From: Oscillospiraceae bacterium
Lineage (GTDB): Bacteria; Bacillota; Clostridia; Oscillospirales; Oscillospiraceae
DNA length: 64,000 nt
Assembly: GCA_017406005.1 (NCBI GenBank)
Contig: JAFQZI010000026.1
Coordinates: 1 to 64,000, forward strand
Reading direction: 5' to 3'
The translations under genes were made by a program, and so were the position numbers. Below the pieces are notes generated by a model. That model searched no databases. It was not told the origin of the DNA and saw nothing but the letters and a program-made list of their open reading frames with translations. Positions 1-64,000 of this stretch are shown in pieces. Every line of letters begins with the position of its first letter. The stretch's first letter is position 1.

Positions 1-1191
1 GAAGCGGACCGTTACCAGATTCAGGCCCAGATTGACCAGGGCAGCCGTCAGAGGTCTCCAGCGATCAACCCGCCAGATACCTGCTGCGTCCTTGAACATA
101 TTGATCAGTTTATTGGCGCCCATGGAATAGTAATAGACGACAAAGCAAAACACCAACCCCGCACCAAACATATTGTCTTCGCCCATCCAGATGTGCATAA
201 ACGGCTGATACATGCACAGTAGCATGGAACTGCTCACTCCCAGCAGCCAGCTGAACAGGAGGCTGATTTTTTCCAGATCCCGGTAATTCGCTTCTTTGCT
301 CTCCATGACCAGCTTGTTGCCTACTCCGGCCATACAGGCGTTAAGAATTACAACCAGCATCATGCGCAGCGCCGTGATGATAAAATAATAATTCTGATAA
401 ACCGCCAGAATGGTCAACCCCATGAAGGCGGAAATGACCAATGTATCCGCGGCATCGAAAACCGTAGCGGAAAGCTTGGAGGTGAACAGATCCCGCACTC
501 TGCGGAAGATATCCAGCGTTTTTTCTTTCGGCAGCTTTCCTTCAGGCACATATCGGGGATATATTTTCGTTGCACACACTGCCGTCAGCAGGTTTACGGC
601 AAGCTGGCACAGCAACTGGATGGACAGATAGAGATAATAATTTCTTGTGTAAACAAGAATCAGGATTTTCAGGATATATTCTGTCAGCCGTACGGCCAGG
701 CTGACCTTGCTGATTACATCCCGGCGCTGGTGTGCCTGCAGCAGGCTGCTCTTATAGGCAAACAGCCAGTACGTCACCACTGTATTTCCCAGGTTCATCA
801 GGTAAAGGATGTACAGGTTCATGTCGGATGGAAGATCGCCTTTGATAAGGTTCTGTAGAACAGGCATCAGAAGCAGTCCCACCACAGCGATCGTCAGGCC
901 GATAATTCTGTAAAGGGTACGATACAAACGCAGCAAAGCACAAATAGTAAGGGTATCGTCCTCGGCAATCGGCTTATACATGCTGAAAACCATAGCGCTG
1001 CCCACGCCAAGCTCTGCCAGATTCAAAAATGTCAGGAGCGATTTGAACAGACCGTTCAGCCCCAGATACTCAGTCCCCAGACAGTGCAGCATGACGGAGC
1101 GTATGACGAAAGGAAAAAGCATGTTGACCATTTCCAGTGTCCCGTCAAACACAATGTTCCTTGCCGCGTTTTTGGTGCGCTCAAGCTTCAT
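1..1191 (-). CDS. Polysaccharide flippase (Wzx/MATE-like), partial at window edge
   Basis: The reading frame starts at ATG 1191 and is open through position 1, so 397 codons are visible and the C-terminus lies outside. The translation begins MKLERTKNAARNIVFDGTLE and is strongly hydrophobic with many predicted membrane helices. It includes an early conserved-looking segment around RSVMLHCLGTEYLGLNGLF, as seen in Wzx-type O-unit and teichuronic flippases of Firmicutes. The expected role is moving undecaprenyl-linked repeat units across the membrane. An AAGGA ribosome-binding site lies about 9 nt upstream. It is the most distal visible gene of the polysaccharide operon, 75 nt after the GT4 gene. 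The family call is firm; the substrate is unknown. Confidence 0.85.
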   Translation of the reverse strand, partial: MKLERTKNAARNIVFDGTLEMVNMLFPFVIRSVMLHCLGTEYLGLNGLFKSLLTFLNLAELGVGSAMVFSMYKPIAEDDTLTICALLRLYRTLYRIIGLTIAVVGLLLMPVLQNLIKGDLPSDMNLYILYLMNLGNTVVTYWLFAYKSSLLQAHQRRDVISKVSLAVRLTEYILKILILVYTRNYYLYLSIQLLCQLAVNLLTAVCATKIYPRYVPEGKLPKEKTLDIFRRVRDLFTSKLSATVFDAADTLVISAFMGLTILAVYQNYYFIITALRMMLVVILNACMAGVGNKLVMESKEANYRDLEKISLLFSWLLGVSSSMLLCMYQPFMHIWMGEDNMFGAGLVFCFVVYYYSMGANKLINMFKDAAGIWRVDRWRPLTAALVNLGLNLVTVRF

Positions 1192-1266
1192 ACCATTTGC
1201 TGTAATCCTTTCTTGGTCGAATTTCAGGGAATTCCCGGCAAAAAGCCCTTTACCAAATAGTCAGGC

Positions 1267-2418
1267 TCAACTGTCCAGCAGCTTGCTGTACAACTCATCG
1301 GTCTGCGCCGTAATATCCTGCCAGGTGTATTTGGATGAAACCACTTTTCGGGCTTCACTGCGATGAGCCTCTGCCTTTTCAGGATGATCGCACAGATCCT
1401 GCAGCGTTTCCCGCAGGATCTCCACGTCCCCACGGGGGAAAGTGAAGCCGCAGCCGTCCATTACATCCGCACATTCGCCGATATCGGAGGTCACGCAGCA
1501 GCATCCGTAATTCATAGCTTCCAGCAGAGTAAGGGGCATTCCCTCCAGATCGCTGGGCAGCACATACAGGTATGCGTTGCTGTATAATTCCTCCGCGACA
1601 AGTCCCTCCTGAAAACCGGTAAAAATGATAGAGGAGGAGTTCCCAGCCATAGCGTACAGCTGCCGCACATAATCATCCGTATCCGATGTGGCACCGACTA
1701 TCACCAGTTTTTTGTCCGTCCGGAGCATCTGATAAGCTTTGATAAGGTAATGAATTCCCTTCTCCGGTACCAGGCGGCCCAGAAACAGAATATATTCCCG
1801 GGAGACGAGACCAAACTGCTTAGTAATCTCACAGGCAGGCTTAATTTCAGCGGGGTCGATGCCATTGGGAATCAGCACTGTTTCCCGTCCATATTTCTCG
1901 CGAAAATAAGTACGGACGCCTTTACTCAGCACAATGATGCTGCTGGCATGACGGACAGCCGCTTTCTCGCCCTGCATGATGTACCAGGAAGCGAACTTTC
2001 CCCATTTTTGACGCATATGATCGAGCCCGTGAACTGTAACCACGACCTTTTTACCGAACAGCTTCGGCAGCCAGCAAAGGATGCATGGCCCTTCCGTATG
2101 GAAGTGTACCAGGTCAAAGCGGCTGAAAGAAGCCATCACTGTTGCAAAAACTGAAGAAGTCATAGCTGCCAGCCCACGGCGATCCACTGTCGGCGTCCAG
2201 ACTAAATGAACGCCCCGGTATTCCCGCATCAGCGACCCGTTTTTCCGGAGCTTTTTGAACTGCTTGTTCGTGCGGTTATAACAGGTCACATCATATCCGA
2301 TTCCGGCAAGATGCGGCGCAAGGTTGCTGACAACGACTTCCACCCCGCCATCTCTGGATGGGATAAATTTGTGCCCGATCATCGCAACCCGTTTTGATGC
2401 ATTCTGCACGTTTTTCAT
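1267..2418 (-). CDS. GT4 family glycosyltransferase
   Basis: This 383-aa protein has the GT-B double Rossmann layout. The N-terminal half contains a glycine-rich loop (SRDGGVEVVVSNLA) and a VHFHTEGP segment. The C-terminal half holds FLGRLVPEKG and the E-x7-E nucleotide-sugar motif in DLEGMPLTLLEAM. Such enzymes are retaining transferases acting on the lipid-linked repeat unit at the cytoplasmic membrane. No signal peptide or membrane segment is evident. The start ATG at 2418 follows AAAGGACGGA closely. It lies between a second GT4 gene and the flippase, so it probably adds one sugar to the exopolysaccharide unit. Donor and acceptor cannot be told from sequence. Confidence 0.9.
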   Translation of the reverse strand: MKNVQNASKRVAMIGHKFIPSRDGGVEVVVSNLAPHLAGIGYDVTCYNRTNKQFKKLRKNGSLMREYRGVHLVWTPTVDRRGLAAMTSSVFATVMASFSRFDLVHFHTEGPCILCWLPKLFGKKVVVTVHGLDHMRQKWGKFASWYIMQGEKAAVRHASSIIVLSKGVRTYFREKYGRETVLIPNGIDPAEIKPACEITKQFGLVSREYILFLGRLVPEKGIHYLIKAYQMLRTDKKLVIVGATSDTDDYVRQLYAMAGNSSSIIFTGFQEGLVAEELYSNAYLYVLPSDLEGMPLTLLEAMNYGCCCVTSDIGECADVMDGCGFTFPRGDVEILRETLQDLCDHPEKAEAHRSEARKVVSSKYTWQDITAQTDELYSKLLDS

Positions 2419-2491
2419 TCCGTCCTTTCACAATAGACAAACGAACGGTTCGGCCGGCGTTCGTCCGTCAGGCCTGCAGCTGTGTTCCGGA

Positions 2492-3604
2492 TTATGCGCG
2501 AGTTGCCATCTCCAGATAGATTTCCTGCAGCTTTCGCGCTTCCGCGTGAATGTCATATCCCGCCCGACGGACAATATCTATCCCATGATTCCGATCGGTT
2601 TCCGACTGCCATGCTGCCATAATCTCTCTTGCCCATTCCGCATCGTCTGCGCTGAGGGAAATCCTGCACGCTCCAGGAGAAAGCACGACCTCATCTGTTA
2701 CCCGGTCGGAAAAGAAGCATGGCAATCCGGCCGCCTGGGCCTCGATGCCAACAACGGGAAGCCCCTCAAACAGTGAAGGGAGCACAAAGCAGTCCATCGC
2801 CTGATACCATTCACTGACATCGGCCATCTGCCCCAGAAAGAGAACCTTATCCTGAATCCCCAAGGTACGGGCATTTTCTTTCACTGACTGTTCCAGCTCG
2901 CCTGTGCCGATCAGAGCGAGGCGAGCATCGGGAAGAACTTTTAGGATTTCCGTAAAAATATGCAGCAGGCGGCTGTGATTTTTTTGCACATTGAACCTGC
3001 CTACATGTCCGACCACAAAGCATTTTTCCAAACCATGGAGCTGTCTCAGGCGCTCACGGACTTCCTGCCGGAACGTAAATCTCGATATATCTATCGCATT
3101 GCGCAGGATGAAGCCGGATCCGTTCCACCGCTTTTTTCCGAAATAATAAATACCCGCGTCCCTGCCGCAGCTCCAGTAATCCGTTGCCGCACCGGGAAGA
3201 AGCTGCTTGCAGATCAACTTCAGCGGATACTTGTAGTCCCGGATAATCTGTGTGTTATGCGCATGTGCGATCCGAACCCGGAGCCCTGCATCTTTTGCAC
3301 TTTGAAGGGCATAATATCCCATGGCTTCGTTATGCGCATGAATGATCCCGATGTCGGGATTCCGGTGCAGCAGATCCGCCACATATCGCTTGTATCGGGG
3401 AAAATCCAACGGGTTAAGGCCTGGGCTGACGAAAACCCGTCCTCCCATGCTGCGAATCTCCTCGTCATATTCCCCCGGCATCGCTTTGTTGGCAAGGAAG
3501 TCAAATTGAATCTGACTCCGGTCAATCTCCCGGTAATAGTTCATCAGCATGGTTTCGATTCCCGCACGCGCCATATTGCTGACGGAATGCAGCACACGAA
3601 GCAT
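2492..3604 (-). CDS. GT4 glycosyltransferase, EpsF-like
   Basis: This 370-aa GT-B enzyme begins MLRVLHSVSNMARAGIETML, the start typical of the EpsF/YveN branch of exopolysaccharide glycosyltransferases. It carries IIHAHNEAMGYYAL and RVRIAHAHNTQ in the acceptor half, then VGRFNVQKNH and the E-x7-E motif in SLFEGLPVVGIEAQ in the donor half. It is cytoplasmic and probably works next to the membrane on an undecaprenyl-linked substrate. It is the sixth gene of the operon read from the metallophosphoesterase end. Assignment to EpsF rather than another GT4 subgroup rests on the N-terminus and remains tentative. Confidence 0.88.
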   Translation of the reverse strand: MLRVLHSVSNMARAGIETMLMNYYREIDRSQIQFDFLANKAMPGEYDEEIRSMGGRVFVSPGLNPLDFPRYKRYVADLLHRNPDIGIIHAHNEAMGYYALQSAKDAGLRVRIAHAHNTQIIRDYKYPLKLICKQLLPGAATDYWSCGRDAGIYYFGKKRWNGSGFILRNAIDISRFTFRQEVRERLRQLHGLEKCFVVGHVGRFNVQKNHSRLLHIFTEILKVLPDARLALIGTGELEQSVKENARTLGIQDKVLFLGQMADVSEWYQAMDCFVLPSLFEGLPVVGIEAQAAGLPCFFSDRVTDEVVLSPGACRISLSADDAEWAREIMAAWQSETDRNHGIDIVRRAGYDIHAEARKLQEIYLEMATRA

Positions 3605-3685
3605 CTTTCCCCATTCCTCCTGTTGCTAATATAATCGCAGCGCCGTATCAGGGACATGTAGGCGGGCGTCTGGATTCAGCTTCGC

Positions 3686-4870
3686 TTACTTTCCGGAGTC
3701 CATTCGGCAAAGGATCTGATAAGTCCGCTCGCAATTCAGCTCATCCCGAACCGAGTAAAAATCATCAAGACGGTCTCGGTATTCCTTTTGAATCCGGAAA
3801 TCATTCCCAACGCATTCATAAACGGCGTTCATCAGTTCCTCCTCCGTTTTAACGACGGGGCCGAAGCCGTGCTTCTCGTAGGAGAAGTAACCTTCCTGAT
3901 AATGGTATTTCCGGAACTCCTCCATATCGAACTGGTAATAGATCACCGGCTTTTCCAAATAACCGATATCGAAAAACACACTGGAATAATCCGTGATCAG
4001 CAGGTTGCAGCGCATCAGCAGCGTCTGAACGTCGTACTCCTTCCAGCTCGCCAAAACGACCCTCTCTGAAGGAGACTTGAATTTGTCCAGTTCCTTCTGG
4101 AGCTCGATATGGGGATAGAAAAACAGCCTGAGATCATGTTCCTCGAGGAGCTTCAGCAGGCGGGGATTCTCCAGCATGGACTGAAACTGCCGGTAAAAAG
4201 CCGTTTCATAGAACCGTTCTCCCTGCGGATATTTCCAACCGCGCCAGGTCGGCATTACAAGGATTTCATTGGAAGGGTTATTTTCCCGGATGAGATTGTC
4301 AAAGCGGCACAGCCCCGTATACTGAATAATCCCTTCCGGAAAACCGAATTCCGAGACAAGGTAATCATATTCCAACTTCCCGCCGCTGGCAAAGAAATCA
4401 ACCTTCATGCTGGGATAGCTCATCCATTTCATGTCGTTCAGGATGATCCCATGCTGCAGAAAAATCTGCTTTCCTTGCGGATGAATCCCGATCTGACGAA
4501 GATGATAATAGGCCATCAGATCGGGGGCGGCAGGCTGCACATGGGTGCCGATCAGCAGGTCGGCAGCCATGTACATCAGATAATGCCGAAGCGATCTCCA
4601 CGCAACGGTCTCACCAAGCTGCGTGACCTTGCAATAGTCCGGACTGGCCTTGTCAATTACATAGCATGCGTTGATCTGCGGCTGTCGTTCCCGTAAGTAA
4701 CGGAAAAACCAGTAGGCGTTATCCCTCGCATCGAACCCGCGCTCCATCACCAGCCATAGGTGACGGTAGGCCTTGTTCGTTTTTCTCAGCACCGCGGCAA
4801 CGGGCCACAGCATAATAAGAAGAAACACATTTTTGAGATAAACCGGCAATCGCTTCAGTTTATTCCGCAT
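3686..4870 (-). CDS. CDP-glycerol glycerophosphotransferase family protein
   Basis: A 394-aa protein of the TagB/TagF-type family. Supporting motifs are FLQHGIILNDMKW, a central VMPTWRGWK segment, FYPHIELQKEL and LLITDYSSVFFDIGYLEKP, which match the GT-B core of glycerophosphotransferases. The family transfers glycerol phosphate (or a related polyol phosphate) from CDP-alcohols to a growing polymer at the inner membrane face. A near-N-terminal hydrophobic stretch (residues about 12-28) may anchor it. The chosen ATG at 4870 has GGAGG about 10 nt upstream, inside the end of the polymerase gene; a TTG at 4894 is less likely. It overlaps the upstream gene by 11 nt, implying coupled translation. 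The polysaccharide may therefore be phosphoglycerol-decorated. Confidence 0.85.
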   Translation of the reverse strand: MRNKLKRLPVYLKNVFLLIMLWPVAAVLRKTNKAYRHLWLVMERGFDARDNAYWFFRYLRERQPQINACYVIDKASPDYCKVTQLGETVAWRSLRHYLMYMAADLLIGTHVQPAAPDLMAYYHLRQIGIHPQGKQIFLQHGIILNDMKWMSYPSMKVDFFASGGKLEYDYLVSEFGFPEGIIQYTGLCRFDNLIRENNPSNEILVMPTWRGWKYPQGERFYETAFYRQFQSMLENPRLLKLLEEHDLRLFFYPHIELQKELDKFKSPSERVVLASWKEYDVQTLLMRCNLLITDYSSVFFDIGYLEKPVIYYQFDMEEFRKYHYQEGYFSYEKHGFGPVVKTEEELMNAVYECVGNDFRIQKEYRDRLDDFYSVRDELNCERTYQILCRMDSGK

Positions 4871-6239
4871 TTCCGACTTTTCCTCCCATTTCAATAAGCC
4901 AGATCTCGTCGGCTGATTCTTTCGGGGTCGGCGCTTTCCACTGCTTTGGATTCCCGGTTTTACTGATCCGGTAACTGTAGCTCATCGGAATCAGTCTCAG
5001 ACCGATGCAGCTCCAGAAATAGAACGCAGTGTTGTCGGTCAGATATGTCACTGTCATGTAGGCCAGAATAGCCATATACAACATGCCTGTTTCCGTGTCA
5101 TACCGCATCATCCAGTAAGCAGGATAGAGGATATAATTGATGCCTGCCCACAGGGTGAATCCCACTGCACCCAGTTCAATGAAGATCTTTAAAAAATCAT
5201 TGTGCAGCGGGTATGCGCGGTTGATGAGGCCTTCCTTATACCATGTGTTCACCAAGTCGGTGACACCTTCAAAGCCCAGCCCTTTCCAGAAAGGGGAAAG
5301 CGTATAGTATTTATTAGGCAGACTCCACAGCACGTCGCGGCCCATCATGTCGATCCCGAGTGACTCCAGAAATGCGACCAGAATGCCGGATCGTGTCAGA
5401 TAAAGATATAGATAGGAAAACAGGAACAAACCGATTCCTGTCGCCAGAATAAGCTTTCCCGGTTTTCTGGTCATACGGAGCAATTTTATATATACACACA
5501 CGAGAAGAACTGCCGGCAGAGTGCTGCGCTTCAGCCCCACCAGCATGAAAAAGAGGGAGAGGATCACGCCCCAGCGGCGCAGTCTCTTTTCCGATGTCGT
5601 GGTTTTCGGCGCGAACATCAAATAGTAGATACAGAATTGCCCGAACAGAAAGGTAATGTCGTGGATTTCCAATGCGCGCACAAACCCTTCTGCCTCTCCG
5701 AAGGTGACGATGCAGGTCACGACGGAGGAAACGCTCGCGGCGAACCCGTACTTCGGCATTTCCAGCAGCATAATGGCAGTGTTTGTGGCACACATGCTGA
5801 AAAATAGATAATTGATCGCTCTGTCTTCAAGCAGATAGCACATGAAGACGGCATAAATGATGGTGATTGTTTGAAAAAGTATCTTCTGCCCTGCTCTGCC
5901 GATGGATGCCGCTTTAGAGAAATCCGTGATCCATATGTACATGCTGACCAGAGAATAGACGGCTATCAGAACCAATAAAATTGGGAAATATCCCATCGCC
6001 TTTTTCAGGTTTACGAAATCAGCGGCTACAAGAAAATTCAGAAAAGCACAGACAATTGTGCCGAGCGCGATTGCCTTAGGCAGCGCCCCGAACGCATCAT
6101 TAAGAACCTTCCAATCTCCAAGCCCGGCGAGAACTGTGCATGTTACAGCAAGAAATACAATAAATACCGGACATTCTTTCCTCGATCTTTGCAGCCTTTC
6201 GCCGTTTGTACCGTTCTGCAGAAGTTTATTATTTGTCAC
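4860..6239 (-). CDS. O-antigen ligase/Wzy-type polysaccharide polymerase
   Basis: A 459-aa polytopic membrane protein with roughly 10-12 hydrophobic segments. A long loop around residues 290-350 contains GRDVLWSLPNKYY, GLGFEGVTDL and PLHNDFLKIFIELGAVGF; the H-N-D-F-L-K pattern is typical of the Wzy_C/O-antigen ligase family. Expected role is outer-face polymerisation of lipid-linked repeat units. I chose the GTG at 6239 because GGAG stands 8 nt upstream and it overlaps the stop of the Wzz-GGDEF gene by 11 nt. The open frame extends upstream to 6413, but that part lies inside the previous gene and has no sensible start. It also overlaps the next gene. Confidence 0.85.
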   Translation of the reverse strand: MTNNKLLQNGTNGERLQRSRKECPVFIVFLAVTCTVLAGLGDWKVLNDAFGALPKAIALGTIVCAFLNFLVAADFVNLKKAMGYFPILLVLIAVYSLVSMYIWITDFSKAASIGRAGQKILFQTITIIYAVFMCYLLEDRAINYLFFSMCATNTAIMLLEMPKYGFAASVSSVVTCIVTFGEAEGFVRALEIHDITFLFGQFCIYYLMFAPKTTTSEKRLRRWGVILSLFFMLVGLKRSTLPAVLLVCVYIKLLRMTRKPGKLILATGIGLFLFSYLYLYLTRSGILVAFLESLGIDMMGRDVLWSLPNKYYTLSPFWKGLGFEGVTDLVNTWYKEGLINRAYPLHNDFLKIFIELGAVGFTLWAGINYILYPAYWMMRYDTETGMLYMAILAYMTVTYLTDNTAFYFWSCIGLRLIPMSYSYRISKTGNPKQWKAPTPKESADEIWLIEMGGKVGNAE

Positions 6240-8127
6240 TATCTTTCTCCGTGATCTTTGCCTCTGCACAATCCTGACCATCCTCCGTTCCATTCTCCCC
6301 GGAGATGTACCCTGATACAGAGGATGTCTGCCCTGAATGCAATCTTTGCATGGCAAGCCGAAGCAGATCTCTGATCTCAAAGACATTGTCTGAACTTGAA
6401 ACAGCTTTGCCACAGGTATAGAGAATCTTGTGTTCCGGATTCAACTTGTTGTATTTATCAACCTGACGTCCGATTGCTTCCAGAATCACATCCAGTTTTT
6501 CGGACGAGCAATCCGCGAAGAAGGCGAAGAAAACGCCACTGCCGTTATATCCCACAAATCCGTACAAGTCGCCGAAGCTCTTCAGTATCATGGCAAAATC
6601 CTTCAGTACTTCATCGCCGACTGTGCGCCCATATTCACTTGACAGGCTGGTCAGAGAATCCATCTTTATTGCCATACAGGAGAAATCCTCGTCAAGAAGC
6701 CTGCTCGACCATTCGCCGATATACGCATCGCATCTGGCTCGGTTCGGGAGCTGAACCGTTTTATCCACATATCTGAAATAGTCAACAAAGTCGAGCGCTC
6801 TCCCCAGCAATACGGCACCGACACCTCCCACCAGCGCAAACAAAACAATTGCAATTGCAACGTACAACTTGATGTTCACAGCCGGCTGAACATTGATGCT
6901 GCTGATCATCGTCAGATAATTCGCGCTCAGATAACGATTCAGTTCATGCCCCGTGTTTTCCACATACTGATAGTATTCATTCACCAGACTTACACAGTGA
7001 TCCAGTTTTTCACGAATCTCTTCGGGGCTGAATGTTTCCTGCCCCTCTGCGCGTTGGGCAGTCTCAAATACGGAGAGCAGATATTCCTTGTGCTCTTTCT
7101 CGATTGTTTTTTGACGGATATCGATGTTCAGATTCACGCTTTCCTGAATAAGCTCGTCATACGTTGTTTCTTTATTGGTATGTTCGTGATCGTCCTCCAC
7201 ATTCTTCAGAATATATTCCGTACCGTTGTTCCAGTTGTAGGAGATGTGGTAATGGTAATCCATCATTTCCTTGTTGCGTTTAATAAAATTATCAATCAGC
7301 TTTTTCAGGGAATCAGCACGTTCCTGCCGGTTTTCGATATACAGCTGCATATCCTCGCAGTCTTTTGTCAACCGGCTCATCAGCAAATCTATATCGTTTG
7401 TTTCAGCATCGGTCAAAATCGCAGCGTACAGACTTGGAATCTCATACTCATATAAATGGTTGTAGATACGATACAAATCATCGTATGTATATCCTGTTTC
7501 CACCGATCGGAAATTTGGGTGGGAGGCCCTTTTGTCCAACAAATAATCCAGAATCTTCGAAACGGAATCATCCAGCACCTGTGCACTTTCTATATAGTCA
7601 TAATTCCCCTCAGCAAGCACGGAAGCGCCGTTATTCTGCAGCTGTTCCTCCACATATTTTTCAGCATAGAATTCGTAGTAGTTTTTGATGATTGCATCCA
7701 GCACGTTCCAGGCGTAATCCTCACCGGTATCGTTGTCACCGATGTAATATACCCGGTATGTATCCGTTACATAGGAGGGATCCTCGCCCATTTCCAGCAA
7801 CGCTTCATTCAGCTTCTGCTGTGCCTCCGGAATTACTTCTTCAACATAGCAATTTGAGCGGATCGAATCGATATTGGAATGATATCCCAGGTCCGTCAGG
7901 GCAGCGTCAATTACAGTCGAAGAATAAATTTCGTCAACGTTCAAAGGACTCCCGTCCGGTGTATAGCCCTCTTTGGCCCCATCGTTGGTATATTGAATGA
8001 CAGTTGAAGCAACGTAGTGCTGCTGAGATTTCCCGTAGAAATAAATCGTCAGAGAACCGATGACGGACAGAAGAAAGATCAGCAAACTAAATTGTTTCAG
8101 ATATCGCAGAATACTGAATTTTCTCAT
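6229..8127 (-). CDS. Wzz-like polysaccharide co-polymerase fused to a degenerate GGDEF domain
   Basis: This 632-aa protein has a membrane helix at about residues 13-33, a large extracytoplasmic region rich in acidic and coiled-coil-like sequence, a second helix at about 418-440, and a cytoplasmic tail. That is the two-helix Wzz/PCP plan. The tail (about 450-590) reads as a GGDEF fold: VDKTVQLPNRARCDAYI, then YGRTVGDEVLKDFA, then the signature position around residues 526-533, which is G-Y-N-G-S-G-V-F instead of R-Y-G-G-D-E-F. The upstream inhibitory RxxD site is also absent. The domain is therefore probably not a cyclase; it may bind a nucleotide or act structurally. Its ATG overlaps the previous gene by 4 nt. 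Confidence 0.8.
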   Translation of the reverse strand: MRKFSILRYLKQFSLLIFLLSVIGSLTIYFYGKSQQHYVASTVIQYTNDGAKEGYTPDGSPLNVDEIYSSTVIDAALTDLGYHSNIDSIRSNCYVEEVIPEAQQKLNEALLEMGEDPSYVTDTYRVYYIGDNDTGEDYAWNVLDAIIKNYYEFYAEKYVEEQLQNNGASVLAEGNYDYIESAQVLDDSVSKILDYLLDKRASHPNFRSVETGYTYDDLYRIYNHLYEYEIPSLYAAILTDAETNDIDLLMSRLTKDCEDMQLYIENRQERADSLKKLIDNFIKRNKEMMDYHYHISYNWNNGTEYILKNVEDDHEHTNKETTYDELIQESVNLNIDIRQKTIEKEHKEYLLSVFETAQRAEGQETFSPEEIREKLDHCVSLVNEYYQYVENTGHELNRYLSANYLTMISSINVQPAVNIKLYVAIAIVLFALVGGVGAVLLGRALDFVDYFRYVDKTVQLPNRARCDAYIGEWSSRLLDEDFSCMAIKMDSLTSLSSEYGRTVGDEVLKDFAMILKSFGDLYGFVGYNGSGVFFAFFADCSSEKLDVILEAIGRQVDKYNKLNPEHKILYTCGKAVSSSDNVFEIRDLLRLAMQRLHSGQTSSVSGYISGENGTEDGQDCAEAKITEKDSDK

Positions 8128-9470
8128 ACTTCTTTCTCCTTATCTGAACGAAACTTACGCAGGAAAACGTAGGTGAATACTGAGAAAAGAATCAGAGCGG
8201 CGCAAAGGAGCGAAGGAATAAGACCGATTTGATCCGCAAAATTCACATCGTCGTCGCTGAAACCGATATAGTTGCGGGCTTTCGTACTTGTATACGCGCT
8301 GTCCACCGCGTGGATATCCGAGGCGAGCTTTTCCAGCGACACCTCCGTTTCACGGATCATGAGATCAGCTTTTTCCGTGTTCATCTCATCGGACTCGTTT
8401 GACTCCAGCTTTTCCGCCAGATAGGTGTTATAGTTAATCTGCTCCATTCGCTCCACTGCCCCCAAAAGCTGTTCGTCAGCGTGAATGGCCATGTTGTCCA
8501 TCCCGGTTTTAGTTCTGGACATATAATAATTCATTGTCTGATCCTGCGTAGGAATCATGACGGCAGCGCTCATAGCTGCGTCGTACATCTGTATTCCCTT
8601 ATTGTCTTCGTCATATGCAGCCATCATTTTGTTATGCGCCAGGCTATCCATGCGTATTTTGTAATTCAGCATGCTGTCCAGGCCTGCCCTGTCGTTTGCA
8701 ATGCCGTTCTCAATTATATAGGAACGCAGTTTGGCAAGGTCATAGTCATAAATGTTTTTCGCCCGTTGTTCCAGAGCAGAGAAAGTGATCCCGGTATCCG
8801 GATCCTGATAGTTCTTACTTTCCCGCCTGCGAAGATGCACAAAATTATCCAGCTGGCTGCATTTCAGTTCCAGGAGGTCAACCGCCATCAGATACTCATC
8901 ATTGAATTTCAGATCATTGACATCAAAAGACAGGATGGAGTGGTTGAAGCCATAGTGTTCTACGAAGTACTCGCGATATGCCTTGCAGAGGAGTGAAAGC
9001 ATACCTTCTGCAGTCCTTCCGTCAATTACACCGTCGTTTGTAAATCTGACAATATATGAGGTGCTGATATAATTCACATTTCCGCTGATGTTTTTGTCAT
9101 GCGTTGGCTGTACGCTGATGCATTCGCTCAGTTCATCCGGGGTTATCTTTCCTTCCAGACCGGCGTAATCTATCAACCGCTCCATAACCTCCGCACTTTG
9201 GATCTCAAAAATATTGAACCGCGTCCGGTTGGGCGTTAAGCCTTTGGAAGCCTCCTCATAATCCAACGACAGAATTGTGCTGGCTGTGTGAAGGTTCCTG
9301 ATATAGTGAAAGCCGCATAAGACCAGGGAAATAATCAGGAAGGAAACGAGAACAAAGGATCTCCGCTTCCAAAACGCCTCAAAAGTATTTTGCAGGCTGC
9401 TCCACCCTTTGCCCGGAATACCGAATGATTCCATGTCCTTGGCTATTTTCAAGCTGTTTTTCTCTTTCAT
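8124..9470 (-). CDS. Wzz-like polysaccharide chain-length/co-polymerase protein
   Basis: A 448-aa protein with a cytoplasmic basic N-terminus, a membrane helix at about residues 39-58 (FVLVSFLIISLVLCGFHYI), a long extracytoplasmic region, and a second helix at about 417-438 followed by a short basic tail. This is the Wzz/PCP topology, and the post-helix segment TILSLDYEEASKGLTPNRTR parallels the equivalent stretch of its downstream partner. The start was set at ATG 9470, which follows a purine-rich GGAAGGAG region; the frame remains open to a TTG at 9575 that lacks a good site. It overlaps the Wzz-GGDEF gene by 4 nt, suggesting the two are made together and may form one assembly. Confidence 0.75.
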   Translation of the reverse strand: MKEKNSLKIAKDMESFGIPGKGWSSLQNTFEAFWKRRSFVLVSFLIISLVLCGFHYIRNLHTASTILSLDYEEASKGLTPNRTRFNIFEIQSAEVMERLIDYAGLEGKITPDELSECISVQPTHDKNISGNVNYISTSYIVRFTNDGVIDGRTAEGMLSLLCKAYREYFVEHYGFNHSILSFDVNDLKFNDEYLMAVDLLELKCSQLDNFVHLRRRESKNYQDPDTGITFSALEQRAKNIYDYDLAKLRSYIIENGIANDRAGLDSMLNYKIRMDSLAHNKMMAAYDEDNKGIQMYDAAMSAAVMIPTQDQTMNYYMSRTKTGMDNMAIHADEQLLGAVERMEQINYNTYLAEKLESNESDEMNTEKADLMIRETEVSLEKLASDIHAVDSAYTSTKARNYIGFSDDDVNFADQIGLIPSLLCAALILFSVFTYVFLRKFRSDKEKEV

Positions 9471-9571
9471 TGCCTTTCTTCTCCTTCCTGCCTCTAAGGC
9501 CGCCTCCTGGCTGGCAGCATATCTTCCATCCCCGACAATCTTTCCACGTAGCGGTCGTGCCCTGGAACCGC

Positions 9572-10459
9572 TCAATACCGGTTGATATCGATCACAACCA
9601 GTTCAGGAGTGTTGTTGATCCGCGGCGGAAAGGGCTTTGAGTCACCGAGCCCCGCACTGATGATCAGGGTTTGTTGATTGTCCAGAATGTATTTTCCCGC
9701 GGTGAATTTTGGGAAAAAGCCTTCTTCATCCGAAAATAATCCACCAAAGAAAGGAAAATTCACGATTCCACCGTGCACATGTCCCGCAATTCCCAGATCA
9801 AAACCATATCCGGACAGCTGCGAGTCGAAGAGGATCGGAATATGGGCCATAAGTATGCTGTAAGCGGAAGGATCGATGTCAGCTTTATCCATGAATTCCC
9901 GCCCGCCGTATTCTTCAAATCCATAAGCTGTGCCTTCCACACCGATCAGTTGAATGGTATCCTTACCGATCCGGATCTTTTTAAGAGAATTGCGCAGCAG
10001 CTTCAGCCCGGCGTTTTCGAACTTTTCAGGTAAATCCTTGTCGTTTCCATAATAGATGCGTTCGCTCTCGTGGTTACCCAGGACTCCGTAACAAGGCGCG
10101 ATCTCGGTTAATGCTGAAACAAGATTCAGCATGGGCTGGTAGTCGTCCTCTTCCCGGATAACCATGTCACCGGGGAAAAGGATGAGATCGGGCTTTAAGG
10201 CGCGAAGATCGGAAATCAGCACTTCATTGTTTTCTCCATATTCCCGGTCGTGAATATCGGCGATGACCGCGATCCGGATATTATCGCTGACTTTTTTTGA
10301 AGTTTCCTGATAGAAACTTATTATATAGTGTGTTTTTGTATACAGGCTATAATAGTAAACAGCTATGCCGATGATAAGCGCCAAAATGAGCAAAACAGCC
10401 AAAATGCGAAGCAGTGCTCTTAGAAAACCATGTTTTTTCTTTGCTGTCTCTTTTTTCAT
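9572..10459 (-). CDS. Membrane-anchored calcineurin-like metallophosphoesterase
   Basis: A 295-aa protein with an N-terminal helix (about residues 11-33) and then the metallophosphoesterase motifs in order: D-x-H in VIADIHDREYG, GD in ILFPGDMV, GNHES, a histidine in LMAHIPILFD, and GHVHGG. These are the dinuclear-metal ligands of the YkuE-like family. The catalytic part should face outward, judging from the basic N-terminus and single anchor, but that is inference. It is the first gene after the promoter at 10661-10689 and heads the polysaccharide operon, so it may trim a phosphodiester of the polymer or of a lipid-linked intermediate. The Shine-Dalgarno match is weak (GGGAG about 12 nt upstream). 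Confidence 0.85.
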   Translation of the reverse strand: MKKETAKKKHGFLRALLRILAVLLILALIIGIAVYYYSLYTKTHYIISFYQETSKKVSDNIRIAVIADIHDREYGENNEVLISDLRALKPDLILFPGDMVIREEDDYQPMLNLVSALTEIAPCYGVLGNHESERIYYGNDKDLPEKFENAGLKLLRNSLKKIRIGKDTIQLIGVEGTAYGFEEYGGREFMDKADIDPSAYSILMAHIPILFDSQLSGYGFDLGIAGHVHGGIVNFPFFGGLFSDEEGFFPKFTAGKYILDNQQTLIISAGLGDSKPFPPRINNTPELVVIDINRY

Positions 10460-10490
10460 AGCTTAATTAACTCCCGATTTACATCTGATA

Positions 10491-10592
10491 CTATTGCCAT
10501 ATTTCTCTCCGTTTGCCCTCATAGTTTTGTCTACAGACAAACCCCTGTTGTTTGATCCAGGCAACTGAAACCTGGTCTGTCAAAGGGTTCAT
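10491..10592 (-). CDS. Possible 33-aa leader peptide or gene remnant
   Basis: In the leader of the polysaccharide operon there is an ATG-started frame of 33 codons beginning MNPLTDQVSVAWIKQQGF and ending in TAG. The frame stays open upstream of the ATG for 12 codons without a stop, and its amino-acid composition looks protein-like. No ribosome-binding site stands at a proper distance from the ATG. It may be a leader peptide, the end of a decayed gene, or chance. I do not recognise a family. Confidence 0.2.
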   Translation of the reverse strand: MNPLTDQVSVAWIKQQGFVCRQNYEGKRREIWQ

Positions 10593-10660
10593 TTCAGCTG
10601 AGAGCGGGATGTCTCCGTTTTCCTACATTTATGTATCATTTCGATGTGATTATTTAAAAT

Positions 10661-10689
10661 ATTTTATCACTGTTCGAAGGTCTTGGCAA
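10661..10689 (-). promoter_or_regulatory. Promoter of the polysaccharide operon
   Basis: On the minus strand a TTGCCA -35 box (10689-10684) and a TAAAAT -10 box (10666-10661) are separated by 17 nt. The predicted transcript would start near 10654, leaving a leader of about 195 nt before the metallophosphoesterase. An AT-rich palindrome at 10646-10670 overlaps the -10 box and start site and could be an operator. Confidence 0.55.
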
Positions 10690-10777
10690 GCACCTGACTA
10701 AGTAATTCCTCGGGATAACGTTTTCGGGGAAAGCAATTACATAATCGAGAGAAACAGTGAAAATATACTTGAAGATT

Positions 10778-10799
10778 TAGCCGGTTAACCCGGCTTTTT
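10778..10799 (+). terminator. Short GC hairpin followed by T run
   Basis: AGCCGG and CCGGCT arms enclose a TTAAC loop and are followed by TTTTT on the plus strand. No plus-strand gene ends just upstream, so it may be left over from a lost gene or may insulate the downstream promoter. Confidence 0.5.
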
Positions 10800-10892
10800 C
10801 ATGATGTGATTAAGATCCCTCTTGTGTTACTATTTTTTCATATCAACTCTGTTACAAGTCCATTATTAAAAGAAAGAATTCAGGCGGATTTC

Positions 10893-10921
10893 TTGCTTTT
10901 GTGGAATATAAGGGGTATACT
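10893..10921 (+). promoter_or_regulatory. Promoter of the TIGR00300-type gene
   Basis: TTGCTT (10893-10898) and TATACT (10916-10921) are spaced by 17 nt, about 30 nt upstream of the start codon of the following gene. Confidence 0.6.
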
Positions 10922-10950
10922 TTTATAAATATGACAAAGCGAGGTAAAGC

Positions 10951-12045
10951 GTGATTATGTTCCAGATGAGACAATACCATGAGCCTGATTTTACGAATAA
11001 GATGTTAAAGGAAGCACCAGATGCTATTCTGGTCGCAGCGAAAGAAGACGGTTTCATTCCGGAAGGTTTTCATGCTATGAGCATATTCCCGGAATACTTT
11101 AAAGTGAAAGGGAAATGGTATCTGGCAAAGGAAAGCCGGATGGACTGTGTTGCAGTATTCCGTGATGAGGAAATTGCGATAACAGAGTTTCGAAATGTGA
11201 AAAAAGGGGATCTTGTTTTTTTAGGACGTACAGAGGATGGAAGCGAAGGAATATATGTTAATGCGAATGGTTTTCACTATGAGATGGAATCAGGAAATGA
11301 TGTGTTTGCTTTCAGACAAAAACGTTCACGAGAAACAGCATTTTCAAGAGACTATGATGAACTATATGAAGTACTAAAGCATGACAAGGAGAATGGGAAA
11401 ATTGTCTGGGTTATGGGACCTGCTTTCGCATTCGATCATGACGCGAGGAACGCATTTTCAAAACTAATTCAAAATGGATATGTTCACGCAGTATTAGCTG
11501 GTAATGCACTTGCGACACATGATCTGGAAGCTGCCTATTTGAATACAGCACTCGGGCAAAATATTTATACCCAGGAGTCTCAGCCGAACGGGCATTACAA
11601 CCATCTGGATACGATCAACTGTGTAAGAAATAGCGGAAGTATTGCTTCATTTCTTAAAGAAAAGCATATTGAAGACGGGATTATTTACAACTGTGAAAAG
11701 TATGGAATTCCTTATGTGCTTGCGGGATCAATTCGAGATGACGGACCGCTTCCAGGTGTTATAGGGAATGCATACGAAGCTCAGGAGAAAATGAGAGAAC
11801 AGGTCCGAGACGCAACGACGGTGCTTTGTATGGCAACAATGCTGCATTCCATCGCAGTCGGAAATATGACACCATCTTTTAGGGTCATGCCGGACGGGAC
11901 AGTAAGAGAAATCTATTTTTATTGTGTGGATATTTCTGAGTTTACTGCAAATAAACTTAGTGACCGCGGCAGCCTATCTGCCAGGGGAATTGTGACGAAT
12001 GTGCAAGACTTTATTGTTACTCTGACAAGAGGGCTGGGGCTGTAA
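10951..12045 (+). CDS. TIGR00300 family (LOR/SDH-type, ornithine cyclodeaminase-like) protein
   Basis: A 364-aa protein whose C-terminal two thirds match the archaeal/bacterial TIGR00300 or LOR/SDH-domain family. Motifs are VWVMGPAFAFDHDARNAF, VLAGNALATHDLEAAYLNTA, then VLAGSIRDDGPLPGVIGNA and MATMLHSIAVGNMTPSF, ending VDISEFTANKLSDRGS. Known members include archaeal ornithine cyclodeaminase and the C-terminal half of cyanobacterial arginine dihydrolase, so the substrate is probably an amino acid such as ornithine, using NAD. The start is GTG 10951, with GAGG 6 nt upstream; ATG 10957 is the alternative. Base composition is more AT-rich than the neighbours. The next gene, an SDR, follows at 46 nt and probably shares the transcript. 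Confidence 0.75.
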   Translation: MIMFQMRQYHEPDFTNKMLKEAPDAILVAAKEDGFIPEGFHAMSIFPEYFKVKGKWYLAKESRMDCVAVFRDEEIAITEFRNVKKGDLVFLGRTEDGSEGIYVNANGFHYEMESGNDVFAFRQKRSRETAFSRDYDELYEVLKHDKENGKIVWVMGPAFAFDHDARNAFSKLIQNGYVHAVLAGNALATHDLEAAYLNTALGQNIYTQESQPNGHYNHLDTINCVRNSGSIASFLKEKHIEDGIIYNCEKYGIPYVLAGSIRDDGPLPGVIGNAYEAQEKMREQVRDATTVLCMATMLHSIAVGNMTPSFRVMPDGTVREIYFYCVDISEFTANKLSDRGSLSARGIVTNVQDFIVTLTRGLGL

Positions 12046-12091
12046 AAATGCTGGAAAGTAAGGCGGAAATGAACGAAGCAAGGAGGTTTTT

Positions 12092-12898
12092 ATGATGAAA
12101 ACAGTCGTAATTACTGGCAGCACAAGAGGCCTTGGCTTTGAGATGGCAAAAAGATTCCGTTTAAGCGGATTGAATGTCATTATTAATGGTGTTAATCATG
12201 AACGACTAGATAAGGCCGTGACTGCTTTACATGGTGAGCCCGGGATTGGAAGTGTGGAAAGTTTTGCGGGCAGCGTCGCCTTTGATAAAGACATCGATGC
12301 TTTGCTCGCTTTCAGTACAAAGAAATTTGGAACCGTTGATATCTGGATCAACAATGCCGGTGTCAATCAGCCTATGAAGGCAATCTGGGAACTGACTCCA
12401 GATGAGATTGACTCCATTCTCGATATTGACCTCAGAGGAGCGATCCTCGGCAGCAGAGCGGCAGCCCTTCAAATGGAAAAGCAACCAGACGGCGGCTTCA
12501 TCTATAATATTGAGGGTTATGGCAGCAATGATGCCATGATGCTCGGACTGAATATGTATGGGACCAGCAAGCGTGCGGTTACGCACTTTACACAGGCATT
12601 TGCAAAGGAACTTGAGGAGCGAGGCACTAAGGTGAAGATCGGCAGACTATCACCCGGAATCATGATCACGGATTTCACCGTAAAAGCACTGGGAGGAAAG
12701 GAAAACATCGATCTGCCGGAGAAGACCAAGAAAGTCTATAATATCTTGGGCGACTATCCTGATGTCGTAGCAGCATATCTTGTCAGGGAGATTTTGTCCA
12801 ACACAAAGAATAATGCCCACATTGAATGGCTTACCACGAGGAAAGCGGCATTCCGGTTTGTGACGGCAGGCTTCAACAAGCGAAGCTTTTTTGAGTGA
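12092..12898 (+). CDS. SDR family oxidoreductase
   Basis: A 268-aa classical short-chain dehydrogenase. The cofactor loop TGSTRGLG is at residues 8-15, NNAG at 87-90, a likely catalytic serine at 145, and the catalytic pair Y156 and K160 in MYGTSK. These enzymes reduce or oxidise alcohol/ketone groups with NAD(P)H in the cytosol. An AGGAGG site lies a few nt before ATG 12092; the second ATG three bases later is also possible. It follows the TIGR00300-type gene and may act on the same metabolite. The serine is 11 residues before the tyrosine, slightly closer than usual. The substrate is unknown. Confidence 0.88.
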   Translation: MMKTVVITGSTRGLGFEMAKRFRLSGLNVIINGVNHERLDKAVTALHGEPGIGSVESFAGSVAFDKDIDALLAFSTKKFGTVDIWINNAGVNQPMKAIWELTPDEIDSILDIDLRGAILGSRAAALQMEKQPDGGFIYNIEGYGSNDAMMLGLNMYGTSKRAVTHFTQAFAKELEERGTKVKIGRLSPGIMITDFTVKALGGKENIDLPEKTKKVYNILGDYPDVVAAYLVREILSNTKNNAHIEWLTTRKAAFRFVTAGFNKRSFFE

Positions 12899-13100
12899 TA
12901 AACCTAACGATTATTCCAATAGTACAATTTCTTTGGTATGACAGCCTGAGATTAAGTGTCCATTTTTTAAATAATTTATATCTGATATATCTGATTTTAT
13001 TACGTCATATCTGAATTAATCATGTCAGAATTGATGCGTCTATTTTGAACTATTTGATACGTCAAAGCGTGATTTTGTTGGTATAATATATAGAATCAAA
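12899..13100. other. AT-rich spacer with short repeats
   Basis: No gene is visible. The motif TATCTGA occurs three times between about 12978 and 13016, and a perfect TATAAT lies at 13082-13087 on the plus strand without a good -35 box and without a plus-strand gene downstream. Confidence 0.4.
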
Positions 13101-13142
13101 AACAAAAACACCCAGATTCAAGACTGATCAAGAACCTGGGTG
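13101..13142 (-). terminator. Terminator of tRNA-Leu
   Basis: On the minus strand the arms CACCCAG (13142-13136) and CTGGGTG (13115-13109), extended by GTTC/GAAT pairing, are followed by a T-rich tail, directly after the tRNA 3' end. Confidence 0.75.
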
Positions 13143-13144
13143 AT

Positions 13145-13232
13145 TGGTGCGCGAGGCGGGACTTGAACCCGCACGCCCGGAGTGAGCACTAGAACCTGAA
13201 TCTAGCGAGTCTGCCAATTCCACCACTCGCGC
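13145..13232 (-). tRNA. tRNA-Leu (anticodon CAG)
   Basis: The 88-nt minus-strand sequence folds as a class II tRNA. Acceptor arms GCGCGAG and CTCGCGC are followed by A and an encoded CCA. The anticodon stem CTAGA/TCTAG encloses TTCAGGT, giving anticodon CAG. There is a long variable arm and a T-arm GCGGG-TTCAAGT-CCCGC. It reads CUG leucine codons. It is preceded by the ABC exporter gene 3' end and followed by a terminator. Confidence 0.96.
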
Positions 13233-13314
13233 ACGTCGAATGCTGGAATAATATACCACCGGAGACTTACCTTTGTCAAGAAAAAATTGCAGCGAAAGAA
13301 AAGTTTCTGAAGGA

Positions 13315-15171
13315 TCATGAAGTATGGGATGCTTCCATGTCAAGCACAAGGCGGAACTGGGTTTCATAGAGTTCTTTATAGATGCCGCCAAGGGCGAGAA
13401 GCTCTTCATGCGTACCCTGCTCGGCAATGACGCCTCCGTTGACAACAAGAATCCTGTCGGCTTTGAGAATTGTGGACAGGCGGTGGGCAATCACAATGCT
13501 GGTACGACCTTTCATGAGGTGGTCAAGTGCATCCTGGATGGCATTTTCCGAAATCGAGTCAAGGGCAGAAGTCGCTTCATCCAGAATCAAGATTTTCGGA
13601 TTTCTCAGAATAACACGGGCGATGGAGAGGCGCTGCTTTTCACCGCCGGAGAGTTTCAAACCACGGTTGCCCACTTCGGTGTCGTATCCGTTTGGCTGGT
13701 TGATGATAAAGTCATGAATGCTGGCGATCTTGCAGGCGTTCTCAATCTCTTCCTCAGTGGCATCTTCCCTGGCGTAAAGGAGATTCTGACGGATCGTCCC
13801 GTTGAAAAGATAGGTTTCCTGCGTTACCATGCCAATGCAGTCGCGCAGGTATTCCAGATCTATCGTCTTGACATTGTATTTTCCAATCCGTACTGCTCCT
13901 CCATTGACGTCATACAGCCTCGGCAGGAGATTCACGATTGAGGATTTCCCCGATCCCGACGGGCCCACGATCGCATACATCTTCCCGTGAGGAACGGTAA
14001 AATCGATATCCGTGAGCAGGGGCTTCTCCGGATCGTAGGAGAAGGAGACATGCACGTAGTTGATGTCGAGATTCTCAACATCCGGTTTATACCCGTTTTT
14101 CGGGTTGACAATGGGATTTATCATATCGAAATAGTCGAAGATACGGGTGAAGAGAGCGAGGGAACGGGTAAAATCCACCTGTATATTGAGGAGTGATTCC
14201 ACCGGCCTGTACAGGCGGTTGACAAGCGCAACCGTGGCGGTTATGGTACCGATTTTGAGAGTGGGATCAAGCCCTTTGATGATGAAAACGCCACCGGCAA
14301 AATAGATGAGAAGCGGCCCGACCTGTGTGAACATTCCCATGATTACACGGAACCACTGGCCGCTTCGCTGTTCCCGCATGGCAATCTGCGTGGCCTCTTC
14401 GTTGACACTGACGAATTTGTCATATTCCTCTTTCTCGCGGGTAAACAGCTTGACCAAAAGGGAACCGCTGACGCTCAGGGTCTCATTGATGAGCTGGTTC
14501 ATCTCATCATTTTTCTCCTGGCTCTCCGTAAGGAGCTGAAAACGCGTCCGTCCGACAGCTCTCGAAGGGAGAACAAGAAGCGGGATGACGATAATGCCGA
14601 TGATTGCCAGGCGCCAACTCATTGTGAAGAGCGCGACCAGCGTAGTAACAACGGTTGCGATGTTGCTGACAATACTGGAAAGGGTATTGGAAATCACGGT
14701 GCTGACCCCGCTGATATCAGTATTCATGCGGGTAATGATATCACCCTGCTTCTCTCCAGTAAAAAAGGCATGGGGCATATGCTGAAGATGATCAAACATC
14801 TGGTTCTTCATGTCAAAAATAATACGATGGGAGATCCAGGCGTTGATGTAACTCTCCAGCACGCCGATAATCTGTGAAACAGTGAGTGTTGCGAAGGCAA
14901 TCAGAATCAGTTGAATCAGATACTGAAGCGTCGTCCCTTCGGCCCCGAGCGCATCGACGATTTTACCGGTGATGATGGACGGGTACAGCCCGATGACCGC
15001 CGAGAGCAGGATGGACACAAACACAAATATAAACTGCAGCCAGTATGGTTTCAGATAGCTAAGAATACGCTTGAGAAGATCCCAGGTCACTTTGGGCATA
15101 TTGGCTTTTTCCTCTTCCGTAAGGAAGCCTCTGGCACCTCGCGGGCCAAGGCCGAATCCCGGAGCGGGCAT
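13315..15171 (-). CDS. ABC-type multidrug/lipid exporter, fused permease-ATPase
   Basis: A 618-aa half-transporter. Six membrane helices fill about residues 40-330, followed by a nucleotide-binding domain with Walker A GPSGSGKSS, Q-loop VTQETYLFN, signature LSGGEKQRLS, Walker B ILILDEATSALD and the H-loop IVIAHRLS. All catalytic residues are present, so it should hydrolyse ATP as a dimer at the membrane. The glycine-rich N-terminus (MPAPGFGLGPRGARGF) is common in Clostridial exporters of this type. The start ATG 15171 follows a GGGGGGA site by 6 nt. It has its own promoter and is divergent from the Tct operon. Substrate unknown; homodimer or partner elsewhere. Confidence 0.9.
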   Translation of the reverse strand: MPAPGFGLGPRGARGFLTEEEKANMPKVTWDLLKRILSYLKPYWLQFIFVFVSILLSAVIGLYPSIITGKIVDALGAEGTTLQYLIQLILIAFATLTVSQIIGVLESYINAWISHRIIFDMKNQMFDHLQHMPHAFFTGEKQGDIITRMNTDISGVSTVISNTLSSIVSNIATVVTTLVALFTMSWRLAIIGIIVIPLLVLPSRAVGRTRFQLLTESQEKNDEMNQLINETLSVSGSLLVKLFTREKEEYDKFVSVNEEATQIAMREQRSGQWFRVIMGMFTQVGPLLIYFAGGVFIIKGLDPTLKIGTITATVALVNRLYRPVESLLNIQVDFTRSLALFTRIFDYFDMINPIVNPKNGYKPDVENLDINYVHVSFSYDPEKPLLTDIDFTVPHGKMYAIVGPSGSGKSSIVNLLPRLYDVNGGAVRIGKYNVKTIDLEYLRDCIGMVTQETYLFNGTIRQNLLYAREDATEEEIENACKIASIHDFIINQPNGYDTEVGNRGLKLSGGEKQRLSIARVILRNPKILILDEATSALDSISENAIQDALDHLMKGRTSIVIAHRLSTILKADRILVVNGGVIAEQGTHEELLALGGIYKELYETQFRLVLDMEASHTS

Positions 15172-15201
15172 GACAATCCCCCCTGATAAATTATTGTTGT
15201 A

Positions 15202-15230
15202 ATTATAGTAGATGATGGGGTTAAAATCAA
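15202..15230 (-). promoter_or_regulatory. Promoter of the ABC exporter
   Basis: Minus-strand TTGATT (15230-15225), 17-nt spacer and TATAAT (15207-15202), about 30 nt before the start codon. Confidence 0.7.
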
Positions 15231-15261
15231 ATAAAAAATTGCGTCTGAGAAATTTACACTC

Positions 15262-15290
15262 TTGTCATATTACGGAAGTGATGGTAAAAT
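15262..15290 (+). promoter_or_regulatory. Promoter of the tctCBA operon
   Basis: TTGTCA (15262-15267), 17-nt spacer and TAAAAT (15285-15290), 48 nt before the tctC start. It is divergent from the exporter promoter. Confidence 0.65.
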
Positions 15291-15338
15291 GAATCCAAAG
15301 TCTGTAACCAGACATAATTTAGAAAGGACAGAAAGACC

Positions 15339-16301
15339 ATGAAAAAAATTCTTGCACTCGCCCTTGCACTCTGCCTTGTTTTTGCACTGGCAGCTGCAGC
15401 ATCCGCTGACTGGGCACCTAACGGCCCTGTTTCCATTATCGTTTCCTACAAGGCCGGTTCCGGTACCGACAACACGGCCCGTATCCTCGCAAAGTATGCT
15501 GAAAAATATGTAGGCCAGACGCTTGTTATTGAGAATATTGAAGGCGGTTCCGGCTCTATCGGCTGGTCTAATCTGGCAGCAGCAGATCCCGACGGCCAGA
15601 CCATCGGGTTTATCAATCTCCCGAACTTCAGCAGTTCCATCGTCAACGAGATGGGAACCTACACAGTTGACAGCTTTGCAGCCATCTGCAACCACGTCAC
15701 CGAGACTTCCATTGTCGTTGTCCGTGCTGATGATGATCGTTTCACCGATCTCCAGTCTCTTGTAGACTATGCCAAGGAAGAAGACTTCAGAGTCAAGGCT
15801 TCCACCAACGGCCCACAGGCATCTAACCATATCGGTGCACAGGCTTTTGCAAATTCTGCTGAATTCTTCTACATTGACATCCCGCAGGGGGGCACAGCTG
15901 ACCAGCTTCTCAGCCTCCGCGGCGCTGAGGCTGACTTTGCAGTTGTAAAACTCGCTGACATCGCCGGCCAGGAGTCCGAATACAGCATCCTTGCCGTGTT
16001 CAATGATGAGCGTCTCCCCGAGCTTCCCGATGTTCCGACCCTGAAAGAACTCGGCTATTATGACAGCTGGCTCGGTTCTTCCCGCTGCCTGGTTGCACCT
16101 GCCGGTGTGAGCGAAGAAGTTGTTGCATTCTATGAGGCTGCCTTCAAAGCGGCTATGGAAGACCCCGAGTATCTGGAAGCTGCGGAGCAGGCCGGTATGG
16201 CCACAGATTTCAAGGATGCCGAAGCAACGGCTGCCCTGATTGCACAGCAGCAGGAGTTTGCCGAGAGTCTGGCAGAAGGCTTCTGGTACGAGGATTATTA
16301 A
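15339..16301 (+). CDS. tctC: TctC-type tripartite tricarboxylate transporter solute-binding protein
   Basis: A 320-aa exported binding protein. A signal peptide (about residues 1-23, ending AAAASA) has no lipobox cysteine. The mature part begins DWAPNGPVSIIVSYKAGSGTDNTAR, which matches the ligand-binding start of the TctC/BugT family, where the P-x-G-x-G-x-D region contacts the carboxylate. It should capture a di- or tricarboxylate outside the membrane and deliver it to TctA/TctB. In a Gram-positive cell a non-lipidated binding protein would need retention by another route, which is odd. It is followed by an attenuator hairpin, in line with higher expression than the membrane subunits. Confidence 0.9.
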   Translation: MKKILALALALCLVFALAAAASADWAPNGPVSIIVSYKAGSGTDNTARILAKYAEKYVGQTLVIENIEGGSGSIGWSNLAAADPDGQTIGFINLPNFSSSIVNEMGTYTVDSFAAICNHVTETSIVVVRADDDRFTDLQSLVDYAKEEDFRVKASTNGPQASNHIGAQAFANSAEFFYIDIPQGGTADQLLSLRGAEADFAVVKLADIAGQESEYSILAVFNDERLPELPDVPTLKELGYYDSWLGSSRCLVAPAGVSEEVVAFYEAAFKAAMEDPEYLEAAEQAGMATDFKDAEATAALIAQQQEFAESLAEGFWYEDY

Positions 16302-16345
16302 TCCCTCGCAAGTAATTTTATCGGTTTCTTAACACTAATTTTCAG

Positions 16346-16370
16346 AAAGGGCAGGTTTTTCCTGCCCTTT
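16346..16370 (+). terminator. Attenuator hairpin between tctC and tctB
   Basis: Perfect 10-bp arms (AAAGGGCAGG and CCTGCCCTTT) enclose TTTTT. Only a short pyrimidine tail follows, so it may stabilise the tctC message or partly terminate. Confidence 0.6.
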
Positions 16371-16406
16371 CCTTGAAACGCAGGCGATGAAAGGAGGGGT
16401 TACCCC

Positions 16407-16871
16407 TTGAAAATGAAAAAAACAGACATAGGCGTCGTCGTGTTTATGTATGCCGTCTGTGGCTTTTTCTATTATCATATGACCAAGCTGAAGGCATCCA
16501 GCCAGACCTATCCGCGATTTACCATTATTCTTCTCTTCGGGCTTACGACGCTTTACCTGATTCAGATGCTTGTTGCAGCAAAGAAATACGGCGTCGAGAG
16601 CGGGGCTGATGAAGTATTTAAAGATTTTCAACCGGCTCAGTTTTTTGTATGCCTGTTTGCAACGATCCTTTATCTGGTGGCGATTTACTTCTTTGGCTTC
16701 TATATTCCGACAGTTGTCTTTATGGCGGCTGTGCTGCTCTATCTGAAGGTTCCTCCTCTCTATGCAGCCATCGCGATAGTTGTGATTGTCGGGCTGATCT
16801 ACTTTGCTTTCCAGAAGTTCCTTGGTGTAAAGCTCCCCGTCGGCACAGTTATGAAAGCCCTGAACAAGTGA
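16407..16871 (+). CDS. tctB: TctB-type small membrane subunit of the tricarboxylate transporter
   Basis: About 152-154 aa with four predicted membrane helices (about residues 8-25, 40-57, 80-100, 115-140). Its size, topology and position between tctC and tctA fit TctB, which has weak sequence conservation; the name rests largely on context. The start may be TTG 16407, which has GGAGG 9 nt upstream, or ATG 16413 at a spacing of 15. A small GGGG-TTA-CCCC hairpin at 16396-16406 overlaps the ribosome-binding site and could lower translation. The gene ends 18 nt before tctA. Confidence 0.8.
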   Translation: MKMKKTDIGVVVFMYAVCGFFYYHMTKLKASSQTYPRFTIILLFGLTTLYLIQMLVAAKKYGVESGADEVFKDFQPAQFFVCLFATILYLVAIYFFGFYIPTVVFMAAVLLYLKVPPLYAAIAIVVIVGLIYFAFQKFLGVKLPVGTVMKALNK

Positions 16872-16889
16872 TGGGAGGAATTGAGAACT

Positions 16890-18440
16890 ATGCTTGAAAC
16901 ATTATCTTTGATGGGCGGGGGCTTTATCAATGCCCTGAGCCCGATCAATCTGCTGATGATGGCCGGCGGTGTTGCCATGGGTATCGTCATCGGCTGTATG
17001 CCAGGCCTCTCGGCAGCGATGGGCGTTGCGCTGATGCTCCCCATGACATTCACCATGAAGCCAGAAACCGGCCTGATTGTCCTCGGCGCCATCTACTGCG
17101 GCGCTATTTTCGGCGGATCCATTTCTGCCATCCTGATTCACACGCCGGGCACTCCGGCTTCTGCCGCCACCGCGATTGAAGGCTATCAGATGACACAGCG
17201 CGGCCAAGCGGGCAAAGCGCTCTTTACGGCATGCTATGCCTCTTTCTGGGGCGGCCTTCTAAGCTGTATTTCACTGTATTTCTTTGCTCCGCTGCTGGCG
17301 AAACTGACGCTGAAGTTCATGTCGGCAGAGTACTTCTGGCTGAGTATCTTCGGCTTGACGATTATTGCCGGCGTTTCGTCCAAATCCGTTATTAAGGGCC
17401 TGATGTCCGGTGCGCTGGGACTTCTGATTTCCACCATCGGACTGGATCCCATCTCCGGCGTTAAGCGTTTCATGCCAAGCAGCTATTTCGCTGAGGGTAT
17501 CAACACAACCTGTGCGCTGATCGGCCTTTTCTCTATGAGCCAGGTGTTCATCCTTGCAGAGAAAAAGATCAAAGAGCGTGCCCAGGCGACGAAGTTCACC
17601 GATAAGATGAGTCTTACCCGCGAGGAGCGGCGCATTCTGCGGCCTACTATTTTCCGTTCCTGGATTATCGGCAACCTGATCGGCATTCTGCCCGGTGCAG
17701 GTGCGTCGATTGCCTGCTTCCTCGGATACAACACTTCCAGGCAGTTCAGCAAACATAAAGAAATGTTCGGTAAAGGCTCTATCGAAGGTGTGGCGGGCTC
17801 CGAAGCGGCGAACAATGCCGTTACGGGCGGTTCCCTGATCCCGACACTGACACTCGGCATTCCGGGTGAATCTGTCACGGCGGTGCTGATGGGCGGCCTC
17901 ATTATCCAGGGCCTGACCCCCGGCCCCGAACTCTTTGGCAAGTATGCTACAATGACCTATACGTTCTTCGCAGGTTTTGTGCTGGTCCAGTTCTTCATGC
18001 TGGGCATCGGCCTTCTCGGCTGCCGCGGGTTTGCGCAGATCTCCCGCCTGAGCGATGCCATCCTGATCCCGTGCGTTACGGTGCTCTGCTTTGTCGGCTC
18101 CTATGCCATCCATAAGAATATTATGGACATCGTCGTCATGCTGTCGTTTGGTATCCTGGGCTACCTGATGCGTAAGTTTGACCTGAACACGGCTGCGGTT
18201 GTGCTTGCGCTGATCCTTGGGCCGATCGGTGAAAAAGGCCTCAGGAATGCGCTGCGTACTTCGCGCGGCGATATCAAGGTCCTCTTCTCCTCCGTCGTCT
18301 GCTGGGTTCTGATCGGCCTCTGTATTGTCGGCATCCTTTCCCCGATTTTCATGAATAAACTGGAAAAGAAGGCTGAGCAGGAAGCCGTCGCCGGTACCGG
18401 TGAGGATATCGAACAGCTCACGGAGGAAGATTCCGTCTGA
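16890..18440 (+). CDS. tctA: TctA-type large membrane subunit of the tricarboxylate transporter
   Basis: A 516-aa integral membrane protein with about 12 helices. It carries the family's paired glycine/proline-rich signatures: GCMPGLSAAMGVALMLPMTF near the N-terminus and GNLIGILPGAGASIACF in the second half, plus IHTPGTPASAATAIEGYQM and TLGIPGESVTAVLMGG. It forms the translocation path for the ligand delivered by TctC, driven by an ion gradient. The start is ATG 16890 with GGAGG 11 nt upstream; the in-frame TTG 16881 sits too close to that site. The C-terminal tail is acidic. The substrate is likely citrate or a related acid, consistent with the oxaloacetate decarboxylase genes later in the window. 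Confidence 0.93.
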   Translation: MLETLSLMGGGFINALSPINLLMMAGGVAMGIVIGCMPGLSAAMGVALMLPMTFTMKPETGLIVLGAIYCGAIFGGSISAILIHTPGTPASAATAIEGYQMTQRGQAGKALFTACYASFWGGLLSCISLYFFAPLLAKLTLKFMSAEYFWLSIFGLTIIAGVSSKSVIKGLMSGALGLLISTIGLDPISGVKRFMPSSYFAEGINTTCALIGLFSMSQVFILAEKKIKERAQATKFTDKMSLTREERRILRPTIFRSWIIGNLIGILPGAGASIACFLGYNTSRQFSKHKEMFGKGSIEGVAGSEAANNAVTGGSLIPTLTLGIPGESVTAVLMGGLIIQGLTPGPELFGKYATMTYTFFAGFVLVQFFMLGIGLLGCRGFAQISRLSDAILIPCVTVLCFVGSYAIHKNIMDIVVMLSFGILGYLMRKFDLNTAAVVLALILGPIGEKGLRNALRTSRGDIKVLFSSVVCWVLIGLCIVGILSPIFMNKLEKKAEQEAVAGTGEDIEQLTEEDSV

Positions 18441-18468
18441 TCCTGAAAATCATTTCACGCATAGCAAA

Positions 18469-18490
18469 ACGGGCAGCTTCGGCTGCCCGT
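18469..18490 (+). terminator. Hairpin after tctA
   Basis: Nine-base arms (ACGGGCAGC and GCTGCCCGT) close a TTCG tetraloop. There is no T run, so it may protect the 3' end or attenuate rather than terminate fully. Confidence 0.5.
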
Positions 18491-18535
18491 CAGTAAATTG
18501 ATGAGATTCCTGCCGGAGGCAAACAGGAGGAAACC

Positions 18536-18931
18536 ATGAAATTTGACATCAAAGAAGACAAATTGACAGAGTTCCTACTTGGGCTGGGATTGTTTATAGC
18601 GGGTATCATTATGCTCACAAAGAATATATACGTTTCTACTCCCATGTTCAACCATGGCATACGGATCGGCGGGATTTATGTCCGTACCGGTATTTGTGTG
18701 ATGCCGTTTCTTGTCGGAGCGATCTGTCTTTTCTCCTGGCCTCAGAAGCTATGGCCAAAGATCGTAACCGGAGCCGGATTTCTGTTTATTCTGGGAGTGG
18801 CTGTGTTTTCGGTCAATATCCGCGTCCGTGCGGTTCCGCTGGCAAGATGGCTTTTGATACTATTGCTGATCTCGGGTGGGACGGTGCTGATTTTCCGTGC
18901 TGTCTACCTGCGCAGAAAGGGGAAAAAGTAA
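18536..18931 (+). CDS. Small integral membrane protein of unknown function
   Basis: A 131-aa protein with four hydrophobic segments at about residues 12-30, 50-68, 74-94 and 102-122, a short acidic/basic N-terminus and a basic C-terminal end (RRKGKK). An AGGAGG site lies just before the ATG. I do not recognise the family. It follows tctA by 95 nt on the same strand, separated by a hairpin, and precedes the SCIFF promoter. It could be an accessory to the Tct transporter or an unrelated gene; its size and helix number resemble TctB but I see no clear sequence similarity. Confidence 0.7.
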   Translation: MKFDIKEDKLTEFLLGLGLFIAGIIMLTKNIYVSTPMFNHGIRIGGIYVRTGICVMPFLVGAICLFSWPQKLWPKIVTGAGFLFILGVAVFSVNIRVRAVPLARWLLILLLISGGTVLIFRAVYLRRKGKK

Positions 18932-19066
18932 GGGTTCTGTTATCGCAAAGGGAAAAGTTGACCTCTCGCCTGTCTCGCCTGATTCGACCGTCTCGCCCTC
19001 GGTTTGTGCAAGCACTTCAATGAGGGCGAAAGGGCAAATCGGGAACCCTGTCGTAAATGCCGGATT
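18932..19066. repeat. Nested inverted repeats upstream of the SCIFF promoter
   Basis: AGGGTTC (18931-18937) can pair with GAACCCT (19043-19049), and CGCCCTC (18994-19000) with GAGGGCG (19022-19028). The segment also repeats TCTCGCC three times between 18964 and 18997. No coding frame is convincing. It may be a structured 3' end of the preceding transcript. Confidence 0.35.
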
Positions 19067-19072
19067 GTTATA

Positions 19073-19101
19073 TTGACTTGCAACGGGAAGTGTGGTATAA
19101 A
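19073..19101 (+). promoter_or_regulatory. Promoter of the SCIFF cluster
   Basis: TTGACT (19073-19078) and TATAAA (19096-19101) are 17 nt apart, 30 nt before the peptide start. It is among the best promoter matches in the window. Confidence 0.75.
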
Positions 19102-19131
19102 TACCTTAATTCAACTCGGAGGTTTTTGACC

Positions 19132-19293
19132 ATGAAGCATATTGTTACCCTTAAGACGCGGAATCTGTGCGAGAGTGCTGCCAAGGGCGGTTGCGGCGAA
19201 TGCCAGACATCCTGCCAGTCAGCCTGCAAGACAAGCTGCGGCATTGCCAACCAGAAGTGTGAAAACACAAACAGCGTAAAGGAAAACAAGTAA
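19132..19293 (+). CDS. scfA: SCIFF ribosomally made thioether peptide precursor
   Basis: A 53-aa precursor beginning MKHIVTLKTRNLCESAAKGG and continuing with the SCIFF cysteine core. Cysteines are at 13, 21, 24, 28, 32, 36 and 43. The last six match the family pattern; C13 is extra, where most family members I recall have a non-cysteine. The family (TIGR03973) is nearly universal in Clostridia and is cross-linked by a radical SAM enzyme to form a ranthipeptide. The start ATG 19132 follows CGGAGG by 9 nt; the frame is open upstream to 19057 but without a site. The maturase is next, after an attenuator. The mature product's role is not established. Confidence 0.95.
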   Translation: MKHIVTLKTRNLCESAAKGGCGECQTSCQSACKTSCGIANQKCENTNSVKENK

Positions 19294-19307
19294 TCTTTGC
19301 AAAGCTG

Positions 19308-19334
19308 AATGCCGCCTGAAAGGCGGCATTTTTT
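19308..19334 (+). terminator. Attenuator/terminator between SCIFF and its maturase
   Basis: Ten-base arms (AATGCCGCCT and AGGCGGCATT) around GAA, followed by a T run to 19334. Partial read-through would give far more peptide than maturase. Confidence 0.85.
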
Positions 19335-19357
19335 CTTAACGGGAGAAGGAGAGAACA

Positions 19358-20737
19358 ATGGTCCATTGCTATCAGCTTGGCGGATACAATATCGTACTGG
19401 ATATCTGTTCAGGGGCTGTCCATGCCGTGGATGAGCTTGCCTATGACATGATACAGCATTATGAAGAGCTGCCGGATGATGTACTGTTCCGACAGATGCG
19501 GGAAAGGCATAGTTCCGTGCCGGAGGCGGAACTGCGGGACTGCTATGAGCAGATTATCGACCTCAAAGAAAAAGGACAGCTATTTACCCCTGATGTTTTT
19601 GAACCGCTTGCCGGGAAGTTCAAGGAGAAGAGTGCCAATGTGATTAAGGCACTGTGTCTGCATGTTGCACATACCTGCAATCTCAACTGTGCCTACTGCT
19701 TTGCAAGCCAGGGCAAGTACAACGGAGAACGTGCTGTAATGAGCTTTGAGGTGGGGAAACAGGCACTGGACTTTCTTGTTGAGCATTCCGGAAAACGGCA
19801 TAATCTGGAAGTAGATTTTTTCGGAGGGGAACCCCTGATGAATTTTCAGGTGGTCAAGGATCTGGTGGCTTATGCACGTTCCATTGAGAAAAAAGCCGGA
19901 AAAAACTTCCGTTTTACACTGACCACCAACGGCATGCTAATTGACGATGATGTAATAGATTTTGCAAATCGGGAAATGAGCAACGTTGTCCTGAGCCTGG
20001 ATGGCCGTAAAGAAGTTCATGACCGCTACCGTGTTGATTATGCGGGCAACGGGAGCTGGGAACGGATTGTCCCGAAGTTCCAGAAGCTGGTGCAGGAGAG
20101 AGGCGGAAAAAACTATTACATGCGGGGTACATTTACCCATCATAACCCGGATTTCCTTCAGGATATCCGGCAAATGCTCAATCTGGGATTTACAGAGCTG
20201 AGCATGGAGCCTGTGGTTTGCGCACCTGATGATCCGATTGCTCTTACCGAAGAAGATAAGCTCATCGTGCTCGACCAGTATGAAAAACTTGCAGAGCTCA
20301 TGCTCGAGCGTGATCGTGAGGGCCGGCCATTCACATTCTACCACTATATGATTGACCTCAGCGGAGGACCCTGCATCTATAAAAGGATTTCCGGCTGCGG
20401 CTCCGGCACGGAATACATGGCAGTGACGCCCTGGGGAGATCTGTATCCTTGCCATCAGTTCGTAGGGGATGAGCGTTTCTGCCTCGGCGATATCTGGAAC
20501 GGGCTGGACAATCCGGAGATTCAGAGTGAGTTTGCCTCCTGCAATGTCTATGCAAAGCCGGAATGCCGTGACTGCTGGGCAAAACTCTATTGCTCCGGCG
20601 GATGTGCCGCAAATGCATATCATGCAACCGGAAGTATTACAGGAGTTTATGAAACCGGGTGCGAACTGTTCCGGAAGAGGATGGAATGTGCCATTATGCT
20701 TGCAGTTGCGCGTGCCGAAAGGGAAGCAAAAGAATGA
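19358..20737 (+). CDS. scfB: Radical SAM/SPASM thioether-forming SCIFF maturase
   Basis: A 459-aa enzyme. Residues 1-90 form the peptide-recognition part. The radical SAM cluster motif is C107-x3-C111-x2-C114 (CNLNCAYC), followed by FFGGEPLMNF and TLTTNGMLIDD of the SAM-binding barrel. The C-terminal SPASM region holds the auxiliary cluster cysteines in GCGSGTEYMAV, DLYPCHQF, CNVYAKPECRDCWAKLYCSGGC and a final cysteine. Family members form cysteine-to-alpha/gamma-carbon thioethers in SCIFF using S-adenosylmethionine. It starts 64 nt after the peptide gene. Its stop overlaps the next gene's start (ATGA at 20734-20737), coupling it to a PLP decarboxylase. Confidence 0.95.
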   Translation: MVHCYQLGGYNIVLDICSGAVHAVDELAYDMIQHYEELPDDVLFRQMRERHSSVPEAELRDCYEQIIDLKEKGQLFTPDVFEPLAGKFKEKSANVIKALCLHVAHTCNLNCAYCFASQGKYNGERAVMSFEVGKQALDFLVEHSGKRHNLEVDFFGGEPLMNFQVVKDLVAYARSIEKKAGKNFRFTLTTNGMLIDDDVIDFANREMSNVVLSLDGRKEVHDRYRVDYAGNGSWERIVPKFQKLVQERGGKNYYMRGTFTHHNPDFLQDIRQMLNLGFTELSMEPVVCAPDDPIALTEEDKLIVLDQYEKLAELMLERDREGRPFTFYHYMIDLSGGPCIYKRISGCGSGTEYMAVTPWGDLYPCHQFVGDERFCLGDIWNGLDNPEIQSEFASCNVYAKPECRDCWAKLYCSGGCAANAYHATGSITGVYETGCELFRKRMECAIMLAVARAEREAKE

Positions 20738-22071
20738 CGGAGCCGATCTGCAGTTTCGTACAGGAGTATACAAAGGCAGATACTCTCCGTCTGCATATGC
20801 CGGGCCATAAAGGAAAGCAGATTCTGGGGCCGGAAACAATGGATATCACGGAAATCACAGGAGCGGATGTGCTTTACTCTTCTGAAGGCATCATCCGACA
20901 GAGTGAGGAGACAGCCAGTGCCCTTTTTGGGAGCGCCAGAACCCTGTTTTCTACGGAAGGTTCTTCTCTCTGTATTCGCGCGATGCTGTACCTTGCACGG
21001 ATGTATGCTTTGTATAGGGGAAGAAAACCGAGCATTCTGGCAGGGCGTAATGCACATAAAGTCTTTCTCAGTGCTGCCGCCTTGCTGGATTTCGACATTG
21101 ACTGGATTTATCCGGACGGCTCGGAGAGCTTTCTCAGCAGCTGCATCAACCCGGAGCGGCTGGAGAAATCACTTGAGGGGAAAAGCTATGCAGCTGTCTA
21201 TCTGACGAGCCCGGATTATCTGGGGAACGTTGCAGATCTTGCAGCATGTGCGAAAATCTGCCATCGCCATGACGTGCTCTTTCTTGTTGACAATGCGCAC
21301 GGTGCCTATTTGAAATTTCTTAATCCTTCCCGCCACCCGCTGGATTTGGGAGCGGATCTCTGCTGTGATTCCGCACATAAAACACTTCCGGTGCTGACAG
21401 GAGGCGCTTATCTCCACTTTTCTCAAATCTGCCCGCCGGAGCTCCTGACAGCAGGAGAGCAGGCTATGCGCCTTTTTGCAAGCACAAGCCCTTCTTATCT
21501 GATTCTCCAGTCGCTGGACAAATGCAATACAATTCTTTCCGGAAGTTTCCCACAGGAAGCAGCGAAAACTGCCCAAAGACTGGAAAAACTGAAGCAGAAA
21601 CTCTGGGAAGAAGAATGGCAGATCGTCGGAGATGAGGACTGGAAACTCACCATTGCACCGAAATCGAGAGGAATGACAGGGAAAGAACTGGCAGGCAGAC
21701 TGGAAAAGCAGAAGATCTTCTGTGAGTTTTCGGACCCGGACTTTCTTGTGATGATGTTTTCACCCTGCAATGCGGAGGAAGACTATGAGAAGATCTATAC
21801 GGCGCTGAAAAGCCAGCCGAAGTTACCCGCTATCCGGGATATACCTCCGTGCCTTCCTGCTGTCCGACAGATATTGACTCCCCGGCAGGCGATGCTTTCC
21901 CCCTTCGAGACGCTCCCCGTGCATTCCTGCCCCGGGCGGATCCTGGCTATGCCGTCGGTTTCGTGTCCGCCTGCGGTACCAATCGTTGTCTGCGGAGAAC
22001 GTATTACCGAAGAGGCCATTGCGGTGTTTGATTATTATGGGATTCAACAGTGTGATGTTGTTTTGGAATAA
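20734..22071 (+). CDS. Orn/Lys/Arg decarboxylase-family PLP enzyme
   Basis: A 445-aa fold-type I PLP protein of the YaaO/SpeA-like group. The start MTEPICSFVQ leads to LRLHMPGHKGK, a hallmark of this family. D186 in LVDNAHGAYL and K216 in CDSAHKTLPVLTGGA are the expected cofactor residues. The C-terminal part has MLSPFETLPV. Known relatives decarboxylate arginine, lysine or ornithine to polyamine precursors. At 445 aa it is shorter than the usual 470-490. The start ATG 20734 overlaps the maturase stop by 4 nt; the frame continues upstream inside the maturase gene but only as an artefact. Its role beside SCIFF is unexplained. A strong terminator follows. Confidence 0.85.
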   Translation: MTEPICSFVQEYTKADTLRLHMPGHKGKQILGPETMDITEITGADVLYSSEGIIRQSEETASALFGSARTLFSTEGSSLCIRAMLYLARMYALYRGRKPSILAGRNAHKVFLSAAALLDFDIDWIYPDGSESFLSSCINPERLEKSLEGKSYAAVYLTSPDYLGNVADLAACAKICHRHDVLFLVDNAHGAYLKFLNPSRHPLDLGADLCCDSAHKTLPVLTGGAYLHFSQICPPELLTAGEQAMRLFASTSPSYLILQSLDKCNTILSGSFPQEAAKTAQRLEKLKQKLWEEEWQIVGDEDWKLTIAPKSRGMTGKELAGRLEKQKIFCEFSDPDFLVMMFSPCNAEEDYEKIYTALKSQPKLPAIRDIPPCLPAVRQILTPRQAMLSPFETLPVHSCPGRILAMPSVSCPPAVPIVVCGERITEEAIAVFDYYGIQQCDVVLE

Positions 22072-22090
22072 TAAGTAAATAGTGAGTAAA

Positions 22091-22126
22091 AATGTTCTCC
22101 TGGGATTTCAGGAGAACATTTTTTTT
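22091..22126. terminator. Bidirectional terminator between decarboxylase and rsmI
   Basis: Perfect 12-bp arms (AATGTTCTCCTG and CAGGAGAACATT) with T runs on both strands separate convergent genes. The rsmI stop codon and last codons lie inside the hairpin. Confidence 0.9.
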
Positions 22127-23067
22127 AAATTCAATGCAGCTGCTTTCAGTTCATTTTTACTATAGGAATTGTTTTCATCGGCAAGGAGAGCAGCAACCGC
22201 TTCCTTTGTCCCGTTCAGCTGCCCGGTAATCATGGTATCTACGAGCATTGCCTCTGCAGAGACTGTGTGTTCCTTTTTGGAGAACAGATAGGAGTCTTTC
22301 ACTTCCAGAATAACTGCGTATTCGCCTTTTTCGTAATTCCCCTTTGCAAGGAGCTGCTCTTTGACCTCCGCAGGAGTTCCGCGAAAGCTCATTTCGTGCA
22401 GTTTCGTCATATCGTTGCAGAGACAAAGAAGCACGCCAGCATCCTGATCGATCAGGAAGTCCACCAGATCCATGATGCGCTTCGGCGATTCATAAAAGGC
22501 AAATGTCTTTGTGTCACCGCGGCGGAGTTTCTCCAGCAGTTTGCGCCGGTCAGCATTTTCGCGGGGGAAAAACCCATAAAAGAGAAAGCTGCTGAGATCA
22601 AACCCGGAAATGGAAAGCGCATTTACGGCAGCACAGCAGCCCGGGACACCGATCACGCGAATACCCTCTTCTACAGCAGCTTTGATCAGCTCGTTGCCGG
22701 GGTCGGAAATGCAGGGAGTACCCGCATCGGTAATCACGGCAATGCTTTTGCCGGCTTTCATTTCCTGAATGAAGTACCTGGCTTTGCCGTGCTCATTGAA
22801 TTTGTGGTTGGAAACCAGCCGATTGCGGATACCGAGCTTCCCGAGCAAAACCATCGAACGGCGGGTATCTTCTGCAGCTATCATGTCGCACTCGGACAGA
22901 ATCTGCTTTCCACGGACGGACATGTCTTTTGAATTGCCGATCGGTGTAGCTACAATGTAGAGTGTTCCCGGCTGGACTGCAGGAAAAGAAAGCTCTTCTG
23001 ATTCTTCATGCTCTTCCGAGTATTCTATTTCTTCTTTGTATTCTGTTCTTTCTGTCTGATCCTTCAA
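22108..23067 (-). CDS. rsmI: 16S rRNA (cytidine-1402-2'-O)-methyltransferase RsmI
   Basis: A 319-aa tetrapyrrole-methylase-fold protein. Diagnostic motifs are GTLYIVATPIGNSKDMS, MIAAEDTRRSMVLL, ITDAGTPCISDPG and FYESPKRI. It 2'-O-methylates C1402 of 16S rRNA in the decoding centre. An unusual acidic stretch of about 30 residues (EEIEYSEEHEESEELS) precedes the core. I place the start at TTG 23067, which has GGGAG 7 nt upstream and lies 13 nt after the DUF218 stop; the frame is open further into that gene but without a good site. The 3' end of the gene forms half of the shared terminator. It is the last gene of the minus-strand wall operon. Confidence 0.88.
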   Translation of the reverse strand: MKDQTERTEYKEEIEYSEEHEESEELSFPAVQPGTLYIVATPIGNSKDMSVRGKQILSECDMIAAEDTRRSMVLLGKLGIRNRLVSNHKFNEHGKARYFIQEMKAGKSIAVITDAGTPCISDPGNELIKAAVEEGIRVIGVPGCCAAVNALSISGFDLSSFLFYGFFPRENADRRKLLEKLRRGDTKTFAFYESPKRIMDLVDFLIDQDAGVLLCLCNDMTKLHEMSFRGTPAEVKEQLLAKGNYEKGEYAVILEVKDSYLFSKKEHTVSAEAMLVDTMITGQLNGTKEAVAALLADENNSYSKNELKAAALNLKKMFS

Positions 23068-23080
23068 TTTGCTTCTCCCG

Positions 23081-23806
23081 TTAATTTCCAAATACCCATA
23101 AATGTGTAAGCCCGAATGCCTCACGAATGAACATACCAAGTGTATAAATCGGATAACCCGGCGCACCACAGACGCCTGCGGGTTCCAAACCGAGCGACCG
23201 CGCCATCATTTTTGCCCGGTATAGATGATAATTGCTGGTGAGAATCGCCACATCATCCGGAGCACATCCCGCTGCTTTGAGTTTTTCCCAGGAAAATGAC
23301 AGATTTTCCATGGTGGAGGTTGAGCGGTCCTCCAGAATCAGGCGTTCTTCCGCAATCCCGCTGCTGACAAGCCAGTCATGCATACAGAGCGCCTCGGAGA
23401 TGTTTTCTCCCTTGCCCTGACCGCCACTCAGCACAGCTTTGCTGTCCGGGTACTGCTGCAGATATTCCAGCGCGCTGGTCAGACGGTGATACAGTGAAAG
23501 AGAAGGCGTATCTCCATGCACGGCGGCACCCAGCACGATCAGATAGCTCCGCTGCGGATTTTTATCCGTTCTGGCTTCAGAAATGATGAGATGTTCCACC
23601 GTACAGAAATAAATCAGTCCGATGCAGGTGATCACCGCGACAAAGCGTTTCAACCCGTCACTCCCGAGATGGAAGACTGCAATCAGAGCTGTGAAGAACA
23701 GCAAAGAGACGCTGATATAGCCATATCCTCTCAGGCAGAACTTAAAAAATGCTGCCAGCACGGCAAGGAGAATGCAGACGATTATCCAGGGCTCTATTTT
23801 ATGCAT
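23081..23806 (-). CDS. DUF218/YdcF-SanA-like membrane protein
   Basis: A 241-aa protein with three hydrophobic helices in the first 80 residues and then a DUF218 domain: YLIVLGAAVHGDTPS, YPDSKAVLSGGQG, GIAEERLILEDRSTSTMEN and AILTSNYHLYRAKMMAR. The conserved G-G-Q-G and E-x-x-S-x-x-T-x-x-N features are present. Family members are linked to cell envelope integrity and vancomycin sensitivity, but the reaction is unknown. I chose ATG 23806, with GGAGG 6 nt before it, overlapping the ABC-F stop by 8 nt. The C-terminus ends soon after a glycine/proline-rich segment. Co-transcription with wall genes supports an envelope role. Confidence 0.8.
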   Translation of the reverse strand: MHKIEPWIIVCILLAVLAAFFKFCLRGYGYISVSLLFFTALIAVFHLGSDGLKRFVAVITCIGLIYFCTVEHLIISEARTDKNPQRSYLIVLGAAVHGDTPSLSLYHRLTSALEYLQQYPDSKAVLSGGQGKGENISEALCMHDWLVSSGIAEERLILEDRSTSTMENLSFSWEKLKAAGCAPDDVAILTSNYHLYRAKMMARSLGLEPAGVCGAPGYPIYTLGMFIREAFGLTHLWVFGN

Positions 23807-25679
23807 TGAGTTCCTCCCATCTTTCATAAAGAGGTTCCAGCTTGTCTTCCAGCTCCTTTCGAGCTTCCTCCAGCTCCATCAGGCGGAGATAGTCGCTTGC
23901 AGCAGCCTCCGCTTCTGCGTTCAGCTTTGCAATCTGGGCTTCCAGTTTTTCTATTTCACGCTCAATTTTTGCGGAGCTCCTGGCAAGGTCGGGAGCACGC
24001 TCAGGCCGGCTGTCCGGTTTCTTTTCTTTGGCTTTTCGGGTGCGGTCAGCCTCGGAAAAGAGACGCTGCCGTTCTCTCCAGTTGAGATAATCCTGATAAG
24101 AGCCTTTGTAATCCGTGACAATGCCGTTGCCCTCAAAGGAAAGAATCCGTGTGGCGAAGCGATCGATAAAATAGCGGTCGTGCGAAACAAAAACCAGTGT
24201 CTGCTCATAGTCGGAAAGCGCATCCTCAATCCACTCACGGCTGGCAATGTCGAGGTGGTTGGTCGGTTCGTCGAGAATCAGAAGGTTGATGTCGGAACCC
24301 ATCAGCATGCACAGTTTCAGCCTGCTTCTTTCACCGCCTGAGAGCACACCTACCGGCCGGAGCACATTCTCTCCGCGAAACCCGAAGGCTGCCAAACGAT
24401 CACGCGCTTCCTGCGGGGAACACCTGCAGTCATAAATCATACTGTCGAGCATGGAGCGGGAATCATTCGAAAAACGCACAATCTGGGGAAGATAAGCGGC
24501 ACGGATTTGCGGCCCGAGATAGGCAAACCCGCTGTCAGGGGCTTCTTCTCCAACCATGACCTTGATCAGGCTGGATTTCCCCGTTCCGTTGTTCCCTGTG
24601 ATTGCGACACTTTCTCCGCCGACGATCTCAAGATCCAACCCGGAGAAGAGCTTTTTCTCTCCGTAGCTTTTGGAAATATCCGCCATGACGACAGCTTCAT
24701 CGCCGGTAAAGCCTGTCTCCCGGAAACGGATGCTGAGCTTTTTCTGTGAGGTCGGGCGTTCGGTTTTTTTCAGCCTTTCGATGCGTTTTTCCATTGAGAA
24801 GGCACGTTTGTGCAGCTTGTCGTTGCCCATAAAAGCCCAGAGGTGCATCTGATCGGCAGCTTTTTGCAGCTGGGCGATTTTTGCGGCATCCTTTTCATAC
24901 TGCTTCTGCTTTTCCTCAAACCGCCGCTGACGTTCCTCCACAAAGAAGCTGTAATTGCCGGAGTAGAATTCCGCTTTCCCGTTCACGATTTCAATACAGC
25001 GTTGTGCAACTTTATCCAGAAAGTAGCGGTCGTGCGAAATAGCCAACACGGTGCCGCGAAAGTGAGAAACATACTCCTCGAGCCACTCGGTGGCATGGAG
25101 GTCAAGATGGTTCGTTGGCTCATCGAGCAACAGGATATCCGTGTCTTCAAGAATCAGGCGCGCCAGATTGACGCGGGTTTTCTCCCCGCCGGAGAGGTTT
25201 TCGAACAACCGTTCGCGCATATCCGGCGTAATATCAAGCCCGTTGGCAACACGGCTCCGCTCGGCATCCGCCTCATATCCCCCGAGACGCTGGAAATCAC
25301 TCTGCAGGCGGTCATATTCCTGCAGGAGATCATCACTTTCAGCCCCTTCAGAGAGCTGCTGCTCAATTTCTTCCATACGAGCCTGCGCTTTGAACAGATG
25401 GCCGTGGGCAGTTTTCAGCACGTCTTCCGTCGTCCAGCCGTCGGGATAGACCGGAATTTGCGAAATCAGGCCGATGCGCTTGCCGGGGGCAATCATCACG
25501 CTGCCCTCGTCATAATCCAGCTCACCGGTCAAAATGCGGAACAGGCACGTTTTCCCTGCTCCGTTGATTCCAAGAATTGCAACATGTTCTCCGGACGTGA
25601 TGTTGAAGCTGAGCCCGTCAAGCACATTGGTGCCTATCTCAAAACCTTTTATTAGTTCGTTTACACTGATATCAATCAT
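23799..25679 (-). CDS. ABC-F family ATPase
   Basis: A 626-aa soluble protein with two ATP-binding cassettes and no membrane domain. Cassette 1 has GINGAGKTC, LSGGEKTRVNLA and LLLDEPTNHLDL; cassette 2 has GNNGTGKSS, LSGGERSRLKLC and LILDEPTNHLDI. The interdomain linker (about residues 250-310) is helical and basic, as in ribosome-binding ABC-F factors, and a C-terminal coiled coil runs from about 555 to 626. Such proteins act on ribosomes as translation factors or antibiotic-protection proteins. It starts immediately after the stop of the PBP gene. Subtype is uncertain; a housekeeping YdiF/Uup-like factor is more likely than a resistance factor. Confidence 0.92.
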   Translation of the reverse strand: MIDISVNELIKGFEIGTNVLDGLSFNITSGEHVAILGINGAGKTCLFRILTGELDYDEGSVMIAPGKRIGLISQIPVYPDGWTTEDVLKTAHGHLFKAQARMEEIEQQLSEGAESDDLLQEYDRLQSDFQRLGGYEADAERSRVANGLDITPDMRERLFENLSGGEKTRVNLARLILEDTDILLLDEPTNHLDLHATEWLEEYVSHFRGTVLAISHDRYFLDKVAQRCIEIVNGKAEFYSGNYSFFVEERQRRFEEKQKQYEKDAAKIAQLQKAADQMHLWAFMGNDKLHKRAFSMEKRIERLKKTERPTSQKKLSIRFRETGFTGDEAVVMADISKSYGEKKLFSGLDLEIVGGESVAITGNNGTGKSSLIKVMVGEEAPDSGFAYLGPQIRAAYLPQIVRFSNDSRSMLDSMIYDCRCSPQEARDRLAAFGFRGENVLRPVGVLSGGERSRLKLCMLMGSDINLLILDEPTNHLDIASREWIEDALSDYEQTLVFVSHDRYFIDRFATRILSFEGNGIVTDYKGSYQDYLNWRERQRLFSEADRTRKAKEKKPDSRPERAPDLARSSAKIEREIEKLEAQIAKLNAEAEAAASDYLRLMELEEARKELEDKLEPLYERWEELNA

Positions 25680-26990
25680 TTACGCTGTTCCTGTTTCAAG
25701 CATATTCTGAAAAATGTCATTGATCATGAGCCCCGCCGCCCACAGGCCGAATCCGCCTTCCTCAATCACGGCAACAAAAGCATAAGGGTGTTCCTCGTCC
25801 TGCAGAAATCCGGTGAACCACGAGTGTGAAGTGCCCGCACCGGTTTCCGCGGTGCCCGTCTTTGCACAGAAGGGGAGACCGTTAAAATCTACCTCTTCTT
25901 CATAATGGGATACCACGTTGTTGCGCATCAGCTCCTGCAGCCTTGCAGCAGTGGCAGGGTCGACAAGAGGTGTTGTTTTCCCATTCGACCCGCCTTTGAG
26001 GAAAGTCGGTTCCACGAGAACCCCGTCATTCGCAATCGCGGCAACATACCGCAGCATCGTATAAGGACATACCTGGTCGGTAGACTGTCCGATACCGGAC
26101 CATGCCAGTTCCGGGTCACCGACGAACTCCGTAGGATAGTTCCCGGCGGAGGTGTAGATCCCGTCTATTGTGTGGCCGCTTAAAAAACCGTAATCGGTGA
26201 CGTACTGCACCATCAGCTTCTGACCAATGTTCATATAGGTCAGCCTGGCGAAAGCGCAGTTGCAGGAATTGGCAAGCGCCTGCTCGAATGTCTGTGTGCC
26301 GTGAGCCTCCATGCAGGTAATCTTTACGCCTGCAATGTCCAGTTCCCCGTAACAGTGAAATGTCATTTCCTCCAGATCCGGCACATTCTCGAGCGCAGCG
26401 GCCGAGGTGATCAGTTTGAAGGTGGAACCGGGTGTATAAGTTGCCGACAAAGCACGGTTTACATAAGATCCTTCTTCGGGTTCTTCTTCCGGATAGGCCG
26501 GATCAATAGAAGGACTGGATACCAGGCAGATCACTTCTCCCGTCCGGTAGTTCATCATCATAACCGTCCCTTTGCCGTACTGGCTGAGCAGGCGATAGGC
26601 ATAGTTGTTTGTTTCCGCATCGATGCCCAAGGAGAGAGAGCTGCTTTTTTCGTTTATGATACCGTGTAGAAAATCATAGTCGGAAGCACTGCCCCAGAAA
26701 TGGGTCAGGAGCCCGGTACCGGTCATCCCAATATAGTCACCCGTAACATGATAGTTGGCCACGCGGGTTGGCCAGTCTTTGGCATATACACGAGCCTCCC
26801 TGTTAAAAGCTGCCAGCATGACATCGTTTCGGTCAAGCAGTTCTCCCTCGGCCTCCGGATTGAACATCGAGAAATACATCGCCCATTTTCTGCCGTGCAG
26901 GTAATCTTCTTTTACGAACCAACACATACCCGTGATTACCAGGGCGGCGATCAGGAAGACGGAAAGAGCCCGGCTGCTGATTTTTTTCAT
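25680..26990 (-). CDS. Penicillin-binding transpeptidase (class B-like)
   Basis: A 436-aa membrane-anchored D,D-transpeptidase. An N-terminal helix (about residues 7-26) is followed by a short dimerisation region and the catalytic domain with S189-T-F-K192, S242-C-N244 and K377-T-G379. All three active-site motifs are intact. It cross-links peptidoglycan outside the membrane. At 436 residues it is shorter than PBP2/FtsI (550-700), like the PbpA proteins paired with RodA/FtsW in Actinobacteria and some Clostridia. Its start overlaps the FHA-FtsW stop by 4 nt, so the glycosyltransferase and transpeptidase are made as a pair. Confidence 0.93.
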   Translation of the reverse strand: MKKISSRALSVFLIAALVITGMCWFVKEDYLHGRKWAMYFSMFNPEAEGELLDRNDVMLAAFNREARVYAKDWPTRVANYHVTGDYIGMTGTGLLTHFWGSASDYDFLHGIINEKSSSLSLGIDAETNNYAYRLLSQYGKGTVMMMNYRTGEVICLVSSPSIDPAYPEEEPEEGSYVNRALSATYTPGSTFKLITSAAALENVPDLEEMTFHCYGELDIAGVKITCMEAHGTQTFEQALANSCNCAFARLTYMNIGQKLMVQYVTDYGFLSGHTIDGIYTSAGNYPTEFVGDPELAWSGIGQSTDQVCPYTMLRYVAAIANDGVLVEPTFLKGGSNGKTTPLVDPATAARLQELMRNNVVSHYEEEVDFNGLPFCAKTGTAETGAGTSHSWFTGFLQDEEHPYAFVAVIEEGGFGLWAAGLMINDIFQNMLETGTA

Positions 26991-28738
26991 AGGTGCCGCT
27001 CCTTCTCCTCAGGAGGTTGCGTTTTGCCCCAGGAAACCACTTCGATACCGTGCTGCTGATCCCACGTCAGAATCCGATTGACGGGATTGACGGCAAAACT
27101 TGCTCCGCGCCGGTTGTCAGTGGCTTTCAGGAAGGCAAGCAGCATCCAGCATCCGAGAAGTGAGCTTCCGCCTCGAGAGACGAACGGGAAGGTGACACCC
27201 GTAAATGGCAGAAGATCCAATGTTCCGAAAACGTTAAGTGCAAGCTGCACAAGCATCAGTGCAGAGGCAGCGCAGGCTGCAATGGCATAATAGGCAGAGC
27301 GCCCGTTTCCTGCACAGCGGATAGCGAAGAACGCCATCAGAATGACGGCAACGACCATGCAGATGGCGATGATCAGCCCCTGCTCTTCGCAGATATAGGC
27401 AAAAACCATATCTGTATCACTCGCGGCAATACCGCGCAGCCATCCGGCTCCGGCTCCTTTGCCGAGAAGGCCTCCTGATGCTGCTGCAGAGATGGAGCGC
27501 GTCTGCTGATATCCGGCACCGTATACATCGTCCCACACATGGCCCCAGACAGCAAAACGCCTGGCAATGTACGGCCGGATGGATACGGCGAGAAATCCCG
27601 CCAGCAGCGCACCCGTGACAGCAAGCAGCACCGTTGCCAGAGAACCGGAACGCATAAAAGAGATCACAAGAAATGTGATGAAAAAAATAAGAGCTGTACC
27701 AAAATCCCCTATCAGGGCGAGGGCGATCACACAGGCGGCGGAAAAGAGAATGAAGGAGTACAGGTTCCGCTTCATATAAAGCGCATCGAGGGTGGCGGCT
27801 CCCACATAAATATAAAATGCTTTCACCAGCTCAGATGGCTGAAAAGAATACCCTCCGAATTCCAGCCAGCTTTTGGCACCGTTGATACTGTCGCTTGTGG
27901 CGATGTTCAAAGCCAAAAGCCCCAGCGCGAGCACGGCGACAGGGATGCGCATGGCATTTGTGCGTTTGAGGTTGCTCATCCACCAGCCGGAAAAAAGAAA
28001 CAGCAGCACAGAAGCTGCAATCAACAGGACCTGTTTGTAGAGATCCTCCGGAACTGCGGAAGCTGCAACGGAGAGTCCGAGCGTCGTCAGATAAAAAGCG
28101 AGAATTTCAATCTCGAACCCCATGCGGTTCATCAGGCGCATCGCCTCATAAACACACCATTCCAGAACGATCAGGACAGCAAAAGCCAGTATGATTGAGG
28201 GGAGATCAGCCCGCCGTGCGCTGAAAGAATGCTGCAGCAGTAAAAAAAGCTGCAGCAGCGTCAGTTCTGCGAGTGTGACTGCGGGATGAACGAGAATTCC
28301 GGCTCCGGTTCGTTTCTTTTCATTTCTCTGCCGTTGCTCGGTGCTGATATTCAGAAAACGCACACAGCTTCCTCCGAGATTTACGGTGTCCCCGTGCTGT
28401 AATGCTATCCCAGCCTCCGGAACCGGGACACCGTTTACCCAAACGCCTCCGTTGGAGAAAACATCAAAAACAGACCACAGACCTTTATCCGTACGTTTAA
28501 GCACTGCATGAATCGGGCTGATCCCTTCGCCGAAGAGGCGGAGATCTGCAGAGCGGGTGCGTCCGATCAGGTTTTCCCAATGGTGCACGGGTACATTCTC
28601 TTCCCCTGCACGCAGATAAGCCCAGGTTTCTAGTTCCGTCTTTCCGCTAAGCAGAGAGCGCAGGTTCCTGATTAGGATGATGACCGACAGGAACAGGACT
28701 GTATATTTGGAAATACTGAACATATAATCCGTAAACAC
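26987..28738 (-). CDS. FHA domain fused to FtsW/RodA-type glycosyltransferase
   Basis: A 583-aa protein. After a first helix (about residues 9-26) comes a cytoplasmic FHA domain, roughly 57-130, with LIGRTRSADLRL, GISPIHAVL and a GVWVNGVPV segment: the G-R, S-x-x-H and N-G residues that bind phosphothreonine. The rest is a SEDS protein with about 10 helices, including INGAKSWLEFGGYSFQPSELVK and FVSRGGSSLLG, the expected lipid II polymerase signatures. The start is GTG 28738 with AGGAGGTGA 6 nt upstream. It is coupled to the PBP gene. The fusion suggests control by a Ser/Thr kinase such as the one at 43764-45455. Confidence 0.9.
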   Translation of the reverse strand: MFTDYMFSISKYTVLFLSVIILIRNLRSLLSGKTELETWAYLRAGEENVPVHHWENLIGRTRSADLRLFGEGISPIHAVLKRTDKGLWSVFDVFSNGGVWVNGVPVPEAGIALQHGDTVNLGGSCVRFLNISTEQRQRNEKKRTGAGILVHPAVTLAELTLLQLFLLLQHSFSARRADLPSIILAFAVLIVLEWCVYEAMRLMNRMGFEIEILAFYLTTLGLSVAASAVPEDLYKQVLLIAASVLLFLFSGWWMSNLKRTNAMRIPVAVLALGLLALNIATSDSINGAKSWLEFGGYSFQPSELVKAFYIYVGAATLDALYMKRNLYSFILFSAACVIALALIGDFGTALIFFITFLVISFMRSGSLATVLLAVTGALLAGFLAVSIRPYIARRFAVWGHVWDDVYGAGYQQTRSISAAASGGLLGKGAGAGWLRGIAASDTDMVFAYICEEQGLIIAICMVVAVILMAFFAIRCAGNGRSAYYAIAACAASALMLVQLALNVFGTLDLLPFTGVTFPFVSRGGSSLLGCWMLLAFLKATDNRRGASFAVNPVNRILTWDQQHGIEVVSWGKTQPPEEKERHL

Positions 28739-28792
28739 TGCCGGTCACCTCCTTTTCACTTTTAATCTTCAAAGAAGGGAAGAAACTTCCCC

Positions 28793-30031
28793 TTAAAACT
28801 CCAATACTCTCAGCATTCTCACCAGCGTGAGGCGGTTACGAATTGCAGCCGAGATTGGCAGAATCTCCTCAGAAAGTGCAGGGTCAATCCCAATGTGCTC
28901 AGGCAGATATCTGCAGCCGCAGTTCTTGTAGAGCTTTTCGAGCGTCTCGGGAGCCGGAATGGTGCTGATCAGATTGCGGATATCCTCCCAGCGGTCCACA
29001 ATGTTCTGCGGATCGAAGGTTGCAAGAATGTCGTTTGCATTTTCCTTTTCAATTCCGGCAGCAAGCCGTGCGCCGAACTTTTCGCCAATCCATTCCTTTG
29101 TAAGGGGCTCAAAGGGCTTTGCTTTCGGAGTGAGCTTTGCCAGCTCATGGTATTTCTTCGCACACAAATAAGTCCCCACGCCGACGCATTCACCGTGGAT
29201 ACCCTCGGCTTTCTCAAAGCGCGGCGGCTTCATCTCGACCAGATGGGCAATCAAGTGCTCTGCACCGGAGGCTGCTCTGGAATGGTCAAGAAGCTGCATA
29301 GTCAGGCCGCTGAGCATCTGGGCCATGGTCATCGCCTCAATGTCTGCTACGCCTGTATCTGCATAGACGTCGGCTGCATTGCGCATGATATGGAGTGCCT
29401 GATCTGCAAGTTCAGCCACCATCGGGCAGTAGTGCTCCCCGTCGACCAGGTGAGAAATACGCCAGTCGACCAGGGAGATGTACTTTGCCAGGATATCATT
29501 GATTCCGCTCGCAACGAGGCGGGCCGGTGCCCCCTTGATAATGTCGAGGTCGGCTACAACAAGGATCGGGGCGCACATCGGAATGGATTTTTTCTGCCCT
29601 TCCAGGATGACAGAGCAGATGTTTGCCGTAAAGCCGTCGGAACTGGCAAGGGTCGGCACAGCAACAAACGGGATGCCGAGTTTATAAGCGGGGTAACGGC
29701 CGAAGTCCATGATAGTTCCGGCCCCGAAAGCAACGATGACTTCCGGTTTGTCAAGATCTTTCATCATTTTTTCGATGAGGATGTCTTCCGAGCGGAGGCC
29801 GTTGGCATCCAGTACGATCTCCTGATCACAGGGGAGATGCTTGCCTTCCGTGAGGCGATACACGTTGGTATCATAAACAACGGTGCGGCGCTTTCCGGCG
29901 AGGCCTACTGCCTCCATATACTTTTCGAAGTTGGCCAGAGCATTGTACTCCACAACCACCATTTTGGTTTCCAGTGTGTGCTCAAGGCCGCATACACATT
30001 TGCCTGTGTACTGATCGCAGTTCATAATCAT
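28793..30031 (-). CDS. araM: sn-Glycerol-1-phosphate dehydrogenase (AraM/EgsA family)
   Basis: A 412-aa iron-alcohol-dehydrogenase-like enzyme. VAFGAGTIMDFGRYPAYK holds the NAD-binding glycines, and PTLASSDGFTANIC, the H in SGAEHLIAHL and the H in EGIHGECVGVG are the probable metal site. It reduces dihydroxyacetone phosphate to sn-glycerol-1-phosphate, the enantiomer used in archaeal lipids and, in Bacillus, for heptaprenylglycerol phosphate. It has its own promoter and is divergent from a GpsA-like gene. The next gene on the same strand, FHA-FtsW, begins 54 nt downstream with only a weak hairpin between. In Bacillus araM sits in the arabinose operon; an AraD-like gene is nearby here too. Confidence 0.9.
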   Translation of the reverse strand: MIMNCDQYTGKCVCGLEHTLETKMVVVEYNALANFEKYMEAVGLAGKRRTVVYDTNVYRLTEGKHLPCDQEIVLDANGLRSEDILIEKMMKDLDKPEVIVAFGAGTIMDFGRYPAYKLGIPFVAVPTLASSDGFTANICSVILEGQKKSIPMCAPILVVADLDIIKGAPARLVASGINDILAKYISLVDWRISHLVDGEHYCPMVAELADQALHIMRNAADVYADTGVADIEAMTMAQMLSGLTMQLLDHSRAASGAEHLIAHLVEMKPPRFEKAEGIHGECVGVGTYLCAKKYHELAKLTPKAKPFEPLTKEWIGEKFGARLAAGIEKENANDILATFDPQNIVDRWEDIRNLISTIPAPETLEKLYKNCGCRYLPEHIGIDPALSEEILPISAAIRNRLTLVRMLRVLEF

Positions 30032-30093
30032 CTGAAGTTACCTCTTTATAAATATTTTTTTGCCTTTCTTTCCCGGAACAGACAACTGTTTCT

Positions 30094-30122
30094 ATTTTAA
30101 TCTGTAAATCAAAAAAAGGCAA
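30094..30122 (-). promoter_or_regulatory. Promoter of araM
   Basis: Minus-strand TTGCCT (30122-30117), 17-nt spacer and TAAAAT (30099-30094), about 60 nt before the start codon. Confidence 0.65.
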
Positions 30123-30151
30123 TAGTATGCCACTTCTTTTATTTCTTCTTT

Positions 30152-30181
30152 TTGCATATCTTGACGGATTTTGCGTAAAAT
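30152..30181 (+). promoter_or_regulatory. Promoter of the GpsA-like/AraD-like operon
   Basis: TTGCAT (30152-30157), 18-nt spacer and TAAAAT (30176-30181). A second overlapping choice is TTGACG (30161-30166) with TAAGCT at 17 nt. It is back to back with the araM promoter. Confidence 0.5.
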
Positions 30182-30240
30182 GGTAAGCTAAGAACATCAG
30201 GAATAATGTATTGCCGATTCAGGCAGGAAGGATAGCGAGC

Positions 30241-31296
30241 ATGAGTATTATCACAGTGGTCGGAGCCGGAATGATGGGCTCGGCCATGAGCTTCCCCGCG
30301 AGGGATAACGGGCATGAAGTCCGCCTTGTCGGGATTCATAACCGCGAGAATATTGAATCCATCCGCAGCAGCGGATACCATCCGACGCTGAAGCGGCAGC
30401 TTCCTGATGGCGTAAAAGCCTGTCATCTCGATGGTCTTGCCGAGGCGCTTGAAGGGGCAGACGTGATACTCTGCGGCGTAAGCAGTTTCGGCATTGAGTG
30501 GTTTGAAGAGAATATCGTTCCTCTTGTGCCGGAAGGGATCCCGGTGCTGTCTATTACAAAAGGCCTGGAAAAAGACGCTGACGGGAACCTCGCTCCCTTC
30601 CCGACGGGCATTACGGAAAGAGCTCTTGCACGCGGGCAGTGCATCTGCTTTAACGCGGTCGGCGGCCCTGTAACAAGCTATGAGCTGGCGGATCGGCAGC
30701 AGACCCATATCTGCTTCTGCGGTACAGACATGGAAGTCCTGAAAAAGCTGAAAGCCATCTTTTCCACTGATTATTACCACATCAGCCTGACGACGGATGT
30801 TGCCGGCCTGGAGACGGCAGTTGCCATGAAAAATGCCTATGCACTCGGTGTTTCTCTCGCCGTGGGCATCAACAACGTCCAGTACGGGAAAGACGGTATG
30901 CAGCATTATAATCCGCAGGCGGCCCTTTTTGAACAGGGCGTTCGCGAAGCCGGGCGGATCATTCGCTACATGGGCGGAATGCAGGAAACGGCAATGTTCT
31001 TTGCAGGTGATCTGTATGTCACCATTTTCGGGGGAAGGACCCGCCTGCTCGGCACACTTCTCGGAGAGGGGAAAACCTTTGCCCAGGCAAAGGAGATGCT
31101 CTCCGGGATCACGCTGGAGTCTGTCGCCATTGCGACGCGTGTGGCGGAAGCAGTCCGCCAGATGGAAGGGAAGGGCAAGCTGAACGGAGAAGATTTCCCA
31201 CTGCTGATGCATGTGGACGATATTATTTCTCACGGTGTAAGCCTTGCAATTCCCTGGGAAAAGTTTGAAACTGTCATTGAAAAGGATAACTTATAA
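30241..31296 (+). CDS. GpsA-like NAD(P)-dependent glycerol-3-phosphate dehydrogenase family protein
   Basis: A 351-aa two-domain dehydrogenase. VVGAGMMGSAMSFPARDNGHEV is an N-terminal Rossmann start with G-x-G-x-x-G/A, followed by LSITKGLEK, NAVGGPVTSYELADRQQTH and a C-terminal helical domain with AVAMKNAYALG, where the lysine matches the catalytic lysine of GpsA. The family reduces dihydroxyacetone phosphate to sn-glycerol-3-phosphate, but this sequence departs from housekeeping GpsA in several places, so the substrate may be another sugar or polyol phosphate. I chose ATG 30241 (AGGA about 9 nt before) over an upstream in-frame start at 30211. The AraD-like gene follows 12 nt later. Confidence 0.75.
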   Translation: MSIITVVGAGMMGSAMSFPARDNGHEVRLVGIHNRENIESIRSSGYHPTLKRQLPDGVKACHLDGLAEALEGADVILCGVSSFGIEWFEENIVPLVPEGIPVLSITKGLEKDADGNLAPFPTGITERALARGQCICFNAVGGPVTSYELADRQQTHICFCGTDMEVLKKLKAIFSTDYYHISLTTDVAGLETAVAMKNAYALGVSLAVGINNVQYGKDGMQHYNPQAALFEQGVREAGRIIRYMGGMQETAMFFAGDLYVTIFGGRTRLLGTLLGEGKTFAQAKEMLSGITLESVAIATRVAEAVRQMEGKGKLNGEDFPLLMHVDDIISHGVSLAIPWEKFETVIEKDNL

Positions 31297-31308
31297 TGGA
31301 GGATAATT

Positions 31309-31998
31309 ATGTTAGCAGAACTCAGAGAACAGGTTCTTGAAGCAAATCTTTTGCTTCCCAAACACGGGCTTGTCACCTTTACCTGGGGCAATGTGTCGGG
31401 AATTGACAGAGCTTCCGGGCTCTTCGTCATCAAGCCGTCCGGCGTCTCTTATGATGAGATGAAAGCGGAGGATCTTGTCGTATGCGATCTTGAGGGCAAT
31501 GTTGTAGAAGGGCGTTACAAACCATCCAGCGATACACCAACGCATATTGAACTCTACAAGGCTTTTCCGGAAATCGGCGGCATCGTGCATACGCATTCCC
31601 GCTGGGCGACTTCTTTTGCACAGGCCGGCATGGATATCCCGGCGCTCGGCACAACCCAGGCGGACTATTTCTACGGTGCAATTCCCTGCACCCGCCCGAT
31701 GACGGATGAAGAAATCCGCGGTGCCTATGAAAAAGAGACGGGCAAGGTTATTGTTGAAACGTTTGCGGGCAAGAGCGCGAAGGATCTTCCCGGTGTCCTC
31801 GTGTACAGCCACGGCCCCTTTGCCTGGGGCACGGACGCCCTCAATGCGGTGCACAACGCTGTTGTGATGGAAGAAGTTGCCTTTATGGATTACCATGCCA
31901 TGACGCTCAACCCCGCCCTCGGCCCCATGCAGCAGACCCTGCTGGACAAGCACTATCTGCGCAAGCACGGAGCAAACGCCTACTACGGCCAGGGCTGA
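31309..31998 (+). CDS. Class II aldolase/L-ribulose-5-phosphate 4-epimerase family
   Basis: A 229-aa zinc enzyme. [15 protein letters not shown] and [11 protein letters not shown] bind the phosphate end, and [12 protein letters not shown] gives two of the zinc histidines, with a third expected in [10 protein letters not shown]. The sequence and size fit AraD/UlaF/SgbE-type 4-epimerases that interconvert L-ribulose-5-phosphate and D-xylulose-5-phosphate, though related aldolases are possible. A GGAGG site stands before the ATG. It is co-transcribed with the GpsA-like dehydrogenase. No arabinose isomerase or ribulokinase is present in the window, so a complete arabinose pathway is not shown. 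Confidence 0.85.
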
Positions 31999-32027
31999 TT
32001 ATTTTATAAAGGAGAGTATTCCATACT

Positions 32028-32858
32028 ATGAGTGAATGCAATCATGATTGCTCAAACTGCGCCGAGAAGTGCTCGGATCCGGTGGATTTCCGTAAGTATC
32101 TGCACGAAGGTGCATCGGTAAAAAAAGTTATTGCGGTTGTAAGCGGAAAAGGCGGCGTGGGCAAATCCCTCGTTACATGCATGCTTGCGGCTGAAATGCA
32201 GCGCCGCGGGTATCGTGCCGCCGTGCTGGACGCTGATATCACCGGGCCTTCCGTTCCTAAGTCCTTCGGCCTCAAAGAGCATGCCACCAGCAACGGGGAA
32301 GTGCTCTTCCCGGAACTCACGGAAAACGGCACACAGGTAATGTCCATCAACCTGATTCTTGACAGTGAAAACCAGCCTGTCGTCTGGCGCGGACCCGTCA
32401 TTGCCGGTGCCGTAACCCAGTTCTGGACGGATGTTCTCTGGGAGGATGTTGATTTTATGTTTGTCGATATGCCTCCCGGCACTGGAGACGTTCCTCTTAC
32501 CGTTTTCCAGTCTCTTCCGGTCGATGGTGTTATTATTGTGACAAGCCCGCAGGATCTTGTGAAGATGATAGTGGAAAAAGCCGTCAACATGGCAAATATG
32601 ATGAATATTCCGGTGCTGGGCATTGTAGAGAACATGTCCTACTTCAAATGCCCCGACTGCGGAAAAGAACATGCCATTTTCGGCGAGAGCAAAGTAGGCG
32701 CTATTGCCGAAGAATTCGGCATTGACAACACGGCTCGCCTGCCGATCGATCCCGCTGTCGCATCACTCGTCGATGCCGGCAAGGTTGAGTTGGTCAGCGG
32801 TGAAGCCCTCTCCGCTTTTGCGGATAAAATAGAACACGGATGCGGTTTCTCGCACTGA
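32028..32858 (+). CDS. mrp: Mrp/ApbC/NBP35-type iron-sulfur carrier P-loop ATPase
   Basis: A 276-aa protein with an N-terminal cysteine cluster (CNHDCSNCAEKC), a deviant Walker A GKGGVGKSLV and the family signatures VLDADITGPSVP, FVDMPPGTGD and VENMSYFKCPDCGKEH, whose CxxC carries a bridging Fe-S cluster in the dimer. It assembles or transfers Fe-S clusters in the cytosol. The N-terminal cysteines resemble those of NBP35-like proteins. A AAAGGAG site stands about 13 nt upstream of the ATG. It overlaps the following lipoprotein gene by 19 nt in another frame. Iron-sulfur demand here would include the radical SAM enzyme, but no direct link is shown. Confidence 0.92.
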   Translation: MSECNHDCSNCAEKCSDPVDFRKYLHEGASVKKVIAVVSGKGGVGKSLVTCMLAAEMQRRGYRAAVLDADITGPSVPKSFGLKEHATSNGEVLFPELTENGTQVMSINLILDSENQPVVWRGPVIAGAVTQFWTDVLWEDVDFMFVDMPPGTGDVPLTVFQSLPVDGVIIVTSPQDLVKMIVEKAVNMANMMNIPVLGIVENMSYFKCPDCGKEHAIFGESKVGAIAEEFGIDNTARLPIDPAVASLVDAGKVELVSGEALSAFADKIEHGCGFSH

Positions 32859-34951
32859 TTCTCTCCGCGCTGCTCCTGTCAGCCTGTCTGACTGGATGCG
32901 GCATGCAGGAACCTGCCGCTCCAGCTGTATCGGAAGAGCCCGAGCCAACCCCTGCCCCCGTCATTGCTTATGAAGCGGACGTGGCGAAGATTGGCGCCGG
33001 GCTTTCTGTGCTTACACCTCTGTGCGCTGTGGATGGCGGATTTTACTGCGCCTCCTACGAAAAAACAGGGGAAGACATCCCTGAGGCGGTTGTACAGGAG
33101 GCTAAGCGCAAAAAAACCGAGGTATACAATGACGGGCGCTATGACGTTTATGGCACCGGGCTTTGTTTTCTTGCAGATGACGGCACGCTCGAACCGCTTG
33201 AGGAATATACCGGGCTTGCCCCTGAGGAAAACGCTGAAAACTGGAAGGAATTTGCCTGCCTCACTGTGATAGAAAAGCTTTGCCCGGATAAAGACGGGGA
33301 CATCATCACGCTGGAATACAATATCGTCAGCGGGAACAGCACACCTCCTAACCGGGCCGACAGGGTGATCGGGAAGAACTATCTGGAGTATCATACTCTC
33401 TGGTATGTCCGTACTCTGGGTGCTGACGGTGCAGAACTGAAATCCGAATCCTTCGGAGAGAACGCAGAGAAGGCTTCTGCCCGGTTCCGTTCACTCACCA
33501 GAAAGGGAAATATGCAGGTACAGATTGCTCCGGAGGAAGTTCCGTTTTCCTGGGAAGGCGTCGGCATTTCACGCTCGAGTGTCCTTTCCGACATCAAGGT
33601 GAGGGAAGACGGTTCCTACTGTTTTGTAACCGGGAGCTCGGAAGGGGCGGATGCAGTGGCTGCAATTACCCTTCGGGAGCAGAAAGAAGAGAAGATTCGG
33701 CTTCTGCTGGCAGCACCGGTGGAAAGCTCCCTGCTTGCAGAGGCGATCGACACGTTTCACGCCTCCCAAAAGAACTGCTGTATTTCGGTGATTCCTTTTT
33801 CGGAGGAGGATGCCGTTCCGGAGGCGGATTTGTATCTCCTCTCCGCTTCTCAACTTGATCGGCTGGGCAGGGAGGGACTTCTGGCAGATCTCTATCCTTA
33901 TCTTGATGCGGAAAAGAGACTCGGCCGGGATGACTTTTTCCCGTCCGTTCTCCGTGCACTGGAGAGAGATGGTGCCCTCCTTTCAACAGGTGCTGGCATG
34001 AGCTTCGACACCGTGATCGGAGCTTCTTCCCTGGTCGGGGAAGAGACAAGCTGGTCGTATGAGGAATTTCTCTCAGCCTGGTCCGATCTCGGGCTGGGAA
34101 CCGATGCCTTTGAGGCTTACATGACCTGTGAGGATATCCTCTCTGCCTGCCTCAGGCTGGATCTGGACACTTTTGTAGATCGCGATACCGGTTCGTGCAG
34201 TTTTAGCGGAGAGAATTTCATGAAGCTGCTCTATTTTACCGGAAACTTCCGCCGCAGCTATGATTTCGGCAGTCATGCCTGGTCGGATGCCGATAATTCC
34301 GATCTCCGCATCCGAAACGGGAAACAGATGCTTCTGGAAAAGCATCTCACCGGTTTCCGGGATGCGATTCTCTGCGGATATGAGTTCTCGGAAGATATCA
34401 CCTTTGTCGGTTATCCCACTCTGGGCGAAGCGGGCAGCCGGATGACTGTTTCCACACTGGAAACCGGCTATAATCTCTCCATGGGAGCATCATCGCAGCA
34501 CAAAGACGCCGCATGGAGTTTCCTCCGCGCCTTCTTTACGGAAAAGTACCAGAAAGACTACTGGTATTTCCCTACAAATATCCATGTCTTCAACCGCCAG
34601 CTTAATGACGCCATGAAAACGGAACCGCTGCTGGATCAATGGGGCAATCCTGTCGTCAACCGGCAGACCGGGGAACCTGCCATCAAAAGTGTTGGCACTG
34701 TCTATCTCAGCAATTATGTGGAGATTAACCTTTATCCGCTTACTGAAAACGAAGCGGAAAAACTTGTCAGCCTGGTGACGGAAGGAGCGAAATCCTGCAT
34801 TCCTGACGAAGCGCTCATTTCTCTCATCCTGCAGAACGTTTCCGGTTACTATGCCGGCACCCAGTCACTGGAAGAAGCTGCTGTGCAGGTGCAGCAGGCT
34901 GCCGAAATCTATCTCGCTCCGCCTGCTTTGCCGGCAGAAGCCGAAAGCTGA
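32840..34951 (+). CDS. Large lipoprotein with solute-binding-like C-terminal domain
   Basis: A 703-aa exported protein. The signal peptide MRFLALILSALLLSACLTGC contains two possible lipobox cysteines (C16 in LLSAC, C20 in LTGC), then a Pro/Glu-rich linker. Residues about 40-280 are an unassigned beta-rich region. From about 285 (IRLLLAAPVESSLLAEAIDTFHASQK) the sequence resembles family 1 extracellular solute-binding proteins, including DLYLLSASQLDRLGREGLLADLYPYL and AAWSFLRAFFTEKYQ. A sugar-binding ABC function is possible, but no permease is near. The start codon lies inside mrp (19-nt overlap), hinting at coupling. A terminator follows. Function uncertain. Confidence 0.75.
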   Translation: MRFLALILSALLLSACLTGCGMQEPAAPAVSEEPEPTPAPVIAYEADVAKIGAGLSVLTPLCAVDGGFYCASYEKTGEDIPEAVVQEAKRKKTEVYNDGRYDVYGTGLCFLADDGTLEPLEEYTGLAPEENAENWKEFACLTVIEKLCPDKDGDIITLEYNIVSGNSTPPNRADRVIGKNYLEYHTLWYVRTLGADGAELKSESFGENAEKASARFRSLTRKGNMQVQIAPEEVPFSWEGVGISRSSVLSDIKVREDGSYCFVTGSSEGADAVAAITLREQKEEKIRLLLAAPVESSLLAEAIDTFHASQKNCCISVIPFSEEDAVPEADLYLLSASQLDRLGREGLLADLYPYLDAEKRLGRDDFFPSVLRALERDGALLSTGAGMSFDTVIGASSLVGEETSWSYEEFLSAWSDLGLGTDAFEAYMTCEDILSACLRLDLDTFVDRDTGSCSFSGENFMKLLYFTGNFRRSYDFGSHAWSDADNSDLRIRNGKQMLLEKHLTGFRDAILCGYEFSEDITFVGYPTLGEAGSRMTVSTLETGYNLSMGASSQHKDAAWSFLRAFFTEKYQKDYWYFPTNIHVFNRQLNDAMKTEPLLDQWGNPVVNRQTGEPAIKSVGTVYLSNYVEINLYPLTENEAEKLVSLVTEGAKSCIPDEALISLILQNVSGYYAGTQSLEEAAVQVQQAAEIYLAPPALPAEAES

Positions 34952-34957
34952 ACAGAA

Positions 34958-34998
34958 AAAACAGCCGCTCGTGTTTCAAAAACACCGCGGCTGTTTTA
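34958..34998 (+). terminator. Terminator after the lipoprotein gene
   Basis: Arms AAAACAGCCGC (34958-34968) and GCGGCTGTTTT (34987-34997) enclose an 18-nt loop that itself contains GTGTTT/AAACAC pairing. Confidence 0.8.
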
Positions 34999-35029
34999 GT
35001 ACATATTCAGTCTGGTTTTCCTTACACTG

Positions 35030-35081
35030 AAAAAGCTCGCGACATAGCAATGAATCGAGGTGCTATGTTGTCTTTGCGAGC
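35030..35081 (-). terminator. Terminator of the HAD gene
   Basis: On the minus strand, GCTCGC pairs with GCGAGC and ACATAGCA-type arms pair inside, followed by TTTTT. The HAD stop codon (35065-35063) lies inside the inner stem. Confidence 0.75.
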
Positions 35082-35707
35082 AGCTCAGCGATCTCCAGCA
35101 GATCTCTGACGACGGCCGCCTCACATCCAACCGGCATAACAGGGCTATCCGGGACCAGATACAGGATGCTTCGGATACCCGCGTTTTCCGCCGCTTCCAC
35201 ATCGAGCTTCCGGTCTCCAACGTAATAGGTGCACTCCGGATTAAGCCCGTACTTTTCTACAAAGTATGTGATGGCGTCCGGTGCCGGTTTTCGAGGGAAT
35301 CCGCTCAACGCGGTCAATACCTCCGTGAAGTACGGGGTCAGCCCGTTCCGGTCGAGAATTGCCTGGCAGGAAGCACCCCTGTGTGTATAGACGAAGTTCC
35401 TGTGCCCGAGGTCGCAGAGTGCTTTCAGCGTCTCCAGGGCGTGGCGGATCGGGCGGATTGCCTCGATACGGCTGTCATTGAGCCGGTTAAAATGTGCTTT
35501 GATCGGTTTCGGATCCAGCCCGAGCTCAGCAGCTGCTTCTTCGAGAAGAGTTCCCACAGAGGTGCGGATTACCTTGTCATGGATCTCCTCCTCACTGTAC
35601 GAAAGCCCCAGCCCGTCACACACTTCTTTTGCCGCGGGCACAATAGCAGGGTACGAATCCACCAGCGTCCCGTCCATATCCCAGATCAATGCACAGAGTT
35701 GTTTCAT
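35063..35707 (-). CDS. HAD-superfamily phosphatase (subfamily IA)
   Basis: A 214-aa hydrolase with all HAD motifs: nucleophile DMDGT (motif I), a VYTHRG threonine (II), lysine in FPRKPAPD (III) and GDRKLDVEAA (IV). A cap domain lies between about residues 15 and 80. Relatives include phosphoglycolate phosphatase and other small-molecule phosphatases; the substrate is not predictable. The start is ATG 35707 with AAGGAG 11 nt before it; a GTG at 35719 overlapping the thioesterase stop is less likely. It is translated just after the thioesterase gene and ends within its own terminator. Confidence 0.9.
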   Translation of the reverse strand: MKQLCALIWDMDGTLVDSYPAIVPAAKEVCDGLGLSYSEEEIHDKVIRTSVGTLLEEAAAELGLDPKPIKAHFNRLNDSRIEAIRPIRHALETLKALCDLGHRNFVYTHRGASCQAILDRNGLTPYFTEVLTALSGFPRKPAPDAITYFVEKYGLNPECTYYVGDRKLDVEAAENAGIRSILYLVPDSPVMPVGCEAAVVRDLLEIAELLAKTT

Positions 35708-35715
35708 CGCACCAA

Positions 35716-36132
35716 TCACTCCTTCGCTTCCATCACGGCTTCAATTACCTTGCAGAATTCCGGCAGTTCCCGCTTCATGCGTACAAAGCGCCCGTCCCTG
35801 TGGAGAAATATATGTTCCGATTTTGCCGTGCAGACCGTTTCACCCTTCCGGTTCAGCATTTCGTACGTTAAAGCCAGCACAACACCATTGAAGGCTGTAA
35901 TCGCAACTGTAATGCTGATCTCATCCTCAAAAGTAGAGGGATGCTTATACTCGCAGGCCACTGATTTTACCGGAGAAAGGACATCATTCTCTTCCATTTC
36001 ACCGTAGGGGAAGCCCAGCTGATCCATAAAATCGATGCGAGCCTCTTCCATCCAGTGGAGGTAGTTGGTGTGATGGGTTACACCCATCCTGTCCGTTTCG
36101 TAATACTGCACTTTGTGAAGGTATGGTTTCAT
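35716..36132 (-). CDS. YbgC-like acyl-CoA thioesterase (4HBT hotdog fold)
   Basis: A 138-aa single hotdog-domain protein. The N-terminal active-site motif YYETDRMGVTHHTNYLHWMEEAR, with aspartate 14 as the likely catalytic residue, is that of YbgC/4-hydroxybenzoyl-CoA thioesterases. It hydrolyses acyl-CoA or acyl carrier thioesters in the cytosol, probably as a tetramer. AAAGGGG stands before the ATG. It has a promoter at 36165-36193 and forms a two-gene operon with the HAD phosphatase, whose start lies 9 nt past this gene's stop. The physiological substrate is unknown. Confidence 0.9.
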   Translation of the reverse strand: MKPYLHKVQYYETDRMGVTHHTNYLHWMEEARIDFMDQLGFPYGEMEENDVLSPVKSVACEYKHPSTFEDEISITVAITAFNGVVLALTYEMLNRKGETVCTAKSEHIFLHRDGRFVRMKRELPEFCKVIEAVMEAKE

Positions 36133-36164
36133 AAAACTGCCCCTTTATCCGATTCTTATTAAAG

Positions 36165-36193
36165 ATTCTACCCGATTACACCCTTCGTTGCAA
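36165..36193 (-). promoter_or_regulatory. Promoter of thioesterase-HAD operon
   Basis: Minus-strand TTGCAA (36193-36188), 17-nt spacer and TAGAAT (36170-36165), about 33 nt before the thioesterase ATG. Confidence 0.65.
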
Positions 36194-36275
36194 CAGAAAC
36201 TTGCCAAAGGAAAGAAAAAGTAAACGGCAGAAGCAGCACTGCCTGTGCGGGATTTCAGGTTCCTGACGGATTCCC

Positions 36276-36304
36276 TTGAAAAGCACAGTTTTCAATGCTA
36301 TAAT
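36276..36304 (+). promoter_or_regulatory. Promoter of the hybrid histidine kinase
   Basis: TTGAAA (36276-36281), 17-nt spacer and a perfect TATAAT (36299-36304), 31 nt before the start codon. Confidence 0.75.
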
Positions 36305-36334
36305 TCTATCATCAAATAAGGAAAGGAGTACGCT

Positions 36335-38800
36335 ATGAATTTGTATACAGGTGTCATCATCCTGACAGAGCTTCTGATGATCACCATGACGATTCATGTG
36401 ATCGGCTACTCCGGCTTTACAAAAAAACAGAAAACGTGGTATATCATTACTTTCATTTCCATCATGTTCAGTGCAGCGGCGGAATGCATAGCCGTCCGGT
36501 TTGATGCTAAAGGAGCTGTGTTCAGGATTCCTTTGACAATGCTCACGGTGCTACAGTTTTCACTCACGCCTTTCCTTCCCGTGTTCTTTGCCGGGGCACT
36601 CGGAATGCATCGTGAAGCCAAGTTTGTGGGAGTTATCTTTTCCGTCAACGTGCTTGCAGAGATCATTTCTGCGCCGTTCGGATGGATCTTTTATTTCGAT
36701 TCGGTCGGGAAATACGTCCGCGGACAATACTATATCCTGTATGAACTATTCTATGTGATCAGCCTGCTGTTTCTGGTTATAGGCCTGTTTTTCGTCAGCA
36801 GAAGGTTCCGGCGGCGGGATGTCACCACCATCGTAATGGTCGTTGTGGTCATGGTGTCGGCTATCATTCCGCTCATCCTGTACAAGATCTACACCGACTA
36901 CCTTGGCATCGCTATGAGCGCATGCCTGTGTTATATCTATTATAACGACCTTATTCAGGAGGACATTCAGGCCGAGCTCTGTGCCAACCAGGAAAAGCTC
37001 TCAAAAATGCGCGAGCAGGAGAAAGAATCTGCCCTCCGTATGGAAGAGATGCGTGCAGAAAAGCAAAGGCAGGATTACGAAGCCAGACTTCTGAAGCTGG
37101 AGAAGGAAGCAGCTGACCAGGCAAATCAGGCCAAGAGCGACTTTCTGGCGAATATATCCCATGAGATCCGCACGCCGATTAATGCCGTTTTAGGTATGAA
37201 TGAAATGATTCTGCGAGAGACTGCCCAGATTCAGACCGGCGTTCTGTCAGACCGGCAGCTGGAAGCCTTTAATAATATTCGTGTCTATGCCGGCAACATA
37301 GAAAGTGCGGGGAATAATCTCCTCTCGATCATCAACGATGTTCTGGATTTCTCCAAAATCGAAGCCGGGAAGATGGAGATCAAAGAGGCGGAATACAAGC
37401 TGAGTTCTGTCCTGAATGACGTCTGCAACATGGTCTTTTTCCGGGCAAAGGATAAGGGCCTGGAATTCTCGGTTGATCTGGATGAAACCATCCCGGACTG
37501 CCTGTATGGCGATGAAGTCCGCATCCGGCAGATCATCACCAACTTGCTGAACAATGCCGTCAAGTATACCGATCAGGGCAGTGTCCGGCTTGTTATCCGT
37601 GCCGATGGAAAGCCGTGGATAGCGGGGGACGTTCTCACTCTGTCTGTTTCTGTCAAAGATACAGGCATGGGGATCCGAGAAGAAGACCTTGACAAACTCT
37701 TTGCCAAATTTGAAAGAGTCAATCTGGAAAAGACAAGCACTGTCGAGGGAACCGGGCTCGGGCTTGCCATTGCGCAGAAGCTGCTTTCCATGATGAATGG
37801 TGATATTCATGTGGAAAGCGTATACGGACAGGGCTCGGAGTTTATCATTCACATTCCGCAGAAAATTGTGTCTGTTGGACCGGTCGGAGATTTCCAGACC
37901 AAATTCGAAGAGAATATTCTGGAAACTCCGGCATATCATGAGAGCTTTCGTGCACCGGATGCCCACATCCTGATTGTGGATGACACACGCATGAACCTCA
38001 CGGTAGCAGTAGGTCTCCTAAAAAAGACAGAGATCCGGATCGATACAGCTGTCAGCGGAGAGGAATCGATCGAAGTTGCCCGGGAAGTTCCGTATGATCT
38101 GATTTTGATGGATCAGCGTATGCCGATCATGGACGGTACTGAAGCCCTCCATTGTATTCATGAGCAGGCTGACGGAGCAAACCGGAAGACGCCCGTGATC
38201 TGTCTGACAGCAGATGCAGTAAAAGGCGCAAGGGATCGCTATATTGCAGAAGGCTTTACGGATTATTTGACGAAGCCGATCGACGGAAAAGCCCTGGAAG
38301 AGATGATCAGAAAGTATCTCCCTCAGGAGAAGCTGATCCTGGAGAGTCAGGATAGCCTGCCACCTGATGCCGCAAAGAGTTTCCCTGCAGATGATTTGTA
38401 CAAAGCGCTCACGGCTGCCGGCGTCAAAGCGGATGTGGGGCTGCGCTATTGCCAGGAGGATCCTGCTCTGTATCAGTCTCTTCTGAAGGAATATGTGCAG
38501 AGTGCAAAGGACAAGATGCGTGATCTTCAGCAATATTATGATGCAGAGGACTGGAAGAACTACGGCATTCTGGTTCATTCCCTGAAGAGTACTTCCCGGA
38601 TGATCGGTTCGGAGGAATTGGCAGAAATGGCTGCCGCTCTGGAGGAAGACAGCAACCAGAAGGAGGCGGACAGGATCCGTCTGGGACATGCTGAAATGAT
38701 GGAGAAGTATCACACCCTGGTGGATGCCATAGCCGTGTATGTCGGTGATGACGAACAGCCTCCGGAGGACGATGATATTCTGGAATTCCTGCCGGACTGA
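36335..38800 (+). CDS. Membrane hybrid sensor histidine kinase with REC and Hpt domains
   Basis: An 821-aa protein. Six to seven membrane helices occupy residues 1-210, followed by a coiled coil (about 215-265), a HisKA domain with the phospho-acceptor H276 in SHEIRTP, and an ATPase with N-box NLLNNAVKYTDQG, DTGMGI and GTGLGLAI. A receiver domain (about 535-660) carries D593 in LILMDQRMP and the lysine in YLTKPID. A C-terminal Hpt domain has H748 in VHSLKST. All four phosphorelay residues are present, so the chain is His-Asp-His within one protein. No response regulator is adjacent. The membrane part may itself be the sensor, as no PAS or extracellular domain is visible. Confidence 0.93.
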   Translation: MNLYTGVIILTELLMITMTIHVIGYSGFTKKQKTWYIITFISIMFSAAAECIAVRFDAKGAVFRIPLTMLTVLQFSLTPFLPVFFAGALGMHREAKFVGVIFSVNVLAEIISAPFGWIFYFDSVGKYVRGQYYILYELFYVISLLFLVIGLFFVSRRFRRRDVTTIVMVVVVMVSAIIPLILYKIYTDYLGIAMSACLCYIYYNDLIQEDIQAELCANQEKLSKMREQEKESALRMEEMRAEKQRQDYEARLLKLEKEAADQANQAKSDFLANISHEIRTPINAVLGMNEMILRETAQIQTGVLSDRQLEAFNNIRVYAGNIESAGNNLLSIINDVLDFSKIEAGKMEIKEAEYKLSSVLNDVCNMVFFRAKDKGLEFSVDLDETIPDCLYGDEVRIRQIITNLLNNAVKYTDQGSVRLVIRADGKPWIAGDVLTLSVSVKDTGMGIREEDLDKLFAKFERVNLEKTSTVEGTGLGLAIAQKLLSMMNGDIHVESVYGQGSEFIIHIPQKIVSVGPVGDFQTKFEENILETPAYHESFRAPDAHILIVDDTRMNLTVAVGLLKKTEIRIDTAVSGEESIEVAREVPYDLILMDQRMPIMDGTEALHCIHEQADGANRKTPVICLTADAVKGARDRYIAEGFTDYLTKPIDGKALEEMIRKYLPQEKLILESQDSLPPDAAKSFPADDLYKALTAAGVKADVGLRYCQEDPALYQSLLKEYVQSAKDKMRDLQQYYDAEDWKNYGILVHSLKSTSRMIGSEELAEMAAALEEDSNQKEADRIRLGHAEMMEKYHTLVDAIAVYVGDDEQPPEDDDILEFLPD

Positions 38801-38818
38801 TCTTTTATTCTCAATAGT

Positions 38819-38875
38819 AAAACAGCAGAGGCTGCTCCACCTGTAATATGGTGATGCAGCCTCTGCTGTTTTTGC
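38819..38875. terminator. Bidirectional terminator between kinase and GNAT genes
   Basis: Arms of about 16 bp (AAACAGCAGAGGCTGC and its complement at 38856-38871) enclose a 19-nt loop and are flanked by T runs for both strands. It serves two convergent genes. Confidence 0.9.
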
Positions 38876-38881
38876 CAGGGA

Positions 38882-39343
38882 TTATCTTCCAAGTTTATTC
38901 TCTCCCTCGTCAGCCCCTGTCAGGTCTTTTGAAAACTTGAAGTGGAAATTTTTCATGCCCTCGCGGGAATAAAAGCGGTGCGTATCCTTCCGCAGCTGAT
39001 TGCAGGCAACCTCAATCTGAATGCAGCCGTTTTCTTTCGCTCGTCCGGCGGCATATGCTAGGAGATCTTTTCCGATTCCCCTGTTGCGGTATCCTGCTTT
39101 CACAACAAATTCCATGATTTCCGCAATACGTGCAGTATGGTGAAGCTGCTCCTCATATCGCAGGTTGAGTACGGCAATTACATTCCGGTCTTCCTCACAG
39201 ACAATGCATTCATAATTCGGATCATTAAGCTGATTCCTGAAAATGTCGGCAAAAGCACGATAGGGGAGCAGCGTTGCTTCCATATCACAGATCATTTCAT
39301 ATACATCCTGACAGTCATCCATAGTTGCGGTTCTGGTCGTCAA
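38882..39343 (-). CDS. GNAT family N-acetyltransferase
   Basis: A 153-aa acetyltransferase. The acetyl-CoA pyrophosphate loop is in AGYRNRGIGKDLLAYA (R-x-x-G-I-G), preceded by the beta-4 strand AEIMEFVVK and followed by IQIEVACNQLRKDTHRFYSREGM. Substrate could be a small amine or a protein; not predictable. I place the start at TTG 39343, which has GGGGGAGG 8 nt upstream; the in-frame GTG at 39352 overlaps that site. It is a single-gene unit with its own promoter and shares a terminator with the kinase gene. Confidence 0.88.
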   Translation of the reverse strand: MTTRTATMDDCQDVYEMICDMEATLLPYRAFADIFRNQLNDPNYECIVCEEDRNVIAVLNLRYEEQLHHTARIAEIMEFVVKAGYRNRGIGKDLLAYAAGRAKENGCIQIEVACNQLRKDTHRFYSREGMKNFHFKFSKDLTGADEGENKLGR

Positions 39344-39365
39344 GGCATTCACCTCCCCCGAAAGG

Positions 39366-39394
39366 ATTCTATCCGATTCCTAAAACTTCTGCAA
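39366..39394 (-). promoter_or_regulatory. Promoter of the GNAT gene
   Basis: Minus-strand TTGCAG (39394-39389), 17-nt spacer, TAGAAT (39371-39366), overlapping close to the ribosome-binding site. Confidence 0.55.
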
Positions 39395-39439
39395 CAAAAA
39401 AGTGGATAAAATCAAAAATTTATTATCTAAAAAAGGGAA

Positions 39440-39468
39440 GAAAAAGCGGGCAGCCGGCGGGCTGCCCG
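39440..39468 (-). terminator. Terminator of rny
   Basis: Minus-strand arms CGGGCAGCC and GGCTGCCCG around a 3-4 nt loop, followed by TTTTTC and a T-rich tail. Confidence 0.85.
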
Positions 39469-39489
39469 TAAAGCTGTTTTGTATCTTTT

Positions 39490-41031
39490 TTATTTTGCGT
39501 AATCTACGGCTTTTGTCTCACGCAGCACGTGAACCTTGATCTGGCCGGGATAAGTCATTTCCGATTCGATCTTCTTTGCAATATCTCTTGCGAGAAGGAC
39601 CATCTGGTCTTCCGAGACCTCTTCGGGTTTTACCATGATGCGGATCTCACGGCCGGCCTGAATGGCATAAGAGCTTGCAATACCGGGGAAGCTGCGGGAA
39701 ATCTCTTCCAGCTTTTCCAGACGTTTGACGTAGTTTTCAATGTTTTCACGGCGGGCACCCGGGCGGGATGCGGATATCGCATCTGCAGCCTGAACGAGGC
39801 AGGCGACCACGGTATGCGGTTCAACATCGTTGTGGTGTGCCTCCACCGCGTGAATGACATCTTCGCTTTCCTTGTATTTGCGCAGAATGTCAACGCCGAT
39901 GGTGACGTGAGAACCTTCAACTTCATGGTCAATGCTTTTGCCGATATCATGCAGCAGGCCTGCACGCTTTGCCGTGTTGACATCGACACCGAGTTCCGAT
40001 GCCAGAAGCCCGGCAATGTGGGAAACCTCAATGGAATGATTCAGCACATTCTGGCCGTAACTTGTGCGGTAACGCATACGGCCAAGCAGTTTTACAATTT
40101 CCGGATTCAGGTTGTGAATACCTGTCTCCAGCATGGCGCGTTCGCCTTCGGATTTGACAGTTGCATTGACCTCGCGCTGGGCTTTTGCAACCATTTCTTC
40201 AATTCTGGCCGGGTGAATCCGCCCGTCCTGAATCAGCTTTTCCAGGGCAAGCCTTGCAACTTCACGGCGTACGGGATCAAACCCGGACACGGTAATGGCT
40301 TCCGGTGTGTCGTCGATAATGAGGTCACACCCGGTAAGGGTTTCGATGCTGCGGATGTTGCGTCCTTCACGGCCAATGATGCGGCCTTTCATCTCGTCGT
40401 TGGGGAGGGGAACAACAGAGACGGTGATTTCGCTGGAATGATCGGCAGCACAGCGCTGGATCGCTGTGGAGACAATTTCTTTGGCAAGTTCGTCTGCATC
40501 GTCTTTCATCTGCTGCTCGATTTCCTTGACCTTCATGGCCATTTCATGCGTGCAGTCATCTTTCACGGTGTTGATCAGATAAACCTTTGCCTCTTCGGTA
40601 CTGAAGCCGGAGATTTTTTCCAGCATCTCCAGCTGACTCTTTTTCAGAGATGCAACTTCCTGCTGCTGCTGTTCAATGGCAGCGATCTTGGCATTGAGAG
40701 AATCCGTTTTCTTCTCGATTGCATCTGTTTTGCGGTCGAGCGCTTCCTCCTTTTGCTGCAGGCGGTGTTCCTGCTTTTTCAGCTCGGAACGGCGCTCCTT
40801 TTCTTCCCGTTCATACTCGGAACGGTTTCTGTGTATTTCTTCCTTTGCCTCCAGGAGAGCCTCCTTTTTCTTGCTCTCCGCACTTTTTATTGATTCATTG
40901 ATAATGCGTTTCGCTTCCTCTTCGGCGCTGCTGATTTCTCTCTCGCTTACCTTCTTCCGGTAAAGAAATCCGAGAACAAATCCTGCGACCAGGGCTGCCA
41001 ACGCTAATACGATCCATAAAACAGTGGACAT
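39490..41031 (-). CDS. rny: Ribonuclease Y
   Basis: A 513-aa membrane-tethered endoribonuclease. An N-terminal helix (about residues 3-23) is followed by a long charged coiled coil (25-190), a KH RNA-binding domain with [15 protein letters not shown], and an HD domain whose metal site includes [10 protein letters not shown]. It starts decay of many mRNAs in Firmicutes. The ATG at 41031 is preceded by AGGAGGT at about 14 nt, a long spacing. The message has a leader of about 215 nt with several hairpins. It is monocistronic by its promoter and terminator. Length and domain order match Bacillus Rny. Confidence 0.97.
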
Positions 41032-41245
41032 TGTCAGTAAACACACCTCCTTCTTTTCAAAATTCGCAGGGGTGGTACTACCGTGCTGGGATATTTGTGA
41101 GCGGTGCGCTCCTGCATAAATCCTCACAAGAACGCATATAGATTGAAGACAGGCACGCGCGAGGGCTTATGTAAAATCCGGCCTGTCCGAAACTGAAAGA
41201 TAATATTTTCCCCGATCCTCCCCGGAACGGGGCTGTAATATTAAC
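41032..41245 (-). ncRNA. Long structured 5' leader of the rny mRNA
   Basis: Between the promoter and the start codon the minus strand can form CCCCG/CGGGG (41220-41232), GACAGGC/GCCTGTC (41148-41187) and TTGTGAG/CTCACAA (41095-41129) stems. No coding frame is convincing. The leader may control RNase Y expression. Confidence 0.45.
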
Positions 41246-41251
41246 CGATTG

Positions 41252-41281
41252 ATTATATAACAAAGAAAGGGAATATGTCAA
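41252..41281 (-). promoter_or_regulatory. Promoter of rny
   Basis: Minus-strand consensus TTGACA (41281-41276), 18-nt spacer and TATAAT (41257-41252). Both boxes are perfect. Confidence 0.8.
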
Positions 41282-41356
41282 CTGCTTATTCAACAAAAAA
41301 ATCAACTTTACTTGATTAAAAAATTGTGAATTTGTTCGCGCAAAGACAGGAAAGGA

Positions 41357-41385
41357 TTGCAAGTTTCCGTTCCTTGGAGTAAAAT
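41357..41385 (+). promoter_or_regulatory. Promoter of nagB
   Basis: TTGCAA (41357-41362), 17-nt spacer and TAAAAT (41380-41385), 42 nt before the start codon. Confidence 0.65.
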
Positions 41386-41426
41386 AAAACTGCAAATCCA
41401 AAAACATGTTAAGGAGATCTGACAGA

Positions 41427-42215
41427 ATGAAAGTTATCATCCAGAAAGACTATGACAAAATGTGCCGTTGGGCAGCCAATCATATCATCGAAGCCATCAA
41501 CAGCCACAAGGGAGAGAAACCCTTTGTGCTTGGTCTGCCAACGGGTTCTTCTCCTCTCGGTGTATACAGAAATCTGATTGAAGCCAACAAAGCGGGCAAG
41601 GTGAGCTTCAAAAACGTCGTCACATTTAATATGGACGAATATGTGGGACTCCCGCACGAGCATGACCAGAGCTACTGGTATTTCATGCATGATAATTTCT
41701 TTGACCATGTTGATATTCCTGCGGAGAATATCAATATTCTCAACGGCATGGCAGAAGATCCGGAGGCGGACTGCGCAAGATATGAAGAAAAGATTGCCGC
41801 CATGGGCGGGATTGACCTTTTCATGGGCGGCTCCGGGGTCGACGGGCACATAGCTTTCAATGAGCCGTACACCTCCCTCACCTCCAGAACCGGCGTCAGA
41901 GATCTCACGGAGGACACAAGAATAGTTAATTCCAGATTCTTCGGCAATGACCCCGAGAAGGTCCCGGCAAAGGCACTGTCCGTCGGGGTAGGTACGGTGT
42001 GTGACTCCCGCGAGGTCCTGCTGCTCATTAACGGCCACAACAAGGCAAGAGCCCTTGCCCACTGCGTGGAAGGCGGCGTAAGCTCGAAGTGGACGATTTC
42101 GGCTCTCCAGAATCACAACAATGCGTGGATCGCCTGTGATGAGGCTGCCTGCGGGGAACTGAAGGTAGACACCTATCGCTACTTCAAGGACGTCTACGCC
42201 GGCGAGATCCTCTGA
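41427..42215 (+). CDS. nagB: Glucosamine-6-phosphate deaminase
   Basis: A 262-aa enzyme of the NagB/RpiA-like fold. GLPTGSSPLGVYRNLIE binds the sugar phosphate, FNMDEYVGL contains the catalytic aspartates, and GGSGVDGHIAFNEP carries the ring-opening histidine. It converts glucosamine-6-phosphate to fructose-6-phosphate and ammonia, linking amino-sugar use to glycolysis. The ATG 41427 follows AAGGAG by 10 nt. No nagA or NAG transporter lies nearby; instead an NfeD/SPFH pair follows at 10 nt and may be read through, as no terminator intervenes. Confidence 0.96.
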   Translation: MKVIIQKDYDKMCRWAANHIIEAINSHKGEKPFVLGLPTGSSPLGVYRNLIEANKAGKVSFKNVVTFNMDEYVGLPHEHDQSYWYFMHDNFFDHVDIPAENINILNGMAEDPEADCARYEEKIAAMGGIDLFMGGSGVDGHIAFNEPYTSLTSRTGVRDLTEDTRIVNSRFFGNDPEKVPAKALSVGVGTVCDSREVLLLINGHNKARALAHCVEGGVSSKWTISALQNHNNAWIACDEAACGELKVDTYRYFKDVYAGEIL

Positions 42216-42225
42216 GGAGACTGAT

Positions 42226-42684
42226 ATGGGCAATTTTCAACCGGGTTCCCCTGGATTCTGGCTCATCATAATGGTGGTCATGCTCATCGTGGAAGCCCTG
42301 GTTCCGGGCCTTGTCTCGATATGGTTTGCGCTTGGAGCGCTTGCCGCACTGATCGGGGCTGTAGGCGGGCTGCTGATGCCGGCGCAGATTGTGCTGTTCC
42401 TGCTGGTTTCTGTTGCCGCACTGATTGCCACGCGACCGCTCGTCAGGAAATATGTCAACAGCAAAACGCAGCACACCAATGCCGACAGGATTCTCGGCCA
42501 GGAATGCGTCGTGACGGAGCAGATTGATAATCTGGCCGGGACGGGCGAAATAGCCGTCGGCGGCAAGAGGTGGACGGCCAGGTCGGCCGACCAGTCCGTT
42601 ATCCCCAAAGAGGCCTGTGTGGTCGTTGAAAGAATTGAGGGAGTTAAAGCAATTGTGAAGATCCGGGATGGATCAGGGAGGTAA
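42226..42684 (+). CDS. NfeD family membrane protein
   Basis: A 152-aa protein with two or three N-terminal helices (about residues 10-70) followed by a small OB-like beta-barrel with GQECVVTEQIDNLAGTGEIAVGGKRW, the NfeD C-terminal domain. It forms a pair with the SPFH protein encoded 2 nt later. Such pairs organise membrane microdomains or support protein quality control. It lacks the ClpP-type protease domain of long NfeD forms. The linkage to nagB is by spacing only. Confidence 0.9.
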   Translation: MGNFQPGSPGFWLIIMVVMLIVEALVPGLVSIWFALGALAALIGAVGGLLMPAQIVLFLLVSVAALIATRPLVRKYVNSKTQHTNADRILGQECVVTEQIDNLAGTGEIAVGGKRWTARSADQSVIPKEACVVVERIEGVKAIVKIRDGSGR

Positions 42685-42686
42685 AT

Positions 42687-43565
42687 ATGCAGATATTTTT
42701 GATTGTTCTTCTTATCCTGGCGGTCATTATTATTACGCGGATCCGCATCGTCCAGCAGGCAAAGGCGTATGTGATTGAACGCCTCGGCGCGTACAAAACA
42801 ACCTGGGGTGTCGGTATCCATTTTCTGATTCCGTTCATTGAGCGCGTGGCAAAGGTCGTCTCTCTGAAAGAGCAGGTGGCGGACTTCCCGCCTCAGCCTG
42901 TTATCACAAAAGATAACGTCACCATGCAGATCGACACGGTTGTTTACTTCCAGGTGACCGATCCGAAGCTCTTTACCTATGGTATTGAGCAGCCGATGAT
43001 CGCCATCGAAAATCTCTCCGCAACGACGCTGCGTAACATCATCGGTGAGCTGGAGTTGGACGAATGTTTGACCAGCCGCGATGTGATTAACACCAAGATG
43101 CGCGCGATTCTGGATGAAGCCACCGACCCGTGGGGCATCAAGGTAAACCGTGTGGAGCTGAAGAATATCCTTCCACCGGAGGCTATCCGCAATGCGATGG
43201 AGAAGCAGATGAAGGCCGAACGCGAGCGCCGTGAGGCGATCCTGCGTGCAGAAGGTGAAAAGCAGTCTGCCATTCTGGAAGCGGAAGGCGAAAAAGAAGC
43301 CGCCATTCTCCGTGCCGATGCGAAAAAGCAGCAGCAGATTCTGGAAGCACAGGGCGAAGCAGAAGCTCTTCTCACCGTTCAGCGCGCTACTGCCGAAGGC
43401 ATCAAGCTGATCAACGAAGCGGCTCCTTCCGATGCAGTGCTGAGGCTGAAATCTCTTGAAGCCTTTGCCTCGGCAGCAAACGGGTCTGCCAACAAGATCA
43501 TCATCCCGAGCGAAATTCAGGGGATTGCGGGGCTTGCAGAAGGCGTCGTTTCTGCTGTGAAATAG
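42687..43565 (+). CDS. SPFH/Band 7 (QmcA-like) membrane protein
   Basis: A 292-aa stomatin-like protein. One N-terminal helix (about residues 2-18) is followed by the SPFH domain, with VIERLGAYKTTWGVGIHFLIPF and DVINTKMRAILDEATDPWGIKV, and a long Glu/Ala/Lys-rich coiled coil from about 170 to 240 that mediates oligomerisation. It likely builds membrane-associated rings with NfeD. The GGAGG before its ATG overlaps the NfeD stop. The C-terminal segment IIIPSEIQGIAGLA is typical of QmcA relatives. A terminator about 125 nt downstream is shared with the convergent kinase gene. Confidence 0.94.
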   Translation: MQIFLIVLLILAVIIITRIRIVQQAKAYVIERLGAYKTTWGVGIHFLIPFIERVAKVVSLKEQVADFPPQPVITKDNVTMQIDTVVYFQVTDPKLFTYGIEQPMIAIENLSATTLRNIIGELELDECLTSRDVINTKMRAILDEATDPWGIKVNRVELKNILPPEAIRNAMEKQMKAERERREAILRAEGEKQSAILEAEGEKEAAILRADAKKQQQILEAQGEAEALLTVQRATAEGIKLINEAAPSDAVLRLKSLEAFASAANGSANKIIIPSEIQGIAGLAEGVVSAVK

Positions 43566-43599
43566 GAATAACGCTCGTAGTGCTGTGCTTTCTGCTCGC

Positions 43600-43665
43600 G
43601 AAGTGAAGAGCATGCACGCATTGAGTACACCTTCGCGAGCTATATGGAAAAGAAAGTAAAAACAC
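43600..43665. repeat. Intergenic hairpin with repeat-like sequence
   Basis: Arms GCTCGCGAAG and CTTCGCGAGC enclose about 27 nt, including ACGCATTGAGTACAC (43616-43630). A related stretch without the perfect stem is at 61484-61535. Possibly a dispersed non-coding element. Confidence 0.4.
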
Positions 43666-43686
43666 GGCGCAGTGCATACACTTTTG

Positions 43687-43725
43687 CGAAAAAAACTCCC
43701 GGTTCATTTGAGAATCGGGAGTTTT
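43687..43725. terminator. Bidirectional terminator between SPFH and kinase genes
   Basis: Arms AACTCCCGGTTC (43694-43705) and GAATCGGGAGTT (43712-43723), with one G-T pair, flanked by A and T runs that give T tails on both strands. Confidence 0.85.
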
Positions 43726-43763
43726 ATTATGCCTTATCAGATCGTGTTTACATAGTGGTTGCT

Positions 43764-45455
43764 TCAATTTTTCTGCGGCTCCGCGGACGGCACTGCCGGA
43801 TCTAACGGGACAACAGCCTGATATTCGCAGCTGCTTGCCGGTGTATCACTCAGGTCACCGCTGTATCGCAAATACGTGAAGTGCCCGAGCTGGTTAAGTC
43901 GCACATAGTAGCGTGATCGGTCAGCAACCAGGCTGAAGTTGGTTTCACCCAGCGGAGAATCAAGGCTGACGTATTCGTTCCCATTGGCATCGGTGAGGTG
44001 GATGGTTGCCGTCTGCCCTTCGATGGTGACAAAGGAACGGATACTGGTCAGAGTTTCAGTAATGCCGGCGGAATAAGCGATGAGAGTAGTATCGCCCTGG
44101 AAAAGCTTCCACTCTCCGCAGAAGGGGAGGTAAGCATCGATCCACTGCCTGTAAGAAGGCTGAACGGGTGCCGTGCCCTCGTGTTGTGTCATCCAGTCAA
44201 GAGCATCGGTCAGCCGGCCGTCCTTGAGAAGCTGGTAAAAGGCTTCCATCAGACCGTCAGACCTGGGCCCGGTCTGGTTGGGTGCAGGAGATCCTGCCGT
44301 GGAAAGTTCCGGAGAAGGAGCGGGGGGCGCGGGCGTTGTCGTCCCGGGATCACCCGGAGGCGGGCTCACGGCTGCGGAAGGAATCACCGGGCTCGGTTCC
44401 GGCGGAACGGGTGGATTCTTTCTGTTGTCTCGCCAGACAAAGAAACCGTAGAACATCAGGATAAGAAGCGCAATGGCCGCTACGGGAAGGATCCTGCGAA
44501 GGCTTCTGCCTTTTGCCTTGATGACGACTTCATGCTGAGCAGGTGTCTGGGAACTGTAAAGCGCAGAGAGATCTGCGAGCAGTTCCTCGGCGGAGGCATA
44601 ACGGTCTTTCAGCTCAAAGGCGCAAGCCTTGAGGACGATTTTCTTCAGCGCAGGGCTGCCGTGTGCAGGGGGAGGCAGCGGTTTGCCGCCGACGCGCAGC
44701 ATCAGCGCGTCCTCCATCTCCTTTACGGTAGGTGTCTGCGGGGGCAGCGGAACGAACGGCACACGCCTATCATTGAGCATCCAGTACATGACCAGCCCGA
44801 GAGAATAAATATCAGCGGAGTGCCCGTAAGGTTCACAGTTGAAAACCTCCGGCGCCATATAATGGAAGGTGCCGATCCGCGTCCCGACGGTGTTGTATTC
44901 CGCCACTTTCGCAATGCCAAAGTCACCCAGCTTGAAATCTCCGTCTTTGGAGACAAAGACGTTCTGGGGCTTGATGTCGCGATGGAGGATATTCCGGCTT
45001 TTACAAAGAATCAGCGCACTGCATAGATCCTTCCCGAGTCTGACGGTGTCTTCCTCCGAGATGGGATCCTCCAGCGCTTTGGAAAGCGGCGTGAGCAGTT
45101 CCATCTTGATGAAGATGTTCCACCCGATTCCGTCTTTTTTCGGGACGTAGTGGATATCATCACAGTAGACGATGTTGGTATGGCCCTTCATCTCCGACAT
45201 GATCTGATATTCGCGCACAACGCCCTCGAGCACGGAATCAAAGTGCTCTTTTACACCGGCTTCATCAAAACCGTTGCTGTACAGTTCTTCAATTTCACTA
45301 TTACTTTTCGGAATGGAGATGACCTTAAGCGCCGCCGTTTCCGTTTTACCGAAGAGCTCACGCTCAATCTCATAGACGGATCCGAAACTGCCGGTGCCGA
45401 TCTTTTTAACGGTCTTCCAGCCGGGAAATAACGATAAATTGTTGTTTTCTGCCAT
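43764..45455 (-). CDS. Transmembrane Ser/Thr protein kinase (PknB-like)
   Basis: A 563-aa Hanks-type kinase. The glycine loop is at 20-25 (GTGSFG), the ATP lysine K44, the catalytic H158-R-D160, D178-F-G180 and an APE motif in HYMAPEVF, all intact. A single helix at about 324-346 is followed by a Pro/Ser/Thr-rich spacer and an extracellular domain of about 160 residues with no PASTA repeats. It should phosphorylate serine/threonine residues in response to an external cue. It has its own promoter and no adjacent phosphatase. The FHA-FtsW fusion in this window is a plausible downstream reader; that link is inferred. Confidence 0.93.
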   Translation of the reverse strand: MAENNNLSLFPGWKTVKKIGTGSFGSVYEIERELFGKTETAALKVISIPKSNSEIEELYSNGFDEAGVKEHFDSVLEGVVREYQIMSEMKGHTNIVYCDDIHYVPKKDGIGWNIFIKMELLTPLSKALEDPISEEDTVRLGKDLCSALILCKSRNILHRDIKPQNVFVSKDGDFKLGDFGIAKVAEYNTVGTRIGTFHYMAPEVFNCEPYGHSADIYSLGLVMYWMLNDRRVPFVPLPPQTPTVKEMEDALMLRVGGKPLPPPAHGSPALKKIVLKACAFELKDRYASAEELLADLSALYSSQTPAQHEVVIKAKGRSLRRILPVAAIALLILMFYGFFVWRDNRKNPPVPPEPSPVIPSAAVSPPPGDPGTTTPAPPAPSPELSTAGSPAPNQTGPRSDGLMEAFYQLLKDGRLTDALDWMTQHEGTAPVQPSYRQWIDAYLPFCGEWKLFQGDTTLIAYSAGITETLTSIRSFVTIEGQTATIHLTDANGNEYVSLDSPLGETNFSLVADRSRYYVRLNQLGHFTYLRYSGDLSDTPASSCEYQAVVPLDPAVPSAEPQKN

Positions 45456-45495
45456 GTTCAGGTCCTCATCCAGTCTGGTTCATCGCTAATAGCTA

Positions 45496-45524
45496 AATAT
45501 ATCATAGTCTGCCATGGAATACAA
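45496..45524 (-). promoter_or_regulatory. Promoter of the Ser/Thr kinase
   Basis: Minus-strand TTGTAT (45524-45519), 17-nt spacer and TATATT (45501-45496), about 40 nt before the start. Confidence 0.5.
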
Positions 45525-45598
45525 GTGGCAGCTTCCCGGATTCTTGAGGAAAAAATAAGAGAAAAAGCAAAAATATTTGAGGAATAAGCACACTGTTG

Positions 45599-45627
45599 TT
45601 GCAAAATCCCGTGTTGAAGTTTATAAT
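45599..45627 (+). promoter_or_regulatory. Promoter of rpe-recR
   Basis: TTGCAA (45599-45604), 17-nt spacer and a perfect TATAAT (45622-45627), 40 nt before rpe. Confidence 0.7.
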
Positions 45628-45667
45628 ATATCATAATAAAAATATTGTATTTTCTGGGGAGTTCAAG

Positions 45668-46318
45668 ATGATCAGAGTTGCGCCATCCATACTCTCGGCT
45701 GACTTTGCAGCGCTGGGAGCAGATATTAGAAGCATATCCGATGCGGGGGGAGACTGGGTCCATTTCGATGTGATGGACGGGCTGTTTGTCCCGAATATTT
45801 CCATCGGGATCCCTGTGCTGGAATCGGTGCGGAAGATCACAGATCTTTTTATTGATGTGCATCTGATGATTGTCGAGCCGCAGAATCTGGCGGAGGTTTT
45901 CTGCCAGAAGGGTGCCGATCTGGTTACGGTGCATTACGAGGCGGCGGAGGAAGAAAACGTGCTTTCCGCGATCAAAGCCATCCGGGCCTGCGGGAAGAAA
46001 GTCGGTATCTCCGTCAAGCCGGCGACGCCTGCAGAATCCATCCGCAGCTTTATCCCGCTGGTGGATCTCGTCCTCGTCATGACGGTTGAACCGGGCTTCG
46101 GCGGGCAGGGATTCCTCTACGATATGCTGGAGAAGATTTCCGAGGTAAAGGAAATGATCAATTCTCTGCATCCGGAATGCCTTCTGGAGGTAGACGGAGG
46201 CATCAATCCGGAAACAGCAGAGCTTGTAAAGAGCCACGGGGCGGACACGCTTGTCGCCGGGAGCTACTTCTTTAAAGCACCGGACAGAAAAGCGGCTGTT
46301 GCTGCGCTGAAAGGCTGA
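45668..46318 (+). CDS. rpe: Ribulose-phosphate 3-epimerase
   Basis: A 216-aa TIM-barrel metalloenzyme. APSILSADFAALG, HFDVMDGLFVPNISIG, DVHLMIVEP, MTVEPGFGGQGF and LEVDGGINPET supply the metal ligands, the acid/base aspartates and the phosphate loop. It interconverts ribulose-5-phosphate and xylulose-5-phosphate in the pentose phosphate pathway. The ATG at 45668 follows GGGGAG; the frame is open upstream to 45596 but that lies within the promoter. It is followed 7 nt later by recR, which is not functionally related. Confidence 0.97.
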   Translation: MIRVAPSILSADFAALGADIRSISDAGGDWVHFDVMDGLFVPNISIGIPVLESVRKITDLFIDVHLMIVEPQNLAEVFCQKGADLVTVHYEAAEEENVLSAIKAIRACGKKVGISVKPATPAESIRSFIPLVDLVLVMTVEPGFGGQGFLYDMLEKISEVKEMINSLHPECLLEVDGGINPETAELVKSHGADTLVAGSYFFKAPDRKAAVAALKG

Positions 46319-46325
46319 GGACAAA

Positions 46326-46925
46326 ATGGCTTTTTTCCCGACATCACTTGAAAACCTGATAGATAAATTTGCTTCCCTGCCCGGTGTGGGGAAGAAGAGC
46401 GCACAGCGGCTCGCATTCCATATACTGTCACTTTCCAATCAGGAAGCCGAAGCTTTTGCCGATGCAATTACGCATGCGAAGCATTCTGTGCACTTCTGCA
46501 GGGTCTGTCAGAATTTCACGGAGGACGATCTGTGCGGGATCTGTGCCAGTGACCGGCGAGATCATTCCATAATCTGCGTGGTTTCCGAGCCCAGGGATGT
46601 GCTGAGCATTGAGCGCGGGCATGAGTATAACGGGACGTATCATGTTCTGCACGGGGCTCTCTCTCCTATGTCGCACATCGGCCCTGAAGATATTAAAATC
46701 AAAGAGCTTCTCACACGGGTTGCGGAAGGGGACGTGGAAGAGGTTATCATGGCAACAAACCCCGATACCGAAGGAGAAGCCACGGCGCTGTATCTTTCCC
46801 GCCTGCTCAAACCCTTCAACATTAAGGTTTCCCGCCTGGCGTACGGCATTCCGGTCGGTTCCAACCTGGAATTTGCGGACGATGCCACACTCAACCGTGC
46901 TCTCGAGGGCAGGACGGAAATGTAA
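46326..46925 (+). CDS. recR: Recombination mediator RecR
   Basis: A 199-aa protein with a helix-hairpin-helix start (SLPGVGKKSAQRLAFHIL), a zinc finger with C58, C61, C70 and C73, and a Toprim domain with VVSEPRDVLSIE and ATNPDTEGEATALYL. It works with RecF and RecO to load RecA at gaps. Length and domain order are standard. It shares a transcript with rpe. In many Firmicutes recR lies beside dnaX and a YbaB gene; here that linkage is absent. Confidence 0.97.
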   Translation: MAFFPTSLENLIDKFASLPGVGKKSAQRLAFHILSLSNQEAEAFADAITHAKHSVHFCRVCQNFTEDDLCGICASDRRDHSIICVVSEPRDVLSIERGHEYNGTYHVLHGALSPMSHIGPEDIKIKELLTRVAEGDVEEVIMATNPDTEGEATALYLSRLLKPFNIKVSRLAYGIPVGSNLEFADDATLNRALEGRTEM

Positions 46926-46992
46926 GAATTTCTAAATGCAAGAATTTCTGAAAGAAACGTTTTAACATACAATCCGGAGAAGAGGAGGTACG

Positions 46993-48648
46993 ATGGTTCC
47001 GAAACTAAAAATAATTCCCCTTGGCGGTCTTGGAGAAATCGGGAAAAACATGACGGTTTTTGAATACGGCAATGATATTATCATTGTCGATGCCGGCATG
47101 GGTTTTCCCAATGAAAGCATGTATGGGGTAGATGTCGTCTATCCGGACGTCAGCTACCTGAAATCGAACGCGGAAAAGGTCCGCGGGCTCATCCTGACGC
47201 ACGGGCATGAGGACCATATCGGTGCGGTGGCGCATCTGCTCAGGGAAGTGGACTGCCCTGTCTATACCACAGCGCTCACGGCGGCTCTTGTCGAGCTGAA
47301 GCTGGAAGAAAGCGGCATGCTCACAACGACGCAGATTTTCACCAAAAAGGCGGGCAGTGTTTTCCGGCTGGGCTGTTTTACGGTCGAAATGATCAATGTG
47401 AACCACAGCATTCCGGACACGGTAGCCCTTGCCATCACCACACCGCTCGGTGTTGTTGTACACACGGCTGATTTCAAGTTTGATCTGACGCCCGTTGCCG
47501 GTAACAGGATTGATATTGCCCGGTTCGGAGAGATCGGGCAGGACGGAGTTCTGTGCCTGCTGAGCGATTCCACCAATGTGGAAAAACCCGGCCATTCAGA
47601 TCCAGAGATGAAAGTCGGGGAGAGCTTCAACAAGCTCTTCATGGGCTGTAATAAGAGAATTATCATCACAACATTTGCTTCCAACATTCACCGACTGCAG
47701 CAGATTATCAATGTGGCAGCCAAGTACGGGCGCAAGGTTGCCGTGACCGGCAGAAGCATGGAGAATGTCCTACGGGTTGCAACCGTGCTCGGCTATATGG
47801 ATCAGCTTGACAGTGTTCTTGTCAGTATCGACGAGATCAGCCAGCTGCCGAAAAATCAGACAGTCATTATTTCCACCGGCAGCCAGGGAGAATCCATGTC
47901 GGCCCTGTACCGGATGGCCTTTTCGGAGCATAAGCAAATCCAAATTGATGCGGGCGATCTGGTGATTATCTCGGCTTCCGCCATTCCGGGCAATGAGAAT
48001 ATGATAACCCGCGTCATCGACGAGCTTTACCGCCGCGGTGCCGAAGTCATTTACGACCGTCATACCGACCTTCATGTCTCTGGCCATGCTCCGCAGGAAG
48101 ATCTGAAGATGATGCTTGCACTCGTAAAGCCGAAATTCTTTATCCCCGTCCACGGTGAATACCGTATGCTCGTCAAGCATGCTGCTCTGGGTCAGTTGAT
48201 GGGCGTCCCGGCCAAAAACTGTGTGGTTGCCGACAACGGCGATGTGATTGAGATTACGAAAAACGGTATCCGCCATGAAGAGGCGGTAACGGCAGGAGAG
48301 ATTCTGGTTGACGGCGGCATCGGAGAGGTCGGAACCGTCGTCCTTAACGACCGGCACCGCCTTGCCTCTGACGGAATGCTCGTAATCGTTATGCCCGTCT
48401 ATTCCGAGACGCATCTCTGTGCAGGAGAGCCTGAAATCGTCACCAGAGGCTTTATTTATGTAAAGGATTCGGAAGAACTGATCGCCGAACTGAAAAATGT
48501 GGCCATTGCTGCGGTAGAGAACAGCCTGGAGCAGGAAATCTTCGACGTCGGGCTGATCAGAGGCAAAGTGAAAACAGCCGTCTCCTCTTTCCTGTATAAG
48601 CAGACGAAGCGTAGCCCGATGGTCATGCCTGTCCTGTTTGAAGTATGA
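46993..48648 (+). CDS. rnj: Ribonuclease J
   Basis: A 551-aa metallo-beta-lactamase/beta-CASP ribonuclease. The zinc motif H70-G-H72-E-D74-H75 is intact. The beta-CASP region and the sequence SGHAPQEDLKMMLALVKPKFFIPVHGEYRML complete the active site and RNA clamp. A C-terminal dimer domain follows. It has 5'-3' exonuclease and endonuclease activity in mRNA decay and rRNA maturation. AGGAGG lies just upstream of the start. Its last codon overlaps the start of a Spx/ArsC-like gene (ATGA), implying coupled synthesis. Confidence 0.96.
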   Translation: MVPKLKIIPLGGLGEIGKNMTVFEYGNDIIIVDAGMGFPNESMYGVDVVYPDVSYLKSNAEKVRGLILTHGHEDHIGAVAHLLREVDCPVYTTALTAALVELKLEESGMLTTTQIFTKKAGSVFRLGCFTVEMINVNHSIPDTVALAITTPLGVVVHTADFKFDLTPVAGNRIDIARFGEIGQDGVLCLLSDSTNVEKPGHSDPEMKVGESFNKLFMGCNKRIIITTFASNIHRLQQIINVAAKYGRKVAVTGRSMENVLRVATVLGYMDQLDSVLVSIDEISQLPKNQTVIISTGSQGESMSALYRMAFSEHKQIQIDAGDLVIISASAIPGNENMITRVIDELYRRGAEVIYDRHTDLHVSGHAPQEDLKMMLALVKPKFFIPVHGEYRMLVKHAALGQLMGVPAKNCVVADNGDVIEITKNGIRHEEAVTAGEILVDGGIGEVGTVVLNDRHRLASDGMLVIVMPVYSETHLCAGEPEIVTRGFIYVKDSEELIAELKNVAIAAVENSLEQEIFDVGLIRGKVKTAVSSFLYKQTKRSPMVMPVLFEV

Positions 48649-48977
48649 ATATCCAGATTTTCGGAAAATCAAAGTCTTTTGATACCAAAAAGGCGGAGCG
48701 CTGGTTTAAAGAGCGCCGCATTAAGTACCAGTATATCGATCTGATCAGGTTCGGCATGAGCAGGGGAGAGCTGAATTCCGTCATCTCCGCTGTGGGGCTG
48801 GATCAGCTGGTCAACCCGGCCGATCAGGATTACGAACTTTTTATGCGTCTTGCCCGCCGGGAAGACAAGATCGAGAAGCTTTTTGAAATTCCCGAGATGA
48901 TTGCTGCGCCTGTGGTCCGCAACGGGAAACAGGCGACGGTCGGCTATTGTCCGGACGTCTGGAAAACCTGGGAATAA
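48645..48977 (+). CDS. ArsC/Spx-fold protein lacking the redox cysteines
   Basis: A 110-aa thioredoxin-like protein of the arsenate reductase/Spx/YffB family. The fold is suggested by the start MNIQIFGKSKSFDTKKAERW, the helix with FKERRIKYQYIDL, and IPEMIAAPVVRNGKQATVGY near the cis-proline loop. The CxxC site of Spx is replaced by S11-F-D-T14, so it is unlikely to be a reductase or a thiol switch. It might be a binding or adaptor protein. Its ATG overlaps the RNase J stop by 4 nt, so it may affect RNase J or share its regulation. A terminator follows. Confidence 0.8.
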   Translation: MNIQIFGKSKSFDTKKAERWFKERRIKYQYIDLIRFGMSRGELNSVISAVGLDQLVNPADQDYELFMRLARREDKIEKLFEIPEMIAAPVVRNGKQATVGYCPDVWKTWE

Positions 48978-48994
48978 TCCGTGAAAAGAACGAG

Positions 48995-49026
48995 AAACTC
49001 CTGTATAAGCAGCAGGAGTTTTTTGT
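48995..49026 (+). terminator. Terminator after the rnj operon
   Basis: Arms AAACTCCTG (48995-49003) and CAGGAGTTT (49013-49021) followed by a T run. Confidence 0.85.
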
Positions 49027-49110
49027 ATTATTTATGCACTTTGGGTAAATTTTCTAAAACAATGACCTGTTTTTTCGTTGATTTTTAACGAAATTCGGAT
49101 GAATCAACAA

Positions 49111-49139
49111 TTGCCTAACCTTGCAGGCGATGCTATAAT
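49111..49139 (+). promoter_or_regulatory. Promoter of the oad operon
   Basis: TTGCCT (49111-49116), 17-nt spacer and a perfect TATAAT (49134-49139), 58 nt before oadA. Confidence 0.7.
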
Positions 49140-49196
49140 AATTTACTGTGAATAGTTTCGCTTATTTATTATATTCATCTTTTACTGGAGGTCTCT

Positions 49197-50588
49197 ATGA
49201 AAAAACAAAAAGTCGGTTTTACCGAGACTGCCCTGCGTGACGCAAGCCAGAGCCTGATTGCCACGAGGCTCAGCTACGACAAGATGGAGCCGATCCTCGA
49301 CACGATGGACAAAGCAGGTTTTTACTCCTGTGAAGTCTGGGGCGGCGCCACGTTTGACGTTTGTCTGCGCTTCCTGAATGAGGATCCCTGGGAGCGTCTC
49401 CGCAAGATTCGCGAGCACATGCCCAACACCAAGCTGCAGATGCTTCTGCGCGGCCAGAACATCCTCGGCTACAAGCACTATCCGGATGATATTGTCAGAC
49501 GTTTTGTTCGGGCATCCGTCCGCAACGGAATTGATATCATCCGTATTTTCGATGCCCTTAATGACGTTGAAAATCTCAAGGTCGCCATTGAAGAAACGGT
49601 GAAATCCGGCGCTATGGCTTCCGGCGCGATTTCCTACACCACAAGCCCTGTCCACACACTCGAGAACTATGTCAAGCTCGTCAACGAGATGGCTGCAATG
49701 GGTGTTTCTTCGGTCTGCATTAAAGATATGGCCGGTATCTGCACGCCTCAGAGCATGTATGATCTCGTTTCCGCTATCAAAGATGCACAGCCGGATCTGC
49801 CTCTCGTTATGCATACGCACTGCACCACAGGTATGGCTTACATGACCTATCTCAAGGGTATTGAAGCCGGTGCCGATGTGATCGATACCGCAATTTCCCC
49901 GTTCTCGGGCGGTACATCCCAGCCTGCCACTGAGACGATTTTCTGTGCTCTGCGTGAGATGGGATACCCGGTTGATCTCGATGAGAAGACGCTCTACAAG
50001 ATGGCTGACTATTTCAAGCCTATCCGCAATGACTATCTGAAAGACGGTACTCTCAACCCTATCTCTATGGGAACCGACACCCAGTGCCTCAACTATCAGA
50101 TCCCCGGTGGAATGCTTTCCAACCTGCTCAGTCAGTTGAAGATGATGAATGCGCTTGATCGTTTTGATGAAGCCCTGAAGGAGACCCCGCTTGTCCGTAA
50201 AGACCTCGGTTATCCTCCTCTCGTCACTCCGACCAGCCAGCTTGTCGGCACGCAGGCTGTACAGAATGTTCTCGCCGGTGAGCGTTACAAAAATGTCGGC
50301 GCGGAAATCAGAGCCTACTGCCGTGGAGAATACGGCAAAACGCCCGCTCCGATCGATCCCGACATCCGCAAGAAGATCCTTGGTGACGAGCAGCCGCTGA
50401 CCGTCCGCTATGCTGACACTCTCCCGACGGATGCTTTCGAAAAGGCTGAGAAGACCCTCGGTGATACTGCCAAGTGTGAAGAGGATGTCCTTAGCTACAT
50501 CGCCTTCCCGCAGGTTGCGGAGAACTTCTTTGAAAAGCGCCGTGAGCAGGAAGAGAAGAAGGTTAAATATTCCATCACGGAGGTATAA
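49197..50588 (+). CDS. oadA: Oxaloacetate decarboxylase alpha subunit (carboxyltransferase only)
   Basis: A 463-aa HMGL-like TIM-barrel carboxyltransferase plus PYC/OADA helical domain. FTETALRDASQSLIATR, LQMLLRGQNILGYKHYPDD, VCIKDMAGICTP (carboxylated lysine) and MHTHCTTG (metal histidines) are the hallmarks. It transfers the carboxyl group of oxaloacetate to biotin. Unlike classical OadA (about 590 aa) it ends before any biotinyl domain; the carrier is encoded two genes later. GGAGG precedes the ATG. First gene of oadA-oadG-bccP-oadB, possibly with pckA. It could alternatively serve as pyruvate carboxylase subunit B, but OadB next to it favours decarboxylation. Confidence 0.93.
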   Translation: MKKQKVGFTETALRDASQSLIATRLSYDKMEPILDTMDKAGFYSCEVWGGATFDVCLRFLNEDPWERLRKIREHMPNTKLQMLLRGQNILGYKHYPDDIVRRFVRASVRNGIDIIRIFDALNDVENLKVAIEETVKSGAMASGAISYTTSPVHTLENYVKLVNEMAAMGVSSVCIKDMAGICTPQSMYDLVSAIKDAQPDLPLVMHTHCTTGMAYMTYLKGIEAGADVIDTAISPFSGGTSQPATETIFCALREMGYPVDLDEKTLYKMADYFKPIRNDYLKDGTLNPISMGTDTQCLNYQIPGGMLSNLLSQLKMMNALDRFDEALKETPLVRKDLGYPPLVTPTSQLVGTQAVQNVLAGERYKNVGAEIRAYCRGEYGKTPAPIDPDIRKKILGDEQPLTVRYADTLPTDAFEKAEKTLGDTAKCEEDVLSYIAFPQVAENFFEKRREQEEKKVKYSITEV

Positions 50589-50591
50589 TTG

Positions 50592-50957
50592 ATGAAAGCA
50601 GACCTTGTAAACCTGGGGATAGGTCAGGCGGGCGCGATAGCCATACTGGGCTATCTGGTGGTGTTTCTCGGCCTCGTGCTTTTGATGCTGGTTGTGCTTG
50701 CCATGGCGAGCTACTTTATCAGCCAGGCAAAGAAGGCGGCAGCGGTCGAAGCCCCCGCACCTGAACCCGTTAAAGCAGCGGCACCTGCTGCTGAGCCTGA
50801 AAAGAAGGCTTCTCCCGCACCGGGCACAGCCGGTGAGTTCAAGCTTTACAATACTGATCCCAGAGATGCTGCAATGGTCATGGCGATCGTTGCGGACGCA
50901 ACCGGAATTCCGCTCAATCAGCTGCGCTTCAAGTCCATCAAGGAGGTAAAGGAATAA
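50592..50957 (+). CDS. oadG: OadG-like gamma subunit
   Basis: A 121-aa protein with one N-terminal helix (about residues 18-42), an Ala/Pro/Glu-rich linker and a small C-terminal domain (EFKLYNTDPRDAAMVMAIVAD) that is common in decarboxylase gamma/delta-like subunits of Clostridia. It anchors the carboxyltransferase to OadB. Start ATG 50592 lies 3 nt after the oadA stop, with GGAGG at the end of oadA. It overlaps the biotin carrier gene by 1 nt (TAATG). Sequence conservation of OadG is low, so the name rests on topology and position. Confidence 0.82.
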   Translation: MKADLVNLGIGQAGAIAILGYLVVFLGLVLLMLVVLAMASYFISQAKKAAAVEAPAPEPVKAAAPAAEPEKKASPAPGTAGEFKLYNTDPRDAAMVMAIVADATGIPLNQLRFKSIKEVKE

Positions 50958-51367
50958 TGAAGTACAAAGTGACACTCAACAAGAGAGTATATGAAGTAGA
51001 GGTCGAACAGGGCGAGGCAATGCTCGTGGACGAGTACGAAGCCGCAGCACCCGTTCCTGCAGCCGCACCTGTGGCCGCAGCACCTGTCGCAGCGGCACCC
51101 GCACCTGTTGCGGCAGCTCCTGCACCGGCAGCGGCTCCGTCCGCAGTGGCAGCGGGCGAAGTAGTCAAGTCCCCGATGCCCGGCAACATCCTGAAGATTC
51201 AGGTCACCCAGGGCCAGCAGGTCAAAGAGGGCGATGTGCTGATTATCCTTGAAGCGATGAAGATGGAGAATGAGATCGTTGCTCCGAAGACAGGTTCTGT
51301 TGCGCAGATTATCGTGACCAAGGGTCAGGTAGTGGAAACTGGTGCTCCTCTGGCGGTTATCGCATAA
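50957..51367 (+). CDS. Biotin carboxyl carrier protein of the decarboxylase
   Basis: A 136-aa protein in three parts: a short beta N-terminus (1-25), an Ala/Pro-rich flexible linker (about 29-67) and a biotinyl domain with EAMKMENE, where K102 receives biotin. The linker lets the biotin swing between the OadA and OadB active sites. It is separate here instead of being the C-terminus of OadA, as in methylmalonyl-CoA and glutaconyl-CoA decarboxylases. The linker DNA is a run of imperfect GC-rich Ala/Pro codon repeats, a likely site of slippage. Confidence 0.95.
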
Positions 51368-51377
51368 GGAGGCACAG

Positions 51378-52601
51378 ATGAACGTATTAGATACCCTGAA
51401 AACGCTGGCACTGGAATCGGGGTTTGCCTCGTTCTTCATGACCGGCGGCTGGAAGAACTTTGTCATGATCGTGATAGCGTTTGTGCTGCTGTATCTTGGC
51501 ATCGTTAAAAAGTTTGAGCCGCTATTGCTGTGCGGCATTGCGTTCGGCTGCCTGCTGAGCAACCTGAGCTTCTTTGTTGTTCACATGGGCGGAGACAACG
51601 CCCTGTACCATCCGGAACTGTGGGAAGCGTTTCTGGACTCCTCTTCTCCCTACTACCACAGCTACGGCCACATTATGAGCCATGCCGGCTTGCTTGACTT
51701 CTTCTATATCGGCGTCAAGGCAGGCATTTACCCGTCCCTGATCTTCATGGGCGTCGGAGCGATGACGGACTTCGGCCCGCTGCTCTCCAACCCGAAGAGC
51801 CTGCTTCTCGGTGCAGCGGCCCAGCTCGGCGTATTCGTCGCATTCTTCGGTGCTGTTCTGCTCGGCTTCACTGGCCCGCAGGCAGCATCCATCGGCATCA
51901 TCGGCGGAGCGGACGGCCCTACGGCTATTTACCTTACTACAAAGCTGGCACCTGAACTTCTCGGGCCTATTGCCATTGCGGCGTATTCCTACATGGCCCT
52001 GATCCCGCTAATCCAGCCCCCGATCATGAAGGCCTTTACCACGGAAGAGATGAGAGTGGTCAAGATGGAGCAGACCCGCGAAGTGTCCAAAACCGAGAAA
52101 ATCGTCTTCCCGATCGTTGTGGCAACCTTCGTTATCCTTCTCCTCCCCAGTACCGCCCCTCTGATCGGCTGCCTGATGTTCGGCAACCTGGCCCGTGAGA
52201 CGGGCGTGACAGACCGCCTTTCCGACACGATGCAGAACGCCCTGATGAACATCGTCACCATTTTCCTTGCAACCTCCGTCGGTGCGACCATGGTCGGTGA
52301 CAACTTCCTGAAGCTCGACACGATCAAGATCATTGTCCTCGGTCTGATTGCATTCTCCATCTCCACGATCGGCGGCCTGCTCGGCGGTGTTGCAATGTAC
52401 TACGGCTCCGGCAAGAAGATCAACCCGCTGATCGGTTCCGCAGGTGTGTCCGCCGTTCCGATGGCAGCGCGTGTCTCCCAGGATGTGGGCCGCAGATACA
52501 ACAAGACGAACTTCCTGCTGATGCACGCCATGGGCCCGAATGTGGCAGGCGTCATCGGTTCTGCAATTGCGGCAGGCTTCCTCCTCTCCGTTTTCGGCTG
52601 A
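51378..52601 (+). CDS. oadB: Sodium-pumping decarboxylase beta subunit
   Basis: A 407-aa integral membrane protein with about nine helices. [29 protein letters not shown] (conserved aspartate in the sodium path), [18 protein letters not shown] and [15 protein letters not shown] are diagnostic. It decarboxylates carboxybiotin and uses the energy to export sodium ions. I chose ATG 51378, with AAGGAGG 8 nt upstream; an open stretch from 51342 overlaps the carrier gene. It is the last Oad subunit. A PEP carboxykinase gene follows 52 nt later with no terminator between. Confidence 0.95.
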
Positions 52602-52653
52602 TCCCTGTTATCTCTGTTTTGTTTAATCTTTTATGTAAGGAGTATATAAGAAT

Positions 52654-54258
52654 ATGGCAAATCTCGACCTGACCAAGTATGGCATTACCGGTACAAAAGA
52701 AATCTATTACAATACCTCTTATGAGCAGCTCTTCAAGGATGAAATGGATCCTTCTCTCACCGGCTATGATGTCGGCAAACTGACTGAGCTGGATGCCGTC
52801 AATGTCATGACCGGCATTTACACCGGCCGTTCTCCCAAGGACAAGTTCATCGTTATGGATGAGAACTCCAAGAACACCGTATGGTGGACGACCGAAGGCT
52901 ATAAGAACGACAACCATCCTGTATCCGAGGCAACCTGGGCAGCCTGCAAAGAGATTGCTCTCAAGCAGCTGAGCAACAAGAACCTCTATGTTGTTGATGC
53001 ATTCTGCGGCGCAAACAAAGATACGCGCATGTCCGTCCGCTTCATTATGGAAGTTGCATGGCAGGCACACTTTGTCCGCAACATGTTCATAAAACCGACA
53101 GAGGAAGAGCTGGCAGTATTTGAACCGAATTTCACGGTTTACTGCGCTTCCAAGGCAAAGGTTGAGAACTACAAGGAACTCGGCCTGAATTCTGAGACGG
53201 CAGTTCTTTTCAACATCACTTCCCGTGAACAGGTTATCCTGAACACCTGGTACGGCGGCGAGATGAAGAAGGGCATGTTCTCCATGATGAACTACTATCT
53301 CCCGCTTCAGGGCATCGCTTCCATGCACTGCTCCGCCAACACCGACATGAACGGTGAGCACACTGCAATCTTTTTCGGCTTGAGTGGAACGGGCAAAACC
53401 ACACTTTCCACCGACCCGAAGCGTCTTCTCATCGGCGATGACGAGCACGGCTGGGATGACAAAGGTGTCTTCAACTTCGAAGGCGGCTGCTATGCAAAGG
53501 TCATCAATCTGGATAAGGATTCTGAGCCCGACATCTACAACGCAATCAAGAGAAACGCTCTTCTTGAGAACGTGACTGTTGACGAGAACGGCAAGATCGA
53601 CTTTGCAGATAAGTCCGTCACCGAGAACACCCGTGTTTCATACCCGATTGACCACATTCAGAACATTGTCCGCCCGGTATCTGCAGCACCCGCTGCTGAA
53701 AATGTCATCTTCCTGTCTGCTGATGCATTCGGCGTTCTGCCTCCTGTCTCCATCCTGACACCGGATCAGACCAAATACTACTTCCTCTCCGGATTCACTG
53801 CAAAGCTCGCAGGCACTGAGCGCGGCATTACCGAGCCTACTCCGACTTTCTCCTCCTGCTTCGGCCAGGCTTTCCTCGAGTTGCATCCGACCAAATATGC
53901 AGAAGAGCTCGTAAAGAGAATGGAAAAGAGCGGTGCAAAGGCTTACCTCGTCAACACAGGCTGGAACGGAACGGGCAAGCGCATCTCTATCAAGGATACC
54001 CGCGGAATCATCGATGCTATCCTGGAAGGCGATATCAAGAATGCTCCGACCAAGACCATTCCTTACTTCAACTTTGAAGTTCCGACCGAGCTTAAAGGCG
54101 TCGACACCGGTATTCTCGATCCTCGTGACACCTATGCAGATCCCGCTGAGTGGGAAGCAAAGGCCAAGGATCTCGCCGGCAGATTCATCAAGAACTTTGT
54201 CAAGTACGAGACCAACGAAGCCGGCAAGGCTCTTGTTGCAGCAGGCCCGCAGCTTTAA
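52654..54258 (+). CDS. pckA: Phosphoenolpyruvate carboxykinase (ATP)
   Basis: A 534-aa enzyme of standard length. [15 protein letters not shown], the kinase-1a loop [13 protein letters not shown] (about residues 242-254), the metal-binding GDDEHGWDD and [10 protein letters not shown] are all intact. It interconverts oxaloacetate and phosphoenolpyruvate with ATP/ADP. In fermenters it often runs in the carboxylating direction to gain ATP. Placed directly after the oxaloacetate decarboxylase genes, it makes oxaloacetate a branch point: to pyruvate with sodium export, or to or from PEP. AAGGAG precedes the start, about 12 nt away. A strong terminator follows. Confidence 0.97.
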
Positions 54259-54281
54259 TCAAGTCTTAAGACAAATAATCA

Positions 54282-54314
54282 GCCTCCCGGTTTTCTGCCG
54301 GGAGGCCATTTTTT
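54282..54314 (+). terminator. Terminator after pckA
   Basis: Arms GCCTCCCGG (54282-54290) and CCGGGAGGC (54298-54306), then CATTTTTT. Confidence 0.9.
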
Positions 54315-54324
54315 GTCCAGATGC

Positions 54325-54355
54325 AACAAAAAACCCTCTGCCGGAAGGCAGAGGG
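54325..54355 (-). terminator. Terminator of secG
   Basis: Minus-strand CCCTCTGCC and GGCAGAGGG arms around a TTCC tetraloop, followed by a T run. Confidence 0.88.
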
Positions 54356-54369
54356 GAAGGTTCAAAAAC

Positions 54370-54606
54370 TCAGATCAGATTCAGGATGAGAGTGAGGAGC
54401 ACAAAAGCAAGTGCAAACCACTTCGTCATCTTGGCAAGCTTTTCATCCCAGGATTTTGCTTTGCCCTTGGAGAAGAAGTTTTCAGCACCGCCGGCAACTG
54501 CACCGGAAAGGCCTGCGCTTTTGCCACTCTGCATCAGAACGATAACAGTAACGCAGAGACCGGAGAGAACCTGAAGAATTGTAAAGAAGATTTTGACACC
54601 AGACAT
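54370..54606 (-). CDS. secG: Preprotein translocase subunit SecG
   Basis: A 78-aa protein with two helices (about residues 4-22 and 55-76) joined by a Gly/Ala-rich loop, with VIVLMQSGKSAGLSGAV, the SecG signature, and FFSKGKAKSWDEKLAK. It is an accessory subunit of the SecYEG channel. I set the start at ATG 54606; the frame is open upstream to 54681 but through the promoter. The ribosome-binding site (AAAGGA) is about 14 nt away, rather distant. It is a single-gene unit. Many genomes have rnr and smpB after secG; here that end is a terminator. Confidence 0.93.
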   Translation of the reverse strand: MSGVKIFFTILQVLSGLCVTVIVLMQSGKSAGLSGAVAGGAENFFSKGKAKSWDEKLAKMTKWFALAFVLLTLILNLI

Positions 54607-54652
54607 CGTTATAGTACATTCCTTTCGAATAATCTTACAAACAAGCTTTGTT

Positions 54653-54681
54653 ACTATAACACAAGGCTCAGCAAGTTTCAA
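54653..54681 (-). promoter_or_regulatory. Promoter of secG
   Basis: Minus-strand TTGAAA (54681-54676), 17-nt spacer and TATAGT (54658-54653). Confidence 0.65.
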
Positions 54682-54719
54682 GTGTTTTTCATTATTTTGT
54701 GGAAAGTTCTTTTGCTTTC

Positions 54720-54748
54720 TTGCATGCTGTTGGCAGTTGTGTTATTAT
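54720..54748 (+). promoter_or_regulatory. Promoter placing the rRNA methyltransferase on a leaderless mRNA
   Basis: TTGCAT (54720-54725), 17-nt spacer and TATTAT (54743-54748). The expected start of transcription falls at 54755-54756, the A of the ATG start codon. Confidence 0.5.
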
Positions 54749-54755
54749 CTTCACT

Positions 54756-56117
54756 ATGGAAATGATCAAAAAGAACAAAGAATATATTGTGACGATTGAA
54801 GGCTATAATTCAGAAGGCTCCGGTGTGGCCAGAATCGATGGGAGAGCTGTCTTTATCCCCAACGCACTGAAAGGGGAAGTATGGCACATCAAGGTCCTGA
54901 AGGTGACGGCTGCGGCTGTTTACGGAAAAGGACTGGAGCTGCTGAAGCGTTCTCCGGAGCGGCGTGAGCCGCAATGCCCGTATTTTTCCAGATGCGGGGG
55001 CTGTTCAACCTGGCAGATGAGCTATGAAGAAGAGCTGTGCTTCAAGCTGACAAAAGTGAACGATGCGCTGAACCACATCGGCAGACAGACAGTGACGGCA
55101 AAAGAGATCATCGGCTGCGGGGATCCTCTCCGCTACCGGAATAAAGGAATCTTCAACATTGCTGAGATCGAAGGGCAGACCTGCTTCGGCTTTTTCCGGG
55201 AACGCACCCACGAGCTCGTACCGGTCGAGCACTGCCTGATCCAGATGCCGCTGGGGGAGAAGGTCTCCCGGGCCGTTTGCGATTTTATGAACCGGAACAG
55301 GATCCGCCCTTACCATGAGGAGGACGGGACCGGAACCGTGCGCTACATCTTCTGCCGTTCTGCAGTCTGCACGAAAGATGCCGTAGCTTGCATTATTTCT
55401 GCACGCGGGTTCGGAGCCTTTACACAGCCGCTGGTGGATGAGCTGCGGGATCTCTGCCCGGAACTGACGGGCATCTTACTATGCATCAACAAGGAAAAAG
55501 GGAACGCGGTTCTCAGCGGGGACTATTATACGCTTTTCGGAAATCCCGACCTGACGGACTACCTCGGCAGAAACGAATTCGTGATCTCCCCGCAGGCGTT
55601 TTATCAGGTCAATCCCAAGCAGGCGGAAAAACTTTACGTGAAGGCTGTGGAATATGCCTGCCGCGGAGAGACGGATACGGTGCTGGAACTGTACTGCGGA
55701 GCGGGAACCATCAGCATGTTTCTCGCCGAGAAGTTCCGGGAAGTGACGGCTACGGAGATCATGCCGGAAGCAATTGAAAATGCAAAAGCCAATGCAGAGC
55801 GAAACGGCTTCACGAACATCAGCTTTCTCTGCGGAGATGCCGCACAGACTGCCGCGCATTACCGCGATGCCGCCCTGCAGCCAAACTGTATCGTGGTCGA
55901 TCCGCCGCGAAAGGGGATGGATGAGGAAGCTGTCAGCAATGTCGCCTCTATGGAACCGGACCGGATTGTCTATATCTCCTGCAATCCTGCAACCCTTGCA
56001 AGGGACATCCTTCGCTTCAACAGCCGCGGCTATCTGCTGGAAGAAGCCACCGTGGTCGACATGTTCCCAAAGACCTTCCACGTGGAGACGCTAGTTTTGC
56101 TTTCACGGAACACATAA
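54756..56117 (+). CDS. rlmD: 23S rRNA (uracil-5-)-methyltransferase, RumA/RlmD/RlmCD family
   Basis: A 453-aa TrmA-like enzyme. An N-terminal TRAM domain (YIVTIEGYNSEGSGVARIDG) is followed by the Fe-S cluster cysteines in QCPYFSRCGGC and further on, a Rossmann methyltransferase domain with VLELYCGAGTISMFLA, VVDPPRKGMD, and the catalytic cysteine in YISCNPATLARD. It forms 5-methyluridine in 23S rRNA; which position cannot be decided. Start ATG 54756 (or 54762) has no ribosome-binding site, and a promoter lies directly before it, so translation may be leaderless. A MATE-like gene follows 23 nt later. Confidence 0.9.
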   Translation: MEMIKKNKEYIVTIEGYNSEGSGVARIDGRAVFIPNALKGEVWHIKVLKVTAAAVYGKGLELLKRSPERREPQCPYFSRCGGCSTWQMSYEEELCFKLTKVNDALNHIGRQTVTAKEIIGCGDPLRYRNKGIFNIAEIEGQTCFGFFRERTHELVPVEHCLIQMPLGEKVSRAVCDFMNRNRIRPYHEEDGTGTVRYIFCRSAVCTKDAVACIISARGFGAFTQPLVDELRDLCPELTGILLCINKEKGNAVLSGDYYTLFGNPDLTDYLGRNEFVISPQAFYQVNPKQAEKLYVKAVEYACRGETDTVLELYCGAGTISMFLAEKFREVTATEIMPEAIENAKANAERNGFTNISFLCGDAAQTAAHYRDAALQPNCIVVDPPRKGMDEEAVSNVASMEPDRIVYISCNPATLARDILRFNSRGYLLEEATVVDMFPKTFHVETLVLLSRNT

Positions 56118-56140
56118 GGATACGGAATGAGAGGATTGAT

Positions 56141-57883
56141 TTGAAACAGTTTGATGCAATAAAGCAAGCTCCTCTTATGGTCAAAAAGTTCTATACCATG
56201 CTGCTGGGCGGAACGCTGACGATGGTGGTGGTTTCCGCTCTGCTGATGTCGGACTCTATCATCGCCGGTGCCTTTATCGGCTCGGATGCAGTGGCAGGGA
56301 TCACATTGGTGACGCCTTTATACGCATTGTCTGCCTTTTTTGGCTCGATTTTCTCGCTGGGGGTCCCGATCCTATACTCCACGGAGATGGGAAAATTCCG
56401 CAAGCATGAGGCCAACCGCTATTTCGGCATCGGGCTTTTGATGTCGATTCTGGTTGGCCTGGCTTTGTTTGCCCTGATATTTGCTTTCGGAGACCGTTAT
56501 CTGAGAAGCTATCATCCGCTCGAACCGGTGCTGGAACAGGCGAGAGGCTATCTGTTCTGGATGCGGTTTACGATTCTGCTCCTGCCCTTGGATATGCTGA
56601 TGGCAGAAATGGTCTATGATGACGGCGATGAAAGCATTTCCACCATCGCAAATGCCGTTCAGGGCGTCGGGAATATTACCACATCGCTGGTGCTCAGCCG
56701 ATTTATGGGGATACGGGGGATTGCGCTGGCCTCTTTCCTGTTTACCTTTGTCTCTATAGCAATCCTGTGCACGCACTTACTGAAAAAGAGCAATTCTCTG
56801 CGGCTGAATCTGTGCTTCTCTTTCCGTAAGCTGGTCAGTATCGTGCGTTTCAGCGTGATCGATGCCAGCAGCTATCTGTTTCTCAGCGTGGGAAGTGCCG
56901 GACTGAACTGGTTTGTCAGCATGTATTTCGGTGCAGAGTATCTGATCCTGGTCTCCGTCATTGCATTCTGCCGGGAATCCCAGCTGGTCTTTGACGGCAT
57001 CGGAGAGGCGATGAGGCCCATCCTGAGCATTTATCTGGGAGAAGACTGCTTCCCCGGCGTGCGCAGCATTTACGGAGTGGCCAAGAGGGTCGCTGTGGAA
57101 GAAGGGATCCTTCTCCTGCTGCTGATGCAGCTGATTGCTCCTGCGGTTCCGATGCTCCTGGGCGTGAGCGACGCAGTGATGAGGGGATATGTGGTAGCGG
57201 GAGTGAGGATCATTTCTCTGGGATCTGTCTTTGTCAGCCTGCTGTATCTGTCTTCTTCCTACTATCTGCTTCTGGATAAAATCATGCTCGGCCTGATTGT
57301 CAGCGCGCTCCGGGATGTTCTGGCGGCAGCCCCCCTTTGTGTTGTGCTGGGCATTGCTTTCGGCGTTTACGGGTTTTTTGCCGGGTTTGCGGTTGCTCCT
57401 CTGGTGGCGGGCCTGATCTCTATGCTCCTGCTGCGCATCCGTTACAGCTCAGACGTGCCCCTGCTTCTGAAGCAGAGGGAGAGGGGGAAAGAGGCGCTGC
57501 TGTACAGCCTGATGGTGGAGCCGGAAAATATCATCGATACCCGGGATCAGATCGGCATCGCTCTCTCCGGGCGCGGTTTCGACAAAAAAACGGTCAACCG
57601 GGCAATGCTGCTGTTTGAAGAACTGTTCATGCTGATTCATGAGAAGAATCAGAAAGAACGGATCCTGGCCGAGTGCGCATTCCTGATAGAGAAGGACAAT
57701 ATCCGGATCATCACCCGGGATACCGGCATGCAGCTCGACCTTTCGGACTCTGACATGGCCATTTCCTCCCTGCGCAGCTATATCATCTCAAATGTTGCGG
57801 ACAGTGTCTGCTCCCGAAAGCAGCATCTGGTGACAATGAGCTTCAATCGGAATATGTTTGAGCTGCAGGGCAGCAGGAAGTAG
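56141..57883 (+). CDS. MATE-type transporter fused to an RsbW-like (GHKL) ATPase domain
   Basis: A 580-aa protein. Residues 1-435 contain about 12 helices in the MATE arrangement, starting with MLLGGTLTMVVVSALLMSDSIIAG and an IGSDAVAGITLVTPLYAL segment. After a basic linker, residues about 445-575 resemble a small histidine-kinase-like ATPase of the RsbW/SpoIIAB group: FEELFMLIHEKN (E493, an N-box like E-E-x-x-x-N) and RDTGMQLDL (D527, a G1-like box). The frame starts at TTG 56141, with GAGAGG a few nt before; an ATG at 56127 is out of frame and ends after five codons. The fusion suggests a transporter gated by, or signalling through, the ATPase part. Confidence 0.75.
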   Translation: MKQFDAIKQAPLMVKKFYTMLLGGTLTMVVVSALLMSDSIIAGAFIGSDAVAGITLVTPLYALSAFFGSIFSLGVPILYSTEMGKFRKHEANRYFGIGLLMSILVGLALFALIFAFGDRYLRSYHPLEPVLEQARGYLFWMRFTILLLPLDMLMAEMVYDDGDESISTIANAVQGVGNITTSLVLSRFMGIRGIALASFLFTFVSIAILCTHLLKKSNSLRLNLCFSFRKLVSIVRFSVIDASSYLFLSVGSAGLNWFVSMYFGAEYLILVSVIAFCRESQLVFDGIGEAMRPILSIYLGEDCFPGVRSIYGVAKRVAVEEGILLLLLMQLIAPAVPMLLGVSDAVMRGYVVAGVRIISLGSVFVSLLYLSSSYYLLLDKIMLGLIVSALRDVLAAAPLCVVLGIAFGVYGFFAGFAVAPLVAGLISMLLLRIRYSSDVPLLLKQRERGKEALLYSLMVEPENIIDTRDQIGIALSGRGFDKKTVNRAMLLFEELFMLIHEKNQKERILAECAFLIEKDNIRIITRDTGMQLDLSDSDMAISSLRSYIISNVADSVCSRKQHLVTMSFNRNMFELQGSRK

Positions 57884-57929
57884 GAGCAACTTCATCGAAA
57901 ATTTACGATTCCTTCATGTTTCGCTCATC

Positions 57930-57958
57930 TTCATCGGTTATACTGAGATTGTTATGAT
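57930..57958 (+). promoter_or_regulatory. Weak candidate promoter of the secreted-protein gene
   Basis: TTCATC (57930-57935), 17-nt spacer and TATGAT (57953-57958), about 50 nt before the start codon. A TATACT at 57939 is an alternative -10 box. Confidence 0.3.
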
Positions 57959-58008
57959 GCAGCAAAACAGGACATTTGAAAGTATTTTTATAAAAAAGGA
58001 GAATAGTT

Positions 58009-59319
58009 ATGAAAAGATGTATTCCGATTCTTGTCGCTCTCGCCATGCTTCTCAGCATGCCGGGGCTTGCCTTTGCAGCCGATGATGGCGCCGGTGCAGT
58101 GAAGCTCAGCCTTTCCGGGTATGCCGAGGGCTTTGGGGATGCCGATCTCTGGATCAGCGGAACCGCACTGGATATCGTGGCAAATGTGACAGCGTATGAT
58201 GCACTCCTCCTCAAGGTGGACGGTGTTGTACGCGGTGAGCCGATGAAGGCCGTTCTGGAAATCGGCAAGGAAGGCGTATACCTGGCTTTCCCGGATGCCA
58301 TGGAAGAGAAGTACTTTGTCAGTATGGACACACTGACCGATGTCTTCGGTGACAAAGCGGACGATTACGGCGTTCACATCAGTACCGGCAAAGTGGATGT
58401 GAGTGAGCTCCTTTCCGATGTGGATATGGAGAAGCTGATGGACAGCCTCGGGCAGTATTTCGGCATCCTTGCAAATTTTGTGGAAAGAGCGAACAGGCTG
58501 ACGGTCACCGGCGATTATGAGCTCGCCGGCCTCGGAGAAATCGTGACAGGCGAATATACCATCTATACCCCGACGAAGGAAGACTGGAGTAATCTGATCA
58601 AGGATCTGCTGACAACACTGCAGTCTGATGAAGAACTGATGCAGGTAATTGAAAAGACGGTGACGGAATCTGCAAATGAGGAAAGCGAAGAAGCCGCTTC
58701 CCCCGAAGAGATCATGCAGTCGATCCGGGATATGATCGATACCGGAATCAAGAGTGCAGACATGATTGCCGGTTTTGTCGCAGGCACCAGATTTACGCTT
58801 GTGAAAACCGAGGATGGCAGCATTGCCGCTTTCAAGGCGGAAAAGCCCGGCACGTTCTCCGTCGGTTATGAGGGCTTAGGCTCCTTGGATGACATCAGAA
58901 GAGACGCCATCGTCTTGTATGATGACTCCGGCGCCGAGATCCTTGCCCTCAACACGCTTACCATGTCCGAAAACGGCATCACGGGCAAGCTGACCATTGA
59001 CATGCTGGATGTGGAAGTGCGCTACGCCGTTGGCGACGGCTCTCCGTACTTCAGCCTCTATGCAGGCATGGGTGAAGAGATCGGTGCACAGCTTACCGTG
59101 GCGGATGCGGAAACGGGTGTGCTGGCAGAAGCCGTCTATAACAGCTTTGATGCCGATACAGAGGAAGAACAGCTCGCGGTTATTGACCTTCTCATCACGG
59201 AAACGGACGAACAGGTCGAGCTCCCCGAGGGTGACTGGACAGAGCTGAAGACGGAAGAAGAAATCAAAGACGCTGCTCAGGCGATCTATGATGCCGTCTT
59301 TGCCAACGTCGCCGCATAA
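58009..59319 (+). CDS. Secreted protein of unknown function
   Basis: A 436-aa exported protein. The signal peptide (about residues 1-23, ending GLAFAA) has no lipobox. The mature protein is strongly acidic, with alternating beta-rich stretches and an acidic helical middle (ESANEESEEAASPEE, residues about 222-240). Repeated phrases such as LSLSGYAEGF and LTIDMLDVEVRYAVGDG suggest a large beta-sandwich or LolA/LppX-like scaffold, but I do not recognise a family. AAAAAAGGAGAA precedes the ATG. It is a single-gene unit ended by a strong terminator shared with the convergent regulator gene. Confidence 0.8.
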   Translation: MKRCIPILVALAMLLSMPGLAFAADDGAGAVKLSLSGYAEGFGDADLWISGTALDIVANVTAYDALLLKVDGVVRGEPMKAVLEIGKEGVYLAFPDAMEEKYFVSMDTLTDVFGDKADDYGVHISTGKVDVSELLSDVDMEKLMDSLGQYFGILANFVERANRLTVTGDYELAGLGEIVTGEYTIYTPTKEDWSNLIKDLLTTLQSDEELMQVIEKTVTESANEESEEAASPEEIMQSIRDMIDTGIKSADMIAGFVAGTRFTLVKTEDGSIAAFKAEKPGTFSVGYEGLGSLDDIRRDAIVLYDDSGAEILALNTLTMSENGITGKLTIDMLDVEVRYAVGDGSPYFSLYAGMGEEIGAQLTVADAETGVLAEAVYNSFDADTEEEQLAVIDLLITETDEQVELPEGDWTELKTEEEIKDAAQAIYDAVFANVAA

Positions 59320-59343
59320 TACGAAGAACTGAGCAAAAACAGC

Positions 59344-59372
59344 AATGGCTGCCCGCCCGGGCAGCCATTTTT
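59344..59372. terminator. Bidirectional terminator between secreted protein and MocR-like genes
   Basis: Perfect 11-bp arms (AATGGCTGCCC at 59344-59354 and GGGCAGCCATT at 59359-59369) with T tails on both sides. Confidence 0.9.
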
Positions 59373-59377
59373 AATAG

Positions 59378-60451
59378 TTATTTCTTCTGCATTTTTCGTC
59401 TCTTTCGGCTGGTGTAGCGTTCCAGATGCCCCTCATTCAGGAATTCCGCGAGCACGAGCTGGTTGTAAACCGGTACGGGGCAGGAGGTATAATCCAACTT
59501 TTGACGGTACTCAGCCAGCAGAGGCTCGGGAAGCACCATAAAAGCTGTCCGGAAGGAGGAAGCGAGGAGCTTGGAGAAGGTGTTCAGGTAGATCACCTGT
59601 TCCGGCAGCAGGGAGGCGACCGTCTCGATCCGGCTGGTCAGCGGGGCGAACTCCGAGGCGTAGTCGTCTTCCACGATCACAGTACTGTTCCGTTTTGCCC
59701 AGGCGACGTATTCCCGCCGCTTGGCTGCCGTGGCCGTCACGCCGCTCGGATAGCTGTGGTAAGGCGTCACGTGCAACACATCTGCCCGGCAGGCTTCCAG
59801 AAGCGAGGAATCGATCCCGTCCTCTCCCATGGGGAGCATGGCGCACTGGGCTCCGTTGGCTTCGTAAGCCCTGCGGATGGTCTCGTATGAGGGATTCTCC
59901 AGAGCGTAGAGCTTCTCCCTGCCCAGCAGCTGGACGATCAGCCCGTACAGGTATTCCGAACCGGAGCCGATGATGATCTGCCCGGGACTTACGTTCATCG
60001 CATGGCTTCTGCCGAGCCACGAGGCGATGGCAGACCGCAGTTCCTCACATCCGCTGCTGGGGGAACTGGAGAGAATCTGCCTGTCATATTCGCTCAGGAC
60101 ATGGCGCATAGTTTTGGCCAACAGTGAAAAAGGGAAGTCGTCCGGTGCAGTACGGGAGGCGCGCATGTCCTCCAGAGAGGGCCGTTTCGGAACGGAGGCC
60201 GGAGAGACTGTCCCCCCGAAAGACACGATCATTCCGCTGCGCGGCTTTGATTCCAGATATCCTTCATCACAGAGCAGGGAGAGCGCATGTTCCACCGTGA
60301 TCACACTCAGCCCGAGCTCTTCCGCCATTACCCGTTTGGAGGGCAGCTTGGCACCTCTCGGCCATATCCCGCTGATGATATCCTGTCTCAGCTGATGGTA
60401 GAGCTGCAGATAGGCGCTCTCGCCGGCATGCTTCCGGATGATATAGTTCAA
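59378..60451 (-). CDS. MocR/PdxR-like GntR-aminotransferase regulator, short form
   Basis: A 357-aa protein. Residues 1-75 are a GntR winged helix (LYHQLRQDIISGIWPRGAKLPSKR, then VITVEHALSLLCDEGYL), followed by a class I aminotransferase-like domain with PSYETIRRAYEANGA, VTPYHSYPSG, the PLP aspartate in EDDYASEF and lysine K294 in FSKLL. It should regulate transcription in response to PLP or an amine. The protein stops at RKRRKMQKK, about 80-100 residues before the usual end, removing the small C-terminal subdomain; no leftover frame lies downstream because the terminator begins there. It starts 1 nt after the mscS stop, so the two are co-transcribed. Confidence 0.85.
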   Translation of the reverse strand: MNYIIRKHAGESAYLQLYHQLRQDIISGIWPRGAKLPSKRVMAEELGLSVITVEHALSLLCDEGYLESKPRSGMIVSFGGTVSPASVPKRPSLEDMRASRTAPDDFPFSLLAKTMRHVLSEYDRQILSSSPSSGCEELRSAIASWLGRSHAMNVSPGQIIIGSGSEYLYGLIVQLLGREKLYALENPSYETIRRAYEANGAQCAMLPMGEDGIDSSLLEACRADVLHVTPYHSYPSGVTATAAKRREYVAWAKRNSTVIVEDDYASEFAPLTSRIETVASLLPEQVIYLNTFSKLLASSFRTAFMVLPEPLLAEYRQKLDYTSCPVPVYNQLVLAEFLNEGHLERYTSRKRRKMQKK

Positions 60452-61237
60452 TTACTTGCTGCTGATCACGCGCATGGCCGGAGCCTGCACGCCGTTCTCG
60501 CCGAGCTTCTCGGTGACTGCTTGGGTCAGATCAAAGTAGACATCCCAGTAATCCGCCGTTTTGCACCAGGCACGGGCGGTGAACTGCATGGCCTCGTTGG
60601 TTCCGCCGGAAAGCCGTGCAAACGGGGCAGGATCCTGGAGCACCTTTTCATGGGCGGAGAGAACTTCCAGAATCAGGCTCTGGATCGCGGCCGGGCTCTC
60701 ACTTTTTGCGCAGGCAAAGCTGAGGTCTACGCGGCGAGTCTCCTCCGCGGAATAGTCGGTAACATTCGTGTTCATCAGCGAGCCGTTCGGCACGTTGATT
60801 CTGCAGTTGTCCACAGTGTTGAGCACGGTATAGAACAGGTTTATTTCTTTCACAAAACCGGAAACACCGGCTGCCTCCACATAGTCGCCTACTTTGAAGG
60901 GCCTGAAAATGACAAGCATGATACCGCCGGCGAGGTTGCTGAGTGATCCCTGTAGTGAAAGAGCGATGGCGGCGCCTGCAGTGCCGAGAACCGTTATAAC
61001 CGACGCCATCGGCACACCGAGGATTGCCACAATGGAGACGATCAGTAGCACATAAAGCAGCCATTTGATGGCGCTTACCACAAACGTGCGGGTATTGGGC
61101 TCAATCTTGTCCAGTGCCTTGATCTTCTCAACCAGCCCCATAACCTTCTTGATGAGAAACTTTCCGACGATCCATACCACCAGTGCAAGCAATACTTTTC
61201 CGACTATGGTCGTGCAGAGATCAGTGAGCATTTGCAT
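60452..61237 (-). CDS. mscS: Small-conductance mechanosensitive channel MscS
   Basis: A 261-aa protein with three N-terminal helices; the pore-lining TM3 has the glycine/alanine packing GTAGAAIALSLQGSLSNLAGG. It is followed by the beta domain (FKVGDYVEAAGVSGFVKEINLF, VPNGSLMNTNVTDYS) and the C-terminal alpha/beta domain. It opens under membrane tension to release solutes on osmotic downshock. AGGAGG precedes the ATG. Length is close to E. coli MscS (286). It is followed immediately by the MocR-like gene, an unusual pairing. Confidence 0.95.
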   Translation of the reverse strand: MQMLTDLCTTIVGKVLLALVVWIVGKFLIKKVMGLVEKIKALDKIEPNTRTFVVSAIKWLLYVLLIVSIVAILGVPMASVITVLGTAGAAIALSLQGSLSNLAGGIMLVIFRPFKVGDYVEAAGVSGFVKEINLFYTVLNTVDNCRINVPNGSLMNTNVTDYSAEETRRVDLSFACAKSESPAAIQSLILEVLSAHEKVLQDPAPFARLSGGTNEAMQFTARAWCKTADYWDVYFDLTQAVTEKLGENGVQAPAMRVISSK

Positions 61238-61557
61238 TTGAAAATCCTCCTTATAAAGTGTGATTTGAAATTGCTGTTAACATCCTAACACAGGACGGAG
61301 TCGTGGGACGAAGAAAAACAAAAGATTTCAAAAAAACGGCAGAATGCACAAAAACGGGCTGTGTTTTTTGTGTATTCTGCCGATAACAAGAGTCGAGGGG
61401 ACAGGTGAAAAATTCATTTCCATCCTTTCCACTACACTGAGCATTCTGACGTGCGACGATCCAGCTACATGATAACTCTGAATGCAACTGCAGTCTACGC
61501 ATTGAGTGTACTGACCGAGCTGTGAAGCGGAAAGAACATAAAGACGGAGTCATTTGT
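61238..61557. other. Intergenic region with terminator and repeat-like segment
   Basis: No gene is visible in these 320 nt. They hold a long-stem minus-strand terminator (61330-61382), a segment related to that at 43600-43665 (around 61484-61535), and the mscS upstream region. Confidence 0.5.
61330..61382 (-). terminator. Long-stem terminator of the 61558-62244 gene
   Basis: On the minus strand CGGCAGAATACACAAAAA-type arms (about 18 bp with one G-T pair) are followed by seven T residues. It stands about 175 nt past the stop codon. Confidence 0.75.
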
Positions 61558-62244
61558 TCATTGTGCTGCTTCTGTCAGGGTCAGCCTTCGACAGGTCCTG
61601 TTGTGAAGCAGGCGCAGAACGGTGGCGATGCCGAAGGTGAGCGGCATAAAAGAAATCATGGAAATCCAGGAAGGGATACGGGTCAGAAATCCGTAAAAAT
61701 CATCCCATCCGCCGTTGTCCGGACCGAGGATCTCAACCATAAAATAATAGACCATTGCGTAGAGCATCACGGGAATCAGAGCGAACAGGGATTCCCGCAA
61801 GGGGATCACATGGCTTGTAATAAAGAAGCAAAAGGCAATCATAGCCAGGACCGGGCACACACCGTGCAGGAAAAACCGGGAACCGGTGAAAATCAGAACG
61901 AAGCCCTTTACCGGGGCCAGGATGCACAGCGAAATCAGAAATGTCAGCCCTACAGATGTGACGCCGGCGAACAGCAGGTCAACCATCCAGTCAGGCAGGT
62001 AGAAATTCCTCGTTCGCAAGCCGTCGATTGTATACGGCAGCGTCATCAACATCGTAATACCGCACAGGATGTTTGAGTTTACCGTGAACATGCAGAAGGT
62101 ACGCAGTCCCATGTGATCAAAATTGACGTCATAAAGCGTGGTCAGATTCATGGTCACACCGATACAGACGCAGACAGCGACCACGGCTGAGCTGATCATT
62201 GCGGCGAGGCATCTTCTTTGCGGTATTCTAAGTGTATCGTTCAT
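61558..62244 (-). CDS. Polytopic membrane protein, possibly Pr6Pr-like
   Basis: A 228-aa protein with six predicted helices. The phrases CMFTVNSNILCGITML, SRFFLHGVCPVLAMIAF and MVYYFMVEILGP resemble Pr6Pr-type (FAR-17a/AIG1-like) six-helix proteins, in which polar residues after helix 2 and a His before helix 4 are conserved. I am not certain of this family. AAAGGAG lies about 12 nt before the ATG. It appears to be a single-gene unit with a far-downstream terminator. Function unknown. Confidence 0.75.
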   Translation of the reverse strand: MNDTLRIPQRRCLAAMISSAVVAVCVCIGVTMNLTTLYDVNFDHMGLRTFCMFTVNSNILCGITMLMTLPYTIDGLRTRNFYLPDWMVDLLFAGVTSVGLTFLISLCILAPVKGFVLIFTGSRFFLHGVCPVLAMIAFCFFITSHVIPLRESLFALIPVMLYAMVYYFMVEILGPDNGGWDDFYGFLTRIPSWISMISFMPLTFGIATVLRLLHNRTCRRLTLTEAAQ

Positions 62245-62335
62245 CTTTCGAATATCTCCTTTCGTAATTGTGAGCGAATCTCTGCCGGGCTTAACAGACG
62301 GCAGGTTAATCCGATTACCAGAAGAAAGCTGTTTA

Positions 62336-63076
62336 TCAATAGGCCTGCCTGGTCAGGCGGGTGAGCATTTCGTCATGGGCGCTACGCTCAGGGGTGTCGT
62401 CGAGCGGGGAGAGCTCTGCGCTGCCGTATCTGCGCTGCAGGGCCGTGAGGAGGAGAAAGTCGCACAGCTCCGGATTTTTCGGCAGCAGGGGCCCGTGGCT
62501 GTATGTGCCGAAGACGTTTTTATATCGTGCGCCTTCCGTACCGTCTTTCCCGTTGTTGCCGCAGCCGGTGAGCACCTTTCCGAGCGGCTGCACGCCGCTG
62601 CCGAGCCAGGTTCTGCCGCTGTGGTTTTCAAACCCGACGACGGTGCTGCCCCCCGAAGCCTCTTCACACCGGAAGCTGTAGTTGCCGATCATCCGCTCTT
62701 TGGAGCCGACTGTGTACAGGTCCAGAACGCCGATAAAATCGCATCGCTTGCCGTCAAAGGTCTCATAGTAGCTGCCGAGCATCTGGTATCCGCCGCAGAT
62801 GGTGAGAAAGGTCACCCCGTCCTCCACAGCGGCACGGATTTCGGCGTCTTTGCCGCGGTGCAGATCTTCCAGCAGAACCTGCTGTTCAAAGTCCTGCCCG
62901 CCGCCGATAAAGATCAGGTCAAACCGGCCGAGATCGGCTTTTTCGCCGATCGGCAGGCGGGTGACTTCCGAGCGGATGCCCCGCCATTCCAGGCGCTTGC
63001 AGAGGCTGATGATATCGCCCCGGTCGCCGTAGAGGTTAAGAACATCGGGATACAGATGGCAGATTTTCAGTTCCAT
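62336..63076 (-). CDS. gatD: Lipid II isoglutaminyl synthase, glutaminase subunit GatD
   Basis: A 246-aa class I glutamine amidotransferase. The start LKICHLYPDVLNLYGDRGDI is typical of GatD. The nucleophile cysteine is in TICGGYQMLG and the catalytic histidine in TYSHGPLLPKNP. It supplies ammonia to MurT, which amidates the alpha-carboxyl of D-glutamate in lipid II, a step needed for efficient cross-linking in Gram-positive bacteria. AGGAGG lies before the ATG, and the gene starts 10 nt after murT on the same transcript. The pairing makes the call secure. Confidence 0.96.
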   Translation of the reverse strand: MELKICHLYPDVLNLYGDRGDIISLCKRLEWRGIRSEVTRLPIGEKADLGRFDLIFIGGGQDFEQQVLLEDLHRGKDAEIRAAVEDGVTFLTICGGYQMLGSYYETFDGKRCDFIGVLDLYTVGSKERMIGNYSFRCEEASGGSTVVGFENHSGRTWLGSGVQPLGKVLTGCGNNGKDGTEGARYKNVFGTYSHGPLLPKNPELCDFLLLTALQRRYGSAELSPLDDTPERSAHDEMLTRLTRQAY

Positions 63077-63086
63077 AATGCGCCTC

Positions 63087-64000
63087 CTATTCCCAGAATT
63101 CCGACCCGCCCGTATGGCGGACGATGACAGTGCGCAGGTCCAGCAAGGCTGTGTAGGTCGGCATGATGAAGATGGGTTCTCTGCATTCGGAGAGACGGCT
63201 GACGAGCGCCTCGTAATTTCGCTCTTCCGAAATCATTGCCTCGTCGATGCCGGCATATTTGATGCGGACGTGCATATCCGCTGCCCGGTCGCCGGAGACA
63301 ATGATGTGCTTCAGGTTGGGCAGCAGCGCGGGAAGTTTTTCGAAGTCCGCGTCCCAGATCCAGGACACATCCGTCCCGTCGGCTCCGCGGTCATTCAGGC
63401 AAATGACGAGGATGTATTCCTCCTTCACATCCTGGAGGAATTCCAGGACCTGGTTGCAGCCGGCAGGGTTTTTCACGAGCATCACGCGCGTTCCGCCGCC
63501 GATGTCAAACTGTTCCATCCGCCCGAAGCCGCAGCGGAACTCCGCAAGTGCGCGGACGGCGCTGTCCGTCCGGATGCCGAGCTCCAGCAGGGCAGCCATA
63601 GCCCCCGCGGCGTTGTAGACATTGTAGAGGGCAGGGAGATTGATGTTGATGCGGTGTTCTTCACCGTGGATGCGCATGGTGACGGTGCTGCCGTCAGAGC
63701 GCAGGGCGTGGATCTGCGTCACCGCGTATATCGCTTCGGGGCGGCTGTAGCCGCAGTGCGGGCAGCGGAAGCCACCCAGATGGGCATAGGTGATATAATC
63801 GTAGTCATATTCTGTCTTGCAGCGGATGCAGTGGGTTGCATCGGAGATTTCCGGCTTTTCACGGGAGGGAACCGCTCCTTTTTCAATTCCGTAGAAAACG
63901 GCTCTGTTCGGCAGGTCCCGGGCAAGCGACGCGGTGAGGGAACAGTCCGCATTCAGGCAGAGGATTGCGTCCGGCACCCCCTGAAGGCCGATGCGGATGT
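63087..64000 (-). CDS. murT: Lipid II isoglutaminyl synthase, MurT subunit, partial
   Basis: The 3' part of murT: about 304 codons are visible and the frame is open through the window end, so the N-terminus (with the ATP loop) is missing. The visible part has the Mur-ligase central and C-terminal domains: LNADCSLTASLARDLPN, a four-cysteine zinc ribbon with CIRCKTEYDYDY and FRCPHCGY, NLPALYNVYNAAGAMAA and the C-terminal DUF1727 part with NPAGCNQVLEFL. It activates the D-Glu carboxyl of lipid II with ATP and joins ammonia from GatD. A GTG at 63977 is internal, not a start. Confidence 0.95.
   Translation of the reverse strand, partial: IRIGLQGVPDAILCLNADCSLTASLARDLPNRAVFYGIEKGAVPSREKPEISDATHCIRCKTEYDYDYITYAHLGGFRCPHCGYSRPEAIYAVTQIHALRSDGSTVTMRIHGEEHRININLPALYNVYNAAGAMAALLELGIRTDSAVRALAEFRCGFGRMEQFDIGGGTRVMLVKNPAGCNQVLEFLQDVKEEYILVICLNDRGADGTDVSWIWDADFEKLPALLPNLKHIIVSGDRAADMHVRIKYAGIDEAMISEERNYEALVSRLSECREPIFIMPTYTALLDLRTVIVRHTGGSEFWE

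Follow-up and report, generated by a model that had tools for sequence, protein, structure and literature searches.

How is chain length controlled in Clostridia whose polysaccharide locus has no bacterial tyrosine kinase (BY-kinase)? The question is raised by a locus of a gut bacterium of the Oscillospiraceae (GCA_017406005.1, contig JAFQZI010000026.1), located in the stretch of 64,000 nucleotides analysed here, the window. It is accompanied by a second one: the routes by which c-di-GMP reaches Wzy-dependent machines beyond transcription are, in our judgement, poorly known. All genes of the locus are on the minus strand. The contig begins at window base 1, so that the end of the operon is out of view.

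9572..10459, minus strand: metallophosphoesterase (PF00149) with a hydrophobic stretch at the N-terminus
8124..9575, minus strand: A, a paralogue of B, co-polymerase-like, without the tail domain
8136..8141, minus strand: ribosome-binding site of B, AAGGAG, within the 3' end of A
6229..8127, minus strand: B, co-polymerase-like protein with a cytoplasmic degenerate GGDEF tail, 632 amino acids
8029..8100, minus strand: first transmembrane segment of B, about residues 10-33 (hydropathy)
6883..8028, minus strand: large loop of B, about residues 34-415, taken as extracytoplasmic (hydropathy and homology to A)
6790..6882, minus strand: second transmembrane segment of B, about residues 416-446 (hydropathy)
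6337..6771, minus strand: degenerate GGDEF domain of B, residues 453-597 (PF00990)
6529..6543, minus strand: signature position of B, GSGVF, residues 529-533, replacing GG[DE]EF, with the invariant N528 just before
4860..6413, minus strand: Wzy / O-antigen ligase-like polymerase (PF04932), conserved next to B; the listed open reading frame overlaps B
3686..4894, minus strand: CDP-glycerol glycerophosphotransferase-like protein (PF04464)
2492..3604, minus strand: glycosyltransferase (PF13692, PF00534)
1267..2418, minus strand: glycosyltransferase (PF00534, PF13439)

The frame of B is intact: it has no internal stop and starts with an ATG, which the AAGGAG precedes by 8 nt. Together with 25 relatives from named genomes (64-82% identity), this ruled out a pseudogene or a sequencing artefact. 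A and B overlap by 4 bases at the start of B; the true start of A is likely the ATG at 9470. The Wzy-like reading frame reached 29.0 bits against PF04932, under the cut-off of 31.7, and its listed start is probably too far upstream. Each of the 33 wider tail-bearing B loci that were inspected has a homolog of the metallophosphoesterase.

Hydropathy placed two transmembrane segments in B (centres near residues 14-24 and 420-439), flanking a loop of about 380 residues. Both termini would lie in the cytoplasm, an orientation that we infer. A Pfam scan of B itself (E up to 1) gave no direct match to the Wzz family (PF02706). The profiles of A and B likewise gave no direct HMMER match to Wzz loci, and profile-profile comparison was needed. 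With 27 of the 28 Wzz loci, hhalign probabilities were 95.4 for A-short, 91.8 for A-long (kinase-fused), 90.6 for B-long and only 41.1 for B-short. Reversed controls stayed at or below 2.3; the two-helix sensor controls were single sequences and are weaker controls than reversed profiles. The chassis of B is homologous to A over 364 columns (probability 99.6), and two of nine tailless relatives scanned, L120 and L133, exceeded the PF02706 cut-off. The A profile had no match among solved structures. B adjoins polymerase and glycosyltransferase genes, as in loci of Wzz-type co-polymerases. The original prediction had named B a Wzz-type co-polymerase; this identity is supported as a distant relationship, and the label is based on the profile-profile comparison and on the PF02706 matches among tailless relatives.

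The tail was predicted to have the GGDEF layout, and at the level of sequence it does. PF00990 matched residues 453-597 with E=5e-12 and 46.3 bits, well above the cut-off of 23.8 (49 bits in the genome search). The profile of the family tails matched ordinary GGDEF domains over 152 columns with a probability of 99.8, compared with 0.4 for the reversed control. The tail of L013 is just under the Pfam cut-off, with 23.2 versus 23.8 bits. The letters of the signature are destroyed, as claimed, but the register given for them, N-G-S-G-V, starts one residue early. A phmmer alignment to PDB 6eib, the family alignment and a column tally all assigned the GGDEF letters to G529-S530-G531-V532-F533. The RxxD inhibitory site is missing, in agreement with the prediction: the I-site positions (-9, -6) are D and G in the window's B, and no RxxD was present within the 14 residues preceding the loop in any of 50 family tails (49 distinct; L008 and L044 have identical tails). 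The catalytic glutamate is lost in 50/50 tails. The first metal-binding aspartate is kept in 13/50 and is a lysine in the window. This rules out an active diguanylate cyclase.

Remains of the substrate pocket may bind GTP or another guanine nucleotide instead of c-di-GMP, and the tail would then inform the co-polymerase of an energy or stringent state. Degenerate GGDEF domains that bind GTP do exist, Caulobacter PdeA being an example. The position equivalent to PleD D344, a guanine contact, is kept in 48/50 tails, in a family without an I-site. The guanine-contacting N335 position is kept in 21/50 and replaced by S, T or Q in 29/50, including the window; the K332 position is kept in 3, and the catalytic glutamate is gone throughout. 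Guanine nucleotide sensing also leaves the relatives with an EAL tail (below) unexplained and appears unlikely.

A dead domain may also survive from an old fusion as a relic that the structure tolerates and that no longer has a function. The loss of catalytic and inhibitory motifs and the occurrence of tailless relatives agree with a relic; the conservation of the tail does not. In eight pairs, dN/dS was 0.05-0.19 for the tail and 0.08-0.14 for the loop, with the tail above the loop in 5/8 pairs. N462, R463, D467, N528, R586 and L588 are invariant in 50/50 tails. N528 belongs to the replacement loop at the signature, which is conserved, and together with the low dN/dS this indicates that the tail is not decaying. 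By its substitution pattern, the tail of B is under purifying selection. Conservation across Clostridia, a check set beforehand, was thus borne out, and the selection data make a functionless relic very improbable.

The chassis of B was present in 50 of 391 genomes of the class. It is joined to a dead GGDEF in 20 and to an EAL tail in 11, and no tail was seen in 19, counting L118 as tailless, whose sequence is cut by the contig end. The EAL tail was recognised by Pfam in 10/11; L126 was assigned by alignment. In that alignment, own_L047, one of two reference EALs, was ignored (wrong reading frame). E175, R179, N233, E265, D295, K316, E355 and Q372 are retained in 11/11 EAL tails. Catalytic residues are lost in 9/11, and a cysteine replaces E352 in 9/11; for numbering and residue roles we assume those of RocR. 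In 200 bootstrap trees, the 34 GGDEF-tailed rows grouped as a single clade every time (100%), and so did the 11 EAL-tailed rows. The tree comprised 15 of the 31 sequences of the first B alignment and class members; its long branches include that of L115 with the EAL clade. No tail loss occurred among the 34 sampled GGDEF-tailed rows, a further point against a relic. Since each tail type is one clade, two c-di-GMP-family domains share, as judged from sequence, one co-polymerase chassis. The predicted covalent link between a c-di-GMP-family module and a chain-length regulator finds its strongest evidence in the EAL-tailed relatives.

The genomes encode further parts of the c-di-GMP system. PF00990 matched twice or more in each of 38 further genomes whose B has a GGDEF tail, and one match per genome is expected to be B. 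The window's own genome has a GGDEF domain in which both RxxD and the GGDEF letters are present, and two EAL domains; it gave no match for PilZ. L140 and L152 contain the genome's other GGDEF/EAL proteins and are not B loci.

The neighbourhoods differ from those of ordinary Wzz systems in the kinase. A BY-kinase model, built from six sequences, found no match in 33 wider tail-bearing loci and in 25 named window-type loci, compared with 25/28 PF02706 Wzz loci as positive control. With the kinase neither fused nor adjacent, the tail-bearing proteins do not belong to the BY-kinase co-polymerases (PCP-2a/2b). TIGR01007 was over its cut-off in 11 of 20 genomes; because BY-kinases thus occur elsewhere in many such genomes, one could act from a distance. 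The Wzy model matched 22/23 GGDEF-tailed wider loci versus 0/10 EAL-tailed ones.

The tail could also be a ligand-free docking or dimerisation module, whose partner would be the polymerase machinery or a GGDEF/EAL enzyme made as a separate protein. Strong purifying selection on a domain with no recognisable ligand site is consistent with this, as is the frequent occurrence of GGDEF/EAL genes in the loci of the wider family. Such genes were near 14/27 wider tail-bearing loci versus 0/20 same-contig controls, which were chosen by hand and not randomly (Fisher p = 6e-5, a value that overstates independence because the loci are related). L134-L139 were left out of this count, as they were framed with knowledge of a nearby GGDEF (6/6 have one). 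Five of 19 tailless loci also had such a gene (Fisher p=0.13 versus tail-bearing), and the association is therefore not tail-specific. In the window's close clade, no other GGDEF/EAL gene was found in the window or in the 25 named loci (368 kb), which counts against docking, lowers the odds of the reading favoured below and of its broader version, and fits guanine nucleotide sensing. The eight of eight checked ligand-contacting residues conserved in all EAL tails also argue against pure docking, which has no need of them. Docking alone is doubtful.

The reading favoured here, to which we give about an even chance, is that a Wzy co-polymerase would receive its cytoplasmic input from an inactive domain of the c-di-GMP system, which would sense the state of this system in the role of the tyrosine kinase. 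Fold, gene order, conservation, tail swapping and the lack of a BY-kinase gene at the locus provide its support, as far as sequences can, and the GGDEF/EAL genes near many wider loci speak for it as well. Points against it are the missing RxxD, the lost catalytic, metal-binding and guanine-contacting residues, the lack of GGDEF/EAL neighbours near window-type loci, the low B-short probability, the EAL-tailed loci without a Wzy match and the pairs with a higher dN/dS in the tail than in the loop. A and B would form a two-protein polysaccharide co-polymerase with the neighbouring Wzy-type polymerase as partner. The dead GGDEF tail would be an allosteric input. To report on the c-di-GMP system, it might bind c-di-GMP itself, though outside the classical I-site, or it might associate with a GGDEF/EAL enzyme whose gene is in the same locus or elsewhere. 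The second transmembrane helix would relay the signal from the tail to the ring of the co-polymerase, and the tail would replace the BY-kinase of ordinary Wzz/Wzc systems. The ligand or partner, the conformational coupling, the ring of A and B and an effect on chain length or export are steps that we infer. Because distant relatives have another domain of the same signalling system in this place, surface-polysaccharide assembly may be under the direct influence of an internal messenger.

A broader version is more tentative: a group across the class Clostridia may control Wzy-dependent polysaccharide assembly through c-di-GMP-system receptors covalently attached to the co-polymerase, instead of through tyrosine-kinase phosphorylation. 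Such receptors would have been gained two or more times, once as a dead GGDEF and once as an EAL that is mostly dead, and the dead GGDEF would have a new binding mode around the YNGxxxF loop. Binding of c-di-GMP by the tail despite the missing I-site, if it occurs, would define a receptor class missed by present motif searches. The questions of chain-length control and of the route of c-di-GMP both converge on one purifiable domain of about 160 residues.

The consulted portions of the open-licence literature contained no description of a Wzz-GGDEF or Wzz-EAL fusion (including PMC8669469, PMC4125290, PMC7112168, PMC11340318, PMC4971617, PMC7112194, PMC4443731). A close comparison in these portions is with PelD and PssE, degenerate GGDEF c-di-GMP receptors in exopolysaccharide loci that bind via RxxD (PMC7112168, PMC4125290). 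The originally suggested likeness to PelD-type receptors stands for a dead GGDEF encoded in a polysaccharide locus, with Gram-positive examples included, but not for RxxD-based binding: the motif occurs in 0/50 B-family tails, which rules out membership among PelD/PssE-type I-site receptors. In the same portions, no fusion to a Wzz-type co-polymerase is described for PelD or PssE, and Pel is synthase-dependent.

With Wzz/Wzc/CapA proteins (PF02706), B shares two transmembrane segments with a large loop, the position beside polymerase and glycosyltransferase genes and a distant profile similarity. The B family differs by a cytoplasmic part of the GGDEF or EAL type and by a locus without a BY-kinase gene. 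GdpP/YybT and YdaK are, like B, membrane proteins of Firmicutes with an altered GGDEF signature, but their N-terminal parts and the replacement letters are different. LapD and FimX are dead GGDEF-EAL receptors. The B-type GGDEF or EAL occurs singly on a co-polymerase and not with HAMP or PAS; the EAL-tailed relatives resemble LapD and FimX in keeping the ligand residues and losing the catalytic ones.

The gene for B (window 6229-8127, minus strand) has an unbroken frame of 632 amino acids and shares four bases with the end of the upstream gene for A (window 8124-9575, minus strand), a tailless paralog. Hydropathy gives two hydrophobic segments in B, with centres near residues 14-24 and 420-439, separated by a loop of about 380 residues. 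The tail was located as follows:

Residues 453-597 of B: C-terminal domain, Pfam GGDEF (E=5.2e-12, 46.3 bits against a cut-off of 23.8)
Residues 529-533 of B: signature position, GSGVF in the alignment to GGDEF domains and the family

The profile of the 50-tail family matched five ordinary GGDEF domains with a probability of 99.8 over 152 columns, against 0.4 for the reversed tail profile as control. Together with the Pfam match, this confirms the GGDEF layout of the original prediction. The signature loss also stands, in a corrected register: GSGVF lies one residue after the position first given.

The residue tally covers 50 GGDEF tails, 49 of them distinct. The catalytic glutamate is present in none, and none has an RxxD within 14 residues upstream of the signature, as predicted for this inhibitory site. 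The first metal-binding aspartate is kept in 13 tails. N462, R463, D467, N528 and R586 (B numbering) occur in all 50, and D505, which we take to be D344 of PleD in numbering and role, in 48. The N335 position is occupied by serine (23), asparagine (21), threonine (5) or glutamine (1); the histidine of GGDEF domains is replaced by arginine in 47 tails. For eight pairs, not all independent and some with dS near or above 1, dN/dS was 0.05-0.19 in the tail and 0.08-0.14 in the loop, the tail being higher in five. Unlike the domain, the sequence from about residue 600 onward is poorly conserved. By invariant residues and dN/dS, the tail proved conserved among homologs. The dead GGDEF tail very probably has a job, since the catalytic letters are gone while its own invariant set is kept under purifying selection.

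An 880-residue B (L143:8678-11320, plus strand; also L085) has about 280 additional residues after the dead GGDEF domain, an extension with no Pfam match at 0.01. A genome of the same genus encodes a 232-residue protein (L015:1258-1956, plus strand) with a related GGDEF-like domain, the signature GGNKF and no long co-polymerase loop.

Protein A is paralogous to the loop of B, their profiles aligning over 364 columns with a probability of 99.6. Neither protein has a Wzz match in Pfam. When their profiles were compared with those of short and long Wzz proteins from the same taxonomic family, A gave probabilities of 95.4 and 91.8, respectively; B reached 90.6 with the long, kinase-fused proteins and just 41.1 with the short ones. 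Reversed-profile controls did not exceed 2.3; four two-helix sensors, compared as single sequences rather than profiles, did not exceed 3.2. Two of nine scanned tailless relatives of B exceed the cut-off of the Wzz family PF02706 (25.5 bits; L120 26.8, L133 26.0 bits). On these comparisons, B is taken to be a diverged polysaccharide co-polymerase.

For a model of six bacterial tyrosine kinases (BY-kinases; threshold >80 bits), 28 PF02706 loci, each spanning some 2-3 kb in genomes of the same taxonomic family, served as positive comparison, and 25 of them matched. The model matched none of the 25 window-type, 33 tail-bearing and 19 tailless loci and none of 20 controls. BY-kinases are encoded elsewhere in many genomes (TIGR01007 above cut-off in 11 of 20); in B's own genome, TIGR01007 did not exceed the cut-off.

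Full-length B matched 13 of 300 genomes of the taxonomic family, its own included: eight with the chassis, which is B without the tail (one truncated by a contig end), and five through the tail only. The chassis profile at 1e-6 matched 50 of 391 Clostridia genomes across 37 of 223 genera; at 1e-20, it matched 3 of 398 genomes of the phylum draw, one outside the class. By tail type, assigned from the best frame, the 50 comprise 20 with a dead GGDEF domain (own genome included), 11 with an EAL domain and 19 with no tail seen, L118 among the latter being truncated by a contig end. GGDEF and EAL models matched none of the 19.

L113, L115, L117, L119, L121-L127: EAL-tailed co-polymerases on the same chassis (n=11)

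Pfam confirms ten of these EAL tails (E 5e-31 or better); the eleventh, L126, was assigned by alignment. In what we take to be RocR numbering, E175, R179, N233, E265, D295, K316, E355 and Q372 are kept in all 11, and nine have C at E352 and R, K or Q at D296. The kept residues presumably contact c-di-GMP, and those lost in the nine are presumably catalytic. At D296, L115 carries N; in L113 every position checked is kept. The pattern is as expected of receptors that would bind without cleaving.

Each of the 11 EAL-tailed class members, and each of the 19 GGDEF-tailed ones besides the own genome, has an A-like gene immediately upstream; in the EAL clade this gene is closer to the B profile than to the A profile. 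All 200 bootstrap trees of the chassis (72 rows) unite the GGDEF-tailed members in a single clade, and likewise the EAL-tailed members, so these two domains of one signalling system would be acquisitions made at separate times on one chassis, or one displaced the other. Tailless members fall between and outside these clades in the quick tree, drawn in full; the chassis tree has long branches and some unsure joins, L115 included. Both tails point to the same kind of input.

In the own genome, PF00990 gave six matches (B among them, one below cut-off), and two EAL domains are present. One GGDEF domain, on contig 46, has RxxD and GGDEF letters. Given the intact signature and the EAL domains, it can probably make and degrade c-di-GMP. 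PilZ had no match in this assembly (92.9% complete, 6.6% contamination). PF00990 matched at least twice in each of the 38 further genomes searched that carry a GGDEF-tailed B. Contig 43 of the own genome encodes a protein (L140:8625-10847) whose EAL domain keeps all residues checked and which also has two GGDEF-family domains; the first GGDEF lacks the signature, and a pattern search gave no GGDEF-like letters.

GGDEF/EAL genes other than B were counted within about 20 kb (local models >40 bits). At least one was present in 14 of 27 symmetric tail-bearing loci, against 0 of 20 control stretches placed by us on the same contigs (Fisher 6e-5) and, among the tailless loci, where some of the stretches are shorter, 5 of 19 (Fisher 0.13); these values are rough because the loci are related. 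The five tailless loci all lie within the ten L189-L198, with none in L199-L207:

L192:18943-19899, minus strand, separate EAL/GGDEF gene
L194:15467-16966, minus strand, separate EAL/GGDEF gene
L195:11269-12591, minus strand, separate EAL/GGDEF gene
L197:10556-12055, minus strand, separate EAL/GGDEF gene
L198:15495-16034, minus strand, separate EAL/GGDEF gene

These nearby genes look like a possible trans-acting substitute for the tail. Pfam confirms GGDEF or EAL in ten tested neighbour proteins and two from tailless loci. Among GGDEF neighbours above 40 bits, at least one intact signature occurs in all nine tail-bearing loci listed, six of which were framed knowing of the neighbour; L134 has a second one without it. 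L134 also encodes an amino acid permease fused to an intact-signature GGDEF domain (5725-7998, minus strand), about 9 kb from its B gene. No other GGDEF/EAL gene is found in the window or the 25 named window-type loci (368 kb), so any such enzyme of the window's clade would work from elsewhere in the genome.

The order metallophosphoesterase, A, B, Wzy-like polymerase and glycerophosphotransferase-like gene occurs in 23 of the 25 relatives from named genomes; the other two (L027, L045) are at contig ends. Glycosyltransferase homologs come next in nearly all. L036 has its homolog upstream rather than after, L035, L037, L039 and L042 have space for one additional gene, and L022 has the A and Wzy genes each split over two frames. 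The next gene in L044 and L032 is flippase-like by appearance only (no Pfam match at 0.001 for the L044 protein), and L032 then has a family 2 glycosyltransferase. Among 33 wider tail-bearing loci (from L134-L168; 23 GGDEF-tailed, 10 EAL-tailed), the metallophosphoesterase model matches all (window copy at 9572-10459) and the Wzy model 22 of the GGDEF-tailed and none of the EAL-tailed. The CDP-glycerol glycerophosphotransferase-like gene (window 3686-4894) within a Wzy-type locus may indicate a glycerol-phosphate-bearing polymer.

With the domain, its conservation, tail swapping, locus content and the absence of a locus kinase established, the favoured reading is that the dead GGDEF domain would be the cytoplasmic input of the A-B co-polymerase. 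The tail would report the state of the c-di-GMP system through a ligand or a partner, and the signal, coupled via TM2, would alter the polymer. The ligand is the weak point of this mechanism: none of the known c-di-GMP sites remains in the tail. Sensing of GTP and docking of a GGDEF/EAL enzyme are therefore live alternatives to the favoured c-di-GMP input.

No description of a fusion between Wzz and a GGDEF or EAL domain turned up in the open-licence papers searched. The nearest functional models for the B tail are PelD and PssE, which bind c-di-GMP through RxxD (PMC7112168, PMC4125290). The B tail differs from both in this motif, and B is classed as a co-polymerase whose putative control domain, on the cytoplasmic side, is of a new type.
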